From NCBI RefSeq assembly GCF_001874625.1, contig NZ_CP017671.1, forward strand, positions 744,001 through 808,000: 64,000 bases of DNA, in the 5' to 3' direction. Each line of letters begins with the position of its first letter. Position 1 is the stretch's first letter. Positions 1 to 64,000 of this stretch are shown here, piece by piece. The position numbers and the translations under genes are program-made. The notes under the pieces are model-generated. The model saw only the letters and a program-made list of their open reading frames with translations, searched no databases and was not told where the DNA came from. The stretch comes from Providencia rettgeri (GTDB lineage: Bacteria > Pseudomonadota > Gammaproteobacteria > Enterobacterales > Enterobacteriaceae).

Positions 1-576
1 GCCGGTGTTGGTGAGCAAGTCGCAGAGGTGACAGAGCGTGCAATGCAAGGGGAGCTAGATTTTACCGAAAGCTTGCGCGCACGCGTTAGCTTACTAGAAG
101 GTGCAGATGCGTCAATTCTTGACCAAGTATTGGAAACATTGCCTTTGATGCCAGGGTTGACTAATTTGGTGCGTAAACTTCAAGCCATGAATTGGCATAT
201 TGCGATAGCTTCTGGTGGGTTCACTTTCTTTGCTAATGATTTGCAGCAGCGGTTAAAACTCGCAGCCGCAGTTGCTAACCAGCTCGAAGTTAAAAATGGC
301 AAACTGACTGGTAAAGTCAAAGGGCCAATAGTCGATGCAAAATATAAAGCCCAAACGTTGGTCAAACTAGCTGAAAAACTGGAAATACCTATCGAACAAA
401 CAGTGGCAATCGGCGACGGGGCAAATGACTTGAAGATGATCCGTAAAGCAGGGCTGGGTATTGCATATCATGCGAAACCAAAGGTGTATGCAAGGGCGAA
501 GGTGGCTATTCGTCACGCGGATCTCATGGGGGTGATGTGTGTGTTGAGCGGGGGCTTGAAGCACGAGGAACGCTAA
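1..576 (+). CDS. serB: Phosphoserine phosphatase, C-terminal part (5' end outside window)
   Basis: The reading frame is open from base 1, so the N-terminus lies upstream of the window. SerB hydrolyses O-phosphoserine to serine, the last step of serine biosynthesis, in the cytosol. The visible part carries HAD-family motif II (Ser in ASGGF, about 70 codons in) and the acidic motif GDGANDLKMI that helps bind Mg2+. The catalytic DxDxT motif is not visible. The next gene is radA, as in the E. coli serB-radA-nadR order, but an ERIC array separates the two here. The GTG at 28 is internal and not a start. Confidence 0.95.
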   Translation, partial: AGVGEQVAEVTERAMQGELDFTESLRARVSLLEGADASILDQVLETLPLMPGLTNLVRKLQAMNWHIAIASGGFTFFANDLQQRLKLAAAVANQLEVKNGKLTGKVKGPIVDAKYKAQTLVKLAEKLEIPIEQTVAIGDGANDLKMIRKAGLGIAYHAKPKVYARAKVAIRHADLMGVMCVLSGGLKHEER

Positions 577-1119
577 ATATTCGTTATATTTCGTGCTGTG
601 GCGGTGTTGGCTGCACTCGGCTGCTTGGGTCACATACTTTTGTATGCTCCCCAAGACATCCTCTTTTGCCGCCTAGCCACAACCCGAACTATTTTGAATA
701 TTGATATCGATATTTTATGGTTTGCGCTGTAGCGGTGTTGGCCGCGCTCGCTAACCCTAGTCACATACTGATGTATGCTCCTAGGGCTTAGCTTTACTTG
801 CCGCCTTGCTACAACACAACCCATTTTGAATATCAAAAATATTCGTTATATTTCGTGCTGTGGCGGTGTTGGCTGCGCTCGGCTGCTTGGGTCACATACT
901 TTTGTATGCTCCCCAAGACATCCTCTTTTGCCGCCTAGCCACAACCCGAACTATTTTGAATATTGGTATCGATATTTTATGGTTTGTGCTGTAGCGGTGT
1001 TGGCTGCACTCGGCTGCTTGGGTCACATACTTTTGTATGCTCCCCAAGACATCCTCTTTTGCCGCCTAGCCACAACCCGAACTATTTTGAATATTGGTAT
1101 CGATATTTTATGGTTTGTG
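577..1119 (+). repeat. Tandem ERIC (IRU) array, four copies plus a partial fifth
   Basis: Four ERIC-type elements lie head to tail. The landmark GCGGTGTTGG recurs at 601, 732, 863 and 994, an exact 131-bp period. A fifth start (1097-1119) breaks off just before radA. Each unit has the ERIC hallmarks: a central GTCACATAC...GTATGCTCC palindrome and end motifs related to TTGCCGCCT and CGAACTATTTTGAATATT. Copies 1, 3 and 4 share the same core, while copy 2 has a diverged core (CTAACCCTAG and CTAGGGCTTAG). The array fills the serB-radA gap. Open frames here arise only from the repeat. Confidence 0.88.
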
Positions 1120-1166
1120 AGATAGCAATAATCTAAAACTAAGTTAATTATCAAGAGGAGTTTGCT

Positions 1167-2552
1167 GTGGCGAAAGGGGTAAAAAGGGCGTTTGTCTGTA
1201 ATGAATGCGGGGCGGATTATCCACGTTGGCAAGGGCAGTGTAGTGCTTGCCATGCATGGAATACCATTACAGAAGTGCGTCTGGCCTCAACAAGCTCTTC
1301 ATCACGTAATGACCGTTTAACGGGCTATGCAGGGAATGCGGCTGGGGTAAGTAAGGTTCAGAAATTATCTGAAATCAGCCTCGAAGAACTTCCTCGTTTT
1401 ACTACAGGTTTTAAAGAATTTGATAGGGTGCTAGGCGGAGGCGTTGTGCCGGGTAGTGCCATTTTAATTGGCGGGAACCCGGGGGCGGGTAAAAGTACAT
1501 TATTGCTACAAACCATGTGCTTGCTTTCACGTGAAATGAAAACCCTCTATGTCACTGGGGAAGAGTCATTGCAACAAGTGGCGATGCGTGCGCATCGACT
1601 TGGTTTACCAACAGATTCGCTCAATATGCTATCCGAAACCAGTATTGAACAAATTTGTTTAACCGCGGAACAAGAACAGCCGAAACTAATGGTAATAGAC
1701 TCCATCCAAGTGATGCATATGGCCGATATCCAATCATCACCGGGCAGTGTGGCGCAAGTTCGTGAAACAGCCGCGTATCTGACTCGCTTTGCGAAAACCC
1801 GCGGTGTTGCGATTATTATGGTAGGCCATGTCACAAAGGATGGTTCACTTGCGGGGCCAAAAGTCCTTGAGCACTGTATTGACTGTTCTATCATGCTTGA
1901 TGGTGATGCCGATAACCGTTTTCGCACGTTACGTAGCCATAAAAACCGTTTTGGTGCCGTTAATGAACTCGGGGTATTTGCTATGACGGAGCAAGGGCTT
2001 AAAGAGGTCAATAACCCATCGGCAATTTTCTTAAGTCGTGGTGATGAAGTGACCTCTGGCAGTTCCGTTATGGTGGTCTGGGAAGGGACGAGGCCATTGC
2101 TGGTGGAGATCCAAGCCCTAGTTGACCATTCGATGATGTCTAATCCACGTCGGGTTGCTGTCGGGCTTGAACAAAACCGCTTAGCAATTTTGCTGGCCGT
2201 GTTGCACCGTCATGGTGGCTTACAAATGTCGGACCAAGATGTTTTTGTGAATGTGGTGGGTGGCGTCAAAGTGACTGAGACCAGTGCTGATTTGGCGTTA
2301 TTGCTTTCTTTAGTTTCAAGTTTTCGAGACCGGCCGTTACCTAGGGATCTTGTGGTGTTTGGCGAAGTTGGGCTAGCAGGGGAAATCCGTCCGGTTCCAA
2401 GCGGGCAAGAGCGTATCTCTGAGGCGGCAAAACACGGTTTTAAACGTGCGATTGTGCCTCATGCTAATATGCCCAAAAAATCGCCGCCAGACATGAAAGT
2501 CTACGGGGTGAAAAAGTTGGCGGATGCGCTCAGCATTTTAGATGAGCTATAA
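1167..2552 (+). CDS. radA: DNA repair protein RadA
   Basis: 461 residues, matching the family length of about 460. RadA is a RecA-like ATPase and DnaB-type helicase that drives branch migration during recombination. The N-terminus has a four-Cys zinc finger (C11, C14, C25, C28). The Walker A motif GGNPGAGKST is at about 102-111, and the RadA-specific KNRFG motif is near 259. The C-terminal third is Lon-protease-like. The start is GTG at 1167, preceded by AAGAGGAG with good spacing. nadR follows after 31 bp. The partial ERIC copy ends about 45 bp upstream, so any local promoter would lie in or beside the repeat. Confidence 0.97.
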   Translation: MAKGVKRAFVCNECGADYPRWQGQCSACHAWNTITEVRLASTSSSSRNDRLTGYAGNAAGVSKVQKLSEISLEELPRFTTGFKEFDRVLGGGVVPGSAILIGGNPGAGKSTLLLQTMCLLSREMKTLYVTGEESLQQVAMRAHRLGLPTDSLNMLSETSIEQICLTAEQEQPKLMVIDSIQVMHMADIQSSPGSVAQVRETAAYLTRFAKTRGVAIIMVGHVTKDGSLAGPKVLEHCIDCSIMLDGDADNRFRTLRSHKNRFGAVNELGVFAMTEQGLKEVNNPSAIFLSRGDEVTSGSSVMVVWEGTRPLLVEIQALVDHSMMSNPRRVAVGLEQNRLAILLAVLHRHGGLQMSDQDVFVNVVGGVKVTETSADLALLLSLVSSFRDRPLPRDLVVFGEVGLAGEIRPVPSGQERISEAAKHGFKRAIVPHANMPKKSPPDMKVYGVKKLADALSILDEL

Positions 2553-2583
2553 CGCTTATTACTAAGAGTAAAAAGGAAAATAA

Positions 2584-3819
2584 ATGGCTGAATTTGACTA
2601 TCTTAAAAACGCAATCAAACGAGCGGGTTACACTCTCCAGCAAGTGGCTGATGCGACAGATATGACCAAAGGCTACCTCAGCCAGTTGATAAACGATAAA
2701 ATCAAGAGCCCAAGTGCCCAAAAAATAGCGGCTCTTCATCGTTTTTTAGGCCTTGAATATCCCAATAAGCAAAAAACGATCGGCGTGGTGTTTGGCAAAT
2801 TTTACCCATTACACACAGGGCATATTTATTTGATCCAACGTGCTTGCAGCCAAGTGGATGAACTGCATGTAATCCTTTGCCATGATGAACCTCGTGATAA
2901 AGACCTGTTTATTAATAGTTCAATGTCACAACAACCAACTGTCAGTGACCGGCTGCGTTGGTTACTGCAAACCTTTAAATATCAAAAAAACATTCACATT
3001 CATTCATTTGATGAAAATGGTATAGAGCCTTATCCACACGGCTGGGAAGTGTGGAGCGATGGTATGAAAGGCTTTTTGAAAAAGCACAATATCCACCCTA
3101 GTTTTATTTATTCAGGGGAGGCAAACGATGCTCCTCGCTACAAAAAATATTTAGGTATTGAAACTGTTTTGGTTGACCCTGAGCGCACCTTTATGAATAT
3201 CAGTGGTAACCAAATTCGTCAGGCACCGTTTCGCTATTGGGATTACATTCCAACGGAAGTTAAACCTTTCTTTGTCCGGAAGGTGGCGATTTTAGGAGGT
3301 GAATCAAGTGGGAAATCTACCTTAGTTAACAAATTAGCCAACATTTTTAATACCAGTAGTGCATGGGAGTATGGGCGCGATTATGTTTTTAGCCATTTAG
3401 GTGGTGACGAAATGGCATTGCAATATTCAGATTACGATAAAATCGCCTTGGGTCATGCGCAATATATTGATTTTGCAGTAAAATATGCCAATAAAGTGGC
3501 GTTTATTGATACGGACTTTGTGACAACGCAAGCCTTCTGTTTACGCTATGAAGGCAAAGAGCATCCATTCGTTCAGGCACTGATCGATGAATACCGATTT
3601 GATTTGGTGATAGTACTGGAAAATAACACGCCGTGGGTGGCTGATGGTTTAAGAAGTTTAGGAAGCGATAAAGACCGCAAAGCTTTCCAAAACTTACTCA
3701 TTGAAATGCTTAAGAAAAATAATATTGAGTTTGTACGTGTAGAGTCCTCTGATTACGATACGCGTTTCTTAGAATGTGTAACCCTCGTTCAGCAGTTATT
3801 GATGTTGGATGACTTATAA
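2584..3819 (+). CDS. nadR: Trifunctional NAD regulator / NMN adenylyltransferase / ribosylnicotinamide kinase
   Basis: 411 residues, the usual length for enterobacterial NadR. The N-terminal XRE-type helix-turn-helix (about 1-55) represses NAD genes. The central nucleotidyltransferase domain has GKFYPLHTGH at about 71-80. The C-terminal kinase domain has a P-loop GGESSGKST near 238. The protein senses NAD and salvages nicotinamide riboside. The start ATG at 2584 has AAAAGGAAAAT just upstream. It is probably cotranscribed with radA (31-bp gap) and ends at a strong hairpin terminator. Confidence 0.97.
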   Translation: MAEFDYLKNAIKRAGYTLQQVADATDMTKGYLSQLINDKIKSPSAQKIAALHRFLGLEYPNKQKTIGVVFGKFYPLHTGHIYLIQRACSQVDELHVILCHDEPRDKDLFINSSMSQQPTVSDRLRWLLQTFKYQKNIHIHSFDENGIEPYPHGWEVWSDGMKGFLKKHNIHPSFIYSGEANDAPRYKKYLGIETVLVDPERTFMNISGNQIRQAPFRYWDYIPTEVKPFFVRKVAILGGESSGKSTLVNKLANIFNTSSAWEYGRDYVFSHLGGDEMALQYSDYDKIALGHAQYIDFAVKYANKVAFIDTDFVTTQAFCLRYEGKEHPFVQALIDEYRFDLVIVLENNTPWVADGLRSLGSDKDRKAFQNLLIEMLKKNNIEFVRVESSDYDTRFLECVTLVQQLLMLDDL

Positions 3820-3833
3820 ATAAAGTCACCCAA

Positions 3834-3863
3834 TAAAAAACGGCATCGAATGATGCCGTTTTG
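3834..3863 (+). terminator. Rho-independent terminator after nadR
   Basis: The stem CGGCAT / ATGCCG closes on a short CGAATG loop, with an A-run before and a T-run after. It could work in both directions and so also stop ettA transcription reading leftward. Confidence 0.85.
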
Positions 3864-3890
3864 ATTCTATCGATATGATATCGATCCCTT

Positions 3891-4000
3891 AAATAATTTG
3901 AATTATAGGTAGGCGGCAAGAGAGTGAGTCCCTAGGAGCATACACCAGTATGTGACTAGGTCTCACAAAAGCAGCCAACACCGCTATAATTCTAAATTAT
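3891..4000 (-). repeat. Solitary ERIC element, minus orientation
   Basis: About 110 bp with the reverse-complement ERIC hallmarks: TAGGTAGGCGGCAAG, CCTAGGAGCATAC, GTATGTGACTAGG and CAGCCAACACCGC. The ends AATAATTTGAATTATA and TATAATTCTAAATTAT are inverted relative to each other. It lies between the nadR terminator and the ettA stop codon, so it would form the 3' end of any ettA transcript that passes it. Confidence 0.85.
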
Positions 4001-4008
4001 GACAAGGA

Positions 4009-5676
4009 TTATTTGGTCATACGCTTATACTTCATACGATGTGGCTGCAGCGCTTCGGCACCTAATGTGCGTTTCTTGTAATCTTCATATTCAGAGAAGT
4101 TACCTTCGAAGAAGCTGATATTCCCTTCATCTTGATAATCAATGATATGTGTTGCAATACGGTCAAGGAACCAACGGTCATGGGAAATAACCATTGCACA
4201 GCCCGGGAACTCTAATAGGGCGTTTTCCAACGCACGTAAAGTTTCTACGTCGAGGTCGTTGGTTGGTTCATCGAGTAGCAAGACGTTACCGCCCACTTGC
4301 AGTAGTTTAGCTAAGTGTAAACGACCACGTTCACCACCAGATAACTCACCGACGCGCTTACCTTGGTCAATGCCTTTAAAGTTAAAGCGGCCAACATAAG
4401 CACGGCTAGGAATTTCAAAGTTACCGATACGCATGATGTCCTGACCGTTAGAAATCTCTTCCCAAACAGTTTTGCTGTCATCCATGGAATCACGGAACTG
4501 ATCAACAGAGGCAATCTTCACGGTTTCACCAACAGTGATGGAGCCAGAATCAGGCTGTTCTTGCCCTGAAATCATCCGAAATAGTGTTGATTTACCCGCA
4601 CCGTTCGGCCCGATAATCCCAACAATTGCCCCTTTAGGAATGGAGAAGCTCAGGTTATCAATCAGAACGCGGTCGCCATATGATTTGCTTAGGTTTTCAA
4701 CATCAATAACCTTATCACCTAAACGTGGACCTGGTGGAATAAATAGCTCACTGGTCTCGTTACGTTTTTGATATTCAACGTTATTAAGTTCTTCAAAACG
4801 CGCCAGACGCGCTTTCCCTTTCGATTGACGGCCTTTAGGGTTTTGACGTATCCACTCAAGCTCTTTCTCGATAGACTTACGGCGAGCCGCTTCAGTTGAG
4901 GCCTCTTGGGCTAAACGAGCATCTTTTTGTTCAAGCCAAGAAGAATAGTTACCTTCCCAAGGAATGCCCTCACCACGGTCAAGCTCAAGGATCCAACCTG
5001 CTACGTTATCAAGGAAGTAACGGTCATGCGTGATAGCTACGACGGTACCTTCATAGTCGTGTAAGAAGCGCTCTAACCACGCCACAGACTCTGCGTCTAA
5101 GTGGTTGGTTGGCTCATCGAGTAACAGCATATCTGGTTTTTCTAGCAGCAGGCGGCAAATCGCCACTCGGCGGCGCTCCCCCCCAGATAGATTCTCTATT
5201 TTTGCATCCCAAGGGGGAAGACGTAATGCATCAGCAGCACGTTCTAGTTGGTTATCAAGGTTGTGGCCATCTTGCGCAGAAATAATGGCTTCTAACTCGC
5301 CTTGTTCTTTGGCCAGTTTATCAAAATCCGCGCCTTCTTCTGCATAAGCCGCATAGACTTCATCTAAGCGGGTCAATGCACGTTTAACCTCACCAACGGC
5401 CTCTTCAACGGCTTCACGCACTGTGTGTTCAAGGTTGAGTTTTGGTTCTTGTGGTAGGTAACCAATTTTTAGACCTGGTTGAGGACGCGCTTCACCCTCG
5501 ATATCGGTATCAATACCTGCCATGATACGCAGTAATGTTGATTTACCCGCCCCGTTTAGACCTAAAACACCGATCTTAGCCCCCGGAAAGAAGCTCAGAG
5601 AGATATTTTTTAAAATATGACGTTTCGGTGGAACAATTTTTCCAACCCGATACATACTATAAACGTATTGAGCCAA
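4009..5676 (-). CDS. ettA: Energy-dependent translational throttle protein EttA (ABC-F)
   Basis: 555 residues, as in E. coli EttA (YjjK). It is a soluble ABC-F ATPase that binds the ribosomal E site and gates entry into elongation according to the ATP/ADP ratio. Two ABC cassettes are visible: Walker A GLNGAGKST at 39-47 with signature LSGGERRR near 165, and GPNGAGKST near 355 with LSGGERGR near 443. A charged linker joins the two. There are no membrane segments. It is transcribed away from slt. Confidence 0.97.
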   Translation of the reverse strand: MAQYVYSMYRVGKIVPPKRHILKNISLSFFPGAKIGVLGLNGAGKSTLLRIMAGIDTDIEGEARPQPGLKIGYLPQEPKLNLEHTVREAVEEAVGEVKRALTRLDEVYAAYAEEGADFDKLAKEQGELEAIISAQDGHNLDNQLERAADALRLPPWDAKIENLSGGERRRVAICRLLLEKPDMLLLDEPTNHLDAESVAWLERFLHDYEGTVVAITHDRYFLDNVAGWILELDRGEGIPWEGNYSSWLEQKDARLAQEASTEAARRKSIEKELEWIRQNPKGRQSKGKARLARFEELNNVEYQKRNETSELFIPPGPRLGDKVIDVENLSKSYGDRVLIDNLSFSIPKGAIVGIIGPNGAGKSTLFRMISGQEQPDSGSITVGETVKIASVDQFRDSMDDSKTVWEEISNGQDIMRIGNFEIPSRAYVGRFNFKGIDQGKRVGELSGGERGRLHLAKLLQVGGNVLLLDEPTNDLDVETLRALENALLEFPGCAMVISHDRWFLDRIATHIIDYQDEGNISFFEGNFSEYEDYKKRTLGAEALQPHRMKYKRMTK

Positions 5677-5902
5677 TTTATTTACCTTTTGATTTATAAA
5701 GGGAACTTTAGTTTTTTAGTTTATTTTGCTTTAACAAGCTTAGGCTGAAAAGCATTTAATAAACAGCCATATAATTTTCTAGAACTATACCTGAACATCA
5801 GGAGATCATCCATCCCTCCCTCTCAGTGAGACAAGCTTGATGACTTTCTATTATCAACTCATGGGGATGTAGTGATGTGATGCGCTATACAGGGAGTTAC
5901 CC

Positions 5903-6056
5903 ATGATAAAAAGTTTTAAACATAAAGGAATTGAATACTTTTTTAAAATGGGCGTTACGTCAGGTATTTAATCGAAACACATAACAAAGTTACGAATACA
6001 ACTGATTGCGCTGAATATTGCCGAGGGGCAAAGACTTTAAATCATTCATAAAGTGG
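5903..6056 (+). pseudogene. HigB-type (RelE/ParE fold) toxin remnant
   Basis: From ATG 5903 the frame reads MIKSFKHKGIEYFFKMG and then VTSGI, followed by a TAA where the HigB family has Gln. After that stop the same frame continues SKHITKLRIQLIALNIAEGQ, matching the HigB core from memory, then meets another stop and loses similarity. This looks like a type II toxin gene killed by a nonsense change and 3' decay. I found no HigA antitoxin downstream. It sits in the 650-bp ettA-slt gap. The family call rests on remembered similarity, not a search. Confidence 0.68.
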
Positions 6057-6154
6057 CTGATACGTAAAAGACTGTAAAGTCGAAATAATCAAGAACTCTC
6101 CGCTGTTACTAAATAAAAACTTTCGGTAGCATTCATAGTATTGATATATGCTTA

Positions 6155-6281
6155 ATATACCCGTAATCCTTCAAGTTGCAGTGGTGTTAACTGCGCTCAG
6201 CTAGCCGAGTCACATAGTTTATCTATGCTCTCTGTCTATCTTCGCTTGTCGCCTACCTACAACTCGAATTATTTGGGATAT
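6155..6281 (+). repeat. Solitary ERIC element upstream of slt
   Basis: A near full-length copy of about 127 bp. It begins ATATACCCGTAATCCTTCAA, keeps GAGTCACATAG and CTTGTCGCCTACCTACAACT, and ends CGAATTATTTGGGATATG, close to the canonical enterobacterial ERIC ends. It lies 65 bp before the slt start, so it may be transcribed as part of the slt leader. Confidence 0.88.
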
Positions 6282-6345
6282 GTGTGTATATAGGTTAAGG
6301 TTTTCCCTGTAGTTTGACTTTAGTTTAGCGATGGAGCGAGTGAAT

Positions 6346-8259
6346 ATGAAAGGTTGGTTAGCGGCAGTACCAGTAACAATGTTGCTGGTTTCCAGCACCG
6401 TATGGGCTGATACCTTACAAGCGCAGCGGGAGCGCTATCAGGCAATTAAGGTTGCATGGGATGCCAATAAAATGGATGAAGTCGAGCGCTTACTGCCGAC
6501 CTTGCATGATTATCCACTTTACCCTTATCTTGCTTATCGTGAGCTAACTCAAGACTTAGATATTGTATCACCTCGCCAAGTTCAGGAATTTATTAACACT
6601 TACCCGACGCTACCTGTCGCAAAAAATTTAAAAACTCGCTTTGTTAATGAATTAGCACGCCGCCAAGAATGGAAATCATTGTTGGAATTTAGCCCTGAAG
6701 CTCCAAAGCCGGCTGAAGCACAATGTAATTTTTATTTTGCAAATTGGGCAGTAGGTAACAAGCAAGTTGCTTGGCAAGGTGCAGAAAAAGCGTGGTTAAA
6801 CGGCCGTTCTATGCCATCAGCGTGTGATAAGCTTTTCAATGAATGGGAAAAAGAAGGTTATTTAACCCCTGAAATGACCCTTGAGCGTATTAGTTTGGCA
6901 ATTAAAGAAGGGAATACTTCGATTGCGAGCTATTTGGCTAAACGTTTACCACCGAGTTATAAAACGATAGGCGATGCGCTGATTAAACTACAAAATGACC
7001 CAGCGTCTGTTGTCACTTTTGCTAAAACAGTAACTCCTACCGACTTTACTCGCCAAGCCACGACAGCAGGCTTTAGCCGCTATGCACGTCAATCCCCAGA
7101 TGCAGCTCGCGCAGTATTAAATACGGTAAGTTCTGCACAAAAAATGAATATGACAGAAAGCCAAGCGCTTAAAGATAGTATCGCATGGCAATATATGGGG
7201 GATGTCACGCCAGAACAGGCGCAATGGCGCGATGAAACTATTCAGGAAAGTCATTCATCATCACTGAAAGAACGCCGAGTCCGCCTTGCTTTAGGGGCAG
7301 GGGATAAAACCGGAGTAGCCGCGTGGCTGAGGCAATTACCTGCTGATGTGAAAAATAAAGAAGAATGGCAATACTGGCAGGCTATTACGCTCATTGATGC
7401 GGGTAAGAAAGCCGAGGGTGAAGCAAAGCTTCGTGAATTAACCAAGAAACGTGGTTTTTACCCAATGGTTGCTGCGCAGGTTTTAAATATTGAATACCCT
7501 GTCTATGTCAATACTGCCGCTAAGCCTGATGCCAGTATTAATCAGTTACCTGAAGTGCAACGCGTGCGTGAGTTAATGTACTGGGAACTGGAAAATCTTG
7601 CGCGTTCTGAATGGGTTAGCTTAGTGGCTTCTCTCCCTGCTAATCAACAAGAACAGCTTGCGCGTTATGCATTTGATAACAAGTGGCCCGATCTTAGCGT
7701 TCAAGCTACGATCACAGCAAAATTGTGGGATCACTTGGAAGAGCGCTTCCCATTGGCGTGGGATAAAGAATTTAGCCTCTATACAAAATCAAAAGATATT
7801 CCAAAGAGTTATGCCATGGCAATTGCTCGCCAAGAAAGCGCTTGGAACCCACAAGCACGCTCACCCGTAGGGGCTACAGGTTTAATGCAGTTAATGCCAG
7901 CAACAGCGAAACATACCGCTAAAAAGCAAGGTATTAATTATGTGAATACGAGTCAGTTGACTAATCCAACTACCAATATCGAGTTGGGAACTGCCTATCT
8001 TGAAGATGTATACCAGCAGTTTGGAAATAACCGTATTTTAGCCAGCGCAGCCTATAATGCAGGCCCTTCAAGGGTAACTCGTTGGTTAGGTAATAGTGGC
8101 GGACGCATTGATGCAATTGCATTTGTTGAAAGTATTCCGTTTTCTGAAACCCGTGGTTATGTGAAAAACGTTTTATCCTATGACTTGTTTTATCGCCATT
8201 TTATGGGGCAAAAAGGTATGAAGATTTTGCTTCCTAATGAATGGAATATGAAATACTAA
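6346..8259 (+). CDS. slt: Soluble lytic murein transglycosylase Slt70
   Basis: 637 residues from ATG 6346. This start is preferred over the in-frame ATG at 6331 because GGAG at 6333 makes a good ribosome binding site and the product then opens directly with a signal peptide cleaved after VWA (about residue 21). It is a periplasmic enzyme that cleaves glycan strands to 1,6-anhydromuramyl products. A long superhelical alpha domain precedes the C-terminal lysozyme-like domain with ARQESAWNP (catalytic Glu at about 497) and GATGLMQLMPATA. The length matches E. coli Slt (645). ERIC copies follow directly. Confidence 0.96.
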   Translation: MKGWLAAVPVTMLLVSSTVWADTLQAQRERYQAIKVAWDANKMDEVERLLPTLHDYPLYPYLAYRELTQDLDIVSPRQVQEFINTYPTLPVAKNLKTRFVNELARRQEWKSLLEFSPEAPKPAEAQCNFYFANWAVGNKQVAWQGAEKAWLNGRSMPSACDKLFNEWEKEGYLTPEMTLERISLAIKEGNTSIASYLAKRLPPSYKTIGDALIKLQNDPASVVTFAKTVTPTDFTRQATTAGFSRYARQSPDAARAVLNTVSSAQKMNMTESQALKDSIAWQYMGDVTPEQAQWRDETIQESHSSSLKERRVRLALGAGDKTGVAAWLRQLPADVKNKEEWQYWQAITLIDAGKKAEGEAKLRELTKKRGFYPMVAAQVLNIEYPVYVNTAAKPDASINQLPEVQRVRELMYWELENLARSEWVSLVASLPANQQEQLARYAFDNKWPDLSVQATITAKLWDHLEERFPLAWDKEFSLYTKSKDIPKSYAMAIARQESAWNPQARSPVGATGLMQLMPATAKHTAKKQGINYVNTSQLTNPTTNIELGTAYLEDVYQQFGNNRILASAAYNAGPSRVTRWLGNSGGRIDAIAFVESIPFSETRGYVKNVLSYDLFYRHFMGQKGMKILLPNEWNMKY

Positions 8260-8261
8260 AG

Positions 8262-8496
8262 ATACTCTTCATATTTCGAATTGTAGGGGTGTTGGCTACG
8301 TTTGCTAACCCTAGTCACATACTTGTGTATGCTCCTAGGGCTTAGCATCACTTGCCTCCTACCTACAATCCGAACTATTTTGAGTATTCATATTTTTTAT
8401 ATTTCGTTTTATTGGGGCTTCGTGTTACATACAGGTGTATGCTCCCCGAGCTATCCTCGCTGATCGCCTTGCTACAGTACGAATGCTTTAGCGTAT
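8262..8496 (+). repeat. Two adjacent ERIC elements, the second shortened
   Basis: The first copy (8262-8387) is full length, with CCCTAGTCACATAC, GTATGCTCCTAGGG and a TTTTGAGTAT end. The second (about 8388-8496) is about 109 bp with a shortened, diverged left arm but keeps the GTATGCTCC core and the GATCGCCTTGCTACAGTACGAAT right arm. They fill most of the slt-trpR gap and leave room for the trpR promoter after 8497. Confidence 0.8.
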
Positions 8497-8538
8497 AACT
8501 CACATTATTTGGCATCTTGGCAATCGCTTTGTGTTTGG

Positions 8539-8590
8539 TTGATGATTTCTAATAAGAGTGTGTTATTATCTGTACTAGTTAAATAGTATG
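8539..8590 (+). promoter_or_regulatory. trpR promoter with Trp repressor operator
   Basis: A near-palindrome GTACTAGTT-AA-ATAGTATG (8572-8590) matches the enterobacterial trp operator core (ACTAGTTAACTAGT) closely. It lies 13 bp before the trpR start, as expected for autorepression. A probable -10 TATTAT is at 8564-8569 and a weak -35 TTGATG at 8539-8544, with 19-bp spacing. Confidence 0.75.
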
Positions 8591-8602
8591 GATGGATAGA
8601 CG

Positions 8603-8920
8603 ATGACAGCAAATCAACAATATGACCCGGCTTTGACCGCGGATGAGAACGCTGACTGGCTGCGCTTTGTGAATTTATTACAATTGGCATTTGAACAAGA
8701 TATCCATTTGCCAGTTCTTCAGTTATTACTTACGCCAGATGAGCGTACAGCCTTATCGACCCGAGTTAAAATAGTGCAAGAGCTAATGCGCGGCGAAATG
8801 AGCCAAAGAGAACTTAAAAATGAACTCGGAGTGGGGATAGCGACCATAACGCGAGGTTCGAATAGTTTAAAATCGGCTCCATTGGATGTGAAAGCTTGGC
8901 TCGAGTCTCAACTTCTCTAA
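8603..8920 (+). CDS. trpR: Trp operon repressor TrpR
   Basis: 105 residues (108 in E. coli). TrpR is an all-helical dimer that binds tryptophan and represses trp, aroH, mtr and its own gene. The core [20 protein letters not shown] and the helix-turn-helix [20 protein letters not shown] are intact. The gene sits directly downstream of slt, as in E. coli. Both flanks are ERIC repeats: two copies before the promoter and three after the stop, the latter starting at the next base. Confidence 0.96.
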
Positions 8921-9321
8921 AATACTCTTCATATTTCAAATTGTAGGGGTGTTGGCTGCGCTTGCTAACCCTAGTCACATACTTATGTATGCTCCTAGGG
9001 CTTAGCGCGACTTGCCGCCTACCTACAATTCGAACTATTTTGAGTATTGGCATTTATCTATTTCAAAATTGTAGGGGTGTTAGTTGCATTTGCTAACCCT
9101 AGCCACATACTTATGTATGCTCCTAGGGCTTAGCGCGACTTGCCGCCTACCTACAATTCGAACTATTTTGAGTATTGGCATTTATCTATTTTAAAATTGT
9201 AGGGGTGTTAGTTGCATTTGCTAACCCTAGCCACATACTTATGTATGCTCCTAGGGCTTAGTGCGACTTGCCGCCTACCTACAATTCGAACTATTTTGAG
9301 TATTGGCATTTATCTATTTTT
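8921..9321 (+). repeat. Tandem ERIC array, three copies plus a 15-bp partial start
   Basis: Copies begin at 8921, 9051 and 9179, with a truncated start at 9307. The landmark GTAGGGGTGTT recurs at 8943, 9071 and 9199, an exact 128-bp period. Copies 2 and 3 are almost identical, which suggests recent tandem duplication. Each junction carries CATTTATCTATTT. The array sits between trpR and the yjjX terminator. Confidence 0.88.
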
Positions 9322-9335
9322 AAAACAAATAGACA

Positions 9336-9368
9336 CAAAAAAAGTATGGTTTCCCATACTTTAGTGTG
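9336..9368 (-). terminator. Rho-independent terminator of yjjX
   Basis: The stem AAAGTATGG / CCATACTTT has a TTTC loop, and CACA / TGTG pairs outside it. Read on the minus strand it is followed by a run of seven T, which fits termination of yjjX. Confidence 0.75.
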
Positions 9369-9418
9369 AAAAGCGTGATGTTTAATCGCACATGCAATTT
9401 TAATTATTTTAAGTATAA

Positions 9419-9955
9419 TTAGTCTTCTACTTGGTTTAGCTCTTTATAAATTTCATGCTTAATGGGAACTAAGGCCAAAATTAAGGCTTGTTGGTAAACA
9501 CTTGTGCGGGTTAATACCCCGTCGGTGAAAAAACCAATAGCGCCACCTTGTTGTTTGATATTATCAATACCGGTCAAAAAGGCCATTTCATCGCCAAGTT
9601 CACGACCTTCACGAATACCTGCCAGAATTTTTTCTGGGATCATAATACTCGCAGAGCGAGACTCGCCGCGTATTTGCTTATGTTCAATAACTATCCAAGC
9701 AAAAGTCATATCATCTTCAATGCCTGCTTCGATACCGACCCAAAAGTCTGCTTCAGGGCGAACTTGTCTTGAAGCCATTACGCGTTGTCTAGCCCCTGTA
9801 CGGGTTTCATTATTACCGATAGGTTGCTGTGGAACACTGCTATCGACATTAATATCTTCAATTTGATAACTGCCAGCCCCAAATACAGCATCGAAAGCTA
9901 GATGGATCGCTTTAATTTTGGCAGGATTAGTCGTTGCAGCTATAACTTGGTACAT
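9419..9955 (-). CDS. yjjX: Inosine/xanthosine triphosphatase YjjX
   Basis: 178 residues (about 170 in E. coli). The enzyme hydrolyses ITP and XTP, keeping deaminated purines out of nucleic acids. The N-terminus has [11 protein letters not shown] (nucleotide-binding loop), followed by [19 protein letters not shown] and [13 protein letters not shown], all typical of the YjjX/NTPase family. It is divergent from gpmB, with only 52 bp between the starts, so the two promoters must overlap or lie close. Confidence 0.94.
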
Positions 9956-10007
9956 TAATTATTTTCCTTTGAACACATACTTCGAAAAGTAATAACGGAA
10001 CACATCT

Positions 10008-10655
10008 ATGTTACAGGTTTATCTTGTTCGCCATGGCGAAACTGAATGGAATTTAGCTCGTCGCATCCAGGGACAATCCGATAGCCCTCTGACAGCCACT
10101 GGACGACTGCAAGCAAGGCAGGTGGCTGAAAGGATAAAATCAGAAGGCATTACCCATATTATCACTAGTGATATGGGACGCACACTGGAAACTGCACAAA
10201 TAATTGCAAGTGTATGCGGATGTGAAATTACCACAGAACCGCGTCTACGTGAACTAAATATGGGGGTTCTTGAACAAAGAGCGATTGAGTCGTTAACCTC
10301 AGAAGAAGAACAGTGGCGTAAAAGCTTGATTGACGGCACTCGTGGTGGTCGAATCCCTGAGGGGGAATCGATGGAAGAACTCTATACGCGTATGTTTGCG
10401 GCATTAAATAGTTGCTTAGATCTCCCCGAAGGGAGTCGACCCCTGCTTGTAAGCCATGGCATCGCACTAAGTACTTTAATTAGCCGTATTATGGGGGTTC
10501 CTGCGTATTCAGAGCGCCGCTTACGTTTACGTAATTGCTCATTATCTCGAGTAGACTACCAAAACAGCCCATGGCTTGCGAATGGGTGGATAGTCGAAAC
10601 TGCGGGGGAAGTGACTCATTTAACGCAGCCAGCCCTTGATGAACAACAAGGCTAA
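10008..10655 (+). CDS. gpmB: Phosphoglycerate mutase-like phosphatase GpmB (YtjC)
   Basis: 215 residues, matching E. coli GpmB. It belongs to the histidine phosphatase superfamily: R8-H9-G10-E11 gives the phospho-accepting His9, and LLVSHGIALS supplies the second His near residue 150. Despite its name, the E. coli protein has little proven mutase activity, so the physiological substrate is uncertain. It is divergent from yjjX and convergent with rob, the conserved arrangement. Confidence 0.94.
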   Translation: MLQVYLVRHGETEWNLARRIQGQSDSPLTATGRLQARQVAERIKSEGITHIITSDMGRTLETAQIIASVCGCEITTEPRLRELNMGVLEQRAIESLTSEEEQWRKSLIDGTRGGRIPEGESMEELYTRMFAALNSCLDLPEGSRPLLVSHGIALSTLISRIMGVPAYSERRLRLRNCSLSRVDYQNSPWLANGWIVETAGEVTHLTQPALDEQQG

Positions 10656-10669
10656 TTATTGAAAAGTAA

Positions 10670-10693
10670 GGAGTTTCAATATAATGAAACTCC
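10670..10693 (-). terminator. Hairpin between convergent gpmB and rob
   Basis: A perfect 9-bp stem GGAGTTTCA / TGAAACTCC has an ATATAA loop. On the minus strand it is followed by TTACTTTT, so it better suits rob. No T-run follows on the plus strand. Confidence 0.55.
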
Positions 10694-10699
10694 CTCAGC

Positions 10700-11614
10700 T
10701 TAGCGTGCTTTAGTACCGTCTGCTTTGATAGGAACATAATAATCAAACGTATCGATATGCGTTTTAGGGTCATCACTTTCTGGGGTGATATTATGCAAGT
10801 CGATATTTTTTAGTCGGTAATGTTCAATATCATACCCAGGGCGACGCGTTAAATTGAGTTTGGGTAAATAAACACCATAAATTTGGTATAAAAACTCCTG
10901 TAACGCATTTCGGGTTGGCACGCCATTAAATGAAAATTTCACATACTTTCCACTCGGTAATGTCAAATTGGTATACTGATTAGTATTGAAACTTGCATCT
11001 TCAGGCCTAACTGCGGTGGTATAGAACACAGTTTGCTCGTCTTCTTTTTCAGGGTTATGGATTGCATGATGCAGCCCGAACACCTCAGAAGCAATCTTGG
11101 TGGTATTATCTAAATAATAATGCCAAAACGTTTGGCGCATTTCTGAACATGCGGTTGACCATTCCTCTAAAGCATAAGAACAGCTTTGCTCCAAACCGAC
11201 CAATTGCAGTTCAGGCATTTGCATAAATTCATGTTCAATATTTATATGATTATCTAAGATAATCGGTGGGCAAATCCCAGTAGCACACCACTCCTCACTA
11301 CGGCGGTAGAAAGCCGGTGTCAGGTTAAACTGTTTTTTAAATGCGCGCGTAAAAGTTTGTTGCGAGTCAAAGCGATACTGTAGCGCAATATCAAGAATTG
11401 GGCGGCTTGTTAAGCGCAATGCAACCGCAGCACGAGAAAGTCTTCTGGCTCGAATATAAGCACCAATCGCTTGGTCAGTGACTTCTTTAAACATTCTTTG
11501 TAAATGCCACTTAGAGTAGCCTGCTTTTGCGGCAACATTATCCAGCGAGAGTGGTTTATCAAGGTTGTCATCTATCCAGCGAAGCAAGTCGCGAATAATA
11601 TTAGTTTGATCCAT
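10700..11614 (-). CDS. rob: Right origin-binding protein Rob (AraC/XylS family)
   Basis: 304 residues (289 in E. coli). The N-terminal AraC-type DNA-binding domain (about 8-110) has two helix-turn-helix motifs, with KAGYSKWHLQRMFKEVT and DIALQYRFDSQQTFTRAFKK. The C-terminal GyrI-like effector domain (about 125-290) fits Rob and its sequestration/activation by bile salts or dipyridyl. Rob activates the mar/sox/rob regulon (efflux, porin control). The C-terminus is slightly longer than in E. coli. The gene converges with gpmB and diverges from creA. Confidence 0.93.
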   Translation of the reverse strand: MDQTNIIRDLLRWIDDNLDKPLSLDNVAAKAGYSKWHLQRMFKEVTDQAIGAYIRARRLSRAAVALRLTSRPILDIALQYRFDSQQTFTRAFKKQFNLTPAFYRRSEEWCATGICPPIILDNHINIEHEFMQMPELQLVGLEQSCSYALEEWSTACSEMRQTFWHYYLDNTTKIASEVFGLHHAIHNPEKEDEQTVFYTTAVRPEDASFNTNQYTNLTLPSGKYVKFSFNGVPTRNALQEFLYQIYGVYLPKLNLTRRPGYDIEHYRLKNIDLHNITPESDDPKTHIDTFDYYVPIKADGTKAR

Positions 11615-11798
11615 GTATATCCCCAGCCAATGCGACTTATAGTACAGATATAATCTATCAATGAATCGCTATTCTATATCAAGTTACCTTTTTCGTTTAT
11701 AGTAAATGAGTTGTATTTGAGAATTAGTTAGAAAAGTGAATAATTAACCTTGTATTGATACGAGGTTTACCGATTGTGAGTTGAATAGGAAACCCAGT

Positions 11799-12275
11799 AT
11801 GCGTTGTTCCAGATTAAAAAATATTGTTCTCGCGTCATTATTATCAGCGTTGCCTTGTATTACTTTCGCTGAAGAAATCGGTTCAGTCGATACTGTATTT
11901 AAGATTTTCGGCCCTGACCATAAAATTGTCGTGGAAGCATTTGATGACCCTGATGTTGATAACGTTACCTGTTATTTGAGTCGCTCAAAAACGGGTGGTA
12001 TCAAAGGGGGGTTGGGGTTAGCGGAAGATACTTCTGATGCTGCTATTTCATGTCAGCAAGTTGGTCCGATTGAACTGAGCGACCGTGTAAAGCGTAAACC
12101 AACAAAAGGCCAAGTTGTTTTTCAAAAGCGCACATCGTTAGTTTTCAAAAAACTGCAAGTGGTTCGTTTTTATGACCCGAAACGTAATACACTGGTTTAT
12201 TTAACGTATTCAGACAAAATGATCGACGGCTCACCGAAAAATGCGTTAAGTGCTGTACCGATCATGCCGTGGTGA
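11799..12275 (+). CDS. creA: CreA family periplasmic protein
   Basis: 158 residues from ATG 11799 (157 in E. coli). The upstream TTG at 11781 is not favoured because AGGA at 11787-11790 is well placed for 11799 and the signal peptide then starts properly. A cleavable signal ends near TFA (residue 24). The mature domain has [34 protein letters not shown] and [20 protein letters not shown], typical of CreA (DUF1131-like). The function is unknown. The creBCD genes that follow in E. coli are absent, and arcA comes next. Confidence 0.92.
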
Positions 12276-12329
12276 TTATGACGAGTGTTTGGGCTGCAAT
12301 CCTCTGATAGTATGGATGCCACTCATAAA

Positions 12330-12358
12330 AAATCCGCTGCTTAAAAGACAGCGGATTT
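12330..12358 (-). terminator. Terminator between creA and arcA
   Basis: A 10-bp stem AAATCCGCTG / CAGCGGATTT has a 9-nt loop. On the minus strand it continues into a T-run, fitting arcA termination. It may also stop creA. Confidence 0.8.
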
Positions 12359-12391
12359 CGATAACTATAATGCAAATAATTAGGTTGTTAA

Positions 12392-13108
12392 TTATTCGTC
12401 TAAATCACCACAGAAACGGTAACCTTCACCGTGGATAGTGGCAATAATTTCTGGTGTGTCAGGTGTAGATTCGAAGTGCTTACGAATACGACGGATAGTC
12501 ACGTCAACAGTCCTGTCATGAGGTTTTAATTCACGGCCAGTCATTTTCTTCAGTAAATCAGCTCGAGTCTGAATTTTCCCTGGGTTTTCACAGAAATGCA
12601 GCATTGCACGGAACTCACTGCGCGGCAATTTGTAGTGTTCACCAGCAGGGCTAACTAATGAACGGCTATTAATGTCTAATTCCCAACCATTAAATTTATA
12701 GCTTTCAACCAAACGACGCTCTTCAGTACCGCCAGCCAAATTCATGGTACGTGACAGTAAGTTACGCGCACGAATAGTTAATTCGCGTGGGTTAAATGGT
12801 TTGGTGATATAGTCATCAGCACCGATTTCCAGACCGAGAATTTTATCAACTTCGTTATCACGGCCAGTTAAGAACATTAACGCAATACTTTCTTGCTCAC
12901 GTAATTCACGAGCAAGTAATAAGCCATTTTTACCTGGTAAGTTAATATCCATGATGACTAAATTGATGTCATGTTCGGAGAGAACGTTGTTCATCTCTTC
13001 GCCATCAGTTGCCTCATGAACCACATAGCCTTCAGCTTCAAAGATACTTTTCAGCGTATTGCGTGTGACTATTTCGTCTTCAACAATCAAAATGTGTGGG
13101 GTCTGCAT
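12392..13108 (-). CDS. arcA: Aerobic respiration control response regulator ArcA
   Basis: 238 residues, identical to the E. coli length. OmpR-family receiver: acidic pocket VEDE (residues 9-12), phospho-acceptor D54 in [12 protein letters not shown] and conserved Lys in ITKPFNP, then a winged helix with [15 protein letters not shown]. ArcA is phosphorylated by ArcB under low oxygen and represses respiratory and TCA genes. arcB is elsewhere. A perfect FNR-type site lies 266 bp upstream of the start, consistent with the anaerobic activation of arcA known in E. coli. Confidence 0.97.
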
Positions 13109-14191
13109 AGTTGCTACCTAAAGTATTAAAATAAAAATACTGAACTCACAAGCCGTTTTCAGTTAGGTGGTTATTATATTTTTCTCTGAAAAAACACGTT
13201 TATGAGTATAAATTTGTTTCAAAATCCAACAGTGACATTATGTTGCTTTTGCAGCAAATGGCTCTAAAAAACTAGCCAAAATATAAGCACTTTCCCAATA
13301 TTGGGCTGTTAACAGCAATATAACAGCTAATACTGCATTTACCACCTAAAAAACTAACTTTTGTTGATACATATCAAAATCAATTGTAGCACGTTAACAA
13401 AAATTGTTAGGTACATAATTATATAAATTAACATGCGATTTAGATATCAGATAGTCGGTCAAAATGCAGAAGACGAATATGAGGGTTGTTGCTTTGACTT
13501 GAAATTAAAGAATTTAATCTGCAATTCCCCCAATATACCATCAAAAATAATGTCTGATTTGTGACTCATCTCGAATTTTGACAGGTTGTTTTGTTTAAAT
13601 GATAGAGAGCAAACGCTTCTAAACTAGAAGTAAAGTGTCTATGCAGTAATATGATGAGTCGTTTATGATTGTAAATAAGTAAATATACTTATGTTATTTT
13701 AAGGGTGAAGAAATTTACTAACAATATTTTTACATTTAAATAAAGCATAAATTGGTGGAGATTATGCTAAACAACGAATATGAGTGTAAATGTAGAGAGT
13801 GATATCAGATATTTTCAGATTAAGCCCATATGATAACGATCAACTTTCCCGGTAAATCACAAAACCCCATGCATTGATCTACAACTAGAAATAAGTCTCT
13901 ATCAGGTTAATTGGAACATGGGTTTTTTCTGACTCATCTTGGTGGAAATTCCTGCTTATTTTTAGTGGTACATAACTTTTATCAAATCCCATCATTGTAT
14001 TTATTTGCTCATTTAATAAACAAACAAGCCATTAAAATCGCAAAAAATTATTCATCTGGTAATTTAAATTATTTTGGTTGTTAAAGCTGGCACTGGTGGG
14101 ATTTTTGTTTTTTTATGAAGATTTTTTCCCTTTTCCTAGAGGGGTTTTTATTGAAAAACTGTTTTGTTAAAGGGGTTAGAATCAAATAAAT
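13109..14191. other. Long AT-rich gap between arcA and the thr promoter
   Basis: About 1.1 kb with no convincing gene. The E. coli genes yjjY and trmL-like yjtD that lie here are absent. Visible items are the FNR site at 13374, a 12-codon ORF with a good ribosome binding site (GGTGGAG) at 13764-13802, and a pair AAAACCCCATG (13861) / CATGGGTTTTTT (about 13917-13928) that could close a 65-nt hairpin ending in a T-run. The last two are weak. Confidence 0.5.
13374..13387 (-). promoter_or_regulatory. FNR binding site upstream of arcA
   Basis: TTGAT-ACAT-ATCAA is a perfect match to the FNR consensus TTGATnnnnATCAA. It lies 266 bp before the arcA start in the long AT-rich leader. E. coli arcA is known to be FNR-activated from a distal promoter. 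Confidence 0.65.
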
Positions 14192-14226
14192 TTGACAAAT
14201 TATGCCGATTGCTTTAACCGTATAGG
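14192..14226 (+). promoter_or_regulatory. thr operon promoter
   Basis: The -35 is TTGACA at 14192-14197. It is followed by GCTTTAACCGTATAGGG, closely paralleling the E. coli thr promoter (TTGACT...ACTTTAACCAATATAGG). The -10 is within TTTAACC or the adjacent TATAGG. Confidence 0.7.
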
Positions 14227-14262
14227 GAGAAACCCAAAAGATCTAAGAGACAGACAGAATTT

Positions 14263-14331
14263 ATGCGTAATATCAGCCTGACTATTATTATTACCACCAC
14301 CACCGTAACCACAGGAAACGGGGCGGGCTGA
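14263..14331 (+). CDS. thrL: thr operon leader peptide
   Basis: 22 codons from ATG 14263 to TGA 14329. The product starts MRNISLTIII, continues TTTTVTTGNGAG, and contains seven Thr and four Ile. The E. coli leader ends in the same TTGNGAG. Ribosome stalling at these codons when Thr-tRNA or Ile-tRNA is scarce prevents the downstream terminator from forming. It is too short for standard ORF calling. Confidence 0.93.
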   Translation: MRNISLTIIITTTTVTTGNGAG

Positions 14332-14356
14332 CGCATCCAAAAAATAAAAATGAAAA

Positions 14357-14390
14357 AGCCCGCATCCCCATAAGATGCGGGCTTTTTTTT
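14357..14390 (+). terminator. thr operon attenuator
   Basis: A strong hairpin AGCCCGCATC / GATGCGGGCT with a CCCATAA loop is followed by eight T. It lies 25 bp after thrL and before thrA. This is the regulated terminator of threonine/isoleucine attenuation. Confidence 0.93.
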
Positions 14391-14415
14391 GGTGTTAATT
14401 CAGGAGAGAAATACC

Positions 14416-16875
14416 ATGCGTGTGCTTAAATTTGGCGGTACTTCGGTTGCAAATGACGAACGGGTACTAAATGTTGCTGACATCGCTGAAAGTAAATTAG
14501 CAGATGGGCAAGTGGCACTGGTACTATCAGCACCAGCAAAAATCACTAACCATCTGGTTGCTATGATTGAAAAAACGGTTGCAGGTCAAGATGTCATCAC
14601 GCATGTAAATGATGCCGAAATGATTTTTGCTAACCTTTTAAAAGGATTGAAAGAAAAACAGCCTGGTTTCGAATATGACAAGCTGAAAAAACTTACAGAA
14701 CAAGAATTCGCACAAATCAAACAAGTACTGCATGGTATTACTCTCCTAGGTCAATGCCCTGATAGCATCAACGCTACAATTATCTGCCGTGGTGAAAAGC
14801 TCTCTATTGCTATTATGGAATCTGTATTAAAAGCTCGTGGTCATAATGTGACAGTGATTAATCCAGTTGAAAGCCTATTAGCAAAAGGGCATTACCTTGA
14901 ATCTACTGTTGATATAAATGAATCGACAAAACGTATTGCTGCTTTAAATATTCCCAAAGATCACTTTGTCTTAATGGCTGGTTTTACCGCTGGGAATGAT
15001 AAAGGCGAACTAGTGGTGTTAGGCCGCAATGGTTCTGATTACTCCGCCGCGGTATTGGCAGCTTGCTTACGTGCAGATTGTTGTGAAATTTGGACTGATG
15101 TTGATGGTGTGTATACTTGTGACCCGCGTTTAGTACCTGACGCACGCTTATTGAAGGGGATGTCTTATCAAGAAGCCATGGAGTTATCTTATTTTGGCGC
15201 CAAAGTTCTCCATCCTCGTACAATCGCTCCTATCGCCCAATTCCAAATACCTTGCCTAATTAAAAATACCACTAACCTAAGTGCTCCCGGTACTCTGATT
15301 GGGGATGGTCAAACGGATGACAGCACACCAGTTAAGGGGATCACTAACTTAAATAACATGGCAATGATCAACGTATCGGGGCCTGGTATGAAAGGAATGG
15401 TGGGCATGGCTGCACGTATTTTCTCTGTCATGTCACGTAAAGGCATTTCAGTCGTGTTGATCACCCAATCTTCATCAGAGTACAGCATCAGTTTCTGTGT
15501 GCCACATAATGAACTACAGCGTGCTCGCGCTGCACTAGAAGATGAATTCTATTTAGAGTTGAAAGATGGCGTATTAGACCCACTGGGCGTGATGGAGCAA
15601 TTAGCGATTATTTCTGTAGTCGGTGATGGCATGCGTACATTGAAAGGTATTTCAGCGCGCTTTTTCTCTGCATTGACCCGTGGCAATATCAATATTGTTG
15701 CTATTGCACAAGGCTCATCTGAGCGCTCTATTTCAGCCGTAATTGCGAACGAGGCGGGAACCACGGCGGTACGTCTTTGTCACCAAATGTTGTTCAATGC
15801 AGAGCAAGTGATTGAAGCCTTTATCATCGGAGTCGGTGGGGTGGGAAATGCATTGATTGAACAAATACACCGTCAGCAACAATGGTTGAAGCAAAAGCAT
15901 ATCGACCTGCGTGTGTGTGGTATAGCAAACTCACGTGCAATGTTAACGGATATGCAAGGCATTGATTTAGCTAACTGGAAAGCTGAATTAGCGGAAGCAA
16001 AAGAACCTTTTAGCTTAAGTCGTTTGATCCGTTTAGAACGCGAGTATCATTTCTTAAACCCTGTGATTATCGATTGTACTTCCAATCAAGAAATTGCAGA
16101 GCAATATGTGAATTTCTTAAAAGATGGTTTTAACGTCGTCACGCCAAATAAAAAAGCCAATACATTATCCATGGATTACTACCACCAATTGCGTGGTGCA
16201 GCAGAAAGCTCGAAACGTAAATTTCTCTACGATACAAACGTTGGTGCGGGCTTACCTGTTATTGAAAATTTACAAAATTTGCTCAATGCAGGGGATGAAT
16301 TAGTTCACTTTAGTGGTATTTTATCGGGCTCACTGTCCTTTATCTTTGGTAAGCTTGATGAGGGCATGTCTTTATCTGAGGCAACGGCGCTGGCAAAAGA
16401 GAAAGGCTTTACAGAACCAGACCCTCGCGATGATTTATCCGGTATGGACGTAGCACGTAAATTATTGATTTTAGCCCGCGAAGCAGGTTATGACTTAGAG
16501 CTACAAGATATTGAAATTGAACCTGTTTTACCTATGGATTTCGATAGCAGCGGCTCTGTTGCTGAATTTATGGCTCGTTTACCACAATTAGATGTACAGT
16601 TTGCTCAGCGTATAAAAGCCGCAGAAGCAGAAGAAAAAGTGTTACGCTATGTTGGGTTAATTGAAGAAGGGCGCTGTCAGGTTAAAATTGTTGCTGTTGA
16701 TGGCAATGACCCACTCTTCAAGGTTAAAAATGGCGAAAATGCACTGGCTTTCTATACACGCTATTACCAACCAATTCCTTTAGTCTTAAGGGGTTATGGC
16801 GCAGGTAATGATGTTACTGCTGCTGGTGTATTTGCAGATATGCTGCGTACCCTTTCATGGAAATTGGGAGTTTAA
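14416..16875 (+). CDS. thrA: Bifunctional aspartokinase I / homoserine dehydrogenase I
   Basis: 819 residues from ATG 14416 (820 in E. coli). This start has CAGGAGAG upstream and gives the family N-terminus [13 protein letters not shown]. The upstream in-frame TTG at 14389 overlaps the attenuator and is rejected. The N-terminal aspartokinase (KFGGTS at 5-10) is followed by paired ACT regulatory domains (about 320-460), then the homoserine dehydrogenase with the NAD(P)-binding motif [12 protein letters not shown] near 471. It catalyses the first and third steps from aspartate to threonine and is feedback-inhibited by Thr in the family. Confidence 0.97.
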
Positions 16876-16878
16876 GAA

Positions 16879-17808
16879 GTGATTAAAGTTTATGCACCAG
16901 CTTCAATAGGTAATGTTAGCGTTGGGTTTGATGTCCTTGGAGCGGCGGTCTCCCCTGCGGATGGCTCATTATTAGGTGATTGTGTCACCGTTGAAGCTGC
17001 GGATACTTTCTCGCTAACGAACAAAGGTAAATTCGTTGCTAAGTTACCGAAAAAGAACGAACACAATATTGTCTACCAATGTTGGCAGCTGTTTTGTGAA
17101 CGCCTTGGCAAACAGTTAAATGTTGCAATGACCCTTGAAAAAAATATGCCAATAGGTTCTGGTCTTGGTTCAAGTGCATGTTCCGTGGTTGCCGCGTTAA
17201 TGGCATTAAATGAGTTTGCGGGCAAGCCATTTGATGATACGCAATTATTAGGCATGATGGGCGAATTAGAAGGGCGAATTTCTGGTAGCGTGCATTACGA
17301 TAATGTAGCGCCTTGTTTCTTAGGTGGGCTACAGTTGATCATCGAACAAAATGGCATTATTTCCCAACCTGTGCCTGCATTTGAAAACTGGTATTGGGTA
17401 ATGGCGTATCCGGGAATTAAAGTATCGACAGCAGAAGCGCGTGCTATTCTCCCTGATAGCTACCCACGCCATGACATTGTAAATCATGGCCGGTATTTAT
17501 CTGGTTTTATCCATGCATGCCATACTAACCAACCATTACTTGCTGCAACAATGATCCAAGATGTCGTGGCTGAGCCTTATCGCACTCAGCTACTGCCAGG
17601 GTTTGCAGAGGCACGTAAAAATGCCAAAGAAATTGGTGCGTTAGCATGTGGTATTTCCGGTTCGGGGCCGACACTGTTTGCCATTTGCGATGATAAACAA
17701 ATCGCTGAAAATATGGCGGATTACTTGCAACAACATTATATTCAGAATGATGAAGGCTTTGTGCATATCTGCCGTTTGGATCTCGCAGGGGCAAGGACAA
17801 TAGGGTAA
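16879..17808 (+). CDS. thrB: Homoserine kinase
   Basis: 309 residues (310 in E. coli). A GHMP-family kinase that phosphorylates homoserine. The ATP loop [16 protein letters not shown] is at about 91-106, and the C-terminal [12 protein letters not shown] is typical. The GTG start at 16879 is 3 bp after the thrA stop, so translation is probably coupled. It encodes the expected N-terminus [20 protein letters not shown]. Confidence 0.97.
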
Positions 17809-17811
17809 ATA

Positions 17812-19107
17812 ATGAAACTGTATAATTTAAAAGATAATAACGAACAAGTAAGTTTTGCACAGGCAGTTAAGCAGGGGCTTGGTAAACAACAAGGCTTATT
17901 TTTTCCGCAAGACCTGCCAGAGTTTAGTGCAAGCGAAATTGAAGAACTATTAAAATTAGATTTCGTGACACGTAGTAGCCGTATTTTAAATGCCTTTATT
18001 GGTGATGAAATTCCTCAAGAAGAATTAACTGCACGCGTGAAAGCCGCATTTGCCTTCCCTGCACCAGTGTCTAAGGTTGAGGAAGATATCGCGACTTTAG
18101 AGCTTTATCACGGCCCTACGCTAGCATTTAAAGACTTTGGTGGGCGTTTTATGGCTCAAGCTTTAGGGCAAGTCGCAGGTGACCAACCAGTTACTATCTT
18201 AACGGCAACCTCCGGTGATACAGGGGCAGCAGTTGCACATGCATTTTATCGTTTAAAAAATGTGCAGGTTGTTATTTTATACCCAGAAGGGAAAATCAGC
18301 CCGTTACAAGAAAAGCTATTCTGTACACTGGGTGACAATATTCATACCGTTGCTATCAAAGATGATTTCGATGCTTGCCAAGCATTAGTCAAACAATCAT
18401 TTGATGATGAAGCACTGAAAAAGGCCCTATACCTTAACTCAGCTAACTCGATCAATATTAGCCGCTTACTGGCTCAGATTTGTTATTATTTTGAAGCCGT
18501 TGCACAGATCCCAGCTGAAAAACGTGATCAACTCGTGATCTCTGTACCAAGTGGTAACTTTGGGGATCTAACCGCAGGTTTATTAGCTAAATCAATGGGG
18601 TTACCTGTTAAGCGTTTTATTGCAGCGACTAACGTGAATGATACTGTCCCACGCTATCTTGTTGAAGGCGAGTGGAAACCACATCAAACCGTAGCTACTT
18701 TGTCGAACGCTATGGATGTTAGCCAACCAAATAACTGGCCACGCATTGAGGAATTATTCCGCCGTAAAGGCTGGTCACTGAAAGATCTTGGTTATGGCAC
18801 GGTTAATGATGATGTGACAAAAGAAACCGTACGTGAATTGGATAAAAAAGGTTATCTATCAGAACCACATGCTGCTGTTGCTTATCGTGTTTTACGTGAT
18901 CAGCTACAACAAGGGGAATACGGACTATTTTTAGGAACGGCTCACCCAGCTAAGTTTAAAGAAAGTGTCGAGGAAATCTTAGGTAAACAGATCCCTTTAC
19001 CAAAAGAGCTTGCTGAGCGTGCTGAACTTCCGCTGTTATCGCATTTCTTACCTTCTGATTTTGCAGAGTTGCGTACATTCTTGATGAAATTAGCACCTAA
19101 GCAATAA
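17812..19107 (+). CDS. thrC: Threonine synthase
   Basis: 431 residues (428 in E. coli). A PLP enzyme converting O-phosphohomoserine to threonine. The Schiff-base lysine is K107 in LAFKDFGGRFMAQAL, and the phosphate loop ATSGDTGAAVAHAF follows. It starts 3 bp after thrB and ends at a very strong terminator. The accessory cus island begins right after it, whereas in E. coli yaaX and yaaA follow. Confidence 0.97.
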   Translation: MKLYNLKDNNEQVSFAQAVKQGLGKQQGLFFPQDLPEFSASEIEELLKLDFVTRSSRILNAFIGDEIPQEELTARVKAAFAFPAPVSKVEEDIATLELYHGPTLAFKDFGGRFMAQALGQVAGDQPVTILTATSGDTGAAVAHAFYRLKNVQVVILYPEGKISPLQEKLFCTLGDNIHTVAIKDDFDACQALVKQSFDDEALKKALYLNSANSINISRLLAQICYYFEAVAQIPAEKRDQLVISVPSGNFGDLTAGLLAKSMGLPVKRFIAATNVNDTVPRYLVEGEWKPHQTVATLSNAMDVSQPNNWPRIEELFRRKGWSLKDLGYGTVNDDVTKETVRELDKKGYLSEPHAAVAYRVLRDQLQQGEYGLFLGTAHPAKFKESVEEILGKQIPLPKELAERAELPLLSHFLPSDFAELRTFLMKLAPKQ

Positions 19108-19123
19108 GAGTAAATAGCATATT

Positions 19124-19159
19124 AATAAATAACGGAGGCTCTGGCCTCCGTTATTTATT
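19124..19159 (+). terminator. Terminator of the thr operon
   Basis: A perfect 16-bp stem, AATAAATAACGGAGGC and its reverse complement, has a TCTG loop. The A-rich and T-rich flanks make it bidirectional, so it also stops the convergent SilE-like gene. Confidence 0.88.
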
Positions 19160-19188
19160 CAAGTGAATGAACAATTAAATTTAATCTA

Positions 19189-19656
19189 TTAATTGAGCTG
19201 CTCTAAATGACGGTTAATTTCATTTTGAATACTCGCTGAGGAACTATTTTTATTAAACTTCAGCATAGTAATTGCCTTCTCATGTTCATTCATATCGGTA
19301 AATAATGTTGAGCTCAAAGGCTTTGATTGTTGAAAATCTTTAGATTGGCTTTTGTGATTTAAAATTGCTTGCCTCATTGTTGGTGACGTATTGTTTTTAG
19401 TAAAACTAAGGGCAACAGCCGCTTTAGCATGGCTATCTAATTCAGAAAAACTTAATCCTTGGTTAATGGCTTTTTTTGTATTAATTCCAGCTTGATTAAG
19501 GTGGTTATTAATCGCCTTTTGAGTCGATACAGATGTGCTATTCTCAGTAAATGAAAGCGCCGTTGCCGCATTTTTATGTATATTATTTTCAGGTTTTGCG
19601 TAAGCCATATTAGCAGTGACAACGATAAGCCCTAAAGTCAAAATAACTTTTTTCAT
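19189..19656 (-). CDS. SilE/PcoE-like periplasmic protein with ligand-poor repeats
   Basis: 155 residues. A signal peptide ends near AYA (about residue 20). The mature part has three imperfect repeats of about 30 residues: HKNAATALSFTENSTS, HAKAAVALSFTKNNTS and HEKAITMLKFNKNSSS, each followed by an A/E-I-x-x-H element. The pattern, and the stretch MNEHEKA, recall the metal-binding SilE/PcoE proteins, where repeats read HExAxxAHExM...HQxM...HxxM. Here most of those His and Met positions are Leu, Thr, Ala or Gln. The position (downstream of cusS, same strand) is that of silE. A CusR-like box lies 82 bp upstream. Family membership is inferred and the role is unknown. Confidence 0.72.
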   Translation of the reverse strand: MKKVILTLGLIVVTANMAYAKPENNIHKNAATALSFTENSTSVSTQKAINNHLNQAGINTKKAINQGLSFSELDSHAKAAVALSFTKNNTSPTMRQAILNHKSQSKDFQQSKPLSSTLFTDMNEHEKAITMLKFNKNSSSASIQNEINRHLEQLN

Positions 19657-19737
19657 GATAAATCCTTATTAAAATAAAACAGAATAACTTTCTATATGGT
19701 TATAATAAGGGTTTATTTCTGTCTAATACCTGACAGA

Positions 19738-19759
19738 AAAATGACAAATCTGCCATTTT
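19738..19759 (-). promoter_or_regulatory. Imperfect CusR box before the SilE-like gene
   Basis: AAAATGACAA-AT-CTGCCATTTT differs from the perfect box at 21919-21940 at two positions (CTGC for TTGT). It lies in the 129-bp gap between cusS and the SilE-like gene, properly placed to regulate the latter. Confidence 0.68.
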
Positions 19760-19785
19760 TCTTTTTTAACTCTAAATGAGAAATT

Positions 19786-21174
19786 TTATATATTATTAGG
19801 AAGGAAAATTGTAAAACGGGTAGAATACTCATCTGAAGCAATCTGAATAGATCCTTTATGTGCAAGTATAATTGATTTCACAATCGCTAAACCAATTCCA
19901 CTCCCCTCATTTTTTCTTTGCCTTGATTTATCCACCCGATAAAAGCGATCAAATAACTTAGGGAGATGTTCTTCAGGGATTTTTTTACCTGGGTTACTAA
20001 TGATAATCTCAATTCCACCTTTGACATTTGCCAAATTTATACTGACGGAATCACCTTTTGGCGTATAGCGGATGCCATTCGAAATTAAATTGGTAATTGC
20101 TCGACGAAGCATGTTTTTATCTGCAAAAATAGGGTTTGCTTCACCAATAAGTTTTAATTGAATTTCATTGTCTTCTGCTAAAAACTCAAAGTAATCAAGA
20201 ATTAAAGTTATTTCCTCCTTAAGATTGATCTGTTTTTTCTCTGGGATCAATCGGTTATCATCGGCTTGCGCCAGAAATAACATGTCTGAGATCATCCGTG
20301 ATAGTCGATTATATTCTTCCAAGTTTGAATAAAGCACCTCGACTAATTCTTCCTTTGTTCGATTTTTATTTAAAGATATTTGTGTTTCAGTCATTAAATT
20401 AGTGATAGGAGTGCGCATTTCATGGGCTATATCCGCTGAAAAATTGGTTTGCCTGACAAAAACATCTTCAATTTTAACCAACATTTGGTTAAATGAAATA
20501 GTTAATTGTTTTAGTTCTTTAGGGACAGCGGTTGGGTCTAAGCGAATACTTAAATTCTCTGAGGTGACATTTTTTATTTCATCACTGACATCTTTAAGTG
20601 GTTTCAACCCTTTGATAACAAGAAAATAAACAATAGAAACGGTTAAAAAACATAGCAAAACCGCACTGATAATTAAATTATTTATTAGTGAATTAAGGTA
20701 ATCATGATGGAAATTTAAGGATAAAGCTGTTACTAGCCGATATTTTTTTGCTTCTGAAGGGCCACTGATTTGAATATAGCTTTCTGACAGGCGGTAATTT
20801 TTAAGGTAGAGGTCTTTATTGCTTTTGCTAGGGTCATAATTTTTTAAGTGGGAAATAAGTTCTGTTGTTGCATTCGGTGATGTTAATACCTTTCCATTAT
20901 TGTCACTCAAATAAACCACAATATCTTGATGTTCATTAATAATAGTTCTGATCAGTGTATATTGCTCATCTTGTGAGCCAGCATTTTCGTTTAATAAACT
21001 GTGGATCGTTAAATTAATTTGGTTGAGTGTATATTCATCTTGCTGTTTAAAATGCAAAACGACAGAGTTGATCATAAGCCAGCTAAATAATAACAATGCA
21101 AGGGAAAGGGTGATGCTGATCAAGAAAATAAGCCGAGCAGAAATAGAGATCGGGGAGCGAAATAGCTTATTCAT
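19786..21174 (-). CDS. cusS: Heavy-metal sensor histidine kinase CusS
   Basis: 462 residues from ATG 21174. The TTG at 21189 is an alternative but gives a less natural N-terminus. An inner-membrane sensor of periplasmic Cu(I)/Ag(I). It has a membrane segment at about 12-38, a periplasmic domain, a second segment at about 165-190, HAMP, the phospho-accepting His in [13 protein letters not shown], an N-box ([11 protein letters not shown]) and a G-box ([12 protein letters not shown]). The start overlaps the end of cusR by 8 bp, so the pair is coupled. Confidence 0.94.
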
Positions 21175-21850
21175 TTTCTGGGATCTCAAGTAAATACCCC
21201 ATACCCCTAATGGTATGGATCAGTTTCGGTTCGTAATTATGATCGATTTTTGATCTTAAACGCTTAATCGCGACATCAATAACATTGGTGTCGCTATCAA
21301 AATTCATGTCCCATACTTTTGATGCAATTAAAGAGCGTGATAGCACTTCGCCTTGATGTAGAACAAAAAACTCAAGCAAAGCAAATTCTTTACTCGTTAA
21401 ATTAATTTTTTCATTAGACCGAGTGACTCGCCTTTTAATTAAATCAACATGCAAATCAGCAATAGAAAATTGAGTTTTTTGAATATTATTATTTCCTCGA
21501 CGTAAAAGAGTTCTAACACGAGCAAGTAATTCAGAAAAATCGAAAGGTTTTACAAGATAATCGTCAGCGCCAAGTTCAAGGCCTTTCACTCGATGCTCAA
21601 CATTACCTAATGCAGTTAACATTAATATAGGAGTGTTATTGCCAATAGTACGTAGGTTTTTCGCTATTTCCCAACCGTTAATATCAGGCAACATGACATC
21701 AAGGATGATGAGGTCATACTCTTCTGTTGTTGCCATATGAAGCCCCGTAATACCATTTTCTATCGCATCGACAATAAAACCAGATTCAGTTAACCCTTTT
21801 GATAAATATTCTCTGGTTTTATGTTCATCTTCTACAATAAGTAATTTCAC
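21167..21850 (-). CDS. cusR: Copper/silver response regulator CusR
   Basis: 227 residues, the family length. OmpR-type regulator: acidic residues VEDE near the N-terminus, D51 in [15 protein letters not shown] and Lys in [20 protein letters not shown], then a winged helix ending [12 protein letters not shown]. Activated by CusS, it should bind the palindrome in the cusR-cusC gap. It is divergent from cusCFBA, as in E. coli and the sil locus. Confidence 0.95.
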
Positions 21851-21918
21851 AAGTACCTCAAAGCTGAGTTGGAGCTATTTTATCCAGCTTTATTCTAAGC
21901 ATTGAAACCAACAAATGT

Positions 21919-21940
21919 AAAATGACAAATTTGTCATTTT
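21919..21940. promoter_or_regulatory. CusR box in the cusR-cusC divergent promoter
   Basis: A perfect palindrome AAAATGACAA-AT-TTGTCATTTT identical in form to the known E. coli CusR box. It lies about 70 bp from cusR and 72 bp from cusC, so it can serve both directions. Confidence 0.88.
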
Positions 21941-22012
21941 CATGTCATGAATCTAACAGGAGGTGTTTTTTACCATAGCAATAATTTTAATTACTAGGGG
22001 CGTGGCTATACC

Positions 22013-23407
22013 ATGTTTTCACCAAAAATATTACTGATAGCTCATGCTCTAATTTTAACAGGGTGCGTCTCTCTCGCTCCTGAATATCAGCGCCCAAAGT
22101 CTAATGTACCAGAACAATTACATTCTGATTTAACGGCCGCTAGCAGAACAAGGGAATCGACATTTTCTATACCTAGCTGGCAAGCGTTTATTCAAGACCC
22201 GCAAATGAAAAGGGTGATACAGACAGCCCTTGAAAAGAACAGTGACCTTTATCTTGCCGCATTAGATGTGGAAGAAGCTCGTGTTCGTTTTGGCTTGTCT
22301 CAGGCTGAAAAGTACCCACAAATTAGCTCATCAGCGAGTGGTGATTATAACCAGTCACTGAATTCTGATTCATCTCTGAATAAAAAATACAGTGCGGGTA
22401 TTGATATTAGTTATGAGCTCGATTTTTTTGGTCGTATTAAGAATTTATCAGAAGCTGATAAAGCAAAATTCCTTTCTTCTAAAGAAATGAGCCGAGCTAC
22501 ACAAATTTTAACGATTAAGGCTGTCGCTGACGCATATTTAGATGTGGTATACAACCAACAACTTTTATTAATTGCTCAAGAAACAAAAAACAGTTATCTC
22601 AACAGCCAATCTATTGTGAGGCAAAAAGTTGCAGCAGGAAATGCGACACTATCAGATTTAGAGCAAGCGAAAGGGCAAGTTCAATCCATTGAAATTAGTA
22701 TAGAAAAAATTAATAGTGAAATAGTAAGAAATGAAAACTTAGTCAATTTCTTGACGCATGATTACGCTGAGAAAATAAAAATAGCCTCAACGAGCTATGA
22801 GCCAAAGTATCCACTTATTATAACCCCCTCAAATATACCTTCTGAAATGTTATTAAAAAGGCCTGATATTATGGCGGCAGAGCAAAATATTATTTCAGAA
22901 AATGCGAATATTGGTGTAGCAAGAGCGGCATTCTTCCCTTCTATTTCTTTCAATACTGGCATTGAGAATAGTAATGACTCTTTGTCGGGACTATTTGATT
23001 CCTCGAATGGTATTTGGAATTTTATTCCTAAAATTACACTCCCTATTTTTACTGGTGGTACAAATAGCCGAAATTTAGAGCTAGCGACTATTCGCAAAAA
23101 TAAAGCAATTGTTAATTACGAGAAAAATATCCAAGTGGCTTTTCGTGAAGTGAAAGATGCGTTGGTGATTAAATCTAGTTTAGAAAAACAAATATTCTCT
23201 CAAAAGCAGTATGTCAAAACGTTAGAACATGTATTGGCTCAAAAACAAGCTAGTTACCAATATGGCAGTTTAAGCTATTTAGATGTTCTTGAATCACAAA
23301 GAATTTTATTTACAGAGCAACAGAATTTATTGATGTTGAAAATAGAGCAGCAGAAGAATGAAGTGAATTTATTCTCTGCATTAGGTGGCGGACAAATAGG
23401 ATCGTAA
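22013..23407 (+). CDS. cusC: Outer-membrane efflux lipoprotein CusC
   Basis: 464 residues. A signal with lipobox LILTGC predicts lipidation at C18. A TolC-like outer membrane factor with two repeated coiled-coil hairpins (for example LSQAEKYPQISSSASGDYNQ and VARAAFFPSISFNTGIE), the exit duct of the CusCBA tripartite pump. It is the first gene of cusCFBA, with cusF starting 2 bp after its stop. Confidence 0.94.
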   Translation: MFSPKILLIAHALILTGCVSLAPEYQRPKSNVPEQLHSDLTAASRTRESTFSIPSWQAFIQDPQMKRVIQTALEKNSDLYLAALDVEEARVRFGLSQAEKYPQISSSASGDYNQSLNSDSSLNKKYSAGIDISYELDFFGRIKNLSEADKAKFLSSKEMSRATQILTIKAVADAYLDVVYNQQLLLIAQETKNSYLNSQSIVRQKVAAGNATLSDLEQAKGQVQSIEISIEKINSEIVRNENLVNFLTHDYAEKIKIASTSYEPKYPLIITPSNIPSEMLLKRPDIMAAEQNIISENANIGVARAAFFPSISFNTGIENSNDSLSGLFDSSNGIWNFIPKITLPIFTGGTNSRNLELATIRKNKAIVNYEKNIQVAFREVKDALVIKSSLEKQIFSQKQYVKTLEHVLAQKQASYQYGSLSYLDVLESQRILFTEQQNLLMLKIEQQKNEVNLFSALGGGQIGS

Positions 23408-23409
23408 AC

Positions 23410-23751
23410 ATGAAAAATTTGAATAAAGTTATTTTTGCCCTTTCGATAGGGATGTTCACAACGATAGGTTACGCAAATACAGCGGAGCACGATCATTCTG
23501 TTTACCCAGAAAAAGTTGCTGAGCCGGTTATTAACACAGAAGGTAAGTTAATTGCGATTGATAAAGCGAATAAAAAACTAACAATTAACCACCAAGCAAT
23601 TGAAAGTATTGGTTGGCCACCAATGACTATGCGTTTTACCTATGAAGATGAAAATATGATTAAAGGTTTACAAGAGAATGATGAACTAACGTTTTCTTTT
23701 TCTCAAAAAGGCAACCTTTCCATATTGAAATCAATCGAAAAGATAAATTAA
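23410..23751 (+). CDS. cusF: Periplasmic Cu(I)/Ag(I) chaperone CusF
   Basis: 113 residues with a signal peptide ending near GYA (about residue 22). The small OB-fold domain has the full metal site HQAIESIGWPPMTMRF: one His, the cation-pi Trp 8 residues on, and two Met at +3 and +5 from the Trp, the spacing known from E. coli CusF (H36, W44, M47, M49). It hands metal to CusB. Confidence 0.94.
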   Translation: MKNLNKVIFALSIGMFTTIGYANTAEHDHSVYPEKVAEPVINTEGKLIAIDKANKKLTINHQAIESIGWPPMTMRFTYEDENMIKGLQENDELTFSFSQKGNLSILKSIEKIN

Positions 23752-23768
23752 ATAGATAGAGAGATGTT

Positions 23769-25037
23769 ATGTCATTAGTCAACCTGGCCAAATTACTGCT
23801 TGTGGTTATTTTATCGAGTGCGATTTCAATTTTATTTTACCGTTATTTCTTTGTAGATGAAAAACTGGTACAGGAAACTGAAAAACAAGAGCGCACCGTT
23901 TTATATTGGTATGACCCGATGTACCCAAATACTAAATTTGAGCAGCCGGGTAAGTCTCCTTTTATGGATATGGACTTAGTACCTAAATATGCGGATGAGA
24001 ATTTAGCTTCAGCAGATAGTAAAGGGGTCACTATTAACCCAACACAAACGCAAAATTTAGGTGTAAAAACAGTGGCTGTGAAATGGGGAAAATTAAACTA
24101 TGACTTAACATTTCCTGCTGAAATTGTATTTAATGACCACCAATTTGCCATCGTACAAGCACGGGAAAGTGGTTTTGTCGAAAAAGTTTATCCATTTACG
24201 GTGGGGGAGCAGATCCAAAAAGGAGAAGCTATCGCTGAGTTAACCATCCCTGCATGGGTCGAAGCTCAAAGTGAATATCTCGCCTTGAAGCAGATGGGCG
24301 TTCCACAAACAGATCTTAATAGCGTGCTTGAACGCCTACGTTTAAATGGCATGCCAGAAAATTCAATTGCTCAATTTATTAAAAGTAGCAAAGTACAAAC
24401 TCGTTTTATCATCAAAGCGCCTATTTCAGGGGTGATTACAGCACTAAATCTACGCCTTGGAATGAATGTGACAAAAGAAGGAGTTATTGCTCAAATTCAA
24501 GGAACAACTCCATTATGGTTGAATGCATCTATTTCACAATCAACAGCAGAATTGTTGAATAAAGAGGTTCAATTTTCTGTTGCTATTCCTGCTTATCCTA
24601 ATCACCAATTTAAAGTAAATAACTGGTTGATATTACCGAGTGCTGATGCGGCTAGCCGGACTATTAATATTCGTGCAGAAATTACAAATGGGGAAAATTT
24701 ATTAAAACCTGGGATGACTGCTTATTTAAATTTAGTCGCTGAAGATAAAGAAAGTCTATTAATTCCTTCTCAGGCGATAGTGGATTCAGGTAAAGAACAA
24801 CATGTGATTGCGGTAGGGAAAGACGGTGAGTTTATCCCGAAAAAAGTTCGGGTCATCAAGGAATCTCAACAAATGACAGCCATATCTGAAGGTTTACAAG
24901 TTGGAGAGCCTATAGTGACTCAAGGTATTTTCCTTATTGATTCTGAAGCCAATATTGCTGGTGCATTAGCACGAATGGAAGCACTTTCTGAGCAAGCCAC
25001 ACCATCTAATCATTCATCACATAAATCTCAGGAGTAG
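23769..25037 (+). CDS. cusB: Efflux RND periplasmic adaptor CusB
   Basis: 422 residues with an N-terminal membrane anchor (about 7-26). A Met-rich heavy-metal-binding segment follows (YWYDPMYPNTKFEQPGKSPF then MDMDLVPKY), then barrel-sandwich, helical hairpin and beta-barrel adaptor domains (FIIKAPISGVITALNLRLGM). It links CusA to CusC and takes Cu/Ag from CusF. The C-terminus is Ser/His-rich (NHSSHKSQE). cusA starts 3 bp downstream. Confidence 0.94.
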   Translation: MSLVNLAKLLLVVILSSAISILFYRYFFVDEKLVQETEKQERTVLYWYDPMYPNTKFEQPGKSPFMDMDLVPKYADENLASADSKGVTINPTQTQNLGVKTVAVKWGKLNYDLTFPAEIVFNDHQFAIVQARESGFVEKVYPFTVGEQIQKGEAIAELTIPAWVEAQSEYLALKQMGVPQTDLNSVLERLRLNGMPENSIAQFIKSSKVQTRFIIKAPISGVITALNLRLGMNVTKEGVIAQIQGTTPLWLNASISQSTAELLNKEVQFSVAIPAYPNHQFKVNNWLILPSADAASRTINIRAEITNGENLLKPGMTAYLNLVAEDKESLLIPSQAIVDSGKEQHVIAVGKDGEFIPKKVRVIKESQQMTAISEGLQVGEPIVTQGIFLIDSEANIAGALARMEALSEQATPSNHSSHKSQE

Positions 25038-25040
25038 ACT

Positions 25041-28000
25041 ATGTTGGAATGGATTATAAGACGCTCAGTAGCTAATCGGTTCTTGGTATTAATGGGGGTA
25101 GTTTTTTTAGTTATTGCAGGCCTCTGGAGTATTCGCCATACACCAGTTGATGCCTTGCCTGACTTATCCGATGTTCAAGTCATTATTAAAACGACCTATC
25201 CGGGTCAGGCTCCACAGTTAGTTGAAAACCAAGTTACTTACCCAATAACTACCACGATGTTATCTGTACCAGGTGCCAAAACAGTACGAGGTTTTTCTGC
25301 ATTTGGTGATTCATATGTTTATGTTATTTTTGAAGATAATACTGATTTGTACTGGGCTCGTTCAAGGGTTTTGGAGTATTTAAATCAGGTTCAAACTAAG
25401 TTACCTAAAGGGGCAGTCGCATCGATTGGACCAGATGCGACAGGGGTAGGCTGGGTTTTTGAATATGCTTTAGTCGATAAAACTGGAAAGCATAATCTAG
25501 CTGAATTACGTTCATTACAAGATTGGTTTTTGAAGTATGAATTAAAAGCGCTGCCTAATGTTTCGGAAGTAGCAACCGTTGGTGGTGTGGTGAAATCATA
25601 CCAAATAGTGGTTGACCCTCTGAAGCTTGCCCAGTTCTCAATTACTTTACCTGAGATAAAACAATCGGTAGAGATGGCTAACCAAGAAGCTGGGGGCTCT
25701 TCAATTGAGATTGCTGAAGCTGAGTATATGGTTAGAGCTAGTGGCTATCTTCAGTCACTGGATGATTTTAATAAAATTTACCTGAAAACATCTGAAAGTG
25801 GCATCCCTATTTATTTACAAGATGTTGCTCGAGTACAAGAAGGCCCTGAGATGCGCCGTGGGGTCGCGGAGCTGAATGGTGAGGGGGAAGTTGTTGGTGG
25901 AATAATTTTACTTCGCTCAGGTGAAAATGCACGTGATGTTATCCAAGATGTAAAACAAAAACTTGATGATTTAAAAGCTAGCTTACCCGAAGGTATTGAA
26001 ATCATCACAACCTATGATAGAAGCATATTAATTGATAATGCTATAGATAATTTAAGTTATAAATTACTGGAAGAATTTATTGTTGTAGCCCTCGTCTGTG
26101 CCGTTTTTTTATGGCACTTTCGTTCGGCATTAGTGGCTATTATTTCTTTACCGCTTGGTTTATTTATTGCTTTTATTGTAATGCGCTATCAAGGAATAAA
26201 TGCAAATATTATGTCGTTAGGGGGGATTGCAATTGCGATTGGTGCGATGGTTGACGCTGCAATCGTGATGATAGAGAACGCCCATAAAAAATTAGAAAAA
26301 TGGCAACACCAAAATGAAGGTAAAATACTCGATAATGCTCAGCGTTGGAAACTTATAACTGATTCCGCTGTGGAAGTTGGGCCTGCCTTATTCATTAGTT
26401 TATTAATTATCACTCTTTCTTTTATCCCTATTTTTACGTTAGAAGGGCAAGAAGGACGGTTATTTGGACCACTTGCGTTTACAAAAACCTATGCAATGGC
26501 TGGGGCAGCTGCCTTAGCATTAATAGTGATCCCCATTTTAATGGGGTATTGGATCCGCGGTAATATTCCAAATGAAAATAAAAACCCACTTAACCGTTGG
26601 CTTATCTCACTGTATAGCCCTATTTTGCTTAAGGTTTTAGCATGGCCGAAAACGACATTATTAATCGGTTTTTTAACACTATTTACCGTGATATGGCCGT
26701 TAAAGCATTTAGGCGGTGAATTCTTACCATCAATTAATGAAGGCGACTTGTTATATATGCCTTCAACATTGCCGGGGGTTTCACCCGCTCAAGCTGCATT
26801 TTTATTACAGAACACCGATAAGCTTATAAAAACCATTCCTGAAGTAGACACTGTATTTGGCAAAGTTGGTAAAGCTGAGACGGCAACAGACTCCGCTCCT
26901 ATGGAAATGATTGAAACGACAATTCGTTTGAAACCACAATCACAGTGGCGAGAAGGGATGACGCTTGAAAAAATCATTGACGAATTAGATGAAACAGTTC
27001 GTTTACCAGGGGTTGCAAACCTATGGGTTCCACCAATTCGTAACCGGATCGATATGCTTTCAACGGGGGTAAAAAGCCCTATCGGGATTAAAGTTTCAGG
27101 TAAAGATCTCCAAGAAATTGATGCTTTAGCGCAAGAAATTGAAAAAGTAACTAAATCTGTGCCCGGTGTTGTTTCTGTATTAGCAGAAAGGTTGGTTGGT
27201 GGCCGCTATATTGATGTCAAGATTGATAGAGAAAAAGCCGCCCGTTATGGAATGAGTATTAGCGATGTACAAGTGTATATATCGATGGCGACAGGGGGGG
27301 AAATGATTGGTGAAACGGTAGAAGGTATTGAACGTTATCCCATAAGTCTAAGATATCCACAGGATCATCGAAATAGTGTTTCCGCATTGAAATTATTACC
27401 GATTTTAACGCCAAGTAAGCAACAAATTGTACTGAGTGATGTCGCCGATGTGGCTGTCAATATGGGGGCACCTATGTTGAAAACAGAAAATGCACGTCCA
27501 ACAAGTTGGATTTATATTGACGCACGAGACCGCGATATGGTTTCTGTTATTAAAGATATTGATGCCGCAATAAAAGATAACATCCAAATGAAGCCGGGGT
27601 TGAGTTATTCATTTACAGGGCAATTTGAATTATTAGAAAGAGCTAACCAAAAGCTTATGCTAATGGTACCCGCAACTATTATGATCATTTTTGTGTTGTT
27701 GTATTTAGCTTTTAGGCGTTTCAGTGAAGCATTACTTATTTTACTCAGCCTACCTTTTGCTTTAGTCGGGGCTATTTGGTTCCTTTATTGGATGAATTTT
27801 AATTTATCCGTTGCGACGGGAACGGGGTTCATTGCATTGGCGGGCGTAGCCGCTGAGTTCGGTGTTGTTATGTTGATTTATTTAAGACATGCTATTGAAG
27901 ATAAAGAAAAAGTGCAAGGAATTAACCAGTTATCAAAACAAGATTTAGATAGTGCATTATATGAAGGTGCAGTACTTAGAGTCAGACCTAAAGCCATGAC

Positions 28001-28178
28001 GGTTGCGGTAATTTTAGCAGGTTTATTACCTATTTTATTAGGTACTGGAGTTGGCTCTGAAGTGATGAGTCGGATTGCAGCCCCCATGATTGGAGGAATG
28101 ATCACTGCACCATTATTATCGTTATTTATTATTCCTGCTGCATACAAACTAATTTGTCAGGCGCGCAATAAAAAATAG
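25041..28178 (+). CDS. cusA: Cu(I)/Ag(I) efflux RND permease CusA
   Basis: 1045 residues (1047 in E. coli). Heavy-metal RND proton antiporter of the inner membrane with 12 membrane segments and two large periplasmic loops. The three metal-site methionines fall at the same numbers as in E. coli: M573 ([10 protein letters not shown]), M623 ([10 protein letters not shown]) and M672 ([12 protein letters not shown]). The motif [19 protein letters not shown] in segment 4 carries the proton-relay Asp. It therefore looks fully functional for Cu/Ag. Confidence 0.96.
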
Positions 28179-28221
28179 ATTTTTATAAATATTATTAGTG
28201 ATTATTTAAAAGGTGAACTGG

Positions 28222-28644
28222 ATGAAAAAACTAATTTTAAGTGGAATGTTATTACTGTCATTTTCGGCTTTTTCGCAAGCAGAAAGCGTACAATTGTATA
28301 AAGATGCAAACTGTGGCTGCTGCCAGTTATGGGGGGAAGCAATTAATAAAGCGGGCTATGATGTTGTTATTAATGAGATAAGTTATGATGAATTAAGCCA
28401 GTTAAATGATAAATTAAAGGTGCCTTATAATTTACGTAGCTGCCATATTGCTAAATATAAAGGGAAAGTGATTGTTGGTCATGTCCCTGTAAGTAGTCTT
28501 GACGCTATTGAATCACTCCCCGCGGATGTCGTTGGCATTTCGGTGCCGGGGATGCCAATTGGCAGTTTAGGGATGGAACAACCGGATGGCAGAACCCAGC
28601 CATATTCCGTCGTCCAATTTAAAGCGAATGGTGAATACCGTTAG
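28222..28644 (+). CDS. DUF411 periplasmic (putative metal-binding) protein
   Basis: 140 residues from ATG 28222. AGGTG at 28211 favours this start over GTG 28213. A signal peptide ends near SQA. The DUF411/CopG-type domain has a Cys cluster CGCC in KDANCGCCQLWGE and a further Cys in LRSCHIAKY, then GHVPVSSLDAI and GMPIGSLGMEQPDGRTQPY, all family hallmarks. Such genes often sit in copper and silver resistance clusters, and this one starts 43 bp after cusA. A role in binding or reducing Cu/Ag is inferred. Confidence 0.85.
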   Translation: MKKLILSGMLLLSFSAFSQAESVQLYKDANCGCCQLWGEAINKAGYDVVINEISYDELSQLNDKLKVPYNLRSCHIAKYKGKVIVGHVPVSSLDAIESLPADVVGISVPGMPIGSLGMEQPDGRTQPYSVVQFKANGEYR

Positions 28645-28657
28645 TTTTTATTATTAT

Positions 28658-28684
28658 CAAGTTGCAGATATACTCTGCAACTTG
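28658..28684. terminator. Inverted repeat between the cus operon and the aldo/keto reductase
   Basis: A perfect 10-bp stem CAAGTTGCAG / CTGCAACTTG has a 7-nt loop between convergent genes. There is no clear T-run on either side, so termination efficiency is uncertain. Confidence 0.5.
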
Positions 28685-28698
28685 CCTTAAGAAGCAAT

Positions 28699-29694
28699 TT
28701 ATATTGAATCCTCTAAAATCAATTCAATAGTTTTAAGTTCCTGTTGCGTAAAAGCGCGATTTTTCAATATCCCCATAGCATCATCAATTTGGCTAATACG
28801 ACTAGCACCAATCAATACCGAGGTGATTCGGTCATGACGAAGTAGCCATGCTAAGGCCATTTGGTTGAGTTTTTGACCTCTTTTTTCCGCAAGTTCGTTC
28901 AACTGTTTGACTTTAGATAAAACACTTGAAGTGAGCCTTTCTGGCGGTAGTGAAGGGTTACCGGCAGCCCGTGAATCGGCAGGGATACCGTTTAAATAGC
29001 GGTCAGTTAAAATTCCACCAGCCAGTGGTGAATAAGCGATAGAGCCAACCCCTTCTTCTTCCAGTAAATCAAGGAGTCCTTCTTCGGGCGTGCGTTCTAA
29101 CATGGAATATTTAGGTTGATGGATAAGACATGGAGTACCTAATTTATTGAGGATACTGATGGCCTCCTTTGCTACATCTGTAGGGTAATTAGATATACCT
29201 ACGTATAATGCTTTACCTTGGCGCACAATGAGGTTAAGAGCCCCCATGGTTTCTTCTAAAGGGGTGTTTGGATCAGGGCGGTGATGATAAAAAATATCGA
29301 CATAATCAAGTCCCATCCGTTTCAAACTTTGATTTAGGCTTGCAATAAGATATTTTTTACTTCCCCAATCACCATAAGGGCCATCCCACATGGTATAACC
29401 TGCTTTTGAAGAAATAATCATTTCATCACGATAAGGTAGGAAATCTTGTTGTAAGATCCGACCAAATTTGCTTTCCGCAGCACCGGGTGGTGGGCCATAA
29501 TTATTGGCGAGATCAAAATGGGTGATCCCAAGGTCAAATGCGTGCCGAAGCATGGCTTGGCAATTATCAAAAGGTTTGTTATCGCCGAAATTATGCCATA
29601 ACCCTAATGAAATCATTGGTAAACGTAACCCGCTACGGCCACATGAACGATACTCCATTTCAGTATAGCGCTTTGATGATGCAACATAAGGCAT
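28699..29694 (-). CDS. Aldo/keto reductase of the YghZ (L-glyceraldehyde 3-phosphate reductase) type
   Basis: 331 residues. An NADPH-dependent aldo/keto reductase barrel: catalytic Asp and Tyr in THFDLANNYGPPPGAAES, Lys in IISSKAGYTMWDGPYGD and His in DIFYHHRPDPNTP. The C-terminal cofactor motif SVLIGASRISQIDDAM is intact. The closest remembered relative is E. coli YghZ (346 aa), which acts on toxic L-glyceraldehyde 3-phosphate and methylglyoxal. It is not part of the thr-yaaA backbone in E. coli and converges on the cus operon. Confidence 0.88.
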   Translation of the reverse strand: MPYVASSKRYTEMEYRSCGRSGLRLPMISLGLWHNFGDNKPFDNCQAMLRHAFDLGITHFDLANNYGPPPGAAESKFGRILQQDFLPYRDEMIISSKAGYTMWDGPYGDWGSKKYLIASLNQSLKRMGLDYVDIFYHHRPDPNTPLEETMGALNLIVRQGKALYVGISNYPTDVAKEAISILNKLGTPCLIHQPKYSMLERTPEEGLLDLLEEEGVGSIAYSPLAGGILTDRYLNGIPADSRAAGNPSLPPERLTSSVLSKVKQLNELAEKRGQKLNQMALAWLLRHDRITSVLIGASRISQIDDAMGILKNRAFTQQELKTIELILEDSI

Positions 29695-29881
29695 ACTTTA
29701 CCTCCAAAATAGTGGGTAAAACTTAACCTATGTTGTCATAAACTGAAACCGTAAACTGAGTAATCGATGCGAATTTTTGTGAGTATGCAGGCTTTATTAT
29801 TAAACTGTGATGGGGTACGAAAAAATAAAACATCTTGAAATAATCAGGTATTGACCTTATGGCAATACCTGAATTTGAGTT

Positions 29882-30658
29882 TTAAGGCTGTTCTGAGCGG
29901 GTAAAGACTAACTCATTACCTTTAGACTGGCTTTCATCAAATTGATAACCATCTAAATTAAAATCAGAAAGCTGATCTGTTTTCGTTAATTTATTTTGGA
30001 TAATAAACCGGCTCATTAAACCACGAGCTTTCTTTGCATAAAAACTGATGACTTTATATTTACCGTTTTTTTCATCAAGAAAAATAGGTTTAATGATTTC
30101 GCCATCCAGTTTTTTAGTGTTCACTGATTTAAAATATTCATCGGATGCAAGGTTGACGAGCACTTGGTCTTTTTGCTCTGCAAGTGCTTGGTTAAGCTGT
30201 TTGGTGATAATGTCTCCCCAAAATTCATACAAATCTTTGCCACGGGTGTTTTTTAAACGAATGCCCATTTCTAAGCGATATGGCTGCATCAAATCTAAAG
30301 GCCTTAATACGCCATACAGACCAGATAAAATACGCAAGTGAGATTGGGCAAATTCAAAATCTGCTTGAGAAAAGCTTTCGGCTTGCATGCCAGTATAGAC
30401 ATCACCTTTAAACGCTAAAATAGCTTGCCTTGCATTGTCAGGTGTAAAATCAGCATGCCACTCTGCGAAACGAGCGGCATTGAGCCCTGCTAGCTTATCA
30501 CTAATTTTCATTAAACTTGCAATATCAGCGGGGGTTAGCTTACGGCATACATTAATCAGTTTCTGTGATTCAGCCAATAGCTCGGGTTGTGTGAATTGCT
30601 GGGTTGCCAGGGGGCTTTCGTAGTCTAATGTTTTTGCAGGTGAAATAGTAATCAGCAT
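29882..30658 (-). CDS. yaaA: Peroxide stress protein YaaA
   Basis: 258 residues from ATG 30658, the E. coli length. The frame extends to 30679, but AAAGGG just before 30658 and the family N-terminus [18 protein letters not shown] fix the start. DUF328 family. In E. coli it is OxyR-induced and limits free iron during H2O2 stress, and the fold is a DNA-binding cradle-like structure. Conserved blocks [20 protein letters not shown] and [13 protein letters not shown] are present. The gene restores E. coli backbone order after the cus insertion. Confidence 0.94.
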
Positions 30659-30927
30659 GACTTGACCCTTTTTAAACAATGATAGCCGTTACTTTAGCAA
30701 AAATTCATCCTTAATGGCTAATTGATATAATAAGCCAAACCAATATTGTTTTTTGTTATTCTTTAATCAATGATGTTTAGCTAAAAGGATTCAGTTTTAT
30801 ATCAAGGGGCGAAACCGATTGCCAATCAAATAGTTGCTTCTGACTGGATTTCCTTGCTTGCAGCAATGTGGATGCATGATATTATCTGTATACGGTGCGG
30901 CTATAGCCACAATTCCTTTATAATACG

Positions 30928-30993
30928 CAAAGTAATTCAAATTGTAGGTAGGTGGTAAGCAAACACCACTACAGCTTGAAGTATGACGGGTAT
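30928..30993 (-). repeat. Short internally deleted ERIC element in the tal leader
   Basis: About 66 bp that keeps only the two ERIC ends: AATTCAAATTGTAGGTAGG and AGCTTGAAGTATGACGGGTA, joined where the central core should be. The arms CAAATTGTAG.. and CTACAGCTTG are inverted. It ends 18 bp before the tal start codon, so it forms part of the mRNA leader if transcription starts at the TATAAT at 30919-30924. Confidence 0.8.
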
Positions 30994-31011
30994 AACAACG
31001 AGATTAAAGAA

Positions 31012-31965
31012 ATGACCGATAAACTAACCTCCTTACGTAGTCTGACAACCGTTGTTGCTGATACTGGCGACATCGAAGCGATGAAGCTATACAAACCACA
31101 AGATGCGACAACTAATCCGTCGCTGATCTTAAATGCTGCACAAATGCCTGAATACCGCAAACTAATCGATGAAGCGGTAGAGTGGGCGCGTAAGCAAAGC
31201 AGCAACCGCGAGCAACAAATTGTTGATGCTTGTGACAAACTGGCAGTTAATATCGGTCTGGAAATTCTGAAATTAGTTCCGGGTCGTATTTCTACTGAAG
31301 TTGATGCGCGTCTTTCTTATGACGAAGAAGCTTGTATTGCTAAAGCTCGTCATTTAATCAAAATGTACAACGATGCTGGCATCAGCAATGACCGTATTCT
31401 GATTAAACTCGCTTCAACTTGGCAAGGTATCCGTGCTGCGGAGAAACTAGAAAAAGAAGGCATTAACTGTAACCTAACCTTATTATTCTCTTTTGCTCAA
31501 GCTCGTGCTTGTGCGGAAGCGGGGGTTTACCTAATTTCCCCATTTGTAGGCCGTATCCTTGACTGGTACAAAGCCAATACGGATAAAAAAGAATTTGCGC
31601 CACAAGAAGACCCAGGTGTGATTTCTGTGACTGAAATCTATAACTACTACAAAGCTCATGGCTATAAAACAGTAGTGATGGGTGCAAGCTTCCGTAATGT
31701 TGGTGAAATCATCGAATTAGCAGGTTGTGACCGTCTAACAATCTCTCCGGGCTTACTGAAAGAGTTATCTGAATCACAAGGTGAATTAGTTCGTAAACTG
31801 ACTGATGCGGGTAAAACTCAAGAGCCAGGTGAAAAACTGACTGAAGCTGAGTTCTACTGGCAGCATAACCAAGACCCAATGGCGGTTGATAAACTGTCTG
31901 ATGGTATTCGTAAGTTTGCGGTAGACCAAGAAAAACTGGAAAAAATGATTGCAGATTTACTGTAA
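31012..31965 (+). CDS. talB: Transaldolase B
   Basis: 317 residues from ATG 31012, the E. coli TalB length. The frame opens earlier at 30952, inside the ERIC remnant, and that extension is rejected. A pentose phosphate enzyme that moves a dihydroxyacetone unit between sugar phosphates. The Schiff-base lysine is at about 132 in [17 protein letters not shown]. Also visible are ATTNPSLIL and [13 protein letters not shown]. It ends at a strong terminator. Confidence 0.97.
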
Positions 31966-31983
31966 TATTACCTTTTTCTATTC

Positions 31984-32011
31984 AAACCCAGCTTACGAGC
32001 TGGGTTTTTTT
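31984..32011 (+). terminator. Terminator of talB
   Basis: AAACCCAGCT-TACG-AGCTGGGTTT with a T-run. A classic intrinsic terminator. Confidence 0.92.
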
Positions 32012-32152
32012 ATGAAAATTTTTCATTGAGTTAGTTCTCAATTTCAATATATAAAATTGAGGGCGCTGTATGAAAAAACGCATCATGATATGATAAGAGC
32101 CTGTTTACCCATGAGTAAACAGCTTCTGATTGATCAATTTTTTGAGGTTTAT

Positions 32153-32734
32153 ATGAATGAATTGCGCATAGGTCTGGTTTCAGTATCTGATCGTGCTTCG
32201 AGTGGTATTTATGAAGATAAAGGTATTCCTGCATTAGAAGAGTGGTTAGCAAAAACGCTGACAACGCCTTTTCGTATTGAAACTCGCCTGATCCCTGATG
32301 AGCAAATCATGATTGAGCAAACACTGTGTGAGCTGGTGGATGAATTTGCTTGCCACTTGGTTCTAACAACAGGTGGTACTGGGCCAGCTCGCCGTGATGT
32401 GACTCCAGATGCAACTCTTGCGGTTTCAGACCGTGAAATGCCCGGGTTTGGTGAACAAATGCGCCAAATTAGTTTGAAGTTTGTCCCTACGGCGATTTTA
32501 TCCCGCCAAGTTGGTGTGATCCGTAATCAAGCTTTAATTTTGAACTTGCCAGGGCAGCCGAAAGCAATTGCCGAGACTCTTGAGGGGTTAAAAGATAAAG
32601 ACGGTAATGTATTAGTCTCTGGGATTTTTGCCAGTATTCCATATTGCATTCAATTACTTGACGGCCCATATGTGGAAACTGACCCTGCAATAGTCAAAGC
32701 TTTTAGGCCTAAATCGGCGATCCGGTCAGAATAG
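32153..32734 (+). CDS. mogA: Molybdopterin adenylyltransferase
   Basis: 193 residues from ATG 32153 (195 in E. coli). The frame is open from 32057, but GAGG at 32144 and the family N-terminus MNELRIGLVSVSDRASSG set the start. It adenylylates molybdopterin before Mo insertion. The MoaB/Mog motifs LVLTTGGTGPARRDVTPDAT and NLPGQPKAI are present. It stands alone between talB and satP with its own hairpin after it. Confidence 0.96.
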   Translation: MNELRIGLVSVSDRASSGIYEDKGIPALEEWLAKTLTTPFRIETRLIPDEQIMIEQTLCELVDEFACHLVLTTGGTGPARRDVTPDATLAVSDREMPGFGEQMRQISLKFVPTAILSRQVGVIRNQALILNLPGQPKAIAETLEGLKDKDGNVLVSGIFASIPYCIQLLDGPYVETDPAIVKAFRPKSAIRSE

Positions 32735-32760
32735 TTATCGTGAGAAGTGTCATTGAACGT

Positions 32761-32787
32761 AATCAGGTGAGTGTTCCCCACCTGATT
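32761..32787. terminator. Hairpin between convergent mogA and satP
   Basis: A 9-bp stem AATCAGGTG / CACCTGATT, followed by AAAACG with no long T-run. It probably serves both genes. Confidence 0.55.
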
Positions 32788-32828
32788 AAAACGATTTAAG
32801 GTAAATAATTAAAAACTATTCTTTATCA

Positions 32829-33395
32829 TTAACTGCGCTGCCCTATAGGTAATACTGTTTTGCCATATTGTTCATTTAAAATCTCAGCAACAGCTAAGTA
32901 AAATGCACTGGCGCCGCAGATAATGCCCTCAAAACCTGCAAATTTCAGTAATGTGGCATTGCCTGTTATATTTCCAATGGCTAATAGCGCGAATAAAACC
33001 GTTAAGCTACCAAAGACAAATTGCAGTGCTAAGTTTGCTTTAAAGGTTCCTAAGAACATAAAAAAGGTAAAGACTCCCCAAATAGCGAGAAAGACGCCTA
33101 AAAACTCAGGGGAAGTTGCTTCGGCTAACCCTAATGTTGGTAAAAATAATAAACCAACTAATGAAATCCAAAACATGCCGTAGGAGGTAAATGCGGTTGC
33201 ACCAAATGTATTGCCTTTTTTATACTCAATCAGTCCAGCAATAAATTGAGCAAGCCCACCGTAGAAAATCCCCATACTTAAAATAACAGATGAAAGAGGA
33301 AAGAAACCTGCATTATGGATATTTAGCAGGATGGTTGTCATACCAAAGCCGAGTAAACCAAGCGGGCCTGGATTTGCAAGAGAGCTAGGCTGCAT
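32829..33395 (-). CDS. satP: Acetate/succinate:H+ symporter SatP (YaaH)
   Basis: 188 residues from ATG 33395, exactly the E. coli SatP length. AGAGGT upstream supports this over the open extension to 33425. Six membrane segments. The acetate-transporter signature NPGPLGLLGFGMTTILLN is at the N-terminus, with FIAGLIEYKKGNTFGATAFT in the middle. It converges with mogA and diverges from dnaK. Confidence 0.95.
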   Translation of the reverse strand: MQPSSLANPGPLGLLGFGMTTILLNIHNAGFFPLSSVILSMGIFYGGLAQFIAGLIEYKKGNTFGATAFTSYGMFWISLVGLLFLPTLGLAEATSPEFLGVFLAIWGVFTFFMFLGTFKANLALQFVFGSLTVLFALLAIGNITGNATLLKFAGFEGIICGASAFYLAVAEILNEQYGKTVLPIGQRS

Positions 33396-33552
33396 ATAAC
33401 CTCTAGTAAAATATATAAAATTCAAGTAGATATAAGTTGATTAATGCTGCCTGGTTAGCAGCAACGGCGGATCATACGCAGTTTCAATTGCTCAAACCAT
33501 GATCACAAGACAGGTTTTTTTGCAATAAATGCAAATTTTTTTTAATTCCCCC

Positions 33553-33580
33553 CTTGATGAATGGATTTGTGACCCCATCT
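33553..33580 (+). promoter_or_regulatory. Sigma-32 heat-shock promoter of dnaKJ
   Basis: CTTGATG (33553) and CCCCATCT (33573-33580), with a 13-bp spacer, match the sigma-32 consensus. They closely follow E. coli dnaK P1 (CCCCTTGATGA...CCCCAT). The leader to dnaK is about 145 nt. Confidence 0.88.
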
Positions 33581-33731
33581 TTAAGACATCGACGGATATC
33601 AATCAGAATTATTGCGTATTTAAAAATAATTTTGAGCTCAGAGTGAAAACTCCCTTGAAAATGAAATATTGAGCCACATATAGATTGATATCGAAATCAT
33701 AGTGAAAAGAATTCCTTTGGAGGCGTTTTAG

Positions 33732-35648
33732 ATGGGTAAAATTATTGGTATCGACTTGGGTACAACAAACTCATGCGTTGCAATTATGGATGGTACTACA
33801 GCTCGTGTTCTGGAGAACAGCGAAGGTGATAGAACTACTCCTTCCATCATTGCGTACACTCAAGATGGTGAAATTTTAGTTGGTCAGCCAGCAAAACGTC
33901 AGGCTGTGACTAACCCTGAAAATACTTTATTTGCAATCAAACGTTTGATTGGTCGTCGTTTCCAAGACGAAGAAGTTCAACGCGACGTTTCTATCATGCC
34001 ATATAAAATTATTGCGGCTGATAACGGCGACGCTTGGTTAGATGTGAAAGGCCAAAAAATGGCTCCACCACAAGTTTCAGCTGAAGTTCTGAAAAAAATG
34101 AAGAAAACAGCAGAAGACTATTTAGGTGAGCCTGTAACAGAAGCTGTTATCACTGTTCCTGCATACTTTAATGATGCACAACGTCAAGCAACTAAAGATG
34201 CGGGTCGTATCGCTGGTTTAGAAGTAAAACGTATCATTAACGAACCAACAGCTGCTGCTCTGGCCTATGGTTTAGATAGAGAAGTTGGTAACCGTACTAT
34301 TGCGGTTTATGACTTAGGTGGTGGTACATTCGACTTATCAATTATCGAAATCGATGAAGTTGATGGCGAAAAAACATATGAAGTACTGGCAACCAACGGT
34401 GATACTCACTTAGGTGGTGAAGACTTCGATACTCGTTTAATCAATTACTTAGTTGAAGAATTTAAGAAAGAACAAGGTGTTGACCTGCGTAACGACCCGT
34501 TAGCAATGCAACGTCTGAAAGAATCTGCAGAAAAAGCAAAAATTGAGCTGTCTTCTGCACAACAAACTGATGTTAACCTGCCGTATATTACTGCGGATGC
34601 AACAGGTCCTAAACATATGAATATCAAAGTGACTCGTGCGAAATTAGAGTCACTGGTAGAAGATTTAGTTAAGCGTTCAATGGAGCCAGTTAAAGTTGCT
34701 CTACAAGACGCAGGTTTAAGCGTGAGTGAAATCAACGACGTTATTTTAGTTGGTGGTCAAACACGTATGCCAATGGTACAAAAAGTTGTTGCTGATTTCT
34801 TCGGTAAAGAGCCACGTAAAGACGTGAACCCAGACGAAGCAGTGGCAATGGGTGCAGCAGTACAAGGTGGTGTTTTAGCGGGTGATGTTAAAGACGTTCT
34901 GTTACTTGACGTAACGCCTCTGTCTTTAGGTATCGAAACTATGGGCGGTGTGATGACTTCGTTAATCTCGAAGAACACGACTATCCCAACGAAACACAGC
35001 CAAGTATTCTCAACCGCTGAAGATAACCAAGCTGCAGTAACTATCCATGTTCTGCAAGGTGAGCGTAAACGTGCAAGTGATAACAAATCACTGGGTCAGT
35101 TTAACTTAGATGGTATCCAAGCAGCACCACGTGGTATGCCACAAATTGAAGTTACTTTCGACATTGATGCTGATGGTATCTTGCATGTTTCTGCGAAAGA
35201 TAAAAACAGTGGTCGTGAGCAAAATATCACTATTAAAGCTTCCTCTGGTCTGAATGACGAGGAAATCGAAAAAATGGTACGTGACGCAGAAGCGAACGCT
35301 GAATCTGACCGTAAATTTGAAGAGTTGGTTCAAGTTCGTAATCAAGCTGACCAACTGGTGCATGGTACTCGTAAACAAATCGAAGAAGCCGGTGATAAAC
35401 TCCCAGCGGAAGATAAAGCGAATATCGAAAAAGCAACTTCTGAGTTAGAAGCAGCATCTAAAGGTGAAGATAAAGCAGATATTGAAGCGAAAATCCAAGC
35501 CTTAGTAACTGCATCTGCGAAACTTTTAGAAATTGCACAACAACAAGCTCAAGCTGGTGGCGCAGATGCAACTGGTGCTGAAGCTAAGAAAGATGATGAT
35601 GTTGTTGATGCTGAATTCGAAGAAGTTAACGACAAAGACAAAAAATAA
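33732..35648 (+). CDS. dnaK: Chaperone DnaK (Hsp70)
   Basis: 638 residues, as in E. coli. ATPase domain with [13 protein letters not shown] at the N-terminus, [13 protein letters not shown] near 195 and the [10 protein letters not shown] loop. The linker [16 protein letters not shown] near 388 leads to the substrate-binding domain and a charged C-terminus (EEVNDKDKK). GGAGGC precedes the ATG. It works with DnaJ, encoded 105 bp downstream, and GrpE elsewhere. Confidence 0.98.
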
Positions 35649-35700
35649 TGCCCTTAGCGGGCGCAGTAGCTGTAGCAAATGATAGTTACTGATACCGGAT

Positions 35701-35728
35701 ACGGGCGTCGAGGAAACTCTACGCCCGT
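35701..35728 (+). other. dnaK-dnaJ intercistronic hairpin
   Basis: The stem ACGGGCGT / ACGCCCGT has a 12-nt loop and lies 26 bp before the dnaJ start. A GC-rich hairpin at this place also occurs in E. coli as far as I recall. There is no full T-run, so it may tune the DnaK:DnaJ ratio or mRNA stability more than terminate. The small RNA tpke11 has been reported from this gap in E. coli. Confidence 0.5.
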
Positions 35729-35753
35729 TCCGCATGTTAAGGGTAAATAGAGA

Positions 35754-36887
35754 ATGGCAAAAAGAGACTTTTATGAGGTTCTAGGCCTCGAGAAAAATGC
35801 TTCCGAAAAAGATATTAAGCGGGCTTATAAGCGCTTAGCAATGAAGTATCACCCTGACCGTAATCAGGGGAATAAAGACGAATCCGAAGTCAAATTTAAA
35901 GAAATTAAAGAGGCTTACGAAGTTCTATCTGACGATCAAAAACGTGCGGCTTATGACCAATATGGCCATGCGGCGTTTGAACAAGGTGGAATGGGCGGCG
36001 GTGGTTTCGGCGGTGGTGCTGACTTTAGCGATATCTTTGGTGACGTCTTCGGTGATATTTTTGGAGGCGGCCGCAGACAGCAACGCCCAAGCCGTGGTTC
36101 TGACCTGCAATACAACATGGAACTGACTCTTGAAGAAGCCGTCCGTGGAGTGACCAAAGAAATTCGTATTCCAACACTGGAAACCTGTGATGTGTGCCAT
36201 GGAAATGGTGCTAAACCAGGGACCAGTGCAGATACCTGCTCAACCTGTCATGGGATGGGGCAAGTACATATGCGCCAAGGCTTTTTCTCAGTACAACAGC
36301 CTTGCCCAACCTGTCATGGTCGCGGTAAAGTGATTAAAGACCCATGCAATAAATGTCATGGTCATGGTCGAGTTGAAAGGTATAAAACCTTATCAGTAAA
36401 AATTCCTGCAGGGGTTGATACAGGTGACCGCGTTCGCTTATCTGGCGAAGGTGAGGCCGGTGAAAATGGGGCGCCATCAGGGGATTTATTCGTTCAGGTT
36501 CATGTATTACCTCATAATATTTTTGAGCGTGATGGTAATAACTTGCATTGTGAAGTGCCTATTAACTTCGCTGACGCTGCACTTGGAGGGGAAATTGAAG
36601 TCCCAACTCTTGATGGGCGTGTGAAACTAAAAATCCCGGCAGAAACTCAGACCGGTAAAATTTTCCGCATGAAAGGGAAAGGGGTGAAATCCGTTCGTGG
36701 GGGCTTACAAGGTGATTTAATGTGCCACATTGTGGTCGAAACACCAGTCAAACTGAATGAGAAACAAAAAGCATTACTGCAAGAGTTTGGTGAGTCGTTA
36801 GGTGGAAAAGGGGGAGAAAAGAATAGCCCTCGTTCTAAAAGTTTTTTAGATGGTGTTAAAAAATTCTTTGATGATTTAACTAAATAA
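35754..36887 (+). CDS. dnaJ: Chaperone DnaJ (Hsp40)
   Basis: 377 residues (376 in E. coli). J domain with the HPD motif in KYHPDRNQG (H33), then a Gly/Phe-rich linker (about 75-105) and four CxxCxGxG zinc repeats ([32 protein letters not shown]). The C-terminal substrate domains follow. It stimulates DnaK ATPase and delivers clients. It shares the dnaK heat-shock promoter. Confidence 0.98.
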
Positions 36888-36915
36888 ATAATTAGTTAAT
36901 AATAAATCAAGCTGG

Positions 36916-36953
36916 ATGGCTGACTTTACATATGGTGAAGTCAGCCATTTTTA
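36916..36953 (+). terminator. Terminator of dnaKJ
   Basis: An 11-bp stem ATGGCTGACTT / AAGTCAGCCAT, followed by TTTTTAT. Confidence 0.85.
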
Positions 36954-36957
36954 TACC

Positions 36958-38357
36958 TTATTTAACAACTTCTCCGCTAGCAATCACCGTTTTACGTACT
37001 TGGTTAGCAAAATCTTGGGCCTCTGCAATAATTGACCCCTCATTTGCGGTCAGTAATTGGCGATCTTTCATCAATAGCTTACCATCAACAATAGTATGGC
37101 GAACATTCGAGCCATTGGCTCCATACACTAAAGCAGCATATGGGCTATACATAGGAACCATATTTGGTGATTTAGTATCAATAACAATAATGTCTGCCAA
37201 CTTACCTTCTTCAAGGGAACCTAATTTATCTTCCATATGTAGTGCTCGAGCAGAACCCATTGTTGCCATTTCAACAACGGTAATAGGTGGCATAGCAGCT
37301 CTATCTTTATTTTCGAGTTTGTGAATTTTACCGACCAAATTGAGTTCATTTAAGGTGGTTAGCGTGTTGCTCGACATCGGCCCATCGGTCCCTAGACCTA
37401 CCCGAATTCCTTTTTCTAGCATAGTTGTTACGGGAGCAACTCCCTTAGCTGATTTAGTATTCGCACTAATATTATGTGCGACACCTACATCATATTGCTT
37501 TAATAAATCCATGTCTTTTTCATCGACCATAATGGCATGGGCGGCGATAACTTTATTATTCAATGCGCCAATATCAGCCATGTATTGAACAGGGCTTTTA
37601 CCACCAGTGCGTTTCGCAATTTCTTCTTGTTCACGGTCTGTTTCGGCGAGGTGGATCATCACTGGCACATTCAGTTCTTGAGATAACTTAGCAATTTTCT
37701 GCAAATGTTCAGTTGAATTGGTATAGGGAGCATGAGGGGCGAAAGCTGGTGTAATACGTGGATGATTTTTATATTGGTTAATAAAGTTAACGGCATATTC
37801 AATGCCTTCATCGGCATTTTTCGCATCAGCCACAGGGAATTTGATGACTGACTCCCCTAGTACCGCCCTTAAACCAATTTTATCTACTGTTTTAGCGACT
37901 TCATCCTCAAAATAATACATATCAACGTATGTGGTAACACCACCTTTAATCATTTCGATATTGGCGAGATTTGCCCCAATACGTACCATCTCACGAGATA
38001 CCATTTTGCTTTCTAATGGGAAAATATAGCGATGTAAGCGGTCAGGCACATCATCGGCTAAAGAGCGAAATACAGTCATAGAGGCGTGAGTATGGGTATT
38101 AATTAGCCCAGGCATAACAATATCACCATTAACATTTAGAACATCTGATGCTTGATAATTTTTTGCTAGCTCAGGCCCCCAACAGCTATGATTTTGTTGT
38201 CTTTAACCACAACGGTTCCGTGGTCGATAACTTGTTTTTTATTATCCATAGTGAGGACAGTACCATCAACAATCATGATATCAGCGGGCGTAGCAGCAAA
38301 GCTGGTGAAAGAAGCGCTGATAACAGTTAGTGCTAGTAAGGATTTTGAGAATGACAT
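36958..38357 (-). pseudogene. Exported amidohydrolase (ATZ/TRZ type), split by a frameshift in a G tract
   Basis: Two frames make one gene. The first part (38357 to 38166, ATG 38357) has a signal peptide cleaved after SFA and the start of the metal-dependent hydrolase fold (DIMIVDGTVLTMDN), ending IIAVGGLS-stop. The second frame continues ELAKNYQASDVLNVNGDIV then MPGLINTHTHASMT, the expected next block with zinc ligands HTH. Later motifs HLAETDREQEE, IAAHAIMVDE and GLGTDGPMSSNT are intact. A five-G run (minus-strand GTTGGGGGCCT, about 38174-38178) is one base short of the in-frame six. The gene is broken, phase-variable or misread. The substrate is unknown, and a nucleoside or S-adenosylhomocysteine deaminase-like role is possible. 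Confidence 0.82.
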
Positions 38358-38532
38358 TATTGCCTCATATCTAAATGAAAAATTAGCTGCGTTTTTTATA
38401 TATCGTTTCAGGGTGTTTGAGAGTGAAGTTAATTGCAATCACTCTGGGTATTTTGATATACCAATGATAGTTTACAGAGACTATTATAAAAACTAATAGT
38501 TATTTTATTAGTAATATCAGTGTATTAGTATA

Positions 38533-39381
38533 TTAGGTGCTGAGTTTAGCGAGTAAGACACCAAATAAAATAACGACACAGGCAATGACCCGCATCATAT
38601 TGAACTTTTCTTTCAGAAAAACAATCGATAAAAACATAGCAAACAGAACGCTGGTTTCTCTAATGGCAGCAACGACGACAATAGGTGCTTGGCTCATTGC
38701 CCATATTGCAATCCCGTAACTGATAAGTTGCATTAACCCACCTAATAGCCCTGAACGCCAATATTGCTGAACCCCGCTCAATAAACGACGACGGTATTTA
38801 ATGATGCCTGGTACGATTAATACGACCCCATTTAATAAAAATAACCAAAGTGTATACACCACAGGGTCTTCGCTAGATCGAGAACCATGACCATCTGATA
38901 GGGTATAGCAAGCCGTAAAAAAAGCGGTACATAAAGCGAAGGTGAGCGCCTTCCCATTGATATTTAAGGTGAATTTTTTCCCTGCAAAAGCAATTAAGAT
39001 AACACCACTTATAATTAATAGGATGCCAAGAAACCCCATTAATGGTATTAACTCATTGAATAATAAAGCACTAAGTAGAGCCGTTATTAAAGGTGCAGAC
39101 CCACGAGATATTGGGTAAATCTGCCCTAGATCGCCGTATGTATAAGCCTGACTCAAAAAGTAGGTATAACCAATATGAAACAGTACCGATAACGCAAGCC
39201 AATGGATGGCCTCAGGCGAAGGTAAACCAAGCCAAAGTATTGCAGGTATGGTTAATACCCCTGAAAAAAAAGAAATCATCACAAGGCCGAAGAAACGGTC
39301 ACTGCCAAATTTAACTAGGGCATTCCAAGTCGCATGGCAAAAAGCAGCGAAAAGTACGGCAAATAGTACGTAAGTTGTCAT
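38533..39381 (-). CDS. EamA/DMT-superfamily permease
   Basis: 282 residues with about ten hydrophobic segments and the two-fold EamA repeat. The first half has FHIGYTYFLSQAYTYGDLGQ and PISRGSAPLITALLSAL, the second has SYGIAIWAMSQAPIVVVAAI and RETSVLFAMFLSIVFLKEK. An inner-membrane exporter or importer of small metabolites. The substrate cannot be read from sequence. It follows the frameshifted amidohydrolase on the same strand (upstream in transcription), and together they form an insertion between dnaJ and nhaA relative to E. coli. Confidence 0.88.
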   Translation of the reverse strand: MTTYVLFAVLFAAFCHATWNALVKFGSDRFFGLVMISFFSGVLTIPAILWLGLPSPEAIHWLALSVLFHIGYTYFLSQAYTYGDLGQIYPISRGSAPLITALLSALLFNELIPLMGFLGILLIISGVILIAFAGKKFTLNINGKALTFALCTAFFTACYTLSDGHGSRSSEDPVVYTLWLFLLNGVVLIVPGIIKYRRRLLSGVQQYWRSGLLGGLMQLISYGIAIWAMSQAPIVVVAAIRETSVLFAMFLSIVFLKEKFNMMRVIACVVILFGVLLAKLST

Positions 39382-39771
39382 CGTTAAATAGTAATCGTTA
39401 GTGTTTTATTGGCAAATTAACCACATCGTTTTTGAGAAGCGCTTGGCAACTATTTTATTAGCAGTCTCCCACATTTAACTTTTTTGCGAAAGGAATCGAA
39501 TAAAGAAAGGAGGAAGCTTTTATCAGGACATAAAGAAATGTAGATTTTGTACTGTAATAAAAGTTGAATTTATAAAGTTTATTTTTAACAAAAGTTATTA
39601 TTTGTTTTTATAAAAATTGTCTATAGTAAAATTAACGTTTCTTTATCATTTAGCGTGATCATCGCCCTTAAAACATCGTCTATTCCGAGTGGTAATGGAT
39701 AAATAAACGATTTTTTACGAATTAATAATTAGCATAGTATTAACATTCAAAAAAATACTGGGGTTATATAT
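39382..39771. other. AT-rich divergent promoter region of the permease and nhaA
   Basis: 390 bp with no gene. It should hold the nhaA promoter and NhaR sites, but I could not point to a convincing pair of -35/-10 boxes. The nhaA ribosome binding site is GGGG at 39761, 8 bp before the ATG. Confidence 0.4.
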
Positions 39772-40947
39772 ATGACAGCAATTATTCGTAAATTTTTAAG
39801 GTTAGAAGCAGCAGGGGGCTTACTTCTGATTATTGCTGCCATAGTCGCTTTAGTAATGGCTAATTCACCATTACAAGGGGCTTATCAGCAATTTTTAGAT
39901 ATCCCCGTGTCTATTAAAATATCAGAGTTTGGTTTGGATAAGCCATTGATATTATGGATTAATGACTTCTTAATGGCGATCTTCTTTTTGGTTGTTGGCC
40001 TTGAAGTAAAGCGTGAATTATTAGAAGGATCTCTTGCTGGACGAGATAAAGCCATATTTCCTGCAATTGCAGCACTTGGAGGAATGTTAGCACCTGCATT
40101 AATTTACCTTTTATTTAATGGCGGTGACAGTGTTACTCAACAAGGTTGGGCGATACCTGCTGCAACTGATATTGCATTTGCATTGGGAGTGATGGCGCTA
40201 TTAGGAAAGCGTGTACCAACAGAATTAAAAGTGTTCTTATTAGCACTAGCCATTATTGATGATCTTGGTGTCATTGTTATTATTGCATTTTTCTATACAA
40301 GTTCTGTATCTCTGATTGCCTTAGGTTTATCAGCATTATGTATCGCCTTGTTATGTGTAATGAATTGGCGTAGGGTTGAGAATACTGCCGCATATTTGGT
40401 TATTGGTATCATACTGTGGGTGTGCATATTAAAATCAGGTGTTCATGCTACATTAGCGGGTGTTATTGTTGGCTTCTTAATTCCATTACATGGTACGAAT
40501 AAGACTAAGCCTTCTGAAGAATTAGAGCATGTTTTACACCCATGGGTTGTCTATCTAATTTTACCTATATTTGCTTTTGCGAATTCGGGCGTTCAGCTAC
40601 AAGGCGTCACTTTTGAAGGGTTACTCAGCCCATTGCCATTAGGTGTCGCTGCGGGGCTTATTCTCGGTAAACCAATTGGGATTTTTCTGTTTAGTTGGGT
40701 TTCGGTAAAACTTGGGTTTGCAAAATTACCTGAGTCGATTAACTTAAAGCAAGTCTTTGCTGTTTCGGTTCTATGTGGGATCGGTTTTACTATGTCTATT
40801 TTTATAACGGGTCTCGCATTTGATGGGCTTGATGAGGTGTATAGTACCTATTCACGCCTAGGGATCTTAATTGGCTCTACATTAGCAGCATTCTTAGGTT
40901 ATTTTATGTTAAGGGTAGTCTTACCGAAGCAAAAAGAGTCAGTATAG
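39772..40947 (+). CDS. nhaA: Na+/H+ antiporter NhaA
   Basis: 391 residues (388 in E. coli). Twelve membrane segments. The key aspartates fall at E. coli numbering: D133 in ATDIAFALG and D163-D164 in [11 protein letters not shown]. NhaA exports Na+ and Li+ at alkaline pH. nhaR follows in the same direction. A 15-bp perfect hairpin separates the two genes. Confidence 0.97.
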
Positions 40948-41010
40948 TTCATACTATCGAAATAATTTTTCAAATTATTAGTAAGAATTTCCGAGCTAAT
41001 ACTCTATGAT

Positions 41011-41043
41011 ATGCCGCAGTATATTGTGAATATACTGCGGCAT
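41011..41043 (+). terminator. Strong hairpin between nhaA and nhaR
   Basis: A perfect 15-bp stem ATGCCGCAGTATATT and its reverse complement, with a GTG loop. It is followed by TTAAATG, not a long T-run. It may attenuate readthrough into nhaR or protect the nhaA 3' end. Confidence 0.65.
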
Positions 41044-41134
41044 TTAAATGAAAGCTCCTGAGTTATGGGGTACAGGTAAACGTGTATAACCAGCAGCGCG
41101 GATGATTACTGTTGGCGGTGCAAAAGGAATAGAT

Positions 41135-42058
41135 ATGCGGGTTTCACATCTTAATTTTAACCACCTTTACTACTTTTGGCATGTATGCAAAGAAGGTTCT
41201 GTAGTTGGAGCAGCGGAAGCACTTTACCTGACTCCTCAAACAATTACAGGGCAAATAAAAGCACTAGAAGAGCGTTTAGGGGGGAAATTGTTTAAGCGGC
41301 AGGGGCGTGGGTTAGTTCCTTCCGAGCTTGGGCAATTAATTTTTCGCTATGCAGACAAAATGTTTATGCTTAGCCAAGAAATGTTAGATATCGTCAATTA
41401 TAGCCGGGAATCTAACCTACTGTTTGATGTAGGAGTGGCAGATACACTATCAAAACAGTTAGTCAGTAAAATATTAGAAACTACAGTTGTTGAGCATGAG
41501 CAAATTCACTTGCGCTGCTTTGAGTCAACGCATGAGCTGCTATTAGAACAACTTAGTCAACATAAGCTCGATATGATTTTATCGGATTGCCCTGTTGACT
41601 CATCTCAACAAGAAGGCTTGTTCTCGGTAAAACTCGGGGAGTGCAGCATGAGCTTCTTTTGCCGTCAGCCTATCCCTAAAAAACCCTTTCCTGAATGTTT
41701 AGAAGAACGTCGTTTACTAATACCGGGACGGCGCTATCTATTAGGTCGGCATATACTCGCTTGGATACGGAATAAAAATTTACAAGTGGAAGTGTTAGGT
41801 GAGTTTGATGATGCTGCATTAATGAAAGCATTTGGTATGCATTATAATGCAATTTTTGTCGCTCCATCTCAATATACACCTGATCTTTTAGGTGGTGATG
41901 ATATTGTGGAGTTAGGGCGTTTAGAAAGTGTAAAAGAAGAGTATTATGTTATTTTTGCCGAAAGGATGATCCAGCACCCTGCGGTACAACGTGTCTGTAA
42001 TAAAGATTTTTCTGATCTATTCTCGGTTCCATTTAATAGCGTAGAGAAAAAAGCTTAG
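41135..42058 (+). CDS. nhaR: LysR-type activator of nhaA, NhaR
   Basis: 307 residues from ATG 41135. AAAGGAATAG supports this over the open extension to 41102. The helix-turn-helix is [20 protein letters not shown], near residues 26-45, followed by the LysR substrate-binding domain ([34 protein letters not shown]). It activates nhaA in response to Na+. Confidence 0.95.
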
Positions 42059-42063
42059 CAGAC

Positions 42064-42091
42064 AAAAAAACCGGCAAAAGCCGGTTTTTTT
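42064..42091. terminator. Bidirectional terminator between nhaR and rpsT
   Basis: AAAAAAACCGGC-aaaa-GCCGGTTTTTTT, symmetric, between convergent genes. Confidence 0.92.
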
Positions 42092-42110
42092 AGCTAATCA
42101 AGAAGCAAAA

Positions 42111-42371
42111 TTACATTGCTTTAATTTGAGCAACTAAGTTAGCTTTATGACGTGCTGCTTTATTCTTGTGGATCAGGCCTTTACTTGCATGGCGATCAAC
42201 AATAGGTTGCATGTCATTGAATGCTTTCTGAGCAGCTTCTTTATCGCCAGCAGCGATAGCAAGGTAAACTTTCTTGATAAAAGTACGTACCATAGAGCGA
42301 CGGCTAGCGTTGTGCTGGCGACGTTTCTCTGCCTGAACGGCACGTTTCTTAGCTGATTTGATATTAGCCAA
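42111..42371 (-). CDS. rpsT: 30S ribosomal protein S20
   Basis: 86 residues, highly basic ([20 protein letters not shown]). The start codon is TTG (minus strand, 42371-42369), the same unusual UUG as in E. coli rpsT, where it keeps initiation weak and allows autoregulation by free S20. The sequence before it, GGACC-TTG, also resembles E. coli. It binds 16S rRNA at the base of the 30S body. Confidence 0.97.
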
Positions 42372-42959
42372 GGTCCAACTCCCAAATGTATTCTATTGAG
42401 GACAATTCAAAGGTCGAGGAATATGCCCTTTCGCCCTTCATTTGTCAATGGATTTGTGCAAATAAACATCGTGTACTTCGATGCTAATGCGTTGTGAATG
42501 GTGCAAGATTCTATCAGCAAATATGAGAAGAATACAGATCTTAGCGTGAAAAAATGCGTAATTGATGGCAGATATTTGAAAAAAATGAAAACTAAAAAAA
42601 AATTTGGCCTATCAATCAGTGGGTAGTATGAAATTTACCCGGTTATTGGTTGCTTATTAATCGTAATCTATGTTTAGCTATAGGCATTGATGAGAAAACG
42701 ATAAAAATTTAATATTTTTAGAGACCTCGGAACAAATTTGTTGTATTGATAATCCATTGGTTATCCCAACGTTTTTGATATTCGTGCCTAACAGCTCTGT
42801 TTGGGTAGCATTATAACCGACTAATCACATAAAATGGGTCGGTAATAAATCGTGTAGAGATCAAAAAAATAGGGTTTAATGAAACCTTTTGCGAACTAAG
42901 GTTAACCTTAGGCGTCGTACAAGGTATAATCCTGCAATTTCCTCGGTATTGAGCCTGTT
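42372..42959. other. Divergent rpsT/ribF promoter region
   Basis: 588 bp with no convincing gene (yaaY, annotated here in E. coli, was not recognised). The right end holds the probable ribF promoter. The left end must hold the rpsT promoters. The middle is AT-rich with an A9 run near 42592. Confidence 0.45.
42897..42930 (+). promoter_or_regulatory. Probable ribF promoter overlapped by a 14-bp palindrome
   Basis: The -10 is TATAAT at 42925-42930, with a weak -35 TTAACC at 42902-42907 and 17-bp spacing. The perfect palindrome TAAGGTTAACCTTA (42897-42910) covers the -35, an operator-like position. Confidence 0.5.
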
Positions 42960-43898
42960 ATGGAGCTAATTCGCGGTATACAGAATATCCGGGCGTGCCA
43001 TCATGGTTGCGTGCTGACTATTGGTAATTTTGACGGTGTCCATCGTGGGCATCAGGTTTTACTTCAAAATTTGAAGCTCAAAGGTGCGGAGTTAGGGCTA
43101 CCAACGGTAGTGATGATTTTTGAACCACAACCTCTTGAGTTTTTTATTGGTGACAAAGCGCCTGCGCGTTTGACACGTTTGCGAGACAAAGTGAAATATC
43201 TTGCAGATAGTGGTATTGATTACCTCTTATGTGTTGAATTCAACCAGCACTTTGCGTCATTGACTCCGGCTGAGTTTGTATTGGACTTACTTGTCAACAA
43301 ACTAGGCGTGAAGTACCTTGCTATTGGCGATGATTTCCGTTTTGGGAAAAATCGTATGGGTGACTTTACCTTTTTAAAACAAGCGGGTCATGAATTCGGT
43401 TTTGAGGTTGCAGATACAGAAAGCTTTTGTGATTCGGGTCTTCGTATCAGTAGCACGGCTATTAGAAAAGCGATACAAGACAATGACCTTGAATTGGCAG
43501 AAAATCTGTTAGGGCATACTTATCGTATTAGCGGGCGGGTCGTACATGGTAACCAGCTCGGTAGGACAATCGGTTTCCCCACAGCTAACTTGCCGTTAAA
43601 ACGTTTAGTCACACCAGTTACAGGTGTGTATGCTGTAGAAGTTTATGGTTTAGGCGATAAGCCTTTACCTGGTGTGGCGAATATCGGCACACGACCGACT
43701 GTATCTGGAAAAGGAACGCAGTTAGAAGTTCATCTGATTGATGCAAGTATGGATTTATACGGGCGTCATATTGATGTAGTGTTACGTAAAAAATTACGTG
43801 ATGAGCAGCGGTTTGCTTCGTTGGAAGCGCTTAAGGAGCAAATTGCTAATGATGTAATTGCAGCGAGAGAATATCTTACTGCAATAGGAATCAGATAA
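42960..43898 (+). CDS. ribF: Bifunctional riboflavin kinase / FAD synthetase
   Basis: 312 residues (313 in E. coli). The N-terminal FAD synthetase has GNFDGVHRGHQ and ISSTAIRKAI. The C-terminal riboflavin kinase has RISGRVVHGNQLGRTIGFPT, with the GFPTAN motif. It makes FMN and then FAD. ileS follows after 28 bp, as in the E. coli ribF-ileS-lspA-fkpB-ispH operon. Confidence 0.97.
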   Translation: MELIRGIQNIRACHHGCVLTIGNFDGVHRGHQVLLQNLKLKGAELGLPTVVMIFEPQPLEFFIGDKAPARLTRLRDKVKYLADSGIDYLLCVEFNQHFASLTPAEFVLDLLVNKLGVKYLAIGDDFRFGKNRMGDFTFLKQAGHEFGFEVADTESFCDSGLRISSTAIRKAIQDNDLELAENLLGHTYRISGRVVHGNQLGRTIGFPTANLPLKRLVTPVTGVYAVEVYGLGDKPLPGVANIGTRPTVSGKGTQLEVHLIDASMDLYGRHIDVVLRKKLRDEQRFASLEALKEQIANDVIAAREYLTAIGIR

Positions 43899-43926
43899 TT
43901 TAGCGGAAAATTGGAACTGAGAATCG

Positions 43927-46737
43927 ATGAGTGATTATAAAAATACCCTGAATCTACCAGAAACAGGGTTCCCAATGCGTGGCGATCTCGCTAAACGCGA
44001 ACCACAGATGTTAGAGCGCTGGTACAAAGAAGGTTTGTATCAGGCAATCCGTAAAGCAAAATCGGGCAAGAAAACGTTTATTCTGCACGATGGCCCTCCA
44101 TATGCGAACGGTAGTATTCATATTGGTCACTCAGTTAACAAAATTCTCAAAGATATTATTATTAAATCCAAAGGGTTGTCGGGTTATGATTCCCCGTATA
44201 TTCCTGGTTGGGATTGCCACGGATTACCTATTGAACATAAAGTTGAACAAATCGTAGGTAAACCGGGCGAAAAAGTTTCTGCCGCTGAATTTCGTGCACA
44301 ATGCCGTCAATATGCAAAAGAGCAAATTGAAGGGCAAAAAGCTGATTTTATACGTTTAGGGGTTTTAGGTGAGTGGGATAAACCTTACCTAACGATGGAT
44401 TTTAAAACTGAGGCTCATATCATTAGGGCATTGGCAAAAACCATCGAAAATGGCCATTTAGTGAAAGGGGCTAAACCTGTTCACTGGTGTACTGCGTGTG
44501 GTTCATCACTTGCAGAAGCTGAAGTGGAATATTATGACAAAACGTCCCCTTCTATCTACGTTCGCTTCCCTGCGGTAGATGGCAAAGCCGTATGCGAAAA
44601 ATTTGGCATTGTTAGTGAAAAAACACCTTCATTAGTTATCTGGACGACGACCCCTTGGACTTTGCCTGCTAACCGTGCAATTTCTTTGAATCCTGAATTC
44701 AAATACAATTTAGTTGAAGCAAATGGCGAATTAGTCATTTTAGCTGCCGACCTCGTAGAAGATGTGATGAAAACATCCGGTATCGAGTCGTGGAAAGTGT
44801 TAGGTGAGTGTGAAGGCACTGCGCTGGAATTGCTGCGCTTCCAACATCCATTTATGGGCTTTGATGTTCCAGCAATTTTGGGCGACCACGTGACATTAGA
44901 CGCCGGTACAGGAGCCGTTCATACGGCGCCAGGCCACGGTCCTGAAGACTACATTGTTGGTCAAAAATATGGTTTAGAAACAGCGAACCCAGTGGGTCCA
45001 GATGGCTGTTTCCTACCAAATACCTACCCAACATTGGATGGGTTATTTATTTTTAAAGCGAATGACCTGATCGTTGAATTACTCGATGAAAAAGGGGCAT
45101 TGCTCTATAAACAAGCAATTCAACATAGCTACCCATGCTGTTGGCGCCATAAAACTCCTGTTATTTTCCGTGCGACACCTCAATGGTTTATCGGTATGGA
45201 TAAAAACGGCTTACGTGAACAATCATTGAAGGAAATTGATATTGTTCAATGGATTCCTGGCTGGGGTCGTGCTCGTATTGAGGCAATGGTTGAAAATCGC
45301 CCTGATTGGTGTATTTCTCGTCAGCGTACATGGGGCACACCAATGTCTCTGTTCGTTCATAAAGACACTGAAGAGTTGCACCCTCGTACATTAGAATTAA
45401 TGGAAGAGGTTGCTAAGCGTGTTGAGGTCGATGGTATTCAAGCATGGTGGGATCTTGACCCAGAAGAGCTATTAGGCGCTGAAGCGGAGACTTACCGAAA
45501 AGTCCCTGACACATTAGATGTGTGGTTTGATTCTGGTTCGACACATTTTGCAGTGGTTGATGCTCGCCCTGAGTTCCACGGTAATTCAGCGGATATGTAC
45601 CTTGAAGGTTCAGACCAACATCGTGGTTGGTTTATGTCTTCATTAATGCTATCAACTGCGATGAAAGGTAAAGCACCTTACCGCCAAGTTCTGACACACG
45701 GCTTTACTGTTGATGGCCAAGGCCGCAAAATGTCTAAATCGTTAGGCAATACAGTGAGCCCACAAGATGTCATGAACAAACTGGGTGCGGATATCTTACG
45801 TTTATGGGTGGCATCAACGGATTATACGGGCGAAATCGCTGTTTCTGATGAAATTTTAAAACGTGCCGCTGATTCTTATCGCCGCATTCGTAATACGGCC
45901 CGTTTCTTATTGGCTAACCTGAATGGCTTCAATCCTGAAACAGACATGGTTAAGCCTGAAGATATGGTGCTGTTAGACCGCTGGGCGGTTAGCCGTGCGC
46001 TTGAAGCTCAAGCTGAAATTACTAAAGCATATGATGAGTATGACTTCCTATCAGTCATTCAGCGTTTAATGCATTTCTGCTCCATTGAAATGGGGTCGTT
46101 CTACCTAGATATCATCAAAGACCGTCAGTATACAGCGAAAAGTGATAGCTTAGCGCGTCGTAGCTGTCAAACTGCTCTGTTCCACATTGTTGAAGCATTA
46201 GTACGTTGGGTTGCACCTGTTCTTTCTTTCACTTCAGATGAAATTTGGAACCAGTTACCAGGTAAGCGCTCACAGTTTGTTTTAACCGAAGAATGGTATG
46301 ACGGTTTATTTGGTTTAGATGCGTCAAACGAAATGAACAACAGTTTCTGGGCTGAGTTGTTAGCTGTTCGTGGCGAAGTGAATAAAGTGTTAGAGCAAGC
46401 TCGTACAGATAAACACATCGGTGGTTCATTAGAAGCGGCGGTCACACTGTATGCTGATAAAGCATTAGCAAGTAAACTGCAAAGCTTAGGTGACGAACTA
46501 CGTTTTGTGCTACTGACATCACAAGCTACAGTTGCAGATATTGCAACAGCGCCAGTGGATGCGCAAGAAAGTGAATTAAGCGGCCTGAAAATTGCTTTCA
46601 GCAAAGCTGTGGGTGAAAAATGCCCACGTTGCTGGCACTATGCGAGTGATATTGGTTCTTCAAGCGAGCAACCTGAAATTTGTGGTCGCTGTGTGACTAA
46701 CGTAGCCGGCAACGGCGAAACCCGTAAGTTTGCTTAA
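43927..46737 (+). CDS. ileS: Isoleucyl-tRNA synthetase
   Basis: 936 residues (938 in E. coli). Class I synthetase: HIGH motif in [13 protein letters not shown] near 64, and KMSKS motif in [14 protein letters not shown] near 603. The CP1 editing domain ([15 protein letters not shown]) removes misacylated Val. The C-terminal zinc site uses CPRCWHY and CGRC. The stop overlaps the lspA start by one base. Confidence 0.98.
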
Positions 46738-47240
46738 TGAAGGCGCCAATTTGTTCGACCGGTCTGCGTTGGTTATGGTTAACCATTGTGATCATCGTTG
46801 CGGATTTAGGGATCAAGCAATTAGTGCTAAAAGATCTCAATCTGTACGAACCGCATCCTGTAATGCCGTTTTTCAACATCATGTATGCCCAAAATTTTGG
46901 TGCTGCATTTAGTTTCTTAGCGGATGAAGGCGGCTGGCAGCGTTGGTTCTTCGCTGGGATAGCGGTTGGGATCTCCATTATTTTAATGGTTATGATGTAT
47001 CGCCAAAGTGCACAAAAGCGCTTATCGAATATTGCTTATGCATTAATTATTGGTGGTGCAATTGGTAATCTGAGTGACCGGTTAGTTCATGGCTTTGTTG
47101 TTGATTACCTTGACTTTTACGTCGGTAATTGGCATTGGCCAACATTTAACCTAGCTGATATGGCCATTTGTATTGGTGCAGCACTCGTCATTTTTGAAGG
47201 TTTCTTGCCAGATAAACCAAAGCAAGAAAAAGCTAAATAA
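46737..47240 (+). CDS. lspA: Lipoprotein signal peptidase (signal peptidase II)
   Basis: 167 residues (164 in E. coli). Four membrane segments. An aspartyl protease with catalytic Asp residues in VVDYLDFY and [12 protein letters not shown]. It cleaves prolipoproteins before the lipidated Cys. The ATG overlaps the ileS stop by one base (TAATG), so translation is coupled. A likely client in this window is CusC. Confidence 0.97.
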
Positions 47241-47275
47241 ATTGGCGACACAATAGGTTACAATGCAATAACTCA

Positions 47276-47296
47276 CAGCCCAGACTTTCTGGGCTG
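47276..47296 (+). terminator. Hairpin between lspA and fkpB
   Basis: CAGCCCAGA / TCTGGGCTG with a 3-nt loop, followed by AATTTTA. It lies inside an operon that is conserved, so it may only reduce readthrough. Confidence 0.5.
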
Positions 47297-47323
47297 AATT
47301 TTATGACAAAATAGGTTTGGTTT

Positions 47324-47794
47324 ATGTCTACTCAAATACAGGCGCAGAGCTCTGTTTTACTGCATTTCACATTGAAATTGGAAGATGGCTCTACCGCAGA
47401 TTCCTCACACGCACAAGGAAAGCCTGCGTTGTTTGTCTTAGGGAATGATTCTTTATCTCCAGAACTTGAAGCCCAGCTTATTGGCCTCAATGAAGGTGAA
47501 AAGAAAAACTTTTCATTACCCGGAGACACTGTTTTTGGGAAACATAACCCTGATTTAGTGCAATACTTTTCATTGCGTGATTTTACTGAAACAGGTATAC
47601 CTGAAATTGGTACTATCATGTTATTTAGCGCGATGAATGGCAGTGAAATGCCAGGGGTAGTAAAATCGATTGAAGGCGAATCTATCACAGTCGATTTTAA
47701 TCATCCTCTGGCAGAGCAGCAGATTAGCTTTGAAATAGAAGTGCTTGAAGTAGACCCGCAATTGGAGGATCACAATGCAAATATTAATGGCTAA
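47324..47794 (+). CDS. fkpB: FKBP-type peptidyl-prolyl isomerase FkpB (SlpA)
   Basis: 156 residues (149 in E. coli). A SlyD-like FKBP fold: [16 protein letters not shown] at the N-terminus, an inserted flap ([20 protein letters not shown]) and [20 protein letters not shown] at the end. A cytosolic prolyl isomerase and chaperone. Its 3' end overlaps ispH by 20 bp. Confidence 0.95.
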
Positions 47795-48728
47795 TCCTCG
47801 TGGATTTTGTGCAGGTGTAGACCGTGCAATTAGTATCGTAGAAAGGGCGTTGGAAATTTACGGCTCACCTATTTACGTTCGTCATGAAGTGGTTCATAAC
47901 CGTTATGTTGTGGATGATCTACGGCAGCGTGGGGCTATTTTTATTGAAGAAATTTCTGAAGTGCCTGATGGTTCAATTTTAATTTTCTCGGCACATGGCG
48001 TATCACAAGCTATTCGTCAGGAAGCTCGTTCACGTGATTTAACCATGTTATTCGATGCAACTTGCCCATTGGTCACTAAAGTTCATATGGAAGTTGCACG
48101 TGCAAGCCGCAAAGGTAAAGAGGCTATTTTAATTGGGCATGCAGGCCACCCTGAAGTTGAAGGTACTATGGGGCAATACAGTAACCCTGAAGGTGGTATG
48201 TACCTTGTTGAAAGCCCTGAAGACGTTTGGAAGTTAACCGTGAAAGATGAAAATAATTTGTCTTTTATGACCCAAACAACACTCTCAGTCGATGATACAT
48301 CAGATGTAATCGATGCACTGACAAAGCGTTTCCCAAGCATTGTCGGGCCGCGTAAAGATGATATCTGCTACGCAACAACTAACCGCCAAGAAGCTGCGAG
48401 AGAGCTTGCTGAACGTGCTGATATTGTCTTAGTTGTCGGTTCTAAAAACTCCTCGAACTCAAATCGCCTTGCTGAATTAGCATCTAGAATGCAAAAACCT
48501 GCATTTTTAATTGATGGCGCAGAGGATATCAAAACAGAATGGCTAGCAGGTAAAAATATTATTGGCCTAACGGCTGGGGCGTCAGCACCCGATATTCTAG
48601 TTAGGCAAGTTATTGATCGACTTAAAGAGCTAGGTGCAGATTCTGTTGTGGAATTACAGGGACGGGAAGAAAATATCGTCTTTGAAGTACCTAAAGAATT
48701 ACGAGTTGAAGTCAAAGAAATCAATTAA
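47775..48728 (+). CDS. ispH: 4-hydroxy-3-methylbut-2-enyl diphosphate reductase
   Basis: 317 residues (316 in E. coli). Last enzyme of the MEP isoprenoid pathway, making IPP and DMAPP. The three [4Fe-4S] cysteines are in GFCAGVDRA (C12), [11 protein letters not shown] (near 96) and [11 protein letters not shown] (near 197). The start ATG lies within fkpB, with GGAGG at 47764. Its terminator ends the ribF operon. E. coli rihC, next there, is absent. Confidence 0.97.
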
Positions 48729-48746
48729 TTATTTGCTGTAAATAAG

Positions 48747-48780
48747 GCAGCTACATTTTCATAAAGTAGCTGCTATTTTT
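48747..48780 (+). terminator. Terminator of the ribF-ispH operon
   Basis: GCAGCTAC / GTAGCTGC with an 11-nt loop, then TATTTTTATTTT. Confidence 0.8.
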
Positions 48781-49008
48781 ATTTTGTTTAAACATTCATT
48801 TCCTGTTTTTTCCTACTATTAAAACTTTTTCTGATAATCAACGCGCTCTCTATGCTTTTGTTAATATCAATGCATTTTTGCTAGCGGATTGCCGCTATGA
48901 TGGTTAATCTGTATCACAATCATTTTTCAGACTGCGGGCAATATATTAATTTTGCAGCCTAAAGCAGTTTAGATTCAATTTCTTGCATTAATAATGAAAA
49001 AAGGATGA

Positions 49009-49833
<825 letters not shown>

Positions 49834-49856
49834 TTTTTAAATTATAATTTTTGTTT

Positions 49857-49890
49857 ATAATCAGGTTGATATAGTCATCAACCTGATTAT
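49857..49890 (+). terminator. Hairpin after dapB
   Basis: A perfect 14-bp stem ATAATCAGGTTGAT and its reverse complement, with a 6-nt loop, then ATTTAATG. Probably the dapB terminator. Confidence 0.75.
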
Positions 49891-50228
49891 ATTTAATGTT
49901 CGGTGTTTTTACATTTTCAAGTAATCATTTCTATTTGTTTTCCTGTTTTTTAGTGCTTTTTTTATCACTAATTTCTCTTTAAACTGATTTTTAGCTGAGT
50001 TATTATCATTTTTACAGTTATCTTACGTTGCAACCGTTTACTTATTCATATTGGCTATCATTTTTGGTGGTCATAACGATAAATTCAGGGTAGCTTGGCA
50101 AAAAAGTAAGGTAAAATTGTAAAAAATGCATTTTTTTCTAGACAAGACCCTATCTCATCATTAGAATGCGCGCAATTTGCCAAAAATCTGCTTAAAAACT
50201 CATTTTGGCATTGATTTAGATCGCAAAA

Positions 50229-50267
50229 TCTGAATTAATATGCAAAAAACGTGATTTATTATTCTCC
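50229..50267 (+). promoter_or_regulatory. Two ARG boxes over the carAB P2 promoter
   Basis: TCTGAATTAATATGCAAA (50229-50246) and CGTGATTTATTATTCTCC (50250-50267), three bases apart, fit tandem ArgR boxes as in E. coli carAB P2. TTGATT at 50211 and the AT-rich first box supply a -35/-10 candidate. The roughly 360 bp further upstream should hold the pyrimidine-controlled P1, which I could not pin down. Confidence 0.75.
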
Positions 50268-50277
50268 GGAGGGTGTT

Positions 50278-51441
50278 TTGATTAAGTCAGCTATATTGGT
50301 TCTGGAAGACGGAACCCAATTCCACGGGCATGCCATAGGCGCAGAAGGTGCCGCAGTTGGAGAAGTCGTTTTCAATACGTCAATGACCGGATATCAAGAA
50401 ATAATTACAGACCCTTCCTATTCCCGCCAAATTGTTACTCTCACTTATCCCCATATTGGTAATGTCGGCACAAATGCTGATGACGAAGAATCTCCAAATG
50501 TTCATGCTCAAGGCCTAATCATTCGTGACTTACCATTGGTTTACAGCAACTTTCGTGGGCAAGAAGGGTTGTCAGAGTATCTGAAACGCCACAACGTTGT
50601 GGCTATCGCAGATATCGATACACGTAAATTGACCCGCTTATTGAGAGAAAAAGGGGCTCAGAATGGCTGCATTATCGCAGGGGATAGTCCAGATGCCGCA
50701 TTGGCACTTGAAAAAGCACGTAGTTTCTCTGGGTTGAATGGATTGGATTTAGCAAAAGAAGTCTGCACTAAAGAGATTTATAGTTGGTCTCAAGGATCTT
50801 GGACACTAGAAAATGGTCAGCAAGGTGCGAAAGCCGCTGAACAGCTTCCTTTACACGTCGTTGCCTATGATTTTGGTGCTAAACGTAATATTTTACGAAT
50901 GCTAGTTGACCGCGGTTGCCGCTTAACAGTTGTTCCCGCAACGACCTCGGCAGAAACGGTTCTAGCGATGGAGCCGGATGGTATTTTCCTATCTAACGGG
51001 CCTGGTGATCCTGCCCCTTGTGATTACGCAATCAATGCAATTGAAACATTTTTAACCACCAATATACCTGTTTTTGGGATCTGCTTAGGGCATCAATTAT
51101 TGGCTCTGGCTAGTGGTGCAAATACCATGAAAATGAAGTTTGGTCATCATGGTGCTAACCATCCTGTGAAAGATTTAGACAACGATGTTGTTATGATCAC
51201 CGCGCAAAATCATGGTTTTGCTGTCGATGAATCAACACTCCCCGATACACTGCGTGTGACGCACAAGTCACTGTTTGATGGGACATTGCAAGGTATTCAC
51301 CGTACGGATAAACCAGCATTTAGTTTCCAAGGCCATCCTGAAGCAAGCTCAGGGCCACATGATGCGGCGAACTTATTCGACCATTTCATTGATTTAATCA
51401 ATGAATACCGTCAAAACACACCACGTCAAAACGCAAAATAA
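50278..51441 (+). CDS. carA: Carbamoyl-phosphate synthase small subunit
   Basis: 387 residues from TTG 50278 (382 in E. coli, which also uses UUG). GGAGGG at 50268-50273 fixes this start. The open extension to GTG 50251 would run through an ARG box and is rejected. A glutamine amidotransferase that feeds ammonia to CarB: Cys nucleophile in [15 protein letters not shown], His/Glu in [14 protein letters not shown]. It supplies carbamoyl phosphate for arginine and pyrimidines. Confidence 0.96.
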
Positions 51442-51455
51442 TCGGGAGCAGAAAA

Positions 51456-54400
51456 ATGGCAAAACGTACTGATATAAAAAGCATTCTGATTTTAGGTGCG
51501 GGCCCAATCGTTATCGGCCAAGCATGCGAATTTGACTATTCAGGTGCACAGGCATGTAAAGCGTTACGTGAAGAAGGTTATCGCGTTATTTTAGTTAACT
51601 CGAACCCTGCAACGATCATGACTGACCCTGAGATGGCTGATGCTACTTATATTGAGCCAATTCATTGGGAAGTGGTTCGCAAAATCATCGAAAAAGAGCG
51701 CCCTGATGCGGTATTGCCGACGATGGGTGGGCAAACGGCACTAAACTGCGCACTTGAATTGGAACGCAAAGGGGTTTTAGCCGAATTTGGTGTAACAATG
51801 ATTGGGGCTACTGCAGATGCGATTGATAAAGCAGAAGACCGTCAGCGTTTCGATAAAGCAATGAAAAAAATCGGCTTGGGTACAGCGCGTTCTGGTATCG
51901 CACATAATATGGAAGAAGCCTACGCAGTTGCTGATGATGTTGGCTTCCCATGTATTATTCGCCCATCGTTTACTATGGGCGGAACGGGGGGCGGTATTGC
52001 ATACAACCGTGAAGAATTCGAAGAAATTTGTACGCGTGGTTTAGATTTATCACCAACGAATGAGTTATTAATTGATGAGTCATTAATTGGTTGGAAAGAA
52101 TATGAAATGGAAGTTGTCCGCGATAAAAAAGACAACTGCATTATTGTCTGTTCAATCGAAAACTTTGATGCGATGGGGATTCATACCGGTGACTCTATCA
52201 CCGTTGCACCAGCGCAGACTTTGACGGACAAAGAATACCAAATCATGCGTGATGCCTCTATGGCTGTTTTACGTGAAATTGGTGTGGAAACAGGTGGCTC
52301 TAACGTTCAATTTGCTGTAAACCCTAAAGATGGGCGCTTAATTGTTATTGAAATGAACCCGCGTGTTTCTCGTTCATCGGCGCTAGCATCAAAAGCGACA
52401 GGGTTCCCTATTGCCAAAATTGCTGCCAAATTAGCGGTCGGCTATACCCTCGATGAGTTGATGAATGATATCACTGGAGGCCGTACACCAGCTTCATTTG
52501 AGCCTTCTATCGACTATGTTGTGACAAAAATACCACGCTTTAACTTTGAGAAATTTGCAGGCACGAATGACCGCTTAACGACTCAGATGAAATCTGTGGG
52601 TGAAGTGATGGCAATTGGTCGCACATTCCAAGAATCAATGCAAAAAGCCCTACGTGGTTTAGAAGTCGGTGCGACTGGTTTTGACCCAAAAGTCTCTCAA
52701 GAAGACCCTGAAGTATTAACTCGGATCCGCCGTGAATTAAAAGATGCGGGAGCAGAGCGAATTTGGTTTATCGCAGATGCTTTCCGCGCAGGTCTTTCGG
52801 TAGATGGTGTCTTTAACCTAACGAATATCGACCGTTGGTTCTTAGTACAAATTGAAGAGTTAGTCCGTTTAGAAGAGAAAGTTGCAGAGTTAGGTGTAAA
52901 TGGCCTGACAAAAGACTTTTTACGGGTATTGAAGCGCAAAGGTTTTGCAGACGCACGTCTTGCTAGCTTAGTTGGCGTCTCCGAAGCCGAGCTACGTAAA
53001 TTACGCCAAGGGTATGGCTTACACCCTGTTTATAAACGAGTAGACACTTGTGCAGCAGAGTTTGCAACAGATACGGCTTATATGTATTCCACTTATGAAG
53101 AAGAGTGTGAATCAAACCCAAATAATGATAAGCCCAAAGTAATGGTATTAGGCGGTGGTCCGAACCGTATTGGCCAAGGGATTGAGTTTGACTACTGTTG
53201 TGTACATGCTTCTTTAGCACTACGTGAAGATGGTTATGAAACCATCATGGTTAACTGTAACCCTGAAACGGTTTCAACAGATTATGACACATCTGACCGC
53301 CTGTACTTTGAGCCAGTGACATTGGAAGATGTTCTTGAAATTGTTCGTATTGAACAACCACAAGGTGTGATTGTGCAATATGGCGGTCAAACTCCGCTTA
53401 AATTAGCGAGAGCACTTGAGGCAGCAGGTGTTCCTGTTATTGGTACTAGCCCTGATGCCATTGACCGCGCTGAAGACCGTGAACGGTTCCAACAAGCAGT
53501 TAATCGTTTAAATTTAAAACAACCCCAGAATGCAACGGTAACTGCTATTGAACAAGCGGTTGAAAAAGCTGCAGGAATTGGTTACCCACTGGTAGTTCGC
53601 CCATCTTATGTGCTAGGCGGTCGTGCGATGGAAATCGTGTATGATGAGGTGGATTTACGCCGTTATTTCCAAACCGCGGTGAGTGTATCGAATGATGCAC
53701 CAGTACTGCTTGACCGTTTCTTAGACGATGCAGTTGAGGTGGATGTTGATGCGATTTGTGACGGTGAAATGGTATTGATTGGTGGTATTATGGAGCATAT
53801 TGAGCAAGCCGGTGTGCATTCTGGCGATTCCGCATGTTCGTTGCCTGCCTATACCTTAAGCCAAGAAATTCAAGATGTCATGCGTGAACAAGTTCGTAAC
53901 CTTGCATTTGAGTTACGTGTGCGTGGCTTAATGAACGTACAGTTTGCGGTGAAAAATAATGAGGTGTACTTGATTGAAGTTAACCCTCGAGCAGCAAGAA
54001 CCGTCCCATTTGTGTCGAAAGCAACCGGTGTGCCATTAGCTAAAGTGGCAGCACGTGTGATGGTTGGGCAAACATTGGCTGAACAAGGTGTTACAGAAGA
54101 AATCATTCCCCCTTATTACTCAGTGAAAGAAGTTGTTCTTCCATTTAATAAATTCCAAGGCGTAGACCCGATCCTTGGGCCAGAAATGCGTTCAACGGGT
54201 GAAGTCATGGGCGTCGGGCGGACATTTGCAGAAGCATTCGCTAAAGCAATGTTAGGCAGTAGCTCAACCATGAAAAAATCAGGGCGAGCGCTCCTGTCTG
54301 TCCGTGAAGGTGATAAAACGCGCGTCGTGGATTTAGCCGCAAAATTGCTAAAACATGGTTTCGAATTAGATGCGACGCACGGAACAGCGATTGTATTAGG

Positions 54401-54677
54401 GGAAGCTGGGATTAACCCTAGGTTGGTGAATAAGGTTCATGAAGGTCGTCCACATATTCAAGATAGAATTAAGAATGGTGAATACGATTATATTGTAAAT
54501 ACAACCGCGGGGCGCCAAGCCATTGAAGATTCTAAATTAATTCGCCGTAGTGCCTTGCAGTATAAAGTACATTATGACACAACGTTAAACGGTGGGTTTG
54601 CAACGACTATGTCATTGAGTGCTGACCCAACAGAAAAAGTGATTTCAGTTCAAGAAATGCATGCGTTAATTAAGTAA
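51456..54677 (+). CDS. carB: Carbamoyl-phosphate synthase large subunit
   Basis: 1073 residues, as in E. coli. Two homologous ATP-grasp halves: the first begins [18 protein letters not shown], the second begins [18 protein letters not shown] near 567. Each has Gly-rich ([29 protein letters not shown]) and metal-binding blocks ([38 protein letters not shown]). A C-terminal allosteric domain follows. The carA stop is 14 bp upstream, so one operon. Confidence 0.98.
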
Positions 54678-54698
54678 ATTATTCATTAGCCATTAATG

Positions 54699-54732
54699 AG
54701 CCCCTGCAGTTCAGTCTGCTGGGGCTTTTTTG
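54699..54732 (+). terminator. Terminator of carAB
   Basis: AGCCCC-t-GCAG / CTGC-t-GGGGCT followed by TTTTTT. Confidence 0.88.
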
Positions 54733-54781
54733 TTTATCTGGGGATAATATGCAATTTCAATAAAAAAATGCAAAATGCTGG

Positions 54782-54812
54782 TTGACTCTCACGTAACGTG
54801 AGGCACTAACCT
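54782..54812 (+). promoter_or_regulatory. MerR-type promoter with operator dyad
   Basis: The -35 is TTGACT at 54782-54787, and a perfect dyad CTCACGT-A-ACGTGAG (54788-54802) fills the spacer. TAACCT at 54807-54812 would be the -10 at 19-bp spacing, the elongated spacing typical of MerR-activated promoters. It lies 24 bp before the regulator gene, implying autoregulation. Confidence 0.75.
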
Positions 54813-54836
54813 TAGTCGCAATTACAGGAGGAACGT

Positions 54837-55862
54837 ATGCTATTTCAAGTCGGTGAAATCGCGGAAAAAACAGGGTTAACCATCCGTACACTTCATCATT
54901 ATGAAGAGATTGGCTTGTTGCTTCCAACTGCAAGGACCGATGCGGGTTATCGGCTTTACAACATGCAATGTATAGAGCGTTTAACGCAAATTCAATTGTT
55001 ACGGCAAGTTGGAGTCAAACTGAAAGACATCGGTGAATTACTCGATGGTCAGAGTGGGGATATCGCAAGTTTGTTGCAAGAACGTATTGCATTATTAACG
55101 GAACAAATGGAACAAATGGCAACGTTACGTTATCGATTAGAGCAATTACATAGGCAAATGCAAACAGGAGATGTTTTAACTCAGGCTGATTGGTTTTCTG
55201 TATTGGAGATGATGTCGATGTTTGATAAATATTTTACCCCCCAAGAGTTGGAACAATTGCCATTGTATACAGCACATACGCTGAAAAACCAAGAATGGCA
55301 ACAGCGTATAGCTGCAGTAAGTCAGTTAATGGAGCAAGGTGCAGCACCGCAATCTACAGAGGTGCAACAAATTGCACATGAATGGATGACCGCACTAGAA
55401 AGAGATACCGGAGGGAACCCTGATTTCTTTGCTCGGCTGAATCAAATTCATTTATCCGATAATACATTAGCTTATTCATCGGGGATTTCCGTTGCAATGA
55501 TCCAATATGTTGCAGAGGGTTTTAGTGAATACCAATTGTCGTTGTTTAGACCACATTTAACGGCTGCACAATTTGCTTTGGTTAGGCAGCATTATTTTGC
55601 TTCGGGGCAGGTGTGGCCCGAATTAATTGCAGGTTTATATAATGCAATGAAAGCACGTAAATCCCCAGACTCAGAGGAAGTTCAGCAGTTGGCGAAAACC
55701 TGGTTAGCGATGTTTAATCAATTCACGGGGAAAGACCCTGAACTACAGGAAAAGATCCGTATGGTATATCGAGAAGAACCAAGGATTTCTCAAGGGACGT
55801 GGATGACCCCAGAAATTGGTCAGTATTTGTTTTCAGCTATCACTGTTTTGATGGCGCAATAA
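54837..55862 (+). CDS. MerR-family regulator with two TipAS-like drug-binding domains
   Basis: 341 residues. N-terminal MerR winged helix (VGEIAEKTGLTIRTLHHYEE, then GLLLPTARTDAGYRLY), a coiled-coil dimer helix (about 85-115) and a long C-terminal region. Two related blocks are visible there: about 155-210 (STEVQQIAHEWMTALERDTG) and about 265-320 (SEEVQQLAKTWLAMFNQFTG), which indicates a duplicated TipAS-like fold. This is the layout of AlbA-type regulators, which bind peptide antibiotics such as albicidin. Ligand and targets here are unknown. It stands alone after carAB. Confidence 0.85.
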   Translation: MLFQVGEIAEKTGLTIRTLHHYEEIGLLLPTARTDAGYRLYNMQCIERLTQIQLLRQVGVKLKDIGELLDGQSGDIASLLQERIALLTEQMEQMATLRYRLEQLHRQMQTGDVLTQADWFSVLEMMSMFDKYFTPQELEQLPLYTAHTLKNQEWQQRIAAVSQLMEQGAAPQSTEVQQIAHEWMTALERDTGGNPDFFARLNQIHLSDNTLAYSSGISVAMIQYVAEGFSEYQLSLFRPHLTAAQFALVRQHYFASGQVWPELIAGLYNAMKARKSPDSEEVQQLAKTWLAMFNQFTGKDPELQEKIRMVYREEPRISQGTWMTPEIGQYLFSAITVLMAQ

Positions 55863-55866
55863 GTGA

Positions 55867-56054
55867 AATGGCCACTATTTAGCGGCCATTGAAGTTGCTG
55901 ACGAAGCGGGATAAAAGCGTGGTTTTCCCCGCTCCGTGTTATCAGCCGAAAATCAATGAATTGATTTTCCTCGTTTATTTCAGAACCCCTAACGACTGTC
56001 GCCAAACATGATATGTTTGTCAACAGTCTGAATGGCCGCTATTTAGTGGCCATT
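55867..56054. repeat. 188-bp structured element bounded by 24-bp inverted repeats
   Basis: AATGGCCACTA-TT-TAGCGGCCATT at 55867-55890 and AATGGCCGCTA-TT-TAGTGGCCATT at 56031-56054 are hairpins, and each is almost the reverse complement of the other. Between them are GAAAATCAAT-GA-ATTGATTTTC (10-bp perfect, 55948-55969), the nested GACTGT..CAAACAT-GAT-ATGTTTG..ACAGTC (55994-56028) and AGCGGG..CCCGCT. It lies between the convergent MerR gene and yghB. It may be a terminator pair, a MITE-like element or a structured RNA. Confidence 0.6.
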
Positions 56055-56067
56055 GCTGTTATCAATT

Positions 56068-56736
56068 TTATTTGTTATTTGACAGGGCCTTACGGTGTTT
56101 CCAATACACGACAATTGAACCAATTAACCCACTCACGAGTAAAACAACAGGGATGATCATCAGTGCGCTGATAACAATTTGCTCATGTTCTTTTACAAAA
56201 GGAATTTGATTGAGGGCGTAACCTAAGCTCACAATTAAGCCAACCCATAATAAGCCACTTAACCAATTGAAAAATTGGAAACGACGGTGACTGAGTTCGG
56301 ATAGCCCCGCGAGCAATGGTAATATTGTTCTAACAAATGCAAGAAACCGGCCTATAAGCAACGCATATAACCCTTGTTTGTTAAACATATTGTTTGCTTT
56401 AGTATGATATTCCTCAGGGATCTGGGATAACCAACGTTTGACAACGGTGGTCTCGCTTAGCCATCTTCCTTGTAGAAAACCTAGCCAACACCCTAAACTT
56501 GCCGCCACCGTTAACAATAATATGGTTGGAATAAAATGTAATACACCTTTGGCTATTAGTGCACCTGACAAGATAAGCAAGGTGTCTCCCGGTAAAAATG
56601 CAGCGGGAAGAACGCCATTTTCTAAAACAATGACAACAAAAAGCACGGTATAAATAACCCAAAGCACTTCAGGGTTGGAGAGTTTAAGGAAATCGTGGTT
56701 CCAAAGTGCCAGTACGATTTCGCGTAGGACTTCCAT
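56068..56736 (-). CDS. yghB: DedA-family membrane protein YghB
   Basis: 222 residues (219 in E. coli). DedA/SNARE-associated domain: [20 protein letters not shown] near the N-terminus and [20 protein letters not shown] with the family Arg residues. Four to five membrane segments. E. coli YghB/YqjA are linked to proton-motive force, cell division and undecaprenyl phosphate recycling. The order yghB-metC-exbBD is the E. coli 68-min order, so this is a rearrangement junction relative to the car locus. Confidence 0.92.
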
Positions 56737-56909
56737 AATCGTTCCTGTATTTGCGTAAAAGCGAATTTCTTTATTAACTATATTACAGGAAAAATGTGCG
56801 TCGAGTTTGATTTGTTTGATGAATTAGTGATTTAGCAAATTAATTGCAGGCAACAAGCAAATGGAAACCTGCAATTTAAAATAATTAATTTATTGATTTT
56901 TAATGAAAA

Positions 56910-58094
56910 TCAAATTCGCTCGAAAGCTAATTGTAAATCATGAATTAAATCATCAGGGTGCTCTAAGCCGATATGCACTCGGAAAAATGTCCCCTCTTTA
57001 GGTGAAAAATCATATTGGCGCATGTTTTGTAAATCCTCTTTTTGATACCCCAAAATCAGTGATTCAAACCCACCCCATGAATACCCCATTTTGAAATGAG
57101 TAAAGTTATCAAGAAATATGGTGAATTGCTCAGGAGATAATCGAGATTTTAGTTGAAAAGAGAATAAGCCATTACAGCCAGAAAAATCGCGTATGAAGTA
57201 TTCATGACCGGGCGATGATGGAAGTGCAGGATGAAAAACTTGGTCGACTTCTGGCCGTTTCTGTAGCCAGTGTGCAATCTGCAAACTATTAATTTGGTGC
57301 TGTTTTAATCGAGTTGCTAGGGTATGAAGCCCTCTGTTTGCCATATAAACGGTATCAGGATCTGCGGTTTGGCCTAATAGATAAGAATTTTCACGTAATG
57401 TTTCGATACAACGTTGATTGGCAACAGCAAGACCTAACATGCCGTCAGAGTGGCCGTTAATATATTTTGTGGCAGACTGAATGGATATATCAATATCGAA
57501 TAATAAGGGCTTAAGCAATACGCCAGCCGCCCAAGTATTATCAATCATAATAATAATTTCAGGTGATTTGGCACGGACTGCATGAACAATAGCCGGTAAA
57601 TCATGAACTTCCATTGTAATAGAGCCGGGTGATTCTAAGAAGACGATACGAGTATTTGGCTGGATTAACTCAGCGATATCTTCCCCAATTAATGGGTCGA
57701 AATAAGTCGTTTGAACGCTTAGCTTAGTTAAAATGTTGTCGCAAAAATTCTGCGTAGGGTCATAGGCAGAGCCGGTAACAAGGATGTGCTCTCCCGCTGA
57801 AATAAAAGACAAAATAGCATTGGTAATTGCGGCTGCGCCCGAAGGATAAAGCACACAGCCAGCCCCTTGTTCTAATTCGGTCATTGCTTCTTGAAAAGCA
57901 AAATGTGTTTGTGTACCCCGTCGCCCATAAAATAAAGTGTTACCTGCACGGTGACGGGTTGCGTGACGTTTTTCTTCCAGAGTGTCAAAAATAATAGATG
58001 ATGCACGCTGAATAACTGGGTTTACCCCTTTTTGTGTGTACTTAGGGTTTCGACCAATATGTACTAATTGAGTTTCAGGTTTACTCTCAGCCAT
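56910..58094 (-). CDS. metC: Cystathionine beta-lyase
   Basis: 394 residues (395 in E. coli). PLP enzyme cleaving cystathionine to homocysteine in methionine synthesis. Schiff-base Lys in [15 protein letters not shown], cofactor stretch [14 protein letters not shown], and the substrate-side [16 protein letters not shown]. It is divergent from exbB, with 444 bp between. A weak MetJ-like site lies upstream. Confidence 0.96.
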
Positions 58095-58139
58095 GATTTT
58101 TCCCTACACAGAATGTGATTTGCCGAATTCTAAGGTGAT

Positions 58140-58163
58140 TAATACTAAGACGTTAAATGATCT
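58140..58163 (-). promoter_or_regulatory. Possible MetJ boxes upstream of metC
   Basis: On the minus strand, TAACGTCT (58155-58148) matches six of eight bases of the met box AGACGTCT. Flanking 8-mers AGATCATT and TAGTATTA match poorly. The place, about 55 bp before metC, is right, but the match is modest. Confidence 0.35.
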
Positions 58164-58369
58164 CGAAGGAAATGTAACCTGAGTATTCTTCAACTTTCAT
58201 TTTAAATATGGGGATGAAGTAAATTTGTGGGTAATCTACCGAGTGAAAGCAACCAAGGCCGATGGTGAACTAGCTAAATTGTTAACTCATAGCTGAAGAT
58301 AAATAACCGTATCATAGAAGAGGGCTTCTTTGTCGAAGAGCAAAAAAACATAAAAAAATTGCAAATACT

Positions 58370-58388
58370 AATGATAATTACTATCAAT
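58370..58388 (+). promoter_or_regulatory. Fur box upstream of exbB
   Basis: AATGATAATTACTATCAAT has the GATAAT-TA-TATC dyad of the Fur consensus (GATAATGATAATCATTATC). It lies 150 bp before exbB, consistent with iron repression of the TonB energiser. Confidence 0.68.
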
Positions 58389-58538
58389 TCGCGCTGTGTT
58401 TGATATTATCAGCAGCGTCTTTTTGAAAAGAATGGACAGTGCGAGTCAAATTTCGCTTTTAATGGTTAGTCGATGAATGGCACAATCATCGATATAAATT
58501 TTGTTATACAACACTAAAAAGAGAGTAAAGGCCAACTG

Positions 58539-59483
58539 ATGCGTAAACTAACAGCTTCTATTCTATTGGCGTTCGGCTTGATGGGGACGGCAGTCGCTGA
58601 AACCACACCTGCAACAACACCAGCGGCGTCTCAAAATACATCCTCAACACCATCGGTAGAAAATTCTGCTACGCCAACCACAACGGCACCAAATGCTGAG
58701 GTTGCATCAGTACCCGCAGAGCCCATTCAAGGGGAAGGTGGAAATACATCAGCGGTTAGCGAAAATATTGAGCTGGCAACAGAGGCACCAACTGGCGGGT
58801 TTGATCAAGACTTATCTGTTTGGGGGATGTACCAAAATGCAGATAATGTGGTTAAAACCGTGATGATAGGTTTAGTCATTGCTTCAATTATTACTTGGGC
58901 ACTGTTCTTTTCAAAAGGGTTAGAAATCTTAGTTGCACGTCGCCGCTTAAAAGAAGAAGCCAAAGCGATTGCAGAGGTAAAATCACTTGATGAAGCTGTC
59001 AGCATTGCAGATGGTTTCAAAGCTAATAGTGTTACCCGTATGCTATTAAATGAAGCTGTTAATGAAAGAACACTTTCTGTCAATAGTACTGACTTATCAG
59101 GGACTAAAGAGCGTACTTCGTTCCGCCTCGAAAGAGCTGTCGCTGGAATTAGCCGTTATATGGGGCGCGGAAATGGTTATTTGGCAACGATTGGCGCGAT
59201 CTCTCCATTTGTCGGTTTATTTGGCACAGTTTGGGGGATCATGAACAGCTTTATTGGAATTGCTCACTCACAGACCACTAACCTTGCCGTCGTTGCACCA
59301 GGGATAGCAGAAGCATTGCTAGCGACTGCAATTGGTCTTATCGCCGCAATTCCAGCCGTTGTGATTTATAATATTTTTGCTCGGATGATCAACAACTACC
59401 GTGGTCAAGTAGGGGATGTCGCTGCTCAATCTGCATTATTATTGGGACGTGATCTCGATCTGGCAAATAGCAAAGCAAGGTAA
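58539..59483 (+). CDS. exbB: TonB-system energiser ExbB, long form with signal peptide
   Basis: 314 residues, about 70 longer than E. coli ExbB (244). The extra N-terminus is a cleavable signal (after AVA, about residue 20) and an Ala/Thr/Pro-rich periplasmic stretch (about 21-90). The three-segment proton-channel core follows, with TIGAISPFVGLFGTVWGIMN and LLATAIGLIAAIPAVVIYN. It forms the pentameric motor with ExbD that powers TonB. Fur box upstream, exbD 5 bp downstream. Confidence 0.95.
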   Translation: MRKLTASILLAFGLMGTAVAETTPATTPAASQNTSSTPSVENSATPTTTAPNAEVASVPAEPIQGEGGNTSAVSENIELATEAPTGGFDQDLSVWGMYQNADNVVKTVMIGLVIASIITWALFFSKGLEILVARRRLKEEAKAIAEVKSLDEAVSIADGFKANSVTRMLLNEAVNERTLSVNSTDLSGTKERTSFRLERAVAGISRYMGRGNGYLATIGAISPFVGLFGTVWGIMNSFIGIAHSQTTNLAVVAPGIAEALLATAIGLIAAIPAVVIYNIFARMINNYRGQVGDVAAQSALLLGRDLDLANSKAR

Positions 59484-59488
59484 TTATT

Positions 59489-59917
59489 ATGGCAATGCGT
59501 TTAGGTGACGAACAAGACGATAGTGGTGAAATGCATGAAATTAACGTAACGCCTTTTATTGACGTTATGTTAGTTTTATTGATTATCTTTATGGTTGCGG
59601 CACCGTTGGCAACTGTTGATATTAAAGTCAACTTACCTGCTTCGACTGCGAAGCCGCAGCCACGCCCAGAAAAACCCGTATTTCTAACTGTTAAAGCAGA
59701 CAACCAACTCTTTATTGGTGATCAAGCGGTATCAAAAGATCAGCTTTCAGCAATGCTTGACCAAGCCACTAGTGCGAATAAAGATACAACAATCTTTTTT
59801 CAAGCTGATAAGAGTGTAGATTATGAAACTATGATGGATGTAATGAACGCATTACGCCAATCAGGGTATTTAAAAATCGGTCTAGTTGGTATGGAAGCGA
59901 CATCCTCTTCTAAATAA
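59489..59917 (+). CDS. exbD: TonB-system protein ExbD
   Basis: 142 residues (141 in E. coli). One membrane helix with the essential Asp in INVTPFIDVMLVLLIIFMV (about residue 25). The periplasmic domain VSKDQLSAMLDQATSANKDT follows. It works with ExbB and is cotranscribed. tonB is elsewhere. Confidence 0.97.
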   Translation: MAMRLGDEQDDSGEMHEINVTPFIDVMLVLLIIFMVAAPLATVDIKVNLPASTAKPQPRPEKPVFLTVKADNQLFIGDQAVSKDQLSAMLDQATSANKDTTIFFQADKSVDYETMMDVMNALRQSGYLKIGLVGMEATSSSK

Positions 59918-59939
59918 GGGGAGCATCAAATCTTTCCGG

Positions 59940-59974
59940 CGCGTTTTATCCTTTGGGATGGAACGCGTTTTTTT
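59940..59974 (+). terminator. Terminator of exbBD
   Basis: CGCGTTTTATCC / GGATGGAACGCG (one mismatch) followed by seven T. Confidence 0.88.
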
Positions 59975-61130
59975 ATGTATAAAATTAATTGTTCAAAAAT
60001 AGCTATGTAGTGTTTTGAGCTAACCTCTTTATAGTATTTCTCTTGTGCTTAATCATATTTTTTAGTGATTAACTTATTTTTAAAGCGTTTTATTCTTATT
60101 TCACACTATTTTTTCGTCAAATTTATGGGGCTATAGTTTGTTCTTCATGTTTTTTCGCCGATTTTTAGGCGGGGCGTTGGTTATAGTAATAAAAAAATAA
60201 GGGGGAACATTAAATTTTATAATGAATAGGTGTTGCTTGGCATCTGATTTTTGATGATAACGGTAAGTGATAGCTTTATTTTTCTAGAATACGCATAAGA
60301 AATGTTGATTATTGAGTTGGTTTTTTAGTTTTAAAATGCGAGTTTGTCTGGTTGTAAATGCTTTTTATTTTGTTAAAAACAATTTTAAAGATAAGTTATA
60401 TATAATAAAAAATAAACCATTTTGTTAATAAGGTTTTATGTTTTTATCTTTTTTACCTGTTAATATCAATAACCATATATATGTTACGGCCATTTTATTG
60501 TTTAAAAAAAAACAAAAAATGATTGTTAATCATAGGAATAGTAGCTATTAGTTTTATTATGTAAATTTAAAATACACAGATAAGTATATCTGCTTATTTC
60601 TTTTGTTTTTTTATATGTAAGTATTATTAATGTTTATATGGGGTTTGAAATCTTAAATAATATATTTAAGTAATTATCTGTAGTGATTAAATAATATTAA
60701 AGTTATTTATTGGAAATTATTTTAAATATGTAAAATATATATTTAACGAATAAATGTAAATTGTCTGTAATATCTTAACTATAAGACTATTATTTTGTTG
60801 TTTTTCTGTGAATTTACATAACTAATTGATTTAAAATGAGAATGTTTTTTTATTTTCACGTAGGGACTCGAACAAAAAAATGCTTGCGCAACAAATGTAT
60901 TACGTTATAATGCAATCAATAACATTTAGAAACACTTTTAAATACCTTGTTATATTGAAATGTTTATTTAAAATTTACTTACGCTAGGGTTAATAAAGCC
61001 ATCGCTAATTTTTGAATTTTAAATTTAGCAAGTTATTAGGCTTTATCTTAAAAATAACTATAATTACTTAGTTAGATAATTCGAATAGCGGGCGTATTTA
61101 TATAGTGAGATAAGTGTTATTACTGGAGTC

Positions 61131-61256
61131 AAATGGGCTGACTACAGACTACGCATAGCAAGCGTCGCCGTAATACGGCAATTTCATATTATACACCTCT
61201 ATAGATAAAATAAGACTACACTTCCAGCGTTATCATTTCGATAACGCTTTTTTTTT
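61131..61256 (+). ncRNA. Putative small RNA ending in a strong terminator
   Basis: An island of more balanced composition in AT-rich DNA contains the hairpin GCCGT-AAT-ACGGC (61167-61179) and ends at AGCGTTATC-ATTTC-GATAACGCT plus nine T (61226-61256). No ORF precedes the terminator. TATAGT at 61101-61106 could be a -10, but no good -35 is seen. The 5' end is a guess. It could instead be a leader attenuator or the 3' end of a transcript from 60911. Confidence 0.4.
61226..61256 (+). terminator. Intrinsic terminator with no upstream gene
   Basis: A 9-bp perfect stem, a 5-nt loop and a nine-T tail. The nearest upstream stop codon of a gene is exbD, 1.3 kb away with its own terminator. Confidence 0.88.
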
Positions 61257-61396
61257 GTATTCATTTCGCAGTTTAAGCTCTCATCTCTTTCTGGGATAAC
61301 ATAAAGAAAACAATACAAGTTAACTAAAGAATGAATTGATATAGCTAAGGGGGTGAGATATGAGAAGCATCAACCTTTTCTGTGTTTTATGATGAA

Positions 61397-61531
61397 ATGG
61401 CTTCACGAAAAAATTTATCAGAGTATGATATTGCCTCTTCGCTGTGGGGTATCGATATAACTACTTATAAAGATAATTATACAACGGCGAATTTCTCTGC
61501 CAGGATCTGGCGTGAAACGAATTGGAAGTAA
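61397..61531 (+). CDS. Small ORF directly upstream of yedE (possible frameshifted gene)
   Basis: 44 codons (MASRKNLSEYDIASSLWGID and on to RIWRETNWK) ending 2 bp before the yedE start. The same frame is open back to 61364 (EASTFSVFYDE). A very strong ribosome binding site (AAGGGGGTGAG) points to ATG 61360, one base out of frame, which alone gives only MRSINLFCVL. Either a single-base shift broke a 56-residue gene, or a 10-codon leader is followed by reinitiation at 61397. I do not recognise the protein. Confidence 0.38.
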   Translation: MASRKNLSEYDIASSLWGIDITTYKDNYTTANFSARIWRETNWK

Positions 61532-61533
61532 CA

Positions 61534-62748
61534 ATGACTTGGTCTGATTTTAAATCTCACTATCTCATCGGTTTTTGGAAACCATTACCTGCAGTAATTG
61601 CTGCGGGGATCTTATCAACTTATTATTTTGGCTTAACGGGCACATTTTGGGCTGTGACTGGCGAGTTCACTCGCTGGGGCGGACATGTCATGCAACTTTT
61701 TGGTGCGGAGCCTGAAACTTGGGGATATTTTAAAGTTATTGGCTTTGAAGGCACGCCATTAGACCGTATTGATGGTGTTATGATTATTGGTATGTTCGCA
61801 GGGTGTTTTGCGGCAGCCCTTTGGGCCAATAACATCAAATTACGTATGCCTCAACACCGAATCCGTATTTTCCAAGCAATATTAGGCGGTATTATTGCGG
61901 GGTTTGGGGCTCGTTTAGCTATGGGGTGTAATTTAGCCGCATTCTTTACTGGGATACCTCAATTTTCATTACATGCGTGGTACTTTGCCGTTGCCACTGC
62001 TGCTGGGTCATATTTTGGCGCCAAGTTTACACTGATGCCAATGTTTCGGATCCCCGTGAAGCTCAAAAAGGTCAATACTGCATCCCCTCTAACCCAAAAC
62101 CATGATGTGGCGAAAAGACGTTTTAAACTTGGTATGGTGATTTTTACTTTAGCCATTGCTTGGGGTTTTTATACGTTGCTTGATTCTCCAGTGATGGGGT
62201 TCGCGATTTTATGTGGGATAGGTTTTGGTTTATTAATTGAGCGAGCTCAGATCTGCTTTACTTCTGCGTTTCGTGATCTTTGGATCACGGGGCGTACGCA
62301 TATGGCGAAAGCAATTATTATCGGCATGGCGGTTAGTGCCGTGGGGATTTTTAGCTACGTACAATTAGGTGCTACACCTAAAATCCTATGGGCAGGCCCG
62401 AATGCAGTAATTGGTGGTCTATTATTTGGCTTTGGTATCGTTCTTGCTGGTGGTTGTGAAACGGGCTGGATGTATCGTGCTGTTGAAGGCCAAGTTCATT
62501 ATTGGTGGGTTGGCTTCGGTAATATTATTGGCGCAACAGTTCTTGCTTATTATTGGGATGATTTGGGCCCTTGGTTGGCCACTGATTTTGATAAAGTTAA
62601 TCTATTAGAAACTTTTGGGCCAGAAGGTGGTTTATTGGTTACTTATGCATTATTAGCGGTAGCGTTTGTGCTGATGCTGTTATGGGAAAAACACTTTTTC
62701 CGTAAACGAGAGCAAAAGTCATCGAATACATCCGTGGAGGCAGTATGA
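61534..62748 (+). CDS. yedE: YeeE/YedE-family membrane protein (selenium/sulfur transport)
   Basis: 404 residues from ATG 61534. The TTG at 61522 is inside the upstream small ORF and supplies GGAAG as ribosome binding site. About ten membrane segments. Conserved Cys in MGCNLAAFFTGIPQ, AQICFTSAFRD and GGCETGWMYRAVEGQ match the YedE/FdhT-TsuA family, whose members import thiosulfate or serve selenium metabolism. It overlaps yedF by four bases, the usual partner. Confidence 0.9.
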   Translation: MTWSDFKSHYLIGFWKPLPAVIAAGILSTYYFGLTGTFWAVTGEFTRWGGHVMQLFGAEPETWGYFKVIGFEGTPLDRIDGVMIIGMFAGCFAAALWANNIKLRMPQHRIRIFQAILGGIIAGFGARLAMGCNLAAFFTGIPQFSLHAWYFAVATAAGSYFGAKFTLMPMFRIPVKLKKVNTASPLTQNHDVAKRRFKLGMVIFTLAIAWGFYTLLDSPVMGFAILCGIGFGLLIERAQICFTSAFRDLWITGRTHMAKAIIIGMAVSAVGIFSYVQLGATPKILWAGPNAVIGGLLFGFGIVLAGGCETGWMYRAVEGQVHYWWVGFGNIIGATVLAYYWDDLGPWLATDFDKVNLLETFGPEGGLLVTYALLAVAFVLMLLWEKHFFRKREQKSSNTSVEAV

Positions 62749-62984
62749 ACAAGAAAGACATTATCCCTGATTACCGCTTAGATATGGTTGGAGAACCTTG
62801 TCCATATCCTGCTGTAGCAACGTTAGAGGCTATGCCATCACTGAAAAGCGGTGAAATCTTAGAAGTGGTAAGTGACTGCCCCCAGTCAATTAATAATATC
62901 CCACTAGATGCGAAAAATTATGGTTATACGGTGTTGGATATTCAACAGGATGGGCCGACTATTCGTTATCTTATCCAAAAATAA
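62745..62984 (+). CDS. yedF: TusA-family sulfurtransferase-like protein YedF
   Basis: 79 residues (77 in E. coli). The TusA fold with the Cys-Pro-x-Pro motif in VGEPCPYPAVATLEAMPSLK, where Cys would carry persulfide or selenium. Start overlaps the yedE stop (ATGA). YedE-YedF pairs are linked to selenium donor handling in selenophosphate-using bacteria. Confidence in the family is high, in the substrate low. Confidence 0.92.
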   Translation: MNKKDIIPDYRLDMVGEPCPYPAVATLEAMPSLKSGEILEVVSDCPQSINNIPLDAKNYGYTVLDIQQDGPTIRYLIQK

Positions 62985-62987
62985 CAG

Positions 62988-63502
62988 ATACCCGTCATAC
63001 TTCGCGCTGTAGCGTTGTTGACCGCTCTCACCGCCCCTAGTCACATACTTTTGTATGCTCCTAGGGTTCGGTTCGCTTGTCGCCTAGCTACAACCCGAAT
63101 TATATAGGGTATCCAAATGGTATTGTTATATTTTGCGTCGGGGCGCTGCCGACTGTAACGACAGCCCTAGTCACATACTTTTGTATGCTCCTAGGGTTCG
63201 GTTCACTTATCGCCTAGCTACCACCCGAATTATATAGGGTATCCAAATGGTATTGTTATATTTTGCGCCGGGGCGCTGCCGACTGTAACGACAGCCCTAG
63301 TCACATACTTTTGTATGCTCCTAGGGTTCGGTTCGCTTGTCGGCTAGCTACCACCCGAATTATATAGGGTATCCAAATGGTATTGTTATATTTTGCGCCG
63401 GGGCGCTGCCGACTGTAACGACAGCCCTAGTCATATACTTTTGTATACCCCTAGGGTTCGGTTCGCTTGTCGCCTAGCTACGGCACAAATTATTTAAGGT
63501 AT
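62988..63502 (+). repeat. Tandem ERIC array, four copies
   Basis: CCCTAGTCAC recurs at 63035, 63165 and 63295, with CCCTAGTCAT at 63425, an exact 130-bp period. Copy 1 opens with the canonical ATACCCGTCATACTT ERIC end. Copies 2-4 share a different left arm (GGGGCGCTGCCGACTGTAAC) and are nearly identical to one another. All have GTTCGGTTC..T and CGAATTATATAGGGTATCC ends except the last. It starts 4 bp after yedF. Confidence 0.9.
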
Positions 63503-63581
63503 ATTAGTGACTTACCATTCAATTTATTAAAATATTTAAATTGCAGATGGGTTTATGAGTAAAATATCGACAGATGTTCAG

Positions 63582-64000
63582 TTAATCTTCTTGCCAATTT
63601 GTAATATCAAGGACTAATTCACACTCATCGTCAATATATCCCCCTGTAGGGACAAAACCGAGCTTTTTGTAAAATTCGAATGGGCTTTCCTCCCCTTCGC
63701 CACAACTGTTATAAAGGCGCGGATAGCCTTTCTTTTTTAGATAAGCAATGACTTGAAGTAATGCTTCGCGACCAAACCCTAGTTTTTGATAGGGTTCCGC
63801 AATCATAAAGCGCCACAGCATAATGCCATCATATTCTAATTCATCATCATCTAAACCAGAGTGAAGCATGATAAAGCCAACAGGGACATCATCTGCGTAA
63901 ATTCCTCGGTACCACGCACAACTAGAAAATTGTGCTTCGACCATAGAATAAGCATTATCTGCCACCATATTACGTTGTGCTTCACTAAGGGTATGACTTA
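63582..64000 (-). CDS. GNAT-family acetyltransferase (5' end outside window)
   Basis: The frame runs open to the window edge (reading SHTLSEAQRNMVADNAYSMV), so the N-terminus is missing and the ATG at 63968 is internal. The GNAT fold is clear: ADDVPVGFIMLHSG, MLWRFMIAEPYQKLGFGREA (acetyl-CoA loop) and FYKKLGFVPTGGYIDDECEL. It resembles spermine/spermidine-type acetyltransferases, but the substrate is not certain. Confidence 0.87.
   Translation of the reverse strand, partial: SHTLSEAQRNMVADNAYSMVEAQFSSCAWYRGIYADDVPVGFIMLHSGLDDDELEYDGIMLWRFMIAEPYQKLGFGREALLQVIAYLKKKGYPRLYNSCGEGEESPFEFYKKLGFVPTGGYIDDECELVLDITNWQED

Follow-up and report, generated by a model that had tools for sequence, protein, structure and literature searches.

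A ligand-poor relative of the silver-binding protein SilE beside the cus genes of Providencia

Introduction

What does a protein of the SilE kind do beside a copper and silver efflux system when most of the residues that bind metal in SilE are absent from it? The question is raised by a gene at 19189..19656 (minus strand) of a 64,000-nucleotide stretch of Providencia rettgeri DNA (positions 744,001 to 808,000 of contig NZ_CP017671.1), hereafter called the window. SilE is disordered and folds when silver ions bridge His and Met residues on its helices (PMC5008109; this and the other papers are cited from extracts). An earlier note on the window, made from its letters alone, had named the family and had described the protein as one that has lost most of its metal ligands, perhaps a decayed sponge, a protein retuned to another ligand or a structural partner of the pump. 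Here we ask whether the gene belongs to the SilE/PcoE family, whether it is decaying, and what its product might do instead of soaking up metal.

Results

The gene starts with ATG and encodes 155 residues including the signal peptide, an assignment based on the open reading frame, the NCBIfam profile NF047789 and orthologues. Residues 1-20 (19597..19656, minus strand) form a probable signal peptide ending in A-Y-A, judged by eye only; its last residue, A20, is invariant in 13 of 13 orthologues at the cus locus. The protein is probably exported to the periplasm. As the earlier note had it, the gene occupies the silE position beside cusRS and cusCFBA. It lies between thrC and the sensor kinase gene cusS (19786..21177), which is followed by the response regulator gene cusR (21167..21850, GTG start as listed), both on its own minus strand; then come, divergent and on the plus strand, the genes for the outer membrane channel CusC (22013..23407), the metallochaperone CusF (23410..23751), the adaptor CusB (23769..25037), the RND pump CusA (25041..28178) and a DUF411 protein (28213..28644). 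Beyond the DUF411 gene lie two open reading frames that we take to be an aldo-keto reductase gene and yaaA.

The only fitting profile for the window protein is NF047789 (silver-binding SilE), matched at E = 1.9e-8 and 34.8 bits; the equivalog cut-off, above which a protein is called SilE, is 200 bits. No protein in any of 24 Providencia-genus genomes scores above that cut-off, and all 20 aligned Providencia proteins match the profile at E = 0.01 or better (best 7.5e-19). This aligned set consists of 13 type I proteins, the copies at the cus locus, and seven of type II, a second relative elsewhere in the genome; a shortened type I copy in one genome (G296) was excluded. An unrelated family was rejected: Pfam has no match to the window protein below E = 0.1, and the 20 aligned proteins drew only scattered weak names, each with at most three members. 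Matches in a PDB sequence search to Ika8 (0.00087 over the whole chain, no single stretch being significant), Ika4 and an aminopeptidase were taken as chance, and the same search with a ligand-rich relative gave no match.

The internal repeats point the same way. Three 29-residue repeats begin at residues 27, 76 and 125, a spacing of 49 + 49: repeat 1 spans residues 27-55 (19492..19578), repeat 2 residues 76-104 (19345..19431), in the register of SilE 62-90, and repeat 3 residues 125-153 (19198..19284), in the register of SilE 111-139, all on the minus strand. SilE has two full repeats, at H62 and H111, likewise 49 apart; the ten His of our SilE-type reference sequence fall at the residue numbers of the published mutagenesis (extracts of PMC5008109). 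On a 29-position matrix made from 45 non-Providencia SilE/PcoE repeats, the three window repeats score -5.0, 9.0 and 9.7 bits. Shuffling the mature sequence 5000 times never reached their sum of 13.8 (shuffled mean -105.4, sd 10.0, best -62.3), nor, once the seven ligand columns were omitted, did any of 5000 shuffles come up to the observed sum. Repeat 1 by itself is weak, since two of 5000 shuffles contain one equally good stretch. The window repeats are thus in SilE register, with a 49-residue period in both proteins. The frame that the earlier note had read three times is found at all three places, but imperfectly: repeat 3 has A-I and M, and repeat 2 has R for Q. Judged by its sequence, the window protein is a relative of SilE in the wider SilE/PcoE family, and not SilE by the NCBI equivalog rule. 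The profile search and the repeat alignment that the note had proposed as checks, together with gene order, bear out its family assignment.

The metal ligands set the Providencia proteins apart. We set the 36 distinct repeats of the 13 type I proteins against 45 distinct repeats found in 43 sequences from outside Providencia; the division between Providencia and other sequences used partly a letter pattern, which moved only the shortened G296 copy. Positions 8, 11, 19, 22 and 29 played no part in the filter that picked the repeats. Position 8 is His in 45/45 outside repeats and Leu or Phe in 36/36 type I repeats (Leu in 35); position 11 is Met in 33/45 outside, and in type I never Met and His in 4/36; position 19 is His in 40/45 outside (in four more one step later), and in type I never His and Met in 7/36; position 29 is Met in 31/45 outside and neither His nor Met in 36/36 type I repeats; and position 22 is Met in 26/45 outside and in 9/36 of type I. 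The outer His are found in type I at position 1 in 29/36 and at position 26 in 32/36, counts that are biased because the filter used positions 1, 4, 10, 13, 16, 20-21 and 26-27.

Read against individual SilE residues, the pattern is equally uneven. H69, H118, H129, M72, M90, M132 and M139 have neither a His nor a Met counterpart in 13/13 type I orthologues: H118 is replaced by Leu and H129 by Ile in all 13, and H69 by Leu in 12 and Phe in one. The H80 counterpart is never His and is Met in 7/13, and M121 has lost its Met in all 13, with His in five. Counterparts of H38, H87 and M108 are present in every orthologue, those of H62 in ten, M83 in nine, and H111 and H136 in eight each. Among the 13 residues mutated in PMC5008109, as given in its extracts, H38, H62, H87, M108, H111 and H136 persist in the window protein, Met takes the place of H80, and H69, M72, M83, M90, H118 and H129 are gone. 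The metal-binding positions are mostly replaced, as had been read from the letters. H80, H87, H111 and M108 are reported there to matter most for silver-driven folding of SilE. In the numbering of the window protein, H27, H52, H101, M122 and M131 are invariant in 13/13 type I orthologues.

The binding motifs MxxHx6HxxM and HxxMxxxHxxM occur in none of the 20 Providencia proteins; outside the genus the first is present in 33 and the second in 30 of 43 sequences. With the shorter Hx6HxxM included, the tally is 0/20 in Providencia versus 42/43 elsewhere. His and Met make up 6.7% of the mature window protein against a median of 16.3% in 39 of the 43 outside relatives (the four with other start letters omitted), a comparison in which the signal was cut crudely at residue 20 and some rows are diluted by N-terminal extensions. 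Two His per repeat and a few Met remain, as the earlier note had counted: six His and three Met in the mature window protein, where a metal sponge would be expected to hold ten spatially conserved His.

Could the residues that remain still make a smaller sponge? Each of the 13 mature type I proteins still has 4-9 His and 2-8 Met, which might suffice, perhaps for Cu(II) or Zn(II) besides Ag(I); for SilE, binding of up to six Cu2+ and five Zn2+ is reported (extracts of PMC5008109). The outer His, biased as their counts are, and the scattered Met at positions 19 and 22 and His at position 11 fit such a protein. We nevertheless consider it rather unlikely: positions 8 and 29 without His or Met, 11 without Met and 19 without His hold for all 36 type I repeats, and the density of His plus Met is less than half the median of the outside relatives.

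The replacements themselves suggest packing. The residues, largely Leu and Ile, that stand in place of the inner hairpin His lie beside mostly conserved Phe and Ile in the type I repeats. An AlphaFold2 model of the window protein shows three helical hairpins at low confidence (pLDDT 57.6; 52.3 for a ligand-rich control), and on a charge-hydropathy scale the window protein lies slightly on the disordered side at -0.03 (type I mean -0.01, type II 0.09, outside relatives -0.04). Such hairpins could serve as a metal-free structural or regulatory partner that binds CusS or CusB, the remaining His and Met being incidental. That possibility draws on the conserved hydrophobic replacements, on the lack of the SilE binding motif from all 20 aligned proteins, and on the loss of the H111 and H136 counterparts in five of 13 orthologues. 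It is doubtful all the same, as a protein with a purely structural role would not need the five His and Met residues that are invariant in 13/13.

The type I gene travels with the pump. It is present in 14 of the 24 Providencia-genus genomes (the window's own included), and CusA, counted at E = 1e-100 or better, is found in exactly those 14, in one of them (G304) in three pieces. The other ten have neither, although one of them, G312, has a second-type copy. Thirteen of the 14 type I copies are full length. The copy in G296 is truncated at 138 residues and adjoins an intact CusA, so that the gene seems dispensable there. A DUF411 gene follows cusA in the window and in 11 fetched loci, but not in the twelfth, that of G296 (L068). 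thrC and cusS flank the type I gene in the window and in the 12 loci taken as long stretches (G298 not among them), and aldo-keto reductase and/or yaaA genes stand at the other end, past the pump; in G308 the thrC and reductase genes directly adjoin, and the cus island is therefore absent. A scan of named genomes with an alignment as query found relatives in six Providencia species, P. alcalifaciens, P. burhodogranariea, P. heimbachae, P. vermicola, P. rettgeri and P. stuartii (the last with the second type only); a single-protein query found none.

The second type is ligand-poor too. Full-length type II relatives occur elsewhere in six genomes (G300, G301, G304, G305, G309 and G313), and G312 has one of 112 residues. 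The binding motif is missing from them, and position 8 is again hydrophobic, with Leu in 19 and Met in one of 20 true type II repeats (23 were picked, of which three were false register matches). None of the seven copies has a CusR-like site above 14/20 within 200 bp.

Two further regions came to light. The window's own genome carries, outside the window (L002 1423-1620), a relic of a second SilE-like copy with about 66 codons open, between what are presumably a PACE-like transporter gene and a tonB-like gene. In P. stuartii NCTC11800 (L087 2805-10339) a two-repeat relative of 112 residues stands near genes that we take to encode a hemophilin-type protein, its outer-membrane secretion protein, a TonB-dependent receptor and TonB.

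Is the gene then decaying? In the 14 closest type I pairs dN/dS is 0.14-0.33; the window protein is too distant from all 12 others (pS 0.64-0.82) to give a ratio of its own. A CusR-box-like palindrome with 16-19 of 20 matches ends 73-82 bp before the start codon in 14/14 type I loci; that of the window (19738..19759, minus strand) matches 18/20 and lies 81 bp upstream. A perfect box (20/20) stands between cusR and cusC in the window (21919..21940, no strand assigned) and in 12/12 fetched loci. Shuffling the window by single letters (20 x 64 kb) gave three matches of 16 and none higher. The real window has three other 16/20 matches, away from the silE-like gene and from cusR/cusC, and none other reaches 17; the weakest boxes (16/20, in G311 and G296) therefore rest on their location. 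The palindrome is the one described for CusR in E. coli, a regulator that drives pcoE too (extracts of PMC11195947), and regulation of the silE-like gene by CusR is predicted from the site.

The view of the protein as a sponge on its way out, its need gone, can point to the truncated G296 copy at a locus that also lacks the DUF411 gene, to the relic in the window's own genome, and to type I orthologues that are 50-58% identical as against 92-96% for intact CusA. Its prediction of erosion sits badly with 13 full-length copies out of 14, with Leu at position 8 in 35/36 distinct repeats, and with the dN/dS values, even though these leave out the window's own branch. We regard it as quite improbable. 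Decay is unlikely because dN/dS is well below 1 in close pairs and the CusR-box-like site is retained in every one of the 14 loci; here the 'decayed sponge' of the earlier note is disfavoured, and either of its other two options, the retuned protein or the structural partner, may hold. Since the gene is intact in nearly all its carriers, the protein probably does a job different from soaking up metal.

When did the ligands change? In a tree that also takes in 20 outside sequences, chosen from the 43 by thinning on likeness and length, all 20 Providencia proteins fall on one side with support of 100/99, and 99/94 when the ligand columns, included in the first tree, are masked. Support is 95/98 for type I (88/99 masked) and 85/53 for type II (74/57 masked). 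Because all the Providencia proteins group and both types are ligand-poor, the ligand-poor state probably predates the split between types. No outgroup was available for rooting, as 389 of 394 genomes sampled from the order have no relative; the five that do (the window's own included) all belong to the same family. Ligand loss in Providencia is likely: it is the simpler account, given that the family's other genera have relatives that carry ligands (42/43 with a binding motif). The tree is unrooted, and gain on the other side is possible: the ligand-poor form could even have come first, the plasmid sponges having gained ligands. When the earlier note spoke of a protein that 'has lost' its ligands, then, the ligand-poor state stands and the direction of change is unproven.

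The rest of the Cus system keeps its core ligands. Every site of the CusA methionine relay, with the residues as named in extracts of PMC8092243, is kept in 12/12 intact Providencia CusA proteins, that of the window included (G304 being broken and G298 not included). In CusF the Trp, both Met and the aligned His are retained in 13/13 rows; CusB retains its N-terminal Met segment (YDPM, FMDMD) in 13/13, and CusS retains H42, F43 and H176 in 13/13 (residues from extracts of PMC10100754), the window proteins among them.

Two features of these partners differ from E. coli. E. coli CusS has a sensor loop rich in Met and His (M133-M135, H138, H142, M143, H145) that is missing in 13/13 Providencia CusS (window plus 12 loci). 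Some CusS outside Providencia (L152, L156) also lack His and Met in the loop, despite a ligand-rich SilE-type gene on the same stretch, and we therefore did not use coordinated stripping of ligands from CusS and the SilE-like protein as evidence. Providencia CusB ends in a short His-containing tail (window 24990-25037) that extends past the terminus of its E. coli counterpart; SilB, too, is extended at its C-terminus by a tail, a peptide of which binds silver (extracts of PMC8686694).

Discussion

We put about even weight on the following account: the gene encodes a functional member of the wider SilE/PcoE family that has one chromosomal place in Providencia and has shifted from metal sponge to low-capacity accessory of the Cus system. 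Homology, repeat register, the CusR-box-like site, conservation and the site-by-site replacement of ligands are its basis. In outline, CusRS would switch the gene on under copper or silver and the protein would be exported. Its three helical hairpins would be held by Leu, Ile and Phe packing where SilE uses silver or copper to fold, and the invariant H27, H52, H101, M122 and M131 would provide no more than a few Cu(I)/Ag(I) sites, or none. The protein might then aid the pump or the sensor (CusB/CusF or CusS) and not store metal. That it is an accessory made under copper or silver stress is likely, given the core ligands retained in pump, chaperone and sensor and the CusR-like site retained at the gene. 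Against this reading are the substitute ligands at some lost sites, Met for H80 in seven and His for M121 in five of the 13 orthologues, as well as the low confidence of the model and of its ligand-rich control, the slightly disordered charge-hydropathy score, the truncated copy of G296 and the two weakest boxes.

A bolder idea, which we offer tentatively and think less than probable, is that the SilE repeat is a scaffold with a metal-independent job. A copper-induced ligand-poor form, with a second copy that has no CusR-like site, would fold by hydrophobic packing and act on CusS or CusB. Roles for SilE beyond soaking up silver have been suggested: delivery to SilCBA or signalling to SilS (extracts of PMC5008109), and interplay with SilB (extracts of PMC8686694). 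Natural relatives that retain the repeat frame, the gene place and the CusR-like site but have few ligands separate metal binding from partner function and make the question testable. They also call for caution. The silE gene often serves as a silver-resistance marker (extracts of PMC5008109), and 'SilE homologue present' need not mean silver binding. A search of titles and abstract openings of open-licence papers, which is weak evidence, found no report of such a ligand-poor SilE variant; silE homologues have been detected by PCR in the neighbouring genus Morganella (extracts of PMC3119697).

How does the window protein compare with known systems? Like SilE of the pMG101-type sil operons (NF047789), it has a signal-like start, the repeat framework with its 49-residue period, a gene adjoining that of a silS/cusS-type kinase, and six predicted helices (by Jpred for SilE in extracts of PMC5008109, by the low-confidence model for the window protein). 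Unlike SilE, it has a full extra N-terminal repeat, neither HxxMxxxHxxM nor MxxHx6HxxM, and a profile score that falls short of the cut-off; of 16 ligand sites compared, seven lack His and Met in 13/13 orthologues and an eighth, M121, lacks Met in all (His in five). It shares the repeat frame with PcoE, whose gene in E. coli is switched on by CusR via a promoter palindrome (extracts of PMC11195947), whereas PcoE is rich in ligands, with 10 His and 15 Met (extracts of PMC5008109).

WP_015062719, annotated hypothetical and encoded beside a cus cluster on the Salmonella plasmid p14-120 (L031 9001-9498), also has three full repeats, spaced 50 + 51, the same cus gene order and a CusR-box-like site of 17/20; unlike the window protein it is ligand-rich, and it groups with SilE/PcoE in the tree. 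CusF is likewise a small periplasmic helper of CusCBA under CusR. It belongs, however, to a different Pfam family, and Providencia has CusF as well as the SilE-like protein.
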